IMG/VR virus record: IMGVR_UViG_3300046476_000039
Location: 1-28,245 of that record
Strand: one strand, 5' to 3'
Length of the DNA stretch: 28,245 nt
Source of the DNA: a virus
Part shown: one piece after another, positions 1 to 28,245 of the stretch
How positions within the stretch are numbered: position 1 is the stretch's first letter
Layout of the letters: every line of letters begins with the position of its first letter
Notes under the pieces: generated by a model
Told to the model about the DNA's origin: nothing
Databases searched by the model: none
The model's input: the letters and a program-made list of their open reading frames with translations, nothing else
Translations under genes and position numbers: made by a program

Positions 1-1
1 C

Positions 2-202
2 GGCGACGGCATTATTGGCTCCCATGCCTGTCCAGATTGCAACGCTCCTGAGCCGACACTAAAAGGGCTGGATTCCGCCGTTATCGAAAGCCTTGCAAAT
101 GAATGCACAAGCTCCCGCGGTTCTAAATGGTGGACCTTCAACAGAGAAGAGCTAATGGATCTGGCTATGGCGATTCAAATTGCTGCCGAGGCGCGGAAAT
201 GA
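2..202 (+). CDS. 3' part of a small phage protein with a CxxC pair (5' end outside window)
   Basis: The reading frame is open from the window edge and ends at a TGA at 200-202, giving 66 visible residues. The visible part begins with a CPDC pair (a possible half of a zinc-binding site) and continues with an acidic, helical stretch ending EARK. The stop overlaps the next start as ATGA, the same coupling used through this whole cluster, which supports it being real. I do not recognise the family. Its true start and length cannot be seen. Confidence 0.55.
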   Translation, partial: GDGIIGSHACPDCNAPEPTLKGLDSAVIESLANECTSSRGSKWWTFNREELMDLAMAIQIAAEARK

Positions 203-399
203 GCGACCCCTATAAGCCAATGGGCGGCAGGCCAGACCGCATGCGCCTTAACTGCGAGACGCCCGAAGCGCAATCCGCCAGCGGTAAGCGCGGAGGGCTC
301 AAAAAGCTCGACGCGAACCAGATCGAGGCGCTATGGGACGAAACTCAGGCGATGACGCGCGCAACGTTCTACTGGAAGGCGCCGGAGGTGGCGAAGTGA
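199..399 (+). CDS. Small phage hypothetical protein (66 aa)
   Basis: The frame is open further upstream (to an ATG at 127), but I chose the ATG at 199 because it overlaps the preceding stop as ATGA and the upstream part would run over the previous gene. The product is basic and polar, with a Gly/Lys-rich SGKRGGLKK segment and a predicted helix around DANQIEALWDETQAMTR. No known motif is visible. It overlaps the next gene (GTG at 396) by 4 bp, so it belongs to a translationally coupled set. Function unknown. Confidence 0.6.
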   Translation: MSDPYKPMGGRPDRMRLNCETPEAQSASGKRGGLKKLDANQIEALWDETQAMTRATFYWKAPEVAK

Positions 400-680
400 A
401 GCTATGCAAAGACTGTAAGCATTTTGGTGCTATCGGCGTTGGGGCAGGATATTGCAAACATCCTCAGGCCGATTTCAATGTTGTCGACGGAAGTCCGGAG
501 ACGTTTTGCTTTCAGGCGCGCGGTCAGATCATGAGGAGTGAAAAGACGATCTGTGGCCTAGCCGCGAAGCTGTTCGAACAAGCGCCGCCTCTTCCGCCGC
601 CGATGCCGTACCAGGTTATGTACGTTGAAACGGAGCAGGACCGAACGATATGGGAACGGGTAAAGCACTGGTTCATCTGA
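396..680 (+). CDS. CxxC zinc-ribbon-like phage protein (94 aa)
   Basis: I chose the GTG at 396 because it overlaps the preceding stop and has a good GGAGG ribosome binding site at 384-388. The protein starts MKLCKDCKHF and has cysteines at about residues 4, 7, 20, 38 and 53. This pattern is typical of small phage proteins with the consensus CKDCKHF...C.HP...C...R...CG.....F, thought to bind a metal. A proline-rich stretch (PPLPPPMP) follows at about residues 64-71, then a charged tail ending in HWFI. No enzymatic motif is seen. The biochemical role is unknown; regulation or nucleic-acid binding is a guess from the cysteines. Confidence 0.75.
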   Translation: MKLCKDCKHFGAIGVGAGYCKHPQADFNVVDGSPETFCFQARGQIMRSEKTICGLAAKLFEQAPPLPPPMPYQVMYVETEQDRTIWERVKHWFI

Positions 681-704
681 GCGACACGAACATCGGGGAA
701 TAAC

Positions 705-998
705 ATGGCACGCAGAACATATCGGCCGCATATCAAAGTTCAGATCGGGCCGCGCTATAACAGTCTGATCGGATGGATTGACTTCAGCGCGATCCTCGCT
801 GGCACTGATTGGCGCTGGTGGGAATGCGAGGGACACGACGCGCGCGGCGACGGCAAGACGCCCAAGGAAGCATATGACGCGTGGTATCGCGATCTATTGA
901 TGCCGTATAAAAACGGGTCTGCTTTCATGGATGCCTATACAAATGGCAAATACACAGTAGTTTCCGCAACCAGCAGGGGAATGAAATGCCAATCATGA
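705..998 (+). CDS. Phage hypothetical protein (97 aa)
   Basis: The ATG at 705 follows a GGGGA ribosome binding site after a 24-bp gap. The product is a soluble, aromatic-rich protein (WRWWECEGHDARGDGKTP near the middle, then AYDAWYRDLLMPY). The pattern 'WECEGHDARGDGKTPKEAYDAW' resembles small phage domains in which a substrate sequence (G..a.G.TP.eAy..W) recurs, but I cannot name a family. Its 3' end overlaps the next gene by 13 bp in another frame. Function unknown. Confidence 0.65.
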   Translation: MARRTYRPHIKVQIGPRYNSLIGWIDFSAILAGTDWRWWECEGHDARGDGKTPKEAYDAWYRDLLMPYKNGSAFMDAYTNGKYTVVSATSRGMKCQS

Positions 999-1192
999 AA
1001 GAGTGCAACAGCGGCGAGTGGCTGAAAGAGGCCAAGAAGCGTTTGGACCGACTGACAGAGCTGCTCGCGGTCGACCGGAAAGAGCAGGCACTGGCCGAGG
1101 CGAGGGAACTTGTCGCGGCGGCGCAGATTCTGTATGGCGAGGTGGTGAATGAACAAGCCAAAGGAGGGGGAAATGGCCGCGCGACTACGTAA
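986..1192 (+). CDS. Small helical phage protein (68 aa)
   Basis: The ATG at 986 has AGGGG a few bases upstream; an in-frame ATG at 995 is an equally plausible start. The protein is almost entirely amphipathic helix (EWLKEAKKRLDRLTELL, then EQALAEARELVAAAQILYGEVV), likely a short coiled coil. It overlaps both neighbours (705-998 and the next gene at 1173). No motif gives a function. The coding call rests on start site, coupling and amino-acid composition. Confidence 0.6.
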   Translation: MPIMKECNSGEWLKEAKKRLDRLTELLAVDRKEQALAEARELVAAAQILYGEVVNEQAKGGGNGRATT

Positions 1193-1424
1193 GACGCATC
1201 AGGAGGATGTACGCCTAAAAATTCAGGCAAGTCAGCTGATAAATGTCTTGCAAAAATATGCACTTGGTGAGTCGAAAGACGATATTCCAATGGGGCGGCT
1301 CAAGGCGATCGAGGTGTTGCTGCGCAAGAGTCTGCCCGATCTGAGCGCTGTCAGCATGGAAGTCAGCGGGAAAGAGGGCGCACCTGCCGTCGAGGTGAAG
1401 ATTGTCAAGTCCGAAACTCGCTGA
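1173..1424 (+). CDS. Conserved phage protein, candidate small terminase/DNA-binding protein (83 aa)
   Basis: I chose the ATG at 1173, directly after a strong AAGGAGGGG site at 1161-1169, over the upstream ATG at 1149. The protein has a basic N-terminus (MAARLRKTHQ), a helical core with ASQLINVLQKYALGE and a second helix ending IEVLLRKSLPDLSAV. This layout (short helix, 'ALG', then 'A...LLRK..PDL') recurs in phage proteins that lie close to structural genes and are sometimes annotated as small terminase-like. That assignment is inference: the large terminase is 12 kb away, and no other small-terminase candidate is visible in the window. Confidence 0.6.
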   Translation: MAARLRKTHQEDVRLKIQASQLINVLQKYALGESKDDIPMGRLKAIEVLLRKSLPDLSAVSMEVSGKEGAPAVEVKIVKSETR

Positions 1425-1430
1425 TATACC
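1402..1430 (+). promoter_or_regulatory. Candidate sigma-70 promoter ahead of the tail module
   Basis: TTGTCA at 1402-1407 and TATACC at 1425-1430 are separated by 17 bp, in the end of the preceding gene and just before the 54-bp gap leading to the gene at 1479. The matches are 5/6 and 4/6 to consensus. An AT-rich TATAAAAT lies just downstream (1439-1446). No experimental signal is visible and such matches occur by chance. Confidence 0.3.
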
Positions 1431-1478
1431 GAAAAACGTATAAAATACGCGGGAATCCTAACTAATACCGAGGTCGGA

Positions 1479-1784
1479 ATGTCGATCGTAGCTCTTTTCA
1501 AGTCCGTGCTGGCCACGACCGAGGGTGATACGGTCTGGGGTAAGCTGCGGCAGAAGGTTGTCGAGACGGCCGAAGCGCCTGCGCACGTGGCCGAAGGATG
1601 GTACGAGAGCGCGGCTGAAGCGCTCGAAGCGCACGAGTTGGCTGTGCTGGAGGCGGATAACGCCAAGCTGCAAGAGCAGATCACTGCGGAGCAGACGAAG
1701 CTGGACGGACGGACCAAGGCGGCGAAGGAGATGAAGGCGAAGCTGGAGCCGGCCGCACCTGAAATGCAAGGAGCGCGGTCATGA
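1479..1784 (+). CDS. Coiled-coil phage protein (101 aa)
   Basis: The ATG at 1479 follows a weak GAGGTCGG site. The first third contains FKSVLATTEGDTVWGKLRQKVVETA, and residues about 40-95 form a long charged helix (HELAVLEADNAKLQEQITAEQTKLDG) with coiled-coil-like spacing. It is the first gene after the only sizeable gap on this side, and its stop overlaps the next start (ATGA at 1781). A structural or assembly role is plausible from position, since the P22 gp4-like gene follows two genes later. Function not known. Confidence 0.6.
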   Translation: MSIVALFKSVLATTEGDTVWGKLRQKVVETAEAPAHVAEGWYESAAEALEAHELAVLEADNAKLQEQITAEQTKLDGRTKAAKEMKAKLEPAAPEMQGARS

Positions 1785-1936
1785 CCCAGGACCAAATCAA
1801 TTTCGTTCTTCAACAGGCAGTCTATGCCGCTGACAATGCAATGCGGATCGGCGGCGGCGAAGCCGAAGCATCTAAGGCTGCTCTGGCGATAGTCGAAGCT
1901 GCTAAAGCCGCGTCAAAGGCGCTGGAACAGCCGTGA
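1781..1936 (+). CDS. Very small Ala-rich helical protein (51 aa)
   Basis: A short frame starting at the ATG at 1781 (ATGA overlap with the previous stop) and ending at the TGA at 1934-1936, which overlaps the GTG start of the next gene. GGAG lies about 8 bases upstream of the start (1770-1773). The product begins MTQDQINFVLQQAVYAAD and ends with repeated A/K/E helix (ASKAALAIVEAAKAASKALEQP). Tight coupling on both sides is the main support. Function unknown. Confidence 0.55.
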   Translation: MTQDQINFVLQQAVYAADNAMRIGGGEAEASKAALAIVEAAKAASKALEQP

Positions 1937-2454
1937 AGGCCCCGAAGTCCTACTTCGTTGAACACGGCCTCGCAGAGCTTGGGCTGAGCGGAGCGGTGTA
2001 CGACTTACCGCCCGAGGAAATGGCGCGCATCTGTGACCGGCTCGACGCGAACCTGGCCGAGCTTGAGACGAAAGGCGCGCGGGTGCGCGGGTGGGTGTAC
2101 GCGGACTCGCCGAATATTGCCAACGCCGCGACGGTCGTGAATATTCCGACTGGCCTGGTCAATCTCGTCATCCTGTCCGCTGCGATCGTGGCTGCGCCGA
2201 GCATCGGCAAGAACCTGTCGTCGGTGACGGTGGCCGAGCTGAAGCTGGCGCGCGACAACCTGCTGTTCTTCGGCAAGCGCATCCCGCAGTATCAGCGGAA
2301 CACCAATACACCGGTCGGGTCGGGCAATCAGGTCTGGGCGGACGGCGTGCAATTCTACGTCAATCGGCCGCCGCGCCTCGATGCAGGCCCGGATTCACAT
2401 GTCGATCCTGATATGGAACTGTGGTCGGGTGACAATAATATCAACGGATTCTAG
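1933..2454 (+). CDS. P22 gp4-like head-to-tail adaptor (packaged-DNA stabilisation) protein, 173 aa
   Basis: Family role: P22 gp4 binds under the portal ring after packaging and forms the platform for the rest of the tail. What is seen: 173 residues against about 166 in P22 gp4, an N-terminal helix pair (LAELGLSGAVYDLPPEEMARICDRLDANLAELE), an aromatic G-W-V-Y strand after it, a central hydrophobic helix with PTGLVNLVILSAAIVAAPSIGK, and the C-terminal segment TPVGSGNQ matching the PTGSGN signature I recall from gp4. The start is the GTG at 1933, overlapping the preceding stop. The gp10-like tail hub lies downstream, as in P22, but small genes separate them and portal and terminase are far away. 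Confidence 0.75.
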   Translation: MKAPKSYFVEHGLAELGLSGAVYDLPPEEMARICDRLDANLAELETKGARVRGWVYADSPNIANAATVVNIPTGLVNLVILSAAIVAAPSIGKNLSSVTVAELKLARDNLLFFGKRIPQYQRNTNTPVGSGNQVWADGVQFYVNRPPRLDAGPDSHVDPDMELWSGDNNINGF

Positions 2455-2456
2455 CC

Positions 2457-2669
2457 ATGGCGACCATCAACGATCTCCCGTTCAACGATACGCCGAACCT
2501 TTCGGACTCCGTACCGATCTATCTGACTTCGGGCGGTGTGACGCAGCGCACGTCGCTCAATCTGCTTCTGCAAGCTCTGGCGCAATTGCCAACAGTTCAG
2601 CCGGTAGCCGGTTCGGGTGAGCTGTGGATCGACAAGACAGCCGGCAACGCGATCAAGGTCGCTCTCTAG
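2457..2669 (+). CDS. Stand-alone tail anchor-like protein (70 aa)
   Basis: The start is the ATG at 2457, two bases after the previous stop. The N-terminus, MATINDLPFNDTPNLSDSVP followed by a G-V-T-Q-R segment and an L-rich end, closely parallels the start of the beta-helix tailspike at 20203 (MTTINDL..., D-x-V-P, G-V-T-R, L-rich). In that tailspike the segment is the likely particle-attachment module. Here it is followed only by a short GSGELWIDKTAGNAIKVAL tail. A minor tail or decoration role is inferred from this similarity and from its place after the gp4-like adaptor. A peptide that competes for or caps the same docking site is another possibility. Confidence 0.7.
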   Translation: MATINDLPFNDTPNLSDSVPIYLTSGGVTQRTSLNLLLQALAQLPTVQPVAGSGELWIDKTAGNAIKVAL

Positions 2670-2679
2670 GAGTTTCGCC

Positions 2680-2907
2680 ATGCCCGCAACAAAGAAGAAT
2701 CCGCACTGGTCAGAACTGGCCGCCGCGCCCGGAACGCTATCCGATCCGTTTGGCTTCCGTCGCGATGTGTCGGTTGCGCTGTCGCAGATCGCAGCAACGG
2801 GCAATGTCGTGCAGGCTAAAGCGCTGCGTGACTGGTTCATCGCCGTGGCGAATCAGGCTGATCTGATCGCGGGCGGTACGGGGTCTGGTGTAGGTGGAGG
2901 TGCCTGA
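2680..2907 (+). CDS. Small phage protein (75 aa), probably virion-associated
   Basis: I chose the ATG at 2680, preceded by TAGGAG (2667-2672), rather than the upstream in-frame ATG at 2617, which would lie inside the previous gene. The product begins MPATKKNPHWSELAAAPGTL and has an amphipathic middle (DVSVALSQIAATGNVVQAKALRDWFIAVANQADL) and a glycine-rich end. It sits between the anchor-like peptide and another beta-rich small protein, overlapping the latter by 1 bp. I do not recognise the family; a minor structural role is suggested only by location. Confidence 0.6.
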   Translation: MPATKKNPHWSELAAAPGTLSDPFGFRRDVSVALSQIAATGNVVQAKALRDWFIAVANQADLIAGGTGSGVGGGA

Positions 2908-3275
2908 TGAACGTTACCGCCATTAGCTCGCTGAAGAAGTTTCACCTGGTCACGGCTGCATCGACGAACCAGAACTCGCTCTCTACTGTGCCGACCGGGC
3001 TGGACGGCTTTGTCGCGTGGGCAACTGTCGTGTGCTACCTGAAAGTGTTCGATCTGGCGCGCGCACCTGTGCTGGGCACCGACGTGCCGACGATGACGTT
3101 CCAGATCCCGGCGAACGTGCCGGTGCGTGTGGACTGGGGCGTCGAGACATGCGCGATGAAGCTCGGGCTTCAGATCGCCGTCACGCTTAACCCTGCCGAT
3201 GCTGACGCGACCGTGCTTGCTGCGGCCAATACGTCGGGCGTCGAAGTGTTCTATTCGCCACAGTCTGGAGTCTGA
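2907..3275 (+). CDS. Beta-rich small structural-type phage protein (122 aa)
   Basis: The ATG at 2907 overlaps the preceding TGA by 1 bp, after a GGTGGAGG stretch. The sequence alternates hydrophobic and polar residues in strand-like runs (FVAWATVVCYLKVFDLA, VPTMTFQIPANVPVRVDWG, KLGLQIAVTLN), suggesting a beta-sandwich of the kind common among head decoration or tail proteins. No catalytic motif or signal peptide is seen. Its place between tail genes supports a virion role; identity unknown. Confidence 0.6.
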   Translation: MNVTAISSLKKFHLVTAASTNQNSLSTVPTGLDGFVAWATVVCYLKVFDLARAPVLGTDVPTMTFQIPANVPVRVDWGVETCAMKLGLQIAVTLNPADADATVLAAANTSGVEVFYSPQSGV

Positions 3276-3277
3276 TC

Positions 3278-3445
3278 ATGGGCAAGAAGCATCCTGGTTT
3301 CGCTGCTGAACAATCGAAGATCGCCAGCAAGGAAGGTATCCCGATGAAGAACGCGGGCGCGATCCTCGCCAGTGCCGCGCGTAAGGCGTCGCCTGCCGCC
3401 AAGAAGGCCAATCCGGCGCTCAAGAAGGTCGCGAAGAAGAAATAA
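3278..3445 (+). CDS. Basic Lys/Ala-rich peptide (55 aa)
   Basis: The ATG at 3278 follows the previous stop by 2 bp and the TAA at 3443-3445 overlaps the next ATG (TAATG). The product starts MGKKHPGFAAEQSKIASKEG and ends in a strongly basic run (ARKASPAAKKANPALKKVAKKK). The H-P-G-F start and the 'AGAILASAARKASPAAKK' centre resemble small basic peptides I recall from other tailed phages. The charge suggests contact with DNA or RNA, for example packaged DNA next to the tail hub, but this is inference. Confidence 0.7.
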   Translation: MGKKHPGFAAEQSKIASKEGIPMKNAGAILASAARKASPAAKKANPALKKVAKKK

Positions 3446-5154
3446 TGGCTCAAGTCCCGCTCGCCAACGTTCAACCGTTCCCCGTGCCGTTAATGACGGG
3501 CGGCACTGTCACGACTGACGACGGGAATATCCAGGGTGATTTCGCGATCAACCTGAAGCTGCGCCAGATTTCGACGGACCAGAAGCCTGGCACGCCTACG
3601 GATCACGGCGGCCTGTCGCAATGGGTCGCGTCGTCGGCATTGGGTGAATCGGACCGCGGTGGCATCCTGTGGGTCGATACGATGTACCGCGTGCAGGGAT
3701 CGTCGGTCTACTCGTACACCACGGATGGAACGCGGACCAAGATCGGTACGGTTGCCAATGACGGGCTGAAGTGCCGGATGGATTACGGGTTCGACAACCT
3801 GATCATCGTCTCCGACAATCTGCTCTATTACTACGCGCCGACTGGCTACAGCAATGTGACGGGCGCGGCAGTGGTGAGCGGTGGCTCGGGCTACGCGGTC
3901 AACGACACGATCACGATCGGCCCGCTAGGCGAACAGGTGACGCTGAAGGTGACGAGCGTCGCTGGCGGCGTCATCAACGGCATTGCGGTTCAGACTGCGC
4001 CTCAGGTGCTGACGAAGTTCATCCCGACCAATCCTGTGCCTCAGGTGCTGTCGAGCGGTGGCGGAACGGGCGCGACGTTTAACCTCACGTGGACCTCGCT
4101 TGGGAATTTCATTCAGGTTGACATGAGCGTTTCGGCCGGGATCACACCGATCGTCGATGCAACATTCATCGCTGGCTATGTGATGGTCACGGATGGCGTT
4201 GACGTGTGGAATAGCTCTCTGACCAACCTGACGTTCTTTCCTGGCGGCTTCGGCAGCGCTGAATACGATCCTGACGGCATCACGGCGCAGTACAAGCTGA
4301 ACAATCAGCTTTACGTGTTCGGCAGGAACACCACCCAGACGATGGCGAACACGGGTGGTAATAATTTCCCGTTCACGGTCCAGCAGTCGTACACAATCGA
4401 TATTGGCTGCGTCTCGCGCCAGACGATGTGCTACTTCAACCAGACACTCGCGTGGATTGGCGGTGGCCGGAACATGCCGAATGGAGTGTGGACGCTCAAC
4501 GGCAACGCGCCGGCCAAGATCAGTTCCGCCGCGGTGGATTACGAAATCGCCAAGCTGACGGCGGCTCAGGTGGCTGTGGTCACGTTGGAGGCGATCTCGT
4601 TCGAAGACTCCGAGCTTCTGTATGTCCATCTGCCGACCAAAACGCTGGTATTCGATGCGACTGCGACTGTTGGCGTGGGCCTGAAGTTCTGGACGCAACT
4701 GAACAGCGGCGCCGAGGATTCGAACTTCTACCGCGCGCGGAACTTCACGCGCTTCAATGGCATGTGGCTGTGCGGCGATCTGGCTGACAACCGCGTTGGC
4801 TTTCTGGATGCGACGACGGGCGGCCACTATGGCGAGCCGGTGTTGCACCGTGTCACTGGCCCGATGGCGCTGCTGCCGCTCGCATCTGCCGGGCTGCGTT
4901 CGGTCGAGTTGAAGTGCGTCACGGGGCAGGCAGGCGACAAATCACGGATCGCCATGCAGTACTCGTCGGACGGCATCCGCTGGTCGCAGATCCGGTTTGC
5001 TTCGGCTGCACCGCGCGGTGGGTATGACCGGCGCATTCGTTGGCTGCCTGCTGGGTTGGCGCGCGATCGGATGCAGGTGCGGATTGCCCATGTGACGACA
5101 CAACATTGCACCTGGTTCGGCTTGCTGGTCGAGCTTGAGCCGCTGGCGACCTGA
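3445..5154 (+). CDS. P22 gp10-like tail hub / packaged-DNA stabilisation protein with inserted domain (569 aa)
   Basis: Family role: gp10 forms a ring under gp4, closes the filled head and carries the tailspikes. What is seen: GESDRGGILWVDTMYRVQGS near residues 68-87, a repeated blade-like pattern (FIAGYVMVTDG, LNNQLYVFG, YFNQTLAWIGGG, ELLYVHLPTKTLVFD, FNGMWLCGD), and a C-terminal YDRRIRW plus a LARDRMQVRI segment, all parallel to P22 gp10. Length exceeds the roughly 470 aa of P22 gp10. The extra length is largely explained by residues about 135-218, a Gly/Val-rich 'VSGGSGYAVNDTITI ... GGVINGIAV ... SSGGGTGATFNLTW' insert. The ATG overlaps the preceding stop. Confidence 0.75.
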   Translation: MAQVPLANVQPFPVPLMTGGTVTTDDGNIQGDFAINLKLRQISTDQKPGTPTDHGGLSQWVASSALGESDRGGILWVDTMYRVQGSSVYSYTTDGTRTKIGTVANDGLKCRMDYGFDNLIIVSDNLLYYYAPTGYSNVTGAAVVSGGSGYAVNDTITIGPLGEQVTLKVTSVAGGVINGIAVQTAPQVLTKFIPTNPVPQVLSSGGGTGATFNLTWTSLGNFIQVDMSVSAGITPIVDATFIAGYVMVTDGVDVWNSSLTNLTFFPGGFGSAEYDPDGITAQYKLNNQLYVFGRNTTQTMANTGGNNFPFTVQQSYTIDIGCVSRQTMCYFNQTLAWIGGGRNMPNGVWTLNGNAPAKISSAAVDYEIAKLTAAQVAVVTLEAISFEDSELLYVHLPTKTLVFDATATVGVGLKFWTQLNSGAEDSNFYRARNFTRFNGMWLCGDLADNRVGFLDATTGGHYGEPVLHRVTGPMALLPLASAGLRSVELKCVTGQAGDKSRIAMQYSSDGIRWSQIRFASAAPRGGYDRRIRWLPAGLARDRMQVRIAHVTTQHCTWFGLLVELEPLAT

Positions 5155-5156
5155 CC

Positions 5157-5567
5157 ATGGCCAATCTCACGCGCGTTCCCCAACAGTTCCTGACCGCTGC
5201 CCTCGGTGGCAATCAGGCCGTGGCTGACGCAATCGGTAACGTGGTGAACGGCAGCGCGATGAACGGCTATCAGCCGATCGCGTCGAGCGGTACAGCGTCG
5301 GGCGTGTGGGCATCGATCGGCACGCTGATTTACGTTGAAATCACACTCACGGTATCGGGCGGCAAACCAACGGTAACACTTCCATTCACTCACCAAGGAC
5401 TCAGCGACCAGAGGGGAATTATTCCTGGCGCATCAGCCAACGGTGTCATGGCTTCGGGCGTAGTGGGTCCGAACTCGTCGGTATTGACATTGAGCCGTTT
5501 CGACGGCGCGGCATTGGATGCAGGGACATATTTTTTCAGCGGTTGCTACGAATCTTCAGTCGGCTAA
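5157..5567 (+). CDS. Beta-rich virion-type protein (136 aa)
   Basis: The ATG at 5157 lies 2 bp after the tail-hub stop. The first 25 residues are helical (TRVPQQFLTAALGGNQAVADAIGNVV); the rest is strand-rich and Gly/Ser/Thr-rich (SGVWASIGTLIYVEITLTVS, PTVTLPFTHQG, SSVLTLSRFDGAALDAGTYFFSGCY). This resembles small phage head or tail accessory proteins rather than an enzyme. It lies between tail hub and ejection genes, where P22 has the tail needle (gp26) and gp14, but I see no long coiled coil, so it is not a needle homologue on this evidence. Function unknown. Confidence 0.6.
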   Translation: MANLTRVPQQFLTAALGGNQAVADAIGNVVNGSAMNGYQPIASSGTASGVWASIGTLIYVEITLTVSGGKPTVTLPFTHQGLSDQRGIIPGASANGVMASGVVGPNSSVLTLSRFDGAALDAGTYFFSGCYESSVG

Positions 5568-5595
5568 GAAGTCGGCTATTTTGGTGAGGTGAATC

Positions 5596-6222
5596 ATGGT
5601 TGCAGCAGCGGTAGCAGGCGCAGTTGTCGTCGGCGGTGTCGCAAGCTCGGCAATGGCTGCCAATCAGGCTGGCAAAGCCAACGCATCGCAGCAGCAAGCG
5701 GCGCAGAGCCAGTTGCAGCTCGCTCAAGAGCAATACGACAACATGCAGACGCAGATTTCGCCATATCTCCAGGCGGGGCAGACTGGCCTCACTGACTACG
5801 GGAATCTGCTCGGCTCGAATGGTGTCGATGCGCAGAATCAGGCGATTGGCGACATCAAGAATGGCGCTCAATACCAAGGTCTGATGCAGACCGGTAATCA
5901 GAATATCCTTGCCAACGCTTCTGCCACTGGTGGATTGCGCGGATCGAACACGAGCAATACTCTCGCGAACACATCGATTGGCACTCTTAACGGATTGATC
6001 ACGCAGCGTCTTGCTGGATATGGTCAGCTGATGGGCAATGGTATGAACGCGATCAGCGGATCTCAGGCTGCCAGCAACGCCTACCAGCAAACCTCCGATC
6101 AGGCGTGGCAGAACTCGGCAGACGCATATTCTAAATACGATACAGCGCTATCGAATTCATTTACCTCGGGAATGGGGTCGATCACCAAAGGACTTACAAG
6201 TTATATGGGGGGTGCTGTCTAA
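5596..6222 (+). CDS. DNA ejection/transfer protein, first of three (208 aa)
   Basis: Role by family and position: internal virion protein delivered with the DNA, comparable to P22 gp7. The ATG at 5596 follows GGTGAGGTGA. The N-terminus is a hydrophobic, Ala/Val/Gly-rich helix (AAAVAGAVVVGGVASSAMAA) that could insert in a membrane, then a Gln-rich helix (QQAAQSQLQLAQEQYDNMQT) and the segment ISPYLQAGQTGLTDYGNLLG. 'YLQAG..g...' and 'GLRGSNTS' patterns recur in podovirus 'DNA transfer protein' genes. It is followed directly (TAATG) by two larger ejection-type proteins, as in P22 7-20-16. Confidence 0.75.
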   Translation: MVAAAVAGAVVVGGVASSAMAANQAGKANASQQQAAQSQLQLAQEQYDNMQTQISPYLQAGQTGLTDYGNLLGSNGVDAQNQAIGDIKNGAQYQGLMQTGNQNILANASATGGLRGSNTSNTLANTSIGTLNGLITQRLAGYGQLMGNGMNAISGSQAASNAYQQTSDQAWQNSADAYSKYDTALSNSFTSGMGSITKGLTSYMGGAV

Positions 6223-7574
6223 TGTACGACTTCTCCGGACTTGGGAAAGGCATAGACGAGCAGATTGGCAATGATGCCATGCAAGGATTTCAGATTGGCA
6301 ATGCGGCTGCCACGGCTCAAGGACGAAACCAAGCTACGAACGCGGCAAACGCGGCGACCGTATCGAACTCCAATCTTCAGATCAGCAATAACCAGCGTCA
6401 GCAGGCATTCCAGATGGAATCAGCGGCGCTGTCGAACAGTCCGAACGCTACCCCGACTGACTGGCAGGCGTTGGCGCAGAAGTATCCAGAGTTTGCGCAA
6501 CAGGTCAACGCCAACACCAATCAGCAGCAGGTGAACTGGCAGAATGTCCGGCAGCGCATGTCGTCTGATGCCGTGGCGACCGTGGCAGGAATGCAGGCGC
6601 GCTTGCAGGCCGACGATGTTCCGGGCGCGCTTGATCTGCTGGAGCAGCGCGCGGTGCGACAGGAGAACGCAGGCGATCAGGCCGGCGCCGCGCAGACTCG
6701 CTCCTTCGAAGCGCTGATCAACAAGAACCCGGAAGGCGCCAAGCAGCTCGCGTCGAGCATCCTGAACGCTGGCAGCGCGAATACCGCACAGGATCTGTAT
6801 GCGAACCAGAAATCCCAAGCTGGCGCGGTGGTGGCGCAAGCAACAGTCCCGGCAGCAGTCGCTCAAGCAAACGCTGGCGCTTCTCTGGCTGGAACGCAGG
6901 CCGCCTATGCTCCGGCGCAAGCTCAAGCGGGAGTCAATGCAACTCAGGCAGGAACGGGACTGACGACGGCTAATACGGGCCTCGTCAATCAGCAGATCAC
7001 TGCGCCCCCCGCTGCGATCGCCGCAGCGCAGCCGGAATACACGGCCGGGCAGAGCAATGAGCAGTTGGCATCCCAATCTGGCGAGCTTGCAAACGCCTTC
7101 AGTTCGATCCAGAACGGCGGCACGAGCGGCTTGCTCGGCGCGACATGGGATCAGGCTGGCCGGCGCTGGACTGGCGATACATCGAAGCTGCAACAGTTGC
7201 GGCAGGAAGCGTCAAGCCTCGTCACGCAGGCCGAGACCGCGAGCATGGTGAACGGCAACTTCACGGACGCGTCGACGGCGCGCGCGGTGCAGAACGTGCC
7301 GCAGATCACCGACAGTCCGCAGGCATGGGCCTCGTACCTGCAAGCGCGGCAGAAGTTCCTCGCATCCAAAGCGGCATGGTCGACTGCCCGCGGCGACTGG
7401 ATGCGCAGCAATAACGCATCGAGCGGCCCGGCATATCGTGACTTCACGATTCAGACGCCTGACGGTAGTTCGGTGTTTGTGAAGTCTGGCGACAGCTTCA
7501 CGAAGTTCGCCAAAAAGGTCGCGCCGAGCTATTACACGGCGCCGGGCGCTCAATCTTTCGATCCGACGCAATGA
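6222..7574 (+). CDS. DNA ejection protein, second of three, P22 gp20-like (450 aa)
   Basis: The start overlaps the previous stop as TAATG. The protein is Ala/Gln/Asn-rich and predicted helical, with little hydrophobic core, e.g. NAANAATVSNSNLQISNNQ and long AQA-rich stretches around residues 200-270. Length (450 aa) is close to the roughly 470 aa of P22 gp20. It lies between a gp7-type and a gp16-type protein and overlaps the latter by 4 bp. Sequence alone is low-complexity, so the assignment rests mainly on gene order, length and composition. Ejection proteins of this group leave the head with the DNA and help it cross the envelope. Confidence 0.65.
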   Translation: MYDFSGLGKGIDEQIGNDAMQGFQIGNAAATAQGRNQATNAANAATVSNSNLQISNNQRQQAFQMESAALSNSPNATPTDWQALAQKYPEFAQQVNANTNQQQVNWQNVRQRMSSDAVATVAGMQARLQADDVPGALDLLEQRAVRQENAGDQAGAAQTRSFEALINKNPEGAKQLASSILNAGSANTAQDLYANQKSQAGAVVAQATVPAAVAQANAGASLAGTQAAYAPAQAQAGVNATQAGTGLTTANTGLVNQQITAPPAAIAAAQPEYTAGQSNEQLASQSGELANAFSSIQNGGTSGLLGATWDQAGRRWTGDTSKLQQLRQEASSLVTQAETASMVNGNFTDASTARAVQNVPQITDSPQAWASYLQARQKFLASKAAWSTARGDWMRSNNASSGPAYRDFTIQTPDGSSVFVKSGDSFTKFAKKVAPSYYTAPGAQSFDPTQ

Positions 7575-10500
7575 GCAATCAAACCTTTCCGTTGTCTTAT
7601 AAAGACCCGGTCTACGCGGCGGCTGATCAGGCTGCATCCGAGGCGGCCGGCATTCCTTCCGGTCTGCTCACGAGCATTCGTGTCGCCGGCGAGAAGTCGA
7701 ACGCCAATCAGGTGAGCAGCGCGGGCGCAACTACGCCGTATCAGATTACGCCGGCCACGCGCGCAGCGATCATCAAGAAGTACGGTATCGATCCGTCTGC
7801 ATCGCCTGAAGCCGCCGCTCTCGGCGCCGCTTATCTGCTGAAAGAGGGCATTCAGCGCACGGGCAGCGCAGCCGGCGCGGTCACGCAATACATCGGTGGT
7901 ACCGACCCATCGAACTGGGGCGGTCAGACGCGCGCGTACACGAATCGCGTGATGTCGCATTTCACTGGCAGCGGTGGTCAGGATGCGCCGATGGCCGAGC
8001 CGACGCCAGCCGCTCCGTTGCCGAGCGCTGCATCGTATGGGCTCGATCCGTCTGTAGTTGGCACGGACACGGCGCCGCAGCAGCAACCGACACAGAGCGT
8101 CGCGCCGACTCAGCCAGCAGTTGCGCCCGGTGCTGGCGTCAACAATCAGATCGTTGCCGACTACAACGGCGGCCGGTTGTCGCCTGCTGACATGGATGCG
8201 GTCGACGCGCGGGTGAAAGCCGGCAAGATCGCGGTCGATCCGTCGCAACTCGTTCGCCCGCAACAAGCTGGCGCTCAGGATAGCGGCGCACCGGCAAGTT
8301 TCGAGGCGGCTAAAGGCACGGTGCAGCAGCCCAAGCCAATCGGCCCGCAAACGCTATCGGCGATGCAGAATGGCACGCTCACGCCCGATCAGCAGGCAGT
8401 GATCAAGCAGGGCTTGGCTGATGGATCACTGGTGATGCCCGCGAATGCCCAGCAAGCGCCCGCGGCTGACGCTACAAGCGGCTGGAATCCGCTGGGCGGC
8501 GTTGCATCCGACACGCAACTGCCGTCCGGCCCGGATACACGTGTCGCGCCGGCGCAAAGTGGCTCGACGATCGGCGACATCGCAGAGAAGGGCGTTGGTG
8601 GCGTCGCTGGCAGTCTGCTGGACATCGCGGCGGCTGGCGGTCGTCTTGTGGGCGCTGATGACTTCGCCAATCAGGCGGTCAATGCGCGCAACCAGATCAA
8701 TGAGAAGGTCGCGCTCGATACGAGCGGCAGCCTGCCGGGCAAGATCGCAGGCGTTGTCGGATCGGCCGCGCCGTACGTCGCTGCTGGTGGTGCGTCTTTG
8801 CCGGGCGCCATGGCTGGCGGTGCGGTGGCCGGCGCAGTCCCAGCAGTCGCGGACAACAAATCGGGTGGTGAGATCGCGCGTGATGCTGCTGTTGGCATGG
8901 GCGCGGGTGCAGTCGGCATGGGCGTCGGCAAGGTGATCGGCAAGGGCGTTTCAGCGCTGGCCGAGAATCCGACGATTGCCAAGGGAATCGCGAAGATTCA
9001 AGGCATGTTCGGCAGCGCGCCGTCTGCCGCGACACAAGCAAGCGCTGCTGGCAATGCGGTCGACGCCAATGTGGCTGCCGATATCGCGCAGGCATCCGGC
9101 AATACGCCCGAGCAACTGGCGACGAAGATCGAAAGTGCACCGGTTCCGCAGACTCCCGGCTACACGCCGACCGCAGCCGAACTAGCGAACGATGCCAACG
9201 TGACGACCGTGCAGAAGGCCAGCACAAACGCCAATCCGTCCGAGTTTGCAAACGCGAGCGCGGACAATGACGCGGCGATCGCGCGCGAGCTGGCGCAACA
9301 GGGCACGCCAGCCAATCCGGGCACGCCAGCCAATCCGCAGGCAGCGGACCAGGCCGCCGAAGCCGCGGCACAGCACAGCGACGCTCTGGCCGCCAAGGGT
9401 CAGGCCGAAGTGCAGCCGCTGGCTAAGCCGATCGCCGACAAGCTCCAGACGCCGCAGTTCGAAGCGCCGGTCAAGCTTGCGCAGCGCATGGCGCGCGATG
9501 AAGGCTCAACCGTGTTCGATGACTTGCAGAAGGCGCGGCAGGCTGACGCGGGCGACACGCTCAAGCAGGTTATCGGCACACCCGAGCAACTGGATGCGAT
9601 GAAGGCCGCACGCAGCACGCAGGCATCGCAGGACTTGCAGCAGATTTTCCAGAACGCCAAGCCCGCAAATCCTACGCCGGTCCTGAACACGATCGACAGC
9701 ATTCTCGCAGGCCCGAGCGGCAAGCGGCCGGCCGTCGCGCAATCGCTGAACAGCCTACGCAACATCATCGACAACGACGGCGCACCGATCACTGATGCTC
9801 AGACGCTCTATGACTCGGTGCGTAAGGGCATCGACGATATGGTCGACCCGAAGATGGCGACCGCGAATCCGGCCGGCGTGCAGGCCTCGCGCGAGTTGTT
9901 GCGCGTCAAGGAAGTGCTAGACACTCAACTGGAAAAGTCAGCGACGGGGTTCAAGAACTATCTGGACAACTTCAAACAGGCATCCGAGCCGATCGACGCT
10001 ATGCAGGCAGTTCAGAGCCGGCTATATAGTGCCGTCGATCCGGTGAATGGTGAAGTCGATCCGGGCAAGCTGGTCAATGCAATCAACAGCATTCGAACCG
10101 AACAAATGAAGTTGGGTGCGCGTGATGCCAAAAAAGTGCCACAGGCCACGATTGATGCACTGACCGTACTCGCGCGCCATCTGCAAAACAAGAACGACCT
10201 GACCGGCCTTCCCGGCGAAGGTCAGGAGTTCATTCGGCAAGCGCTGACGAAGAACCCGAAGTTCGCAGCCGCACACGAGGAATTCAAGGGCATTCTCGGC
10301 AAGCAGTCTCCCGCATACAACGAGCTGCACGGCTCGCATGCGCAAATGGTCGGCACGATCGAATCGCAGCGCACCAGCCAGACGGCGCTTGCGCAGGCTC
10401 AGGAGGCGCTCCAGAACGCCGATTCGCCGGCAGGGCTCCGTGCCATCGACAAGATGCTTCCGGACATGGAAGCGGCCGATCGTGCGAAGGCCGTCGCATT

Positions 10501-11086
10501 GCGTCAGCAGCGCGCGCGCGAGCTTGCCATGAGTGAAGTGGCAGAGCGCAACAAGAACGCCGCGGGCAAGACCGAATTTAATCGAAATCAGTTCCGCTCA
10601 ACGGCCGACAAGTATTCGCCCTATATGTCATCGTCCGATGCCGGCAAGTTCGGCAACGTCGCTGATGACCTGCTCAACCAGACGACAAGCTACGCCAGGA
10701 CGGGAAAGATCGCAGGCAGCGACACCGCGCAGAACCAGAGCGCAGCGCGACGCTTCGGCGCCAATCTAGGCTCCGCACTGAAGGATTCAGCCGTGCAAGG
10801 TCTCATTGCTGGCGGTGTAGGAACAGCGTTCGGCCCGGTTGGCGCAATCGGCGGAATGGCGGCCGGTGCGATCAGTGGCGCCCTGACGCGTACGGTGACA
10901 CAGAAAGTTTCAGCGATTACGACGGAAAATGCGGCAAAACTGCTATCTAACGGTAAACTTCTGGCAGCCGCGCTGCGCAACTATCAGTCTCTGGCTGCTC
11001 GACGGCTGTTTATCGAGCAGTTGAGCGCAAAAGCGGGCTTTGCAGCAGGCGCCGCAACCGCAAATCAGTTTAACAGTCGCCGTTAG
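7571..11086 (+). CDS. Large ejection protein with N-terminal lytic transglycosylase (SLT-like) domain (1171 aa)
   Basis: Likely role: forms the DNA conduit and opens the peptidoglycan during ejection, comparable in place to P22 gp16. Residues about 18-130 fit a soluble-lytic-transglycosylase fold: candidate catalytic Glu41 in GEKSNANQVSSAG, then TPYQITPATR, AAYLLKEG and AVTQYIGGTDPSNWGG. The Glu is followed by Lys where Ser is usual. Gly/Ala-rich hydrophobic stretches at about 335-460 and 1070-1100 could span or line a membrane channel; residues 480-1050 are long helices. It is far longer than P22 gp16 (about 600 aa). ATGA overlap with the previous gene. Either activity could be degenerate. 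Confidence 0.7.
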   Translation: MSNQTFPLSYKDPVYAAADQAASEAAGIPSGLLTSIRVAGEKSNANQVSSAGATTPYQITPATRAAIIKKYGIDPSASPEAAALGAAYLLKEGIQRTGSAAGAVTQYIGGTDPSNWGGQTRAYTNRVMSHFTGSGGQDAPMAEPTPAAPLPSAASYGLDPSVVGTDTAPQQQPTQSVAPTQPAVAPGAGVNNQIVADYNGGRLSPADMDAVDARVKAGKIAVDPSQLVRPQQAGAQDSGAPASFEAAKGTVQQPKPIGPQTLSAMQNGTLTPDQQAVIKQGLADGSLVMPANAQQAPAADATSGWNPLGGVASDTQLPSGPDTRVAPAQSGSTIGDIAEKGVGGVAGSLLDIAAAGGRLVGADDFANQAVNARNQINEKVALDTSGSLPGKIAGVVGSAAPYVAAGGASLPGAMAGGAVAGAVPAVADNKSGGEIARDAAVGMGAGAVGMGVGKVIGKGVSALAENPTIAKGIAKIQGMFGSAPSAATQASAAGNAVDANVAADIAQASGNTPEQLATKIESAPVPQTPGYTPTAAELANDANVTTVQKASTNANPSEFANASADNDAAIARELAQQGTPANPGTPANPQAADQAAEAAAQHSDALAAKGQAEVQPLAKPIADKLQTPQFEAPVKLAQRMARDEGSTVFDDLQKARQADAGDTLKQVIGTPEQLDAMKAARSTQASQDLQQIFQNAKPANPTPVLNTIDSILAGPSGKRPAVAQSLNSLRNIIDNDGAPITDAQTLYDSVRKGIDDMVDPKMATANPAGVQASRELLRVKEVLDTQLEKSATGFKNYLDNFKQASEPIDAMQAVQSRLYSAVDPVNGEVDPGKLVNAINSIRTEQMKLGARDAKKVPQATIDALTVLARHLQNKNDLTGLPGEGQEFIRQALTKNPKFAAAHEEFKGILGKQSPAYNELHGSHAQMVGTIESQRTSQTALAQAQEALQNADSPAGLRAIDKMLPDMEAADRAKAVALRQQRARELAMSEVAERNKNAAGKTEFNRNQFRSTADKYSPYMSSSDAGKFGNVADDLLNQTTSYARTGKIAGSDTAQNQSAARRFGANLGSALKDSAVQGLIAGGVGTAFGPVGAIGGMAAGAISGALTRTVTQKVSAITTENAAKLLSNGKLLAAALRNYQSLAARRLFIEQLSAKAGFAAGAATANQFNSRR
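9302..9337 (+). repeat. 18-bp perfect tandem duplication inside the large ejection gene
   Basis: GGCACGCCAGCCAATCCG occurs twice head to tail (9302-9319, 9320-9337), encoding GTPANP-GTPANP. It keeps the frame and lies in a low-complexity linker between helical parts of the ejection protein, so it probably tolerates copy-number change. Confidence 0.85.
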
Positions 11087-11094
11087 GACTCCAA

Positions 11095-11553
11095 ATGAAC
11101 ACACCGGCCTTTGCAGTCGAGCAGTTCCAGGATGTGTACGCAGAATTGTTGCCGCTGCTGCACGAGCATTACGACGAGATCAGCATTCACAAGAAGATGG
11201 GCTACGACCTGAAGCCGAACGTTGCACTGTACAAGGCTATGCAGGATGCTGACCAGCTGATGATGATGATCGGCCGGCTCGACGGTCAGATCGTCGCCTA
11301 TTTCGTCGTGTTCGTGCGGCCGAGCATTCACTATCTCGATTGCCTCGAAGGCGTTGGCGACATCTTCTTCTGCAAGCCGGACCGCCGCGGCGCAATGATC
11401 GGTCTGCAACTGTTTGAAGCGACCGAGAACGAATTGAAACGGCGCGGGGTGAAGTGTTTCATGGCGGGTGAGAAGCTCGCGCATCCGGCAGGGGCGCTGT
11501 TCGACCGGCGCAAATTTGAACCTATTGAAGCAAAGTGGGCAAAATGGCTCTGA
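11095..11553 (+). CDS. GNAT-like acetyltransferase-type protein (152 aa)
   Basis: The ATG at 11095 lies 8 bp after the ejection gene; its 3' end overlaps the portal start. The fold pattern fits a GNAT domain: a central strand LDGQIVAYFVVFVRPS, then IFFCKPDRRGAMIGLQLFEA at about residues 90-109, where RRGAMIG sits at the acetyl-CoA-binding loop (usual R/Q-x-x-G-x-G/A), followed by helix ENELKRRGVKCF and a C-terminal HPAGALFDRRKFEP. Members of this type are often found beside portal genes of podoviruses. Substrate is unknown; the loop is not a perfect match, so activity is not certain. Confidence 0.65.
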   Translation: MNTPAFAVEQFQDVYAELLPLLHEHYDEISIHKKMGYDLKPNVALYKAMQDADQLMMMIGRLDGQIVAYFVVFVRPSIHYLDCLEGVGDIFFCKPDRRGAMIGLQLFEATENELKRRGVKCFMAGEKLAHPAGALFDRRKFEPIEAKWAKWL

Positions 11554-13850
11554 CCAAACAGGAACGTCTCGCCGGAGTATGGGAGCGCGCAACCTCGCGC
11601 TTTGACCGGGCTTACGCGCCGCAGCAGCAGATTCGCCTGGCATCGCTCGAAGATCGGCGCTTCGCCTTTGTAGACGGCGCCCAATGGGAAGGTGGCCTCG
11701 GCGCGCAGTTCAATAACCGGCCACGCTTCGTCGTCAACAAGACGCAGAAAGCCGTACGCCGGATCGTGTCCGAGTACCGCGCGAATGCGATGACGGTCAA
11801 CTTCCGGTCAAGCGATGACGGCAGCCGCCAGGCCGATCTGGATGCATTGCGGATCGTCTACCGCTCAGACGAGCAGTACAGTGGCGCGCAGGACGTCTAT
11901 GTGTCGGCGTTCGAAGAAGCCGTGTCGGGCGGGATTGGTGCCTGGCGCCTGACGAACGACTACGACTACCGCGCGGAAACGGATCTCGACGACGACACGC
12001 CGCAGCGCATCCTGTTTGAGCCGATCAATGATGCCGATATCAGCGTGTTCTTCGACCCGAACAGCCGCAAGCTGGACAAGTCAGACGCCAAGTGGTGCGT
12101 TGTTCTTAACCCGATCAGTTGGGACACCTACACGTCGGAATACATCGAGAGCGCGGAAATCAAGCTTGAGGAGCGGCCGTCGAGCTTCAAACAGGTGCGC
12201 TCGCTGAAACAGTTCGACTGGTTCTCCAACGATGCCGTCTACATCGGCGAATATTACGAGGTCGAGAAAAAGACCGAAGAGTATTCGGTGTGGCGCGAGC
12301 CGCATTCCGGTCAGGAGCAAAAAGTCTACGCTGGCCTCGATGCCGAATCTCGAGAACAGGCTGCCGAGGAAGAAGCCGAATGGAAGGCGAACGGATTCGT
12401 CAAGGTCCGCACCGGCAAGCGCAATCGCAAGCGCGTGCGCAAGTATTTCCTCGATGGAACGGGCATCCTGAAGGACTGTGGCTACATCGCCGGCTGTGAA
12501 ATCCCCATCGTGGTCGTGTTCGGAATTCGCCAGATCATCGATGGTATCGAGCGATTCCAGGGTGCTGTACGGCTCGCCAAGGACTCGCAGCGCCTGTACA
12601 ACATGCAGATCAGCACGCTTGCCGATATCACGGCATTCACGCCGCGCGAGAAACCGATATTTACGCCCGAGCAGATGGCCGGGCACGAACTGACGTGGGC
12701 CGGCGATCTCGTCGCGAACAATCCGTATCTGCTGATCAACCCGATCACTGGCGCGGATGGGTCGTCGACCGTTTCCGGTCCTGTCGGGCAGATCAAGCAG
12801 CCGGATGTCCCGCCCGCGCTAGCCGGTCTGGTTCAGATCACCGCCGCCGATATGCTCGACGTGACCGGTGGCGATCTGGCGGCCGATCAGGTCAACTCGA
12901 ATACCTCGGATGCGCTGGTGAGCCGTGTGCAGGCCCATCAGGACATGCAGGTCTATATCTTCATCGACAACATGGCGCGCGCACTGGAGCGCTGCGGCAA
13001 GATTTACATGTCGATGGCGTGCGAAGTCTACGTTGAGGAAAACCGGCCATTTGCAGCAATTGGTGAGGACAACACGTCGGAGACGACGAAGATCAATGTC
13101 CCGACACTGAACTCGTCCGGCGAGCCGATGATTACGCGCCGCTTTACGCCGGGTCTCGACGTGTTTGTCGACGTCGGGCCAGCGTTCAACAGTCGCAAGG
13201 ATTCGACGGTCAACACGCTAATCAAGCTCCTGCCGGCCGTGGTCGATCCGCAGATGGCGCAGCTCGTCATGAACACGCTCATCCAGAACCTCGACGGTGA
13301 GGGTATGCAGGATCTGTCGGAGTACTCGCGCAAGCAGCTTGTACAGGCCGGGGTGGTCGAGCCGACCGACGAGGAAGCTCAGGAAATGGAAGCGGCTCAG
13401 CAGGAAGCCGCAAATGCACCGCCAGACGCCGCCACGGTCGCGTTGATGGCTCAGGCGCACGAGTCCGATGCCAACGCCACCAAGAGTCAGGCTTCGGCCG
13501 TACAGTCGCTCTCGGCGGCCGAACTCAACCAGGCGAAGGCCGCGCAGGCCGTCTCGCAGACGAACGCCTCGCAACTGTCGACGATTATCCAGATGCTGCA
13601 AGGCATGCAGGGGAACGTCCAAGGCACTGCCGAGCAGATCAGCGCCAGCCAGCCGCAGCATCCGCTTGACGGCAAGGTGAATGCCGCCATTGCGAGCGGC
13701 AACGCGGCGCCGTCGCCGGGCATCAATCCGCTACACGGAGTGCAGCAGGTTCAGCCTGATCCGAGCGCGCAGCAGTTGACGGCTGGCAATCAAGCGCCGC
13801 CGCCTCAGGCACCGATCCACGCGTCTAACCGGCCCGCTGTCGGCAAATGA
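11544..13850 (+). CDS. P22-like portal protein (768 aa)
   Basis: Role: dodecameric portal at one head vertex; binds terminase during packaging and the tail adaptor afterwards. I prefer the ATG at 11544 (MALTKQERLAGVWERA) over the GTG at 11535. Visible features: F-V-D-G-A-Q-W-E at about residues 42-49, NRPRFVVNKTQKAVRRIVSE, a Glu-rich wing region (about 230-290), the segment YNMQISTLADITAFTPREKP, and a Gln/Ala-rich helical C-terminus (about 610-768) resembling the barrel of P22 gp1. Length is close to P22 portal (725 aa). It overlaps the GNAT-like gene by 10 bp and terminase by 4 bp. Confidence 0.85.
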   Translation: MALTKQERLAGVWERATSRFDRAYAPQQQIRLASLEDRRFAFVDGAQWEGGLGAQFNNRPRFVVNKTQKAVRRIVSEYRANAMTVNFRSSDDGSRQADLDALRIVYRSDEQYSGAQDVYVSAFEEAVSGGIGAWRLTNDYDYRAETDLDDDTPQRILFEPINDADISVFFDPNSRKLDKSDAKWCVVLNPISWDTYTSEYIESAEIKLEERPSSFKQVRSLKQFDWFSNDAVYIGEYYEVEKKTEEYSVWREPHSGQEQKVYAGLDAESREQAAEEEAEWKANGFVKVRTGKRNRKRVRKYFLDGTGILKDCGYIAGCEIPIVVVFGIRQIIDGIERFQGAVRLAKDSQRLYNMQISTLADITAFTPREKPIFTPEQMAGHELTWAGDLVANNPYLLINPITGADGSSTVSGPVGQIKQPDVPPALAGLVQITAADMLDVTGGDLAADQVNSNTSDALVSRVQAHQDMQVYIFIDNMARALERCGKIYMSMACEVYVEENRPFAAIGEDNTSETTKINVPTLNSSGEPMITRRFTPGLDVFVDVGPAFNSRKDSTVNTLIKLLPAVVDPQMAQLVMNTLIQNLDGEGMQDLSEYSRKQLVQAGVVEPTDEEAQEMEAAQQEAANAPPDAATVALMAQAHESDANATKSQASAVQSLSAAELNQAKAAQAVSQTNASQLSTIIQMLQGMQGNVQGTAEQISASQPQHPLDGKVNAAIASGNAAPSPGINPLHGVQQVQPDPSAQQLTAGNQAPPPQAPIHASNRPAVGK

Positions 13851-15160
13851 GCGCCGATGACCATATCTACCATCCGGGAGACTTTGCGCTGCCGGATTGG
13901 GCGGAATGCCTGCTGACTCAGGGGCCGCGCTACACCATTTTTCACGGTGGGCGCGGTTCGGCAAAGTCAATGTCTGTGGCTACCGCGTTGGTCCTGCGCG
14001 CCGCGTCCGCACCGCTGCGCATCCTGTGCTTCCGCGAAATTCAGGAATCGATCGACGAATCTGTTAAGGCGATCATCGAGCAGCGCATTAAAGATGCAGG
14101 GCTAGAATATTTCTTCAACATAACGAAGCGGGAAATTACTGGCCAGAACGGCAGCAAGTTCATCTTTCGCGGCCTAAGCGATGAGACGAACGATTCGATC
14201 AAGTCGCTCAATGACATCGACATAGCCTGGGGAGAAGAAGGGCAGGCCATTTCGAAGGATTCGCTGGACAAGTTCCTCCCGACGATCCGAAAGGACACGT
14301 CCGAGATATGGTTCACGATGAACCCGGAACTCGATACCGACCCGGTTTATGTGACGTTTATCCAGAAGCGGCCAGTTAACGCTCGCATCATTGAGGTCAA
14401 CTGGGACCGAAACCCGTTCTGGAATGCCGCGATGGAGGCCGAACGCCTTCGCTCGCAAGCTGACGATCCGGACGACTACGACCATATCTGGGAAGGGATT
14501 CCAAAGTCAGCAATGGCCGGCGCGATCTATCGGCGCGAAATGCACACGATCGTTACGCAAAACCGGATTCGCCCGTTACTACCCGACCAAACGATGAGTC
14601 TGCATGCGATCTTCGACCTGGGGATCAGCGAAACGGACTTGATGACGGTCAACATCTCGCAGGCGGATATCAGCGGGGCGCGCATTGTCGACTATCACGA
14701 GGACAACGGCTATGGCATTGAACACTATCTAGATTGGATCAAAAACTCGGGGTATAAAGACGTTACGATATGGCTGCCGCATGACGGTAATAATCGGTCT
14801 GTCCAGACCGGAATCACGACCAAAAAGAGCGTTGAGCTATTGGGATGGGAGGTAGAGATTGTCCCAAACATCGGTCTAGAGCCAGGGATCAAGCTGACCC
14901 GAAACATGCTCAAGAACGTTTTCGTATCAGACTCGCCGCAATGCCAGCAACTGATAGAGCATATGCGACGCTACACTCGCGCGAAGTCGGGGCAACCGAA
15001 ACACGATATGCATTCGCACTGTGCGGATGGCGTGCGATATCTCGCCGTAGCAATGGCACATTTCAAAAACGTGTCAGAGCGGAAGCGCCACCAGAAACAG
15101 ATGGCGGCTCAGGTACGTGTCATTCCAACGCAGAACCATTGGGGCAGTGTAAGTCGATGA
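13847..15160 (+). CDS. terL: Large terminase subunit (437 aa)
   Basis: Role: ATP-driven DNA packaging motor and headful nuclease. Residues 34-41 GGRGSAKS are Walker A; IDIAWGEE at 124-131 is Walker B with the catalytic Glu; WFTMNP at 155-160 is the coupling motif. The C-terminal RNase H-like nuclease has candidate metal Asp at 257 (AIFDLGIS), 313 (LPHDGNNR) and 394 (HCADGVRY). This layout fits the Sf6/P22 gp2-type terminase, here with Terminase_3-like features. Start ATG overlaps the portal stop (ATGA). Its 3' end overlaps a minus-strand gene by 41 bp. Neighbouring portal supports the call. Confidence 0.92.
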   Translation: MSADDHIYHPGDFALPDWAECLLTQGPRYTIFHGGRGSAKSMSVATALVLRAASAPLRILCFREIQESIDESVKAIIEQRIKDAGLEYFFNITKREITGQNGSKFIFRGLSDETNDSIKSLNDIDIAWGEEGQAISKDSLDKFLPTIRKDTSEIWFTMNPELDTDPVYVTFIQKRPVNARIIEVNWDRNPFWNAAMEAERLRSQADDPDDYDHIWEGIPKSAMAGAIYRREMHTIVTQNRIRPLLPDQTMSLHAIFDLGISETDLMTVNISQADISGARIVDYHEDNGYGIEHYLDWIKNSGYKDVTIWLPHDGNNRSVQTGITTKKSVELLGWEVEIVPNIGLEPGIKLTRNMLKNVFVSDSPQCQQLIEHMRRYTRAKSGQPKHDMHSHCADGVRYLAVAMAHFKNVSERKRHQKQMAAQVRVIPTQNHWGSVSR

Positions 15161-15737
15161 CCATGCTCAGGCGATCGACAGACGACTCATTCCGCACCTC
15201 GTGTTCCAGGTTGTTCGCGAACCAGAACAGGCGACCGGTCAACATCTGCATCGCCTCATCCTTGCTTCCGTCTTTTTCCTCGCCGCAGTAGATCACGGCG
15301 CCGGGTTGGCCTTGCAGCACCAAATGGAAGCGCCGCCAGTATCGGACGTGTTCCGGTGTGTCGGCATGGCGAAAGATTCGGCCGCCTGGCTTGATTCGAT
15401 TGATCAGCACACGACCAATCCGTGTGGCGCGCGTGAACTGCGCGAGATCGAATACGAAGCCATGCGCTTGCGGCAACTGGTCCCACGCCGGCCAGCAGAT
15501 TGACTCGTGCTGATCGTAGCCCGGTAGCATGTTCTGCTTGTACAGCTCGATCTGCTCATCGGTCAGGCCGGTGGCGATCTCCGGAAAGCGCAGCATGATC
15601 GTATCGGTGTCGCCGAACGGACCTTGCGGGTACTTGCGCAGGAAGTCGTCCGCCTGCCAGCGTGACGGCTCCATGGCGACGGCAAGAGCCAGCGCGCTCA
15701 CGTCCATGTTGTCTTTGATGATGCGAAAATTACGCAT
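15120..15737 (-). CDS. Aspartyl/asparaginyl beta-hydroxylase-like Fe(II)/2-oxoglutarate oxygenase (205 aa)
   Basis: Family role: hydroxylates Asp/Asn side chains of proteins using Fe(II), O2 and 2-oxoglutarate. Visible in order: IGRVLINRIKPGGRIFRHAD at about residues 107-126 with His124 (and Asp126), RRFHLVL with His138, MLTGRLFWF at 165-173, NNLEHEVRN with His179, and DRLSMVIDLH with Arg189. This matches the H...HL.L...G....F....HE..N....R..L..D pattern of the family. The start has an AAAGGA site and overlaps the upstream gene. It is the last gene of a minus-strand cassette and overlaps terL convergently. Substrate unknown: a virion protein or a host protein are both possible. Confidence 0.75.
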   Translation of the reverse strand: MRNFRIIKDNMDVSALALAVAMEPSRWQADDFLRKYPQGPFGDTDTIMLRFPEIATGLTDEQIELYKQNMLPGYDQHESICWPAWDQLPQAHGFVFDLAQFTRATRIGRVLINRIKPGGRIFRHADTPEHVRYWRRFHLVLQGQPGAVIYCGEEKDGSKDEAMQMLTGRLFWFANNLEHEVRNESSVDRLSMVIDLHCPNGSALE

Positions 15738-16011
15738 TCTTGTCCTTTAACGTGCGGATTGCCGCCGCGCACCGAACTGCTGTCTCGTGATAGCAATCGA
15801 CATCTTGCCCGGTGTACTGCCCCGCAGACTTCAGAACCGTCGCTTCGAAGTCGTCACAAAATTCTGCCGCTTCTTCCAGCGCCTGTTCTCGGATAGCGTT
15901 CACGAACGCACTAAGCCCGCGGTCCAGTTCAGGAGCGAAAATCCATCCGCCCGCGGCTGTTGTCGCATAGCAATGCTTGAAAACAAGCGCCCTGATTTCT
16001 TCGTCGGCCAT
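15730..16011 (-). CDS. Phage hypothetical protein (93 aa)
   Basis: The start at 16011 lies 2 bp after the stop of the membrane protein and has no clear ribosome binding site, so it is probably translated by coupling; its end overlaps the oxygenase start by 8 bp. It is soluble and helical, with EEIRALVFKHCYATTAAGG, then ALEEAAEFCDDFEATVLKSA and a C-terminal RCAAAIRTLKDKNA. The 'EEAAefCd...CAaaIR.LK' end resembles small accessory proteins of many proteobacterial phages, for which no function is established. Its role in the cassette is unknown. Confidence 0.65.
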   Translation of the reverse strand: MADEEIRALVFKHCYATTAAGGWIFAPELDRGLSAFVNAIREQALEEAAEFCDDFEATVLKSAGQYTGQDVDCYHETAVRCAAAIRTLKDKNA

Positions 16012-16013
16012 GA

Positions 16014-16271
16014 TCAGAAAGGAATTTGAAAAATAGCGATGACGCCGAGCAGCGCAGCAATCGCGGCGGTCCAGCCCAGCACGGTCTTGATGACGGTCAG
16101 GCCATTCCGTCGAACATCGGAGATCAGTTCGGCAATGGCGTCGATCAGCGATTCATGCACGAGGAACAGGACGCGCGCGGCTGCCAACGCGACGAACACG
16201 AACACGGTGATGGACGGCGGCAGCAAAAAAACGCTCCCGAGGCATATCCAGAAGTACCAAATTAGCCACAT
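16014..16271 (-). CDS. Small membrane protein of the minus-strand cassette (85 aa)
   Basis: The start at 16271 overlaps the end of the Arc-like gene by 10 bp, with GAGGAAAA upstream. About two thirds is hydrophobic: WLIWYFWICLGSVFLL, then ITVFVFVALAAARVLFLV, a charged loop (HESLIDAIAELISDVRRNG), and TVLGWTAAIAALLGVIAIF near the C-terminus. This suggests two or three membrane spans. It has no holin context, because it is under a separate repressor and antisense to late genes. A superinfection-exclusion or envelope role in the lysogen is a guess from context; no family recognised. Confidence 0.65.
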   Translation of the reverse strand: MWLIWYFWICLGSVFLLPPSITVFVFVALAAARVLFLVHESLIDAIAELISDVRRNGLTVIKTVLGWTAAIAALLGVIAIFQIPF

Positions 16272-16420
16272 GGTTTGTCTTTTTCCTCTTCTATGGCGGT
16301 CTGCCTTTCGAGCATCGACCGGACGATTTCAGCGACCGAATAGTCGCGCCGTTGGGCGATTTTCTCAAGTCGCTGCATAAGCGGCTCAGGAAGGAATATT
16401 TGGAAGCGTTTCATAGCCAT
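16262..16420 (-). CDS. Arc/CopG-type ribbon-helix-helix repressor (52 aa)
   Basis: Role: small dimeric DNA-binding protein, probably the repressor of this cassette. Residues 4-12 (KRFQIFLPE) fit the DNA-contacting strand, followed by helix PLMQRLEKIAQRRDY and helix SVAEIVRSMLERQ, the usual ribbon-helix-helix plan; length is like P22 Arc (53 aa). The frame is open to an ATG at 16471, but I chose 16420 because a good leftward promoter (-10 at 16460-16465) lies inside that extension. No clear ribosome binding site precedes 16420 or the alternative ATG at 16414. P22 also has Arc in an immunity cassette among late genes. Confidence 0.75.
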   Translation of the reverse strand: MAMKRFQIFLPEPLMQRLEKIAQRRDYSVAEIVRSMLERQTAIEEEKDKPCG

Positions 16421-16442
16421 ATGATAGACGTAGTTCGCACTA
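16421..16442. promoter_or_regulatory. Arc-operator-like site before the repressor start
   Basis: ATGATAGA at 16421-16428 is identical to the first eight bases of the P22 arc operator as I remember it. It is followed by the dyad TAGTTCGCACTA (16431-16442; TAGT and ACTA arms). The site falls between the leftward -10 and the repressor ATG, at roughly +11 to +32 of the predicted transcript, which suits autoregulation. Binding is inferred, not shown. Confidence 0.4.
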
Positions 16443-16459
16443 CCAGGGGCGTATTTTCC

Positions 16460-16487
16460 CGTATACTCCATTTGTTGCAGCTTTCAA
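16460..16487 (-). promoter_or_regulatory. Leftward sigma-70-like promoter of the oxygenase cassette
   Basis: On the minus strand TTGAAA (16487-16482) and TATACG (16465-16460) are separated by 16 bp, in the 92-bp space between the Arc-like gene and the divergent scaffold gene. The predicted transcript starts near 16453 and would give a leader of about 33 nt to the ATG at 16420. No comparably good rightward promoter is seen here. Confidence 0.5.
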
Positions 16488-16512
16488 ACTTCCGCCAACA
16501 AAAGGTGAGGAA

Positions 16513-17364
16513 ATGGACCAACTAGACGAAACGCAGACGGCACCCGAAGTCAATAATCAGGCACTCGCGCCGGTTCTCTTTGAGGATGCCGAAGAACTCG
16601 TGACCGGGGAGGGTGAGGGGAATCAGGACGCGACCGGCGAAGTGGTCGAAGTCCTGGCTGGCGAAGAAGGCCAGCAGCCGCGCGAGAGCAAGACCTTTCA
16701 GGAAATGCGCAAGAATTTCAACGGCGCGCTGAAGGACAAGCGCCGGATGGAGCGCGAGCTTGAAGAACTGCGCGCCCAACTGCCGAAGCCCGCACCGACA
16801 CTCGGCGCCAAGCCGACGCTCGACCAGTACGATTACGACGAGACGCGATTCTCCGAGGCCTACGACAACTGGATGGAGCAGAAGGCGGCAATGGACCGCG
16901 CAGACCAGCAGAAGCTCGACGAACAGCGCCGGCAACAGGACGAGATCGAAAATTTCAAGAAGTCGTACAAGACGCGGGCCGATTCGCTCGGCGTGACCGA
17001 CTTCAACGAAGCCGAAGCCGAAGTTGGCTCGATGCTGAACCAGACGCAGTCGGGTCTGTTGATGCGCGGCGCCGATGATCCGGCCGCACTGGTCTACGCG
17101 CTGTCCAAGTCGCCCGCGCGCCTCATCGAACTGTCGCACATCACCGACCCGGTAAAGTTTACTGTTGCCGTGGCCAAACTGGAGATCGCCTTGTCCTCAC
17201 GCAAAACCACCCGCCCGGCTCCCGAGCCGCGCATTTCGTCCGAGCGCAGCGCAACCGGTCACAGCGCCTCGTCGTCGCAACTCGAAAAGCTCCGCGATGA
17301 AGCGGCGCGCACAGGCGATTACTCAAAAGTCGTCGCATACAAGAAACAGATGGCCGCAAAATAG
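16513..17364 (+). CDS. Scaffolding protein (283 aa)
   Basis: Role: internal scaffold guiding coat assembly into a procapsid, then released. The ATG at 16513 follows AAGGTGAGG. The protein is highly charged: an acidic N-terminus (FEDAEELVTGEGEGNQ), a helical and coiled-coil middle at about 65-155 (MRKNFNGALKDKRRMERELEEL; RADQQKLDEQRRQQDEIENF), and a C-terminal basic helix-turn-helix (LEKLRDEAARTGDYSKVVAYKK) like the coat-binding end of P22 gp8 (303 aa). It directly precedes the coat gene. The adjacent order terL, then scaffold, is interrupted only by the minus-strand cassette. Confidence 0.85.
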   Translation: MDQLDETQTAPEVNNQALAPVLFEDAEELVTGEGEGNQDATGEVVEVLAGEEGQQPRESKTFQEMRKNFNGALKDKRRMERELEELRAQLPKPAPTLGAKPTLDQYDYDETRFSEAYDNWMEQKAAMDRADQQKLDEQRRQQDEIENFKKSYKTRADSLGVTDFNEAEAEVGSMLNQTQSGLLMRGADDPAALVYALSKSPARLIELSHITDPVKFTVAVAKLEIALSSRKTTRPAPEPRISSERSATGHSASSSQLEKLRDEAARTGDYSKVVAYKKQMAAK

Positions 17365-17410
17365 TGCGCCTATTGCTTAGCACTACTTGATTAACATAAC
17401 CGAAAGTAGT
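17362..17410. repeat. Paired short inverted repeats after the scaffold stop
   Basis: TAGTGC (17362-17367) pairs with GCACTA (17380-17385), and ACTACTT (17382-17388) pairs with AAGTAGT (17404-17410). They overlap, so the two structures are mutually exclusive in RNA, or they form clustered half-sites for a DNA-binding protein. GCACTAC also occurs in the Arc-operator-like dyad near 16437. Function unproven. Confidence 0.45.
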
Positions 17411-17427
17411 AGCCTTATCGCAATTGT

Positions 17428-17469
17428 TCATCGAAGTGCATAAGAGACATTCCTTACGCGCTTCGATGA
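17428..17469 (+). promoter_or_regulatory. Strong RNA hairpin in the scaffold-coat leader
   Basis: Bases 17428-17439 pair with 17458-17469 (12 bp with one G-U), an A-C mismatch follows, then TAAG (17441-17444) pairs with CTTA (17453-17456) around an 8-base loop. There is no T-run after it, so it is not a typical terminator. It lies about 110 bases upstream of the coat start in a 217-bp gap without a gene, and could be an RNase III site, a stabiliser or a protein-binding element that sets coat level relative to scaffold. Confidence 0.55.
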
Positions 17470-17581
17470 CTAGCTTCACCGTATCTCAGCACTATCGACG
17501 ATCACTCGTCAGTCCTGGCTGGATGCGAAATCTGTGGCCTTTTGGCCATTCATTTTTCGTCTCTTATTTAGGACTACGACA

Positions 17582-18898
17582 ATGTCGAATCCACCGTCAG
17601 CACCTTTTCTGTCGACCGCTAACTCGTTCTCGAAAGAGGAAAGAGTAGCCTTCGAACGTCTCCTCGAAGGTTTCCATGACGAACTGGTCATGTCGAAAGC
17701 CGTTACCGTGTTCCAGAACGATCAGACCATGATGGCCCGCGACGGCGATATCATCCGCCGCCCGATGCCGTACATCGCCCGCTCGTTCTCGGGTCTGGAC
17801 CAGACTGCCAACTTCGTTGGCAAAACGCAGCTCACCATCCCGGCTGCAATCGACACGATCCGCTCGTCGCCGTGGGTGATGGACGCAACCGAATTGCGCG
17901 ACGCACTGCAAGAAAACCGCCTCGGCGAATCAGCCAAGCAGAAGATCGCTTCGGACATCAACCTGTCGGTCGTGAATGCTGTATCGACGCTGGGAACGCT
18001 CGTCGTCAAGCGCACTGTCGCTGCAACCGGTTTTGACGATCTGGCGCAGGCTGATTCGTTGATGAACGAGTCGGGCATCGGCTATGGTGGCCGCTACTCG
18101 GTGTTCGGTTCGCGCGACTACAACGCGATGGCCGGCAATCTCGCAAGCCGTGCGTATGTCGTCGAAGGCCAGAAGGCTGCGGACGCGTACGAAATGGCAA
18201 CGGTCGGCCGTCAGGTCGCAGGTTTCGAGCGCGTGTTGAAGGCTGACTATATCGCGCGTCTGACGGCAGCGGCCGGCGTGACGGTCACCGTGAACGGCGC
18301 AAACCAGTTCACGACTCCGAAAGCGCTTGCAGCGAGCCCGAGCGGCCCACTTCAGTCGAACGTCGACAACCGGATTCAGGCGCTGGCGATCACCGTCACG
18401 TCGGGCACGGTCAAGGTTGGCGACGCCTTCACGATCGCTGGCGTGAACAACGTCCATCCGATCACGAAGGTCGATACCGGCCAGCTCAAGACCTTCCGCG
18501 TCGTCGCCATCGTTTCTGGCGCGGGCGGCACGGGCACGGTCACGATCGCTCCGGCGATCATCTCGGGTCAGGGTGCTACGGACGCTGAACTCGCGTACCA
18601 GAACGTGACGGCTACGCCTGCATCGGGCGCGGCTATTACCTGGCTGAACACGGTTTCGACCGGCGTGAACTGCTTCTGGAAGAAAGAAGCGGTTGAAATC
18701 CTGCCAGGTCGTCTGGCTGTTCCTTCGGATCAGGGCATGGCGGTGATGCGCGGCACGACTGATCAGGGTATCGAGATCGTGATGGCCAAACAGGCGCAAA
18801 TCGGCACGTACAAATCACTGTACCGGGTCGACGCTTTTTATGGCGTAAGCGTGACAAACCCTGAGATGACTGGCGTAATTTTGTTCAACCAGACCTAA
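17582..18898 (+). CDS. Major coat protein, P22 gp5-like (438 aa)
   Basis: Role: forms the capsid shell. I chose the ATG at 17582, with AGGA about 10 bases upstream, over an open extension to 17534. Visible: N-terminal LEGFHDELVMSKAVTVFQND, MMARDGDIIRRPMPYIARSF, then LGESAKQKIASDINLSVVNAVSTLG, FGSRDYNAMAGNLASRAY near 175-192, a strand-rich Gly/Thr-containing region at about 245-375 (possible I-domain-like insertion), and a C-terminal ending FYGVSVTNPEMTGVILFNQT. Length is close to the 430 aa of P22 coat. The preceding scaffold, and a terminator just after, support a highly expressed coat gene. Confidence 0.88.
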   Translation: MSNPPSAPFLSTANSFSKEERVAFERLLEGFHDELVMSKAVTVFQNDQTMMARDGDIIRRPMPYIARSFSGLDQTANFVGKTQLTIPAAIDTIRSSPWVMDATELRDALQENRLGESAKQKIASDINLSVVNAVSTLGTLVVKRTVAATGFDDLAQADSLMNESGIGYGGRYSVFGSRDYNAMAGNLASRAYVVEGQKAADAYEMATVGRQVAGFERVLKADYIARLTAAAGVTVTVNGANQFTTPKALAASPSGPLQSNVDNRIQALAITVTSGTVKVGDAFTIAGVNNVHPITKVDTGQLKTFRVVAIVSGAGGTGTVTIAPAIISGQGATDAELAYQNVTATPASGAAITWLNTVSTGVNCFWKKEAVEILPGRLAVPSDQGMAVMRGTTDQGIEIVMAKQAQIGTYKSLYRVDAFYGVSVTNPEMTGVILFNQT

Positions 18899-18912
18899 GC
18901 AAGCATTTAAAA

Positions 18913-18930
18913 AGCGCCCTTCGGGGCGCT
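18913..18930 (+). terminator. Hairpin terminator after the coat gene
   Basis: AGCGCCC (18913-18919) and GGGCGCT (18924-18930) form a 7-bp GC stem closed by a TTCG loop, 15 bases after the coat stop. The following bases (CTGCTTATAT) are only moderately T-rich, so it may be partial and allow some read-through to the receptor-binding genes. Confidence 0.7.
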
Positions 18931-18953
18931 CTGCTTATATCGGGGAGAGCAAT

Positions 18954-20006
18954 ATGGCGACTACCAGCGAGGCGCGCGCGCTTCCATTTTTTACGGATCT
19001 CTTCGGCGCGCCGCTGGAGTCCGGTTCCATCTACATCGGTCAGGCCGGTCTTGATCCGGTTGCCTATCCGGCAGTCGTGACTTCGGACCTCGCCGGCCTC
19101 GTCGTCCTTCAGCAGCCCATCCGAACAGTTCACGGTCGCGCCACTTCGGCCGGCGCGCTCGTGCACATGTTCTGCCCGATCCCGTACTCAATCCTTATTC
19201 TGGATGCGGCTGGGCGAACTGTCTACGCATCGATCAACGAGACGGATCCCGTCGCGATCGCAGTAGGTTCGTCGAGTGTTCAAAGCGCCGCCGATCTCGC
19301 TGCGTTGCGCGCGCGAAGCGGCGCGTCCACGAATCAGGTATGGGTGACAGGCTTCGGCATGTACGTCTTCGAGCCTACAGACAATATCTCGCCTGAAAAC
19401 GTCCCGTTCGTCATCGTCGGCAATGATGGATCGCGCTATCACCTCGACATTCATACAGCCAATCTATCGTTGGCCAAGATTTCCGGCAATTCTGGCAACG
19501 TCAATTCGCAGGGTATGTGGCTTAGCTGGAATGACAATCTGGACGGCGTAGGACGGATCACAAACAATCAGGGCGCCGGTGCGGGCGGCATAGTCATCCG
19601 TAATGTCAATTCGGACAACACGCTTGAGACGGGTCGCGTCACGATCGGTGCAGACGGTTCGATCACAGCGACTTCGGGAATCTCGACGGCTAGCACTCAT
19701 GACATCGTTTCAGGCGGGAACCTTATCGCCAATTCAGGAGCCGTCGCGCTTACTCCTGACGGAAGCCGATCACTCCAGTTCACAGCTGGACAGTATTTCC
19801 TCGCGGGTTCGCCATTGGTAATCAACGGCGCGCAGGCCGTGAGCGATGCAAATCTCTCTGCAAAAGTCGCAAACATCATGAATACCAAGGCCGTAGGCGG
19901 CCTGACGCTGACGACAGGCGCCGCGCCGGGTGATCCGGGTACGTGGTCCGCGATCGTTACCGGCGTCGGCTCTACCGGCGTTTCAATGTGGGTGAGGACG
20001 GCATGA
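18954..20006 (+). CDS. Receptor-binding or adaptor protein with P22 tailspike head-binding domain (350 aa)
   Basis: Residues about 10-95 fit the P22 gp9 head-binding domain: FFTDLFGAPLESGSIYIGQA with G-L-D-P, LVVLQQPIRTVHGRATSAGA and SILILDAAGRTVYASI, similar in order to GKIYIGQ..DPV...QP......G.......Y...D..G..V. This domain docks the protein to the tail. The rest is Gly/Asn/Thr-rich and strand-like, without beta-helix repeats, so a fibre or adaptor is likelier than an enzymatic tailspike. The ATG at 18954 follows GGGGAGAG, just after the coat terminator. Receptor unknown. Confidence 0.75.
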   Translation: MATTSEARALPFFTDLFGAPLESGSIYIGQAGLDPVAYPAVVTSDLAGLVVLQQPIRTVHGRATSAGALVHMFCPIPYSILILDAAGRTVYASINETDPVAIAVGSSSVQSAADLAALRARSGASTNQVWVTGFGMYVFEPTDNISPENVPFVIVGNDGSRYHLDIHTANLSLAKISGNSGNVNSQGMWLSWNDNLDGVGRITNNQGAGAGGIVIRNVNSDNTLETGRVTIGADGSITATSGISTASTHDIVSGGNLIANSGAVALTPDGSRSLQFTAGQYFLAGSPLVINGAQAVSDANLSAKVANIMNTKAVGGLTLTTGAAPGDPGTWSAIVTGVGSTGVSMWVRTA

Positions 20007-20206
20007 GCGCATATACCAGCGTTTCTAATCCGGTGTGGTTTGATGTCGCGCACACGATGGTCACGGTCGACGTTATTTTCGAGTCGCTCGGCGCGACACC
20101 AGTGAAATTCAATGCTTCACCTCTGGACGTTATGGACTACGGCCGCGAAATCTACGCGGATCTCGTAGCGGGGAAATACGGACCAATCGCGGAACACACG
20201 GCATGA
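20003..20206 (+). CDS. Small tail-associated protein (67 aa)
   Basis: I chose the ATG at 20003 (ATGA overlap with the previous stop, GGTGAGGA upstream) rather than the longer frame. The product has V-S-N-P-V-W-F-D-V near its start, then FNASPLDVMDYGREIYADLV followed by A-G-K-Y-G-P-I. The 'F.aSp.D...yGReiya..vaG.yGpI' end is common in short phage proteins beside tail fibres. It lies between two receptor-binding genes and overlaps the next. A fibre-assembly or connector role is inference. Confidence 0.65.
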   Translation: MSAYTSVSNPVWFDVAHTMVTVDVIFESLGATPVKFNASPLDVMDYGREIYADLVAGKYGPIAEHTA

Positions 20207-22191
20207 CAACAATCAATGATCTATCGGTCGCTTCTTCATTTAGTCCCGATGACAAAGTGCCGCTCTGGCAGAACGCTAACGGCGTCACGCGCGGACTTCC
20301 TCTTTCTGTTCTGACGGCTGCGTTCCTGACCCCGGAAGACATTCAGCTTTTCGCGATCAGCCCGGCCGTCGAAACCTTTGTCGCTGGTATTGATTTCACG
20401 CCCGGCACCTCGCTGGCGCTGACTCTCGCCAACAATTACGGCTCGGCCGTAAATCTTGAGGTGCATTTCGACGCTAGCTATCAGGGCCCGGAAAATTTCA
20501 CGCTGATCGCCAATACCCTTGCATTTTCGTCACCTATTCCTTTAGGTGTGCAGAAGGTATATGTGCACGGCGGGACTGCGCGACTGACGAATGCTCCTGC
20601 CACCGGCAGCGTAATTGATGCATCGGTAGCGCCTGGCTCGAAGCTCGCGAATCGCATCGCCACGGTCAACGTACTGGATAAAGGCGCTGATCCTACCGGA
20701 GTTCTCGACAGCACGGCCGCATTTCAGGCTGCGATCAACACCGGTCGTCAGGTCACTGTGCCGTCCGGCACTTACCGGATGGGGCAGATCACGATCCCGT
20801 CGAACACCGCGGTGACTGGCGAAGGCAATGCATCACTCATCGAACCGCTGGTCGGATTCTCGACAAACGCATTCTGGGTAATTAATGCAGCAGCGACGAA
20901 TGTCGAGATTGGCAACATGCAGTTCAATCTTCCGATTGCAGACTTCCCGGCGACAGTGCCAATTTTCGCACTCCAGGGAAGTTTCCACCACATCCACGAT
21001 ATCTATATGCCGGCTGGTGGTCAGCTTGGCATTTTCATGACCGATAACACTGACACGCTGGTCGAGCGCTGCGAAGTTGTATCAGTTCAGCAGCGCTCGT
21101 TTCAATCGACGGGAAACAACAGCGCGCGCAACAAGTTTGATAAGTGCAAGTCCGGATCGACCGTAAGCGGCCACGGTTTTTCAATCGTCGGCGGGGTAGA
21201 TCATAACGTCACGAATTGCATCTCCGAAGGCGCGAACGGCTTCGGTATCAGCTATTTCCAGACCACGGGCGGAACAGTCACGGGATGTCGATCGGGTAAC
21301 TCTGCTGACGAGGCTATCCAGGTGACAGATTCGTCATTCGTCACGATCGACAACAACAAGTGTTTATGGGATCTGCCTGGAATCTCCACTGATCTAGGCA
21401 TATCCGTCGCAGCGCAGACGACCGGATTTGTATGCATCGCCATCAAGATAACGAATAACCTGATCTCCGGGAACTCGGCATCTGGTATCGCCCTGGCATC
21501 GACTAACTTTGGGACGGGCACAATGCCGATTCCAGGACCGGGCTTGCCAGTTGAGGACTGCGATATCAGCGGCAACACGATCATCAATTCCAGTGTCGAT
21601 GCTGGCGGCGGTCTGGTCAATGGCCACGGTGCCGGCGTTCTGATGTACGGCAGTATGTGCCAGAACAACACGGTGCAGAACAACACCATCGTGAGCAGTA
21701 TCGGGACGATGCTCTACGGTGTCGCAGAGTTCAACGTGAGTGGCGAATGGGGTCCGCCTGGTAACAACCGTATTGCAAATAATGCTGTCTATGGCGCATC
21801 CATCGCTCCTGTACTGAAGGTTGGGACCACCACTGAAGCGCTCACGTCCGGATGGCAAAACTGGGCGCCGACGATCACGCCACAGGTTGGCGCCTTTACC
21901 TCGATCACGCTGAATACAGCGGCGTACTACGAGACGGAAAAGAACATCGATTTCGTCTTCAGTATGACGATCAATACGAATGGAACAGCTTCTGGAAGCA
22001 TCAGTTTTACGCTGCCGCCGCCCTTCAGCGCGAATTTTGGCGGGGGTGTTGGCAGAGAAACCCCGGCCACCGGTAAGGCGCTGATCTGCATTTGCAGTGG
22101 TGCGACCGGCAACATCAGGTTCTATGACAACAGTTATCCAGGCGCAAATGGCTCCACCATTCAGGTGACGGGCTCATTCACGCGACCATAA
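20203..22191 (+). CDS. Beta-helix tailspike, pectate-lyase-like (662 aa)
   Basis: Role: receptor-binding tailspike, probably binding or cutting surface polysaccharide. Residues 1-45 (MTTINDL, D-K-V-P, GVTR, L-rich) parallel the 70-aa protein at 2457 and look like an attachment module. IATVNVLDKGADPTGVLDST at 152-171 starts a pectate-lyase-3-type right-handed beta-helix, followed by TVPSGTYRMGQITIPSNTAV and many short NNT/GN coils to about residue 545. The C-terminus from about 550 (WQNWAPTITPQVG, FVFSMTINTNG) is beta-rich and may be for trimerisation. Catalytic residues cannot be picked reliably. Start overlaps the previous stop (ATGA). Confidence 0.8.
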   Translation: MTTINDLSVASSFSPDDKVPLWQNANGVTRGLPLSVLTAAFLTPEDIQLFAISPAVETFVAGIDFTPGTSLALTLANNYGSAVNLEVHFDASYQGPENFTLIANTLAFSSPIPLGVQKVYVHGGTARLTNAPATGSVIDASVAPGSKLANRIATVNVLDKGADPTGVLDSTAAFQAAINTGRQVTVPSGTYRMGQITIPSNTAVTGEGNASLIEPLVGFSTNAFWVINAAATNVEIGNMQFNLPIADFPATVPIFALQGSFHHIHDIYMPAGGQLGIFMTDNTDTLVERCEVVSVQQRSFQSTGNNSARNKFDKCKSGSTVSGHGFSIVGGVDHNVTNCISEGANGFGISYFQTTGGTVTGCRSGNSADEAIQVTDSSFVTIDNNKCLWDLPGISTDLGISVAAQTTGFVCIAIKITNNLISGNSASGIALASTNFGTGTMPIPGPGLPVEDCDISGNTIINSSVDAGGGLVNGHGAGVLMYGSMCQNNTVQNNTIVSSIGTMLYGVAEFNVSGEWGPPGNNRIANNAVYGASIAPVLKVGTTTEALTSGWQNWAPTITPQVGAFTSITLNTAAYYETEKNIDFVFSMTINTNGTASGSISFTLPPPFSANFGGGVGRETPATGKALICICSGATGNIRFYDNSYPGANGSTIQVTGSFTRP

Positions 22192-22213
22192 ATATATGAC
22201 CTCGGGGAATCAA

Positions 22214-22387
22214 ATGAAAGAGATCGCAGCGAGCGCTGTAAAGGCGGTTCCCCCGATCGGGGCGAACTGGTGGTTGTGGCTACAGAGCCATGACATCAAT
22301 TGGTACGTCGCCGCTGCGACGATCGTCTATATCGGCTTGCAGGGTTTTTACCTGATCCGCAACAACGGGCGTAGGGGTGGCGAATGA
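22214..22387 (+). CDS. Holin, small one-transmembrane type (57 aa)
   Basis: Role: timed permeabilisation of the inner membrane so that the lysozyme can reach the cell wall. I chose the ATG at 22214 after CGGGGAA rather than that at 22196, which has no such site. There is one clear membrane helix (INWYVAAATIVYIGLQGFYLI, about 29-48), preceded by WWLWLQSHD and followed by a basic end (RNNGRRGGE), giving a cytoplasmic positive tail. It overlaps the lysozyme by 4 bp. The pattern 'DINWYVAAAT...Y' is typical of small holins in Burkholderiales phages as I recall them. Confidence 0.7.
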   Translation: MKEIAASAVKAVPPIGANWWLWLQSHDINWYVAAATIVYIGLQGFYLIRNNGRRGGE

Positions 22388-22836
22388 ATCCTGACAACGA
22401 AGCGCAGCTTGTCGTTGAGTTGCGGCGCGATGAGGGCGTGCGGTACGCGCCGTATCGCGATACGAAGGACATTCCGACTGCCGGTGTCGGCCACAACTTG
22501 CAGGCGTCTCCGCTGCCTGCTGGATGGTCGTATCCACTCACTGACGATCAGGTGAATCAGCTTCTGATGAGCGACCTCGCAAACGTCTTCGCGGACCTCA
22601 ACCGCGATCTTCCGTGGTGGACCGATCTGAACGACGTTCGTCAGCGCGTCGTCGCAAACATGATGTTCAATCTCGGATCGAACAAGTTGCTCGGCTTCAA
22701 GAACACGTTGGCTGCGATGCGTCAGGGTCGGTATGACGACGCGGCGGCCGGGATGCTGAATTCTGCATGGGCGTCACAGGTCGGCGCGCGTGCACAACGA
22801 CTTGCGCAAATGATGCGCTCGGGGGAATCTCTATGA
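22384..22836 (+). CDS. Endolysin, T4-type lysozyme (GH24, 150 aa)
   Basis: Role: cuts the glycan of peptidoglycan. RRDEGVRYAPYRDTKDIPTA, ending in VGH, carries the E-8aa-D-5aa-T catalytic arrangement: Glu17, Asp26, Thr32, the same spacing as Glu11, Asp20, Thr26 in T4 lysozyme. Further conserved parts are VNQLLMSDLA, RQRVVANMMFNLGSNKLLGF and KNTLAAM. No signal peptide or signal anchor is seen, so export must depend on a holin. ATGA overlap with both neighbours places it in the lysis operon. Confidence 0.9.
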   Translation: MNPDNEAQLVVELRRDEGVRYAPYRDTKDIPTAGVGHNLQASPLPAGWSYPLTDDQVNQLLMSDLANVFADLNRDLPWWTDLNDVRQRVVANMMFNLGSNKLLGFKNTLAAMRQGRYDDAAAGMLNSAWASQVGARAQRLAQMMRSGESL

Positions 22837-23396
22837 GCGGATGGACAGATGCACTCGGCGTCGTCGCGAAGCTGGCGCCTACTATCGCTTCAGTGATCGG
22901 CGGCCCGCTGGCCGGCGGCGCAGTGACCGCGCTTGAATCGGTCTTCGGCATTACGGTTCCGCCGAATACTTCGATAGATGATCGACAAAACGCAGTCGCC
23001 GCAGCAATCAGCGGCGCGACGCCTGAGCAGTTGTCCGCAATGCGCAAAGCCGATCAGGACTACGCTGCGCGCATGGCTGAAGCCGGGTTCAAAAACGTCG
23101 AGACGCTCGCAAGCCTGTCTGTTCAGGACCGGGAAAGTGCGCGTCAGATGCAGATCAGCACGAAGAGCTTCACCGCGCCGTTCCTCGCGCTGTTCGTGAC
23201 ACTCGGTTTCTTCGGCGTTCTCGCGCTGATGATGTTCTATCCGCTGCCGACCGCCACGCATGACGCGCTGATGCTGATGCTCGGCTCGCTCGGCACGGCC
23301 TGGACTGGCGTGATTGCCTACTACTTTGGCAGCTCGGCCGGCAGCGACCGCAAGACCGAACTGCTCGCGCAATCGACGCCGGGGACGCCGCAATGA
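22833..23396 (+). CDS. 3TM-type holin-like membrane protein (187 aa)
   Basis: I chose the ATG at 22833, which overlaps the lysozyme stop with GGGGGAA upstream, over the open extension to 22767. The N-terminal half is soluble with a hydrophobic helix (LAPTIASVIGGPLAGGAV); residues about 114-138 (APFLALFVTLGFFGVLALMM) and 146-166 (LMLMLGSLGTAWTGVIAYYF) are membrane helices, followed by GSSAGSDRKTELL. The 'G..aw..vi.YYFGSS.GS..K..l' end fits the gene-transfer-agent-type 3TM holin family. Role here is possibly a second holin or a partner of it. Confidence 0.7.
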   Translation: MSGWTDALGVVAKLAPTIASVIGGPLAGGAVTALESVFGITVPPNTSIDDRQNAVAAAISGATPEQLSAMRKADQDYAARMAEAGFKNVETLASLSVQDRESARQMQISTKSFTAPFLALFVTLGFFGVLALMMFYPLPTATHDALMLMLGSLGTAWTGVIAYYFGSSAGSDRKTELLAQSTPGTPQ

Positions 23397-23635
23397 ATCT
23401 CGTCAAAAACTACCTGCTGAACATCCTGAAGTGGCTCGATATCGGCGTGAACGTCATCTTCCTGTTCGGCGCGAGCAACGAGACGATCAGCGAGCGTTCG
23501 GCCAAGGCGCGCAATGCCGGCCGCAAGTGGGGCTGCGTGCTGTGCGGCCTGCTTGACAAGGTGAATCCTGGCCATTGCGACAACGCACTGACTTCAACCA
23601 TTGGCGGCGACGCCATCATTCCGGATGGGAAGTGA
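23393..23635 (+). CDS. Small Cys-containing lysis-region protein (80 aa)
   Basis: The ATG overlaps the preceding stop (ATGA). It starts MNLVKNYLLNILKWLDIGVN, hydrophobic and possibly membrane-associated, followed by GASNETISERSAKARNAGRKW and a GCVLCGLLDKVNPGHCDNAL segment with cysteines at C48, C51 and C62. Similar proteins (amphipathic start, D/NETISSR, 'WaC..C..L......HC') are common at this position in phage lysis regions, with no settled function. No lipobox is present, so it is not an obvious outer-membrane spanin. Confidence 0.65.
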   Translation: MNLVKNYLLNILKWLDIGVNVIFLFGASNETISERSAKARNAGRKWGCVLCGLLDKVNPGHCDNALTSTIGGDAIIPDGK

Positions 23636-23636
23636 T

Positions 23637-24692
23637 ATGAAACGACTTTTCGCCGCCGCGCTGCTCGCGCTCTCGTCGACGGTCTTCGCTGCGACGCTGA
23701 ACCCCGTCCAACTGCTGAACCCGGCAGGGTCGACGGCAGGGCAGGCGATCGTCTCGACCGGCGCAAGCACGGCGCCAGCCTGGGGCACCGTGACGGCCGG
23801 CTCCCTATTGCCACAGGCCGCTAATACAGTCGTGGCGAATGCAACTGGCTCGTCTGCGTCGCCTACCGCAGTCTCTGTGCCTAATTGCGTGGGCACGTCG
23901 TCTGCCGTGACCTATACCGCTGGCTCGGGATTCGGTTGCAATGCCAGCATTAATGCTTTGACGCTCGGCGGCGCATCCTTTGCGGCACCCGGCCCTATCG
24001 GCTCAGTGTCGACCAGTACCGGTGCCTTCTCATCGATCAGCGCTCCATCTGCGACCATTGGCGGCGGCACGATTGACAACACTGCGATCGGCGCAACGGC
24101 AGCTAGTACGGGAAAATTCACAACGCTATCGGCAAGTAGCACGGTCAGCGGGACAGGGTTCTCGACCTATCTGGCGAGCCCTCCGGCGATTGGCGGCACC
24201 GCGGCAGCATCCGGCAAGTTCACTACGCTTCAGGCGACTAGCACGATCACGCCATCGAGCACGGCGGGAATCGTCGGCACTGGCACGAATGACAACGCGA
24301 ACGCCGGGAGCGAGGGGGAATATCCCACGCCGGGAACGACCACGGCAACCTCGATTTCATCGGGCATATCCGCAAATGCCACGAGTATCACGCTCACAGC
24401 GGGGGATTGGGATGTTCAGGGAACTGTAACATTTGTGCCCGGTGGAAGTACCGTTCTGGGCAACGCTGCTGCTGGCATAAGTACAACTTCAGCAACTCTC
24501 CCTGCCGGGAACACCGGGGGATTTGTTCAGATTTCAGCAACTGCCGCGACAGGCGTTGGCCAAATACTGGCAACTCCGACTGTGCGGGTAAGCATTGCTT
24601 CTTCTACCCCGGTCTTTCTGATAGCAAATGGAAACTTCCCCAGCGGCACTTGCACAGTGAATGGCTTCATTCGCGCGCGGCGTGTTCGTTAA
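23637..24692 (+). CDS. Signal-peptide-bearing tail-fibre-like protein (351 aa)
   Basis: I chose the ATG at 23637 after GGGAAG. Residues 1-18 (MKRLFAAALLALSSTVFA) form a classical signal peptide with likely cleavage after VFA. The mature part is Ser/Thr/Gly/Ala-rich with fibre-type repeats around 'IGATAASTGKFTTLSASSTV' and 'IGGTAAASGKFTTLQATSTI', then from about residue 235 a beta-rich globular end (ISLTAGDWDVQ-like, ATPTVRVSI, FPSGTCTVNGFIRARRVR) resembling fibre tip domains. A normal virion fibre should not need export. It may be a secreted or surface protein made by the cell. Last gene of the rightward late region. Confidence 0.75.
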   Translation: MKRLFAAALLALSSTVFAATLNPVQLLNPAGSTAGQAIVSTGASTAPAWGTVTAGSLLPQAANTVVANATGSSASPTAVSVPNCVGTSSAVTYTAGSGFGCNASINALTLGGASFAAPGPIGSVSTSTGAFSSISAPSATIGGGTIDNTAIGATAASTGKFTTLSASSTVSGTGFSTYLASPPAIGGTAAASGKFTTLQATSTITPSSTAGIVGTGTNDNANAGSEGEYPTPGTTTATSISSGISANATSITLTAGDWDVQGTVTFVPGGSTVLGNAAAGISTTSATLPAGNTGGFVQISATAATGVGQILATPTVRVSIASSTPVFLIANGNFPSGTCTVNGFIRARRVR

Positions 24693-24828
24693 GGTGCTCT
24701 CTATCCGCCACGGGAAGTTCAGTAACGAGCCTGCCTCTGCTTCGGTGCAGATCGGCAAGCCCCTCGTCTTCCGTGGTGATCGAATCGCCGGTTTCGAATT
24801 CTATACGCCAGCGCTTGTTGGCATCCAT
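24667..24828 (-). CDS. Small phage protein (53 aa)
   Basis: I place the start at 24828, right after an AGGTGGA site, rather than using the longer open frame (to 25131), whose upstream part is antisense to the next gene. The product is MDANKRWRIEFETGDSITTE, continuing with DEGLADLHRSRGRL and ending REHLNEHAARE. It is acidic, with one strand and two helices predicted. Its 3' end overlaps the plus-strand fibre-like gene by 26 bp. No function known. Confidence 0.5.
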   Translation of the reverse strand: MDANKRWRIEFETGDSITTEDEGLADLHRSRGRLVTELPVADREHLNEHAARE

Positions 24829-24855
24829 ATTCCACCTGTGTGTTCGATGTTTGAA

Positions 24856-24891
24856 CGCGCGCATTTTACCCGAAACTGAAATATGCGCGCG
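24856..24891. repeat. Inverted repeat between two small minus-strand genes
   Basis: CGCGCGCAT (24856-24864) pairs with ATGCGCGCG (24883-24891), 9 bp around 18 bases, in the 76-bp gap. There is no T-run on either side. It could be a weak terminator for the gene at 25102-24905 or a protein-binding site. Confidence 0.4.
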
Positions 24892-24904
24892 TCTTCGACC
24901 AGAT

Positions 24905-25102
24905 CTACCAGAACCATTCCTCTTTGTCCCTGTCGAGCTTCCCATCGTCCCACGCCTCGTAGTATTTCGTACCCTTGGGATGCGGATTGCATGCATAAGA
25001 CTCGGCGGCGTATCCAGCCTCGTAGGCATCCCGCAACGGGCCGGGATCTGGAATTGGTGGGAAGGTAAGGAAATTCTTAAAAGACCGGATAAGGTTGAGC
25101 AT
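24905..25102 (-). CDS. CrpP/ribosome-modulation-factor-like small protein (65 aa)
   Basis: The start at 25102 has no obvious ribosome binding site. The core DAYEAGYAAESYACNPHPKG, followed by KYYEAWDDGKLD, has the G-Y-x-A...C/N-P....Y...W..G pattern of the RMF/CrpP family. RMF binds ribosomes; CrpP-like members have been reported to modify fluoroquinolones. This one is short and the pattern loose, so neither activity can be claimed. N-terminal MLNLIRSFKNFLTF is amphipathic. It lies between the att-like region and the small gene at 24828, on the lysogeny strand. Confidence 0.5.
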   Translation of the reverse strand: MLNLIRSFKNFLTFPPIPDPGPLRDAYEAGYAAESYACNPHPKGTKYYEAWDDGKLDRDKEEWFW

Positions 25103-25114
25103 ATATTCGTCTGC

Positions 25115-25151
25115 TTATTGAACATCGGCACGATACTCCGATTTATTGAAC
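25115..25151 (+). repeat. 9-bp direct repeat TTATTGAAC (two copies, 28-bp period)
   Basis: TTATTGAAC occurs at 25115-25123 and 25143-25151, just upstream (minus strand) of the small gene starting at 25102. Between them ATCGG and CCGAT form a 5-bp dyad. It may be part of the att region or an operator for the small gene. Confidence 0.5.
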
Positions 25152-25161
25152 GTGTCTCGCC

Positions 25162-25366
25162 TTCTAATATTTCCTAAGCACTTCTCGCAAAGCCGCGCCA
25201 TAGCTTGCCTGTTCTTTGTGCAAAATATTAGAAACGACCCCATTGAATGCATTGCCTGGCGTGGCTTTCACGGCTATTCCGAATTCTGATCTGCCATCAG
25301 GATTTTCAGCCTGTAAACCAAGCCAGGTAATGGCTTTCTAATATTTTTCAGGAAGTTTCTAATATT
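25162..25366. other. Candidate attP region with four 11-bp arm-type repeats
   Basis: The sequence TTTCTAATATT occurs directly at 25335-25345 and 25356-25366 (21 bp apart, two helical turns), as cTTCTAATATTT at 25162-25172, and inverted as AAATATTAGAAA at 25223-25234. The last copy ends 7 bp before the integrase stop. Repeated short sites of this kind beside int are typical integrase arm sites. The core would lie between the copies, most likely within 25235-25334; I cannot define its exact bases because no second att site is in the window. Confidence 0.6.
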
Positions 25367-25372
25367 CCGCGA

Positions 25373-26431
25373 TCAAGCGGACCTCGGAATCTTCAGCCGC
25401 ACGTCGCTGACTGGCACCGTCCGATCCTTGAAATATGTCTCGGTCGTCGACTTGTCGGCATGCGCTGCAGCGACCATCAGCGCCTCGATTTCGTATCCAG
25501 CCTTCTTAGCATCGGTCAGCGACTTGGCTCGGATATCCTTGATCGTATAGCTGTACTGCTGAAGGCTCGCCCGGTTACAAGCGGCACGCCAGATCTTCAA
25601 TGCGTTGGTGTCCGCCCAAGGTGTGCCGGCCCTCGTGTGGATAACGAATGGCCCCTTGACCTTGCCGAGGCTTCGCGCCGTTTGCAGCACTGCGTCAATC
25701 TCCGGAGTGAGCGGCCAGTCAACACCGATCCCGCTAGAATCTCGCGTCTTCGATGGCATAAAGTGAATGACGCCATTCTGCCGGTCCACCCAACTGCTCA
25801 GATCATCTTCGCGCTTCCACCGCAAGGCGCGAATCTCGGTTGACCGCTGCACGGTCAGGTAGCATAAATCGACGAGGCAGAGAATCATTGGGTCGCCGGC
25901 CAGCTCAGCGCGGATCTTTGCAAAGTGATCATCGGTGATATAGACGCTGCGCGGTTTAGGCTGCTTGAGGCGAATCCCGTTGCAAGGATTCTCACCGATG
26001 AAATACCGGTTCTCCCTGCACCATTGAAAGAAGCCCACCAGGAAGGCGCGCATTATGCGCTGCATGTGAAGCTTCTCAGCCCAGTTCGAACGCAGGAATT
26101 CCACCACGAACGCATTGTCGACCTGATCGATATTCACGTCAGCAAAGCCGATCTTCACATAATTGCCATACGTCGGCCAGCCTGTCTCGCGGTGGTCTGC
26201 TTTCTTCGCGCGCACGTATTCGTCGACCAGCGGCGGCACATTGCCGAGGCCGGTCAGGGTTTCCCGCTTGCGCTTTTCGGCTGCGAGGCGTTCAAGCATC
26301 TTGAGCTCGCCATCCTCGACACGGCAGAGCCTGATCCAGCTTCCGCCCTTCGGATACCAGTAGTAGCTACCGCTCTTTTGATAGACCCGGTTCGGGAGCC
26401 CGTCCGGTATGGTGCGACGCCGCGCATTCAT
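25373..26431 (-). CDS. int: Tyrosine-recombinase integrase (352 aa)
   Basis: Role: site-specific integration and excision. The catalytic C-terminal half has QRSTEIRAL with Arg196, SKTRDSSG with Lys228, YTIKDIRAKSLTDA with Lys298 and Arg301 (Lys replacing the usual His of the HxxR box), AAAHADKSTTETY with His324 and nucleophile Tyr333. The N-terminal 65 residues are basic and aromatic (RVYQKSGSYYWYPKGG), probably the arm-binding domain, followed by a helical core-binding domain (70-155). Its ATG overlaps the upstream DUF4224-like gene (ATGA). The 3' end faces the repeat region. Confidence 0.9.
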   Translation of the reverse strand: MNARRRTIPDGLPNRVYQKSGSYYWYPKGGSWIRLCRVEDGELKMLERLAAEKRKRETLTGLGNVPPLVDEYVRAKKADHRETGWPTYGNYVKIGFADVNIDQVDNAFVVEFLRSNWAEKLHMQRIMRAFLVGFFQWCRENRYFIGENPCNGIRLKQPKPRSVYITDDHFAKIRAELAGDPMILCLVDLCYLTVQRSTEIRALRWKREDDLSSWVDRQNGVIHFMPSKTRDSSGIGVDWPLTPEIDAVLQTARSLGKVKGPFVIHTRAGTPWADTNALKIWRAACNRASLQQYSYTIKDIRAKSLTDAKKAGYEIEALMVAAAHADKSTTETYFKDRTVPVSDVRLKIPRSA

Positions 26432-26673
26432 TTGATTGCCCGCAATGTAACCGGCCGCAGGGCCGGACGTTCTTCTTTTATTGGTTCGGATCGAATGCCG
26501 GCGCGCTTGGCCTGTAGGGCTTCGAAGGTTGCCCAGGTGACCACCGGGCTTCCGTCACCGCAGCGCACGACGTTGATGCCGAACTGCTCTTTGAACCATT
26601 CTACCTGCTTGCCGTATCGCTTCTTGCCGGTCACGCGCTCAAGTTCGGCAAGTGTCATCAGTCGGTCGCTCAT
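26428..26673 (-). CDS. DUF4224-like protein, candidate excisionase (81 aa)
   Basis: I chose the ATG at 26673 over the GTG at 26676. It begins MSDRLMTLAELERVTGKKRY, followed by GKQVEWFKEQFGINVVRCGD and GSPVVTWATFEAL. The 'Lt..EL..lTG.kr...Q..Wl...gi......dG.pvV' order fits DUF4224, small proteins regularly encoded next to phage integrases and thought to be excisionase-like or DNA-binding. It overlaps int by 4 bp and the upstream gene by a single base in GTGATGA, so int and its partner are co-expressed. The C-terminal tail is basic (RPALRPVTLRAIK). Confidence 0.75.
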   Translation of the reverse strand: MSDRLMTLAELERVTGKKRYGKQVEWFKEQFGINVVRCGDGSPVVTWATFEALQAKRAGIRSEPIKEERPALRPVTLRAIK

Positions 26674-26960
26674 CACACCCCCTTCGCCTGTTTAGCCAGC
26701 GCGGCGTCGATAGCCGTATCGGCGTCACATTCAGTCAGTACAACCTGATCGTCTTCGCCCATTCCGGTGATCTGGACGATTATCAGAGAGCCACCGTTGC
26801 ATTCTCGAAGGTGGCGATACCGCGCGGCGTCGTGCGCATCATCCTCCAGCGCAGCGCGGCGGGATGCTTGCGCGACCTCTTGCGCAAATTTGGTCACCTC
26901 AACGCTGTTTGGCAAAATTGGATACCGGTCCGCAATTTCGTGGATTTCATCGTCACTCAT
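26673..26960 (-). CDS. Phage hypothetical protein (95 aa)
   Basis: I chose the ATG at 26960 (MSDDEIHEIADRYPILPNSV), with GGAGAG upstream and overlap with the preceding gene, over a longer open frame to 27089 that would be antisense-like in composition. The product has helices EVTKFAQEVAQASRRAALED and an AARYRHLRECNGGSLIIVQI segment, followed by an acidic D-T-A-I-D-A-A-L end. AARYRxLR is a pattern often seen in small phage accessory proteins. Function unknown. Confidence 0.65.
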   Translation of the reverse strand: MSDDEIHEIADRYPILPNSVEVTKFAQEVAQASRRAALEDDAHDAARYRHLRECNGGSLIIVQITGMGEDDQVVLTECDADTAIDAALAKQAKGV

Positions 26961-27663
26961 GTTTCTCTCCGCTTGCGGGCTGCGCGGCGGTCGGAAATGC
27001 GGGGTGCCGCGTCCAGTGCGTGTGATAGCCGGGCCAGTCGCTGTCGCTCGGCGATCCGATCCATGCCGGCTCACCAAGCCATTCCCCATCTTCCCAAGTC
27101 CACCAGACCACGTTGCCGTAATCTTCGTGATACTCGTCCAACGTCAGCGCCCGCGTCTGCTCCACTGGTTGCGCTACTGGTTGCGGGAATGCGGCGCGGG
27201 CTTTTGCATCGGGCCATTCGGCAGGTTCGGCGGGCACCGCTGCAAGCATCTTGAGGTAGTTGCTCTTGATGGTTTCGATGGCGCGCTGAACGTGGAAGGG
27301 CGACGCGGGTTCCAACTTCCCGGCACGTACGGCATTCACCATCGCGTCGGTAGCTTTGGCCGGCACAAGGCACCAGCCGTCAGGGATAGCCTTCGCCGCC
27401 CGCTCATCGTCCAGCACCACGGCAGACGGGGCGGCAGCCGCTACCGCATCCTTCACGGCATCCCACGCGACCAGTGGGCCGTTATCCTGAGACGAGAAAT
27501 CAAACCCCTCAGCCGTCTTTCGGAATCCATAGCGCCAGCTATCCGGGATCATTGGCAAGACTGCGCCCTTGCCGATCTCAAGCGGATTCATCCCGATAAA
27601 ATTTACCGGCGTACCTTTGGTAGATTGCGCAGTCTGTGCTGGCTGCTGTTCACGATCAGTCAT
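26953..27663 (-). CDS. Phage accessory protein with DUF551-like end (236 aa)
   Basis: The start at 27663 overlaps the HNH gene end by 8 bp. Recognisable pieces: DGWCLVPAKATDAMVNAVRA at about residues 95-114, a recurrent element of proteobacterial phage accessory proteins ('P.GW.LVP...T..M..A'), a linker rich in Ala/Pro, and a C-terminal tryptophan-rich part (VVWWTWEDGEWLGEPAWIGS, then YHTHWTRHP) resembling DUF551. The rest is not recognised. No catalytic motif. It is part of the leftward int operon. Function unknown; mosaic of modules probable. Confidence 0.65.
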   Translation of the reverse strand: MTDREQQPAQTAQSTKGTPVNFIGMNPLEIGKGAVLPMIPDSWRYGFRKTAEGFDFSSQDNGPLVAWDAVKDAVAAAAPSAVVLDDERAAKAIPDGWCLVPAKATDAMVNAVRAGKLEPASPFHVQRAIETIKSNYLKMLAAVPAEPAEWPDAKARAAFPQPVAQPVEQTRALTLDEYHEDYGNVVWWTWEDGEWLGEPAWIGSPSDSDWPGYHTHWTRHPAFPTAAQPASGEKHE

Positions 27664-28162
27664 GATTCGCTCCGTTCATTTGCTGCTCAGCAGCGACATG
27701 GCGCCAACGCTTAAGCAGTTTTATTTCCGATACCGCCGAATGGGAAATTCCATATTCGGTGGCTATGTCTCTGCACTTTCTCGGATCCGTCCTGATTTCC
27801 AGGATCTGTCGCTCACTTAGCTTCGCCTGAGGAAATTGGCTGCCTTTCTGCTGGCGCCCCTTTTGAACTTTGTCTGCTGTGTTGTCCGCGTTCGTTCCAA
27901 GGAATAAATGATCTGGATTCACGCACCGTCGATTGTCACAACGATGAAGCACATGCAATCCGTCTGTGATCTGCCCGACGTACATTTGATAGCTGACCCT
28001 GTGCGCTCTGGTTGTTCGGTTATTAACGCTGAAGCCGCCGTATCCCTTTTCATTTTTGAATCCGGTCCAGACCCAGCATCCCGGCGTCACGTAAAACTTG
28101 CTCTCGAAGCGAGCTTTAAGTTCGTCTGTCATATCCAATCCTTCGGGCTGGGTGGCGGTCAT
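27656..28162 (-). CDS. HNH endonuclease with C-terminal helix-turn-helix (168 aa)
   Basis: Role: DNA cleavage, either a homing-type endonuclease or a phage function. The start at 28162 has AAGGAG 8 bases upstream and overlaps the preceding gene. GCWVWTGFKNEKGYGGFSVN at 28-47 and RAHRVSY lead to LHRCDNRRCVNPDHLFLGTN at 72-91, a HNH_3 motif with His73, Asn82, His85 and cysteines 75 and 80. Residues 115-152 (LSERQILEIRTDPRKCRDIA, SHSAVSEI) fit a helix-turn-helix. It is not inside another gene here, so whether it is a free-standing mobile gene is open. Confidence 0.8.
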   Translation of the reverse strand: MTATQPEGLDMTDELKARFESKFYVTPGCWVWTGFKNEKGYGGFSVNNRTTRAHRVSYQMYVGQITDGLHVLHRCDNRRCVNPDHLFLGTNADNTADKVQKGRQQKGSQFPQAKLSERQILEIRTDPRKCRDIATEYGISHSAVSEIKLLKRWRHVAAEQQMNGANHD

Positions 28163-28245
28163 GGGGTCGGCTCCTTCTCAGGCTTGATCGTCACGCGATA
28201 CCGACCCTCGTCCAGATTCACGATGATCTCGAAATCGTTCTTGGC
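28159..28245 (-). CDS. 3' end of a phage gene cut by the window edge
   Basis: Open from the right edge, with 28 visible residues (AKNDFEIIVNLDEGRYRVTI, then KPEKEPTP) and a TGA overlapping the HNH start as ATGA. This coupling and the strand-like charged sequence suggest it is a real upstream member of the leftward operon. Identity cannot be judged from this fragment. Confidence 0.5.
   Translation of the reverse strand, partial: AKNDFEIIVNLDEGRYRVTIKPEKEPTP

Follow-up and report, generated by a model that had tools for sequence, protein, structure and literature searches.

Our leading explanation, to which we give somewhat less than an even chance, is that the late region of the window (the whole stretch analyzed, a 28,245-base IMG/VR virus record, IMGVR_UViG_3300046476_000039) carries a cassette built around a core phage protein hydroxylase (HYD) that is tunable by a ribbon-helix-helix (RHH) regulator and most likely acts on a portal, ejection, or scaffold protein. 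Sequence comparisons support the cassette as a leftward, self-contained unit that has an Arc-type regulator and a promoter-like element and lies in the late region of an apparently temperate P22-like phage.

Layout of the cassette and its leader

By gene content, the window would belong to a temperate P22-like podovirus, since it combines P22-type head families with a phage integrase (PF00589); the head genes included coat (PF11651, E = 4e-94), portal (PF16510, E = 2e-152), and a stabilization protein (PF11134). A near nucleotide search with the window in phage records returned no match. Amid the rightward P22-like head genes, four ORFs were found on the minus strand (16262-16471, 16014-16271, 15730-16011, and 15120-15737), spaced from right to left by a 10-nt overlap, a 2-nt gap, and an 8-nt overlap. 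Their left neighbor is the convergent gene for the terminase large subunit, TerL (plus strand, 13847..15160; PF04466, E = 1.1e-31), with which the 3' end of the HYD gene overlaps by 41 bp, and their right neighbor is the divergent gene for the head scaffolding protein (plus strand, 16513..17364; phrog_648, E = 1.2e-36). An earlier note on this DNA had described four tightly spaced minus-strand genes in a rightward late region, and the ORF coordinates and flanking family matches confirmed them. The plus strand also encodes a GNAT acetyltransferase (11095..11553; phrog_1249 acetyltransferase, E = 5e-6) and a P22 gp7-like DNA ejection protein (5596..6222; PF25688, E = 9.5e-8). An HNH endonuclease is present at 27656-28162; in several related phages (L010, 4675-5235; L057, 4605-5186; L066, 1133-1693), its relatives are inverted and adjoin coat, a placement expected of mobile homing-type genes.

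The rightmost cassette gene (minus strand, 16262..16414) encodes a 50-aa Arc/CopG-type RHH regulator. Its match to the RHH_1 profile (PF01402, E = 1e-4) scored 22.5 bits against a cutoff of 20.5, and it also matched the Arc-like repressors of phrog_582 (E = 3e-4), in line with the putative Arc-type repressor of the earlier note. The formal ORF extends to 16471, but translation probably starts at 16414, giving the length of about 50 residues, since the 69-aa frame would start before a -10-like box that is conserved in the leader alignment. Next to it lies the gene for TM, an 85-aa membrane protein (minus strand, 16014..16271) in which the hydropathy profile shows two or three hydrophobic segments; these flank a D-x-R-R-N-G motif that is conserved in the alignment. 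The segments are strongly hydrophobic; profile searches with TM gave no family match, its homologues were found in this cassette only, and its structure model, consisting of low-confidence helices, was set aside. The third gene (minus strand, 15730..16011) encodes a 93-aa protein without a recognized family and fills a slot between TM and HYD whose content varies; family searches with this protein gave nothing above threshold, and phage records gave no match. Among the relatives, it was seen only in the window, L005, and L006, which are near-identical contigs, and 299 Burkholderiaceae genomes yielded two weak partial matches; other occupants of the slot were phrog_5444 in L008 and a different 100-aa ORF in L020. 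The four-gene module of the earlier note was therefore rejected, and the conserved module is RHH-TM-HYD, whose order recurs in dozens of contigs and is thus not due to chance. Elsewhere among the relatives, L017 has its RHH gene reduced to a four-codon remnant with the leader, TM, and HYD kept, and in L007 the normal RHH gene is preceded by one for a second RHH-like protein (659-1111), whose C-terminal part is rich in cysteines (zinc-ribbon or HNH-like).

The leader (minus strand, 16415..16490) contains a promoter-like TTGAAA-16-TATACG element. GTATAC was present in 32 of 33 distinct leaders, compared with about 2.7 expected from mononucleotide shuffling, a comparison that overstates the independence of the 33 leaders because they are related by descent; in most of them, a TTGAAA/TGGAAA-like hexamer was found 16 nt upstream. 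The claim that the cassette has its own promoter thus stood in part, on the retention of GTATAC across these loci, while a strict consensus promoter scan of the leader region called none. Terminator-like matches occurred at the shuffled rate. In leaders with the window's type of RHH, a conserved block, GTGCGAAnTACGTCTATCATA, lies between the -10-like box and the start codon, and this candidate operator is possibly the one recognized by the RHH protein.

Genomic settings of HYD in related phages

Searching viral contigs with the single HYD sequence identified 26 loci, and searching with an alignment identified 124, from which the 80 best were retained. Labeling of the contig ORFs against the window genes revealed two architectures, with 55 contigs in the census of class A and 30 in that of class B. 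Class A has HYD between TerL and scaffold on the strand opposite to the late genes. Among the 45 class A contigs with both flanks, HYD was opposite to TerL in all 45, TM was present in 42, and RHH was present in 36, counts that are not independent because related samples contributed many near-identical contigs. Three class A contigs carried HYD without detectable RHH or TM. When relatives were selected by coat instead, HYD was found in 38 of the 38 loci that included TerL, and the remaining contigs of the clade end before the interval. Therefore, no empty site was seen, and a recent insertion of HYD as cargo was not supported. Where gene order in relatives had been proposed as a check, the RHH-TM-HYD order held inside the class A clade, while the 93-aa gene, and HYD outside that clade, occurred separately with no shared order. 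Class A represents a lineage of P22-like podoviruses in Burkholderiaceae; its named hosts were Paraburkholderia, Caballeronia/Burkholderia, and Robbsia, and prophages of class A type are present in sequenced Paraburkholderia and Caballeronia strains.

In class B, HYD lies on the late strand and mostly has a 4-nt overlap with the next gene, which encodes a GNAT acetyltransferase; many of these loci continue with gp7-like or further ejection proteins, and no TM homologue was found alongside HYD. Named hosts include Achromobacter, Janthinobacterium, and Paraburkholderia. Two isolated phages belong to this class, Pseudomonas phage PfAn1 and Limnohabitans phage DC33, and in DC33 the HYD-GNAT pair adjoins the terminase gene. 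Phage 2-oxoglutarate (2OG) oxygenases are usually catalogued as auxiliary metabolic genes. The DC33 gene, ORF8, annotated as an "aspartyl/asparaginyl beta-hydroxylase," has been described only as such a gene (PMC12195039). This protein and its PfAn1 homologue are homologous to the window HYD, and in their genomes GNAT follows; they differ from the window HYD in that their genes share the strand of the late genes and have neither RHH nor TM with them. Our open-access literature search on PfAn1 returned unrelated papers only, and no description of the RHH-TM-HYD combination was found in the open-access papers searched.

In a third, more distant set of loci, the gene immediately downstream of HYD is another one of virion type, and in one of these loci (L190) it matches virion-structure and DNA-ejection families. 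In L185, a cupin-like protein with a tail-fiber family match (2097-2468) is encoded between the distant HYD and the next virion-type gene. The GNAT family was also seen without HYD in several unrelated phages (L169-L172; Zobellviridae and a Manatee Spring contig), where its slot is just after the tail/nozzle genes and before large internal-virion-type genes. One relative without HYD or GNAT, L155, encodes a 150-aa protein of phrog_21390 (8795-9247) in the slot before the gp7-like gene, and this different occupant suggests an accessory hot spot.

Enzyme class, constraint, and origin of HYD

HYD (minus strand, 15120..15737) is a 205-aa 2OG/Fe(II) oxygenase that matched PF05118 (E = 1.6e-9) with 38.2 bits against a curated cutoff of 22.6; class B homologues scored 40 to 60 bits. 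The HxD...H...R site is intact, and in an alignment of 40 sequences, down to 43% identity, H124, D126, and H179, the putative metal triad, and R189, the putative 2OG-binding residue, were invariant, their roles being assigned by analogy with the family. The AlphaFold2 model (mean pLDDT, 88; pTM, 0.86) confidently predicts the double-stranded beta-helix of a 2OG-oxygenase fold, with matches to L-proline cis-4-hydroxylase, AspH, PHD2, and the Pseudomonas putida prolyl hydroxylase. HYD thus resembles PF05118 members such as human AspH and L-proline cis-4-hydroxylase in both sequence family and fold; however, it has no TPR domain or secretory context, and its identity to solved members is approximately 18 to 20%. 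AspH is without the acidic residue of an HxD...H site, and HYD differs from it in having this residue. The fold matches settle the enzyme class of HYD but not its substrate, and "Asp/Asn hydroxylase" is only a family name. A search with PADLOC for known defense systems gave no model match beyond a weak generic 2OG match (E = 0.011), and the cassette was therefore rejected as a known anti-phage defense system.

The P. putida prolyl hydroxylase, including its complex with EF-Tu, is among the structural neighbors of HYD, and an own promoter would permit early expression. HYD could accordingly modify a host translation or stress protein and aid infection at any stage, its position among the late genes being incidental. 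We consider this unlikely, given that such a fold match is generic to 2OG oxygenases and that several distinct phage groups keep HYD beside genes for packaging and ejection.

The median dN/dS of HYD was 0.108, compared with 0.097 for coat, 0.116 for portal, 0.337 for TM, and 0.272 for RHH. HYD is under purifying selection comparable to that on coat and portal, and TM and RHH are less constrained, yet still below 1. The suggestion of the earlier note that the oxygenase belongs to an accessory system serving exclusion or receptor masking found no support in these comparisons, in which HYD was never missing from the full-interval relatives, was constrained like the head genes, and formed part of the late operon in distant phages. 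The strength of this coding constraint also speaks against a unit that is mainly regulatory, in which the RHH protein, or leftward transcription itself, would adjust how strongly the divergent scaffold or convergent TerL gene is expressed late and the coding genes would be secondary. A promoter-like box does lie directly upstream of the scaffold gene, the 3' end of the cassette overlaps TerL, and the P22 ant moron has been suggested to influence readthrough into tailspike (PMC2629481), but with RHH missing from 9 of the 45 intervals, a mainly regulatory unit appears very improbable.

In the maximum-likelihood tree, the HYDs of class A formed one clade (100/99) nested in class B, with L071 as the sister (99/95) and the distant set as the outgroup. 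The cassette therefore probably arose once, by relocation of a late gene, and one relocation with a strand switch out of the late operon is the simplest reading; the late operon, beside the GNAT and ejection-protein genes, is the ancestral-looking place of HYD. Within class A, HYD distances were rank correlated with those of portal (0.70), scaffold (0.71), and the large transglycosylase ejection protein (0.69), but not with those of the adjacent TerL (0.10), the gene that separates HYD from portal. These values show that HYD is inherited with the portal-scaffold-ejection set and not swapped as a moron, with no contact implied, and they may simply mean that the head genes descended together vertically and that recombination exchanged TerL. 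In the clade as a whole, portal and scaffold co-vary strongly (0.91), and TerL (window, 13847-15160) is exchanged freely, with 60 to 85% identity and almost no distance correlation with any neighboring gene.

The correlation between HYD and GNAT within class A was 0.28, and coevolution of the two was unsupported there. This value bears on the idea of a metabolic HYD-GNAT pair whose substrate would be a small peptide or an amino acid, free or N-acetylated, instead of a virion protein. A small-molecule substrate is possible because the nearest solved fold, the top Foldseek match L-proline cis-4-hydroxylase (4p7w), acts on free proline, and the two genes are overlapping neighbors in most class B loci. 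However, the weakly correlated class A genes lie several kilobases apart, Zobellviridae carry GNAT in the same slot without HYD, and a small-molecule role would leave the linkage to ejection genes unexplained. Overall, we regard a metabolic pair as quite doubtful.

Possible roles of the cassette

The closest precedent for the cassette is the P22 ant moron, where the repressor genes arc and mnt are found together with sieA, an exclusion gene (PMC2629481). The earlier note had invoked P22 as a phage with Arc in an immunity cassette among late genes, and this parallel is real. Like that region (immI: arc, mnt, ant, and sieA), the window has a variable late-region cassette with an Arc-type RHH gene, in a phage with P22-type coat, portal, gp7-type, and stabilization families; a membrane exclusion protein accompanies the repressor in P22. 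The placement is different, since the immI-type location is between gene 16 and tailspike, with ant or mnt, and the window cassette is at TerL-scaffold; profile searches with the four cassette proteins gave no ant or mnt family match. The cassette also differs in its near-universal 2OG oxygenase, which is a late-operon gene in relatives, and no relation of its TM to a known family was detected. It is a variant of the P22-type late-region moron.

This P22 moron, which encodes SieA besides Arc and Mnt in the late region (PMC2629481), also fits the idea of a lysogenic-conversion moron, expressed from the prophage under RHH control, in which TM would be an inner-membrane exclusion protein and HYD would modify an envelope or host protein, blocking superinfection or altering the host. 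Consistent with this, the cassette lies on the opposite strand with its own promoter-like element and a small RHH regulator, the window encodes an integrase, and TM is small, fast evolving (dN/dS, 0.34), and confined to the cassette. However, HYD is never missing, is constrained like coat, and lies in the late operon of other phages; it occurs without a TM homologue in class B and without detectable RHH or TM in the three class A contigs, so we view a lysogenic-conversion moron as possible but on the whole improbable. The exclusion or receptor-masking idea of the earlier note was thus weakened for HYD and retained for TM.

Between an envelope and a virion protein as the substrate of HYD, a virion protein is the favored candidate. 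In the favored mechanism, host sigma-70 RNA polymerase would read the cassette leftward without depending on late transcription, and the RHH protein would repress its own promoter, as Arc does. HYD would then hydroxylate a protein before or during assembly, the target most likely belonging to the portal, scaffold, or ejection machinery, and TM would probably be a separate accessory, serving, for example, in exclusion or membrane anchoring. A more far-reaching version, which we offer as speculative, is that virion assembly or genome ejection in this lineage depends on a phage 2OG oxygenase that uses oxygen to hydroxylate a portal, scaffold, or ejection protein, and that class A prophages put this enzyme under a separate RHH switch, with virion competence set by oxygen, iron, 2-oxoglutarate, or the lysogenic state.

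The HYD gene is invariant and strongly constrained; in P22-like phages from several bacterial families it stays linked to the genes for packaging and ejection, and its control has been rewired in one clade. That a family of Burkholderia prophages has probably moved HYD to the opposite strand, with a putative promoter and small repressor of its own beside a membrane protein, suggests an important role for the enzyme, and the class A system opens the question of whether protein hydroxylation is needed to build or deliver the virion.
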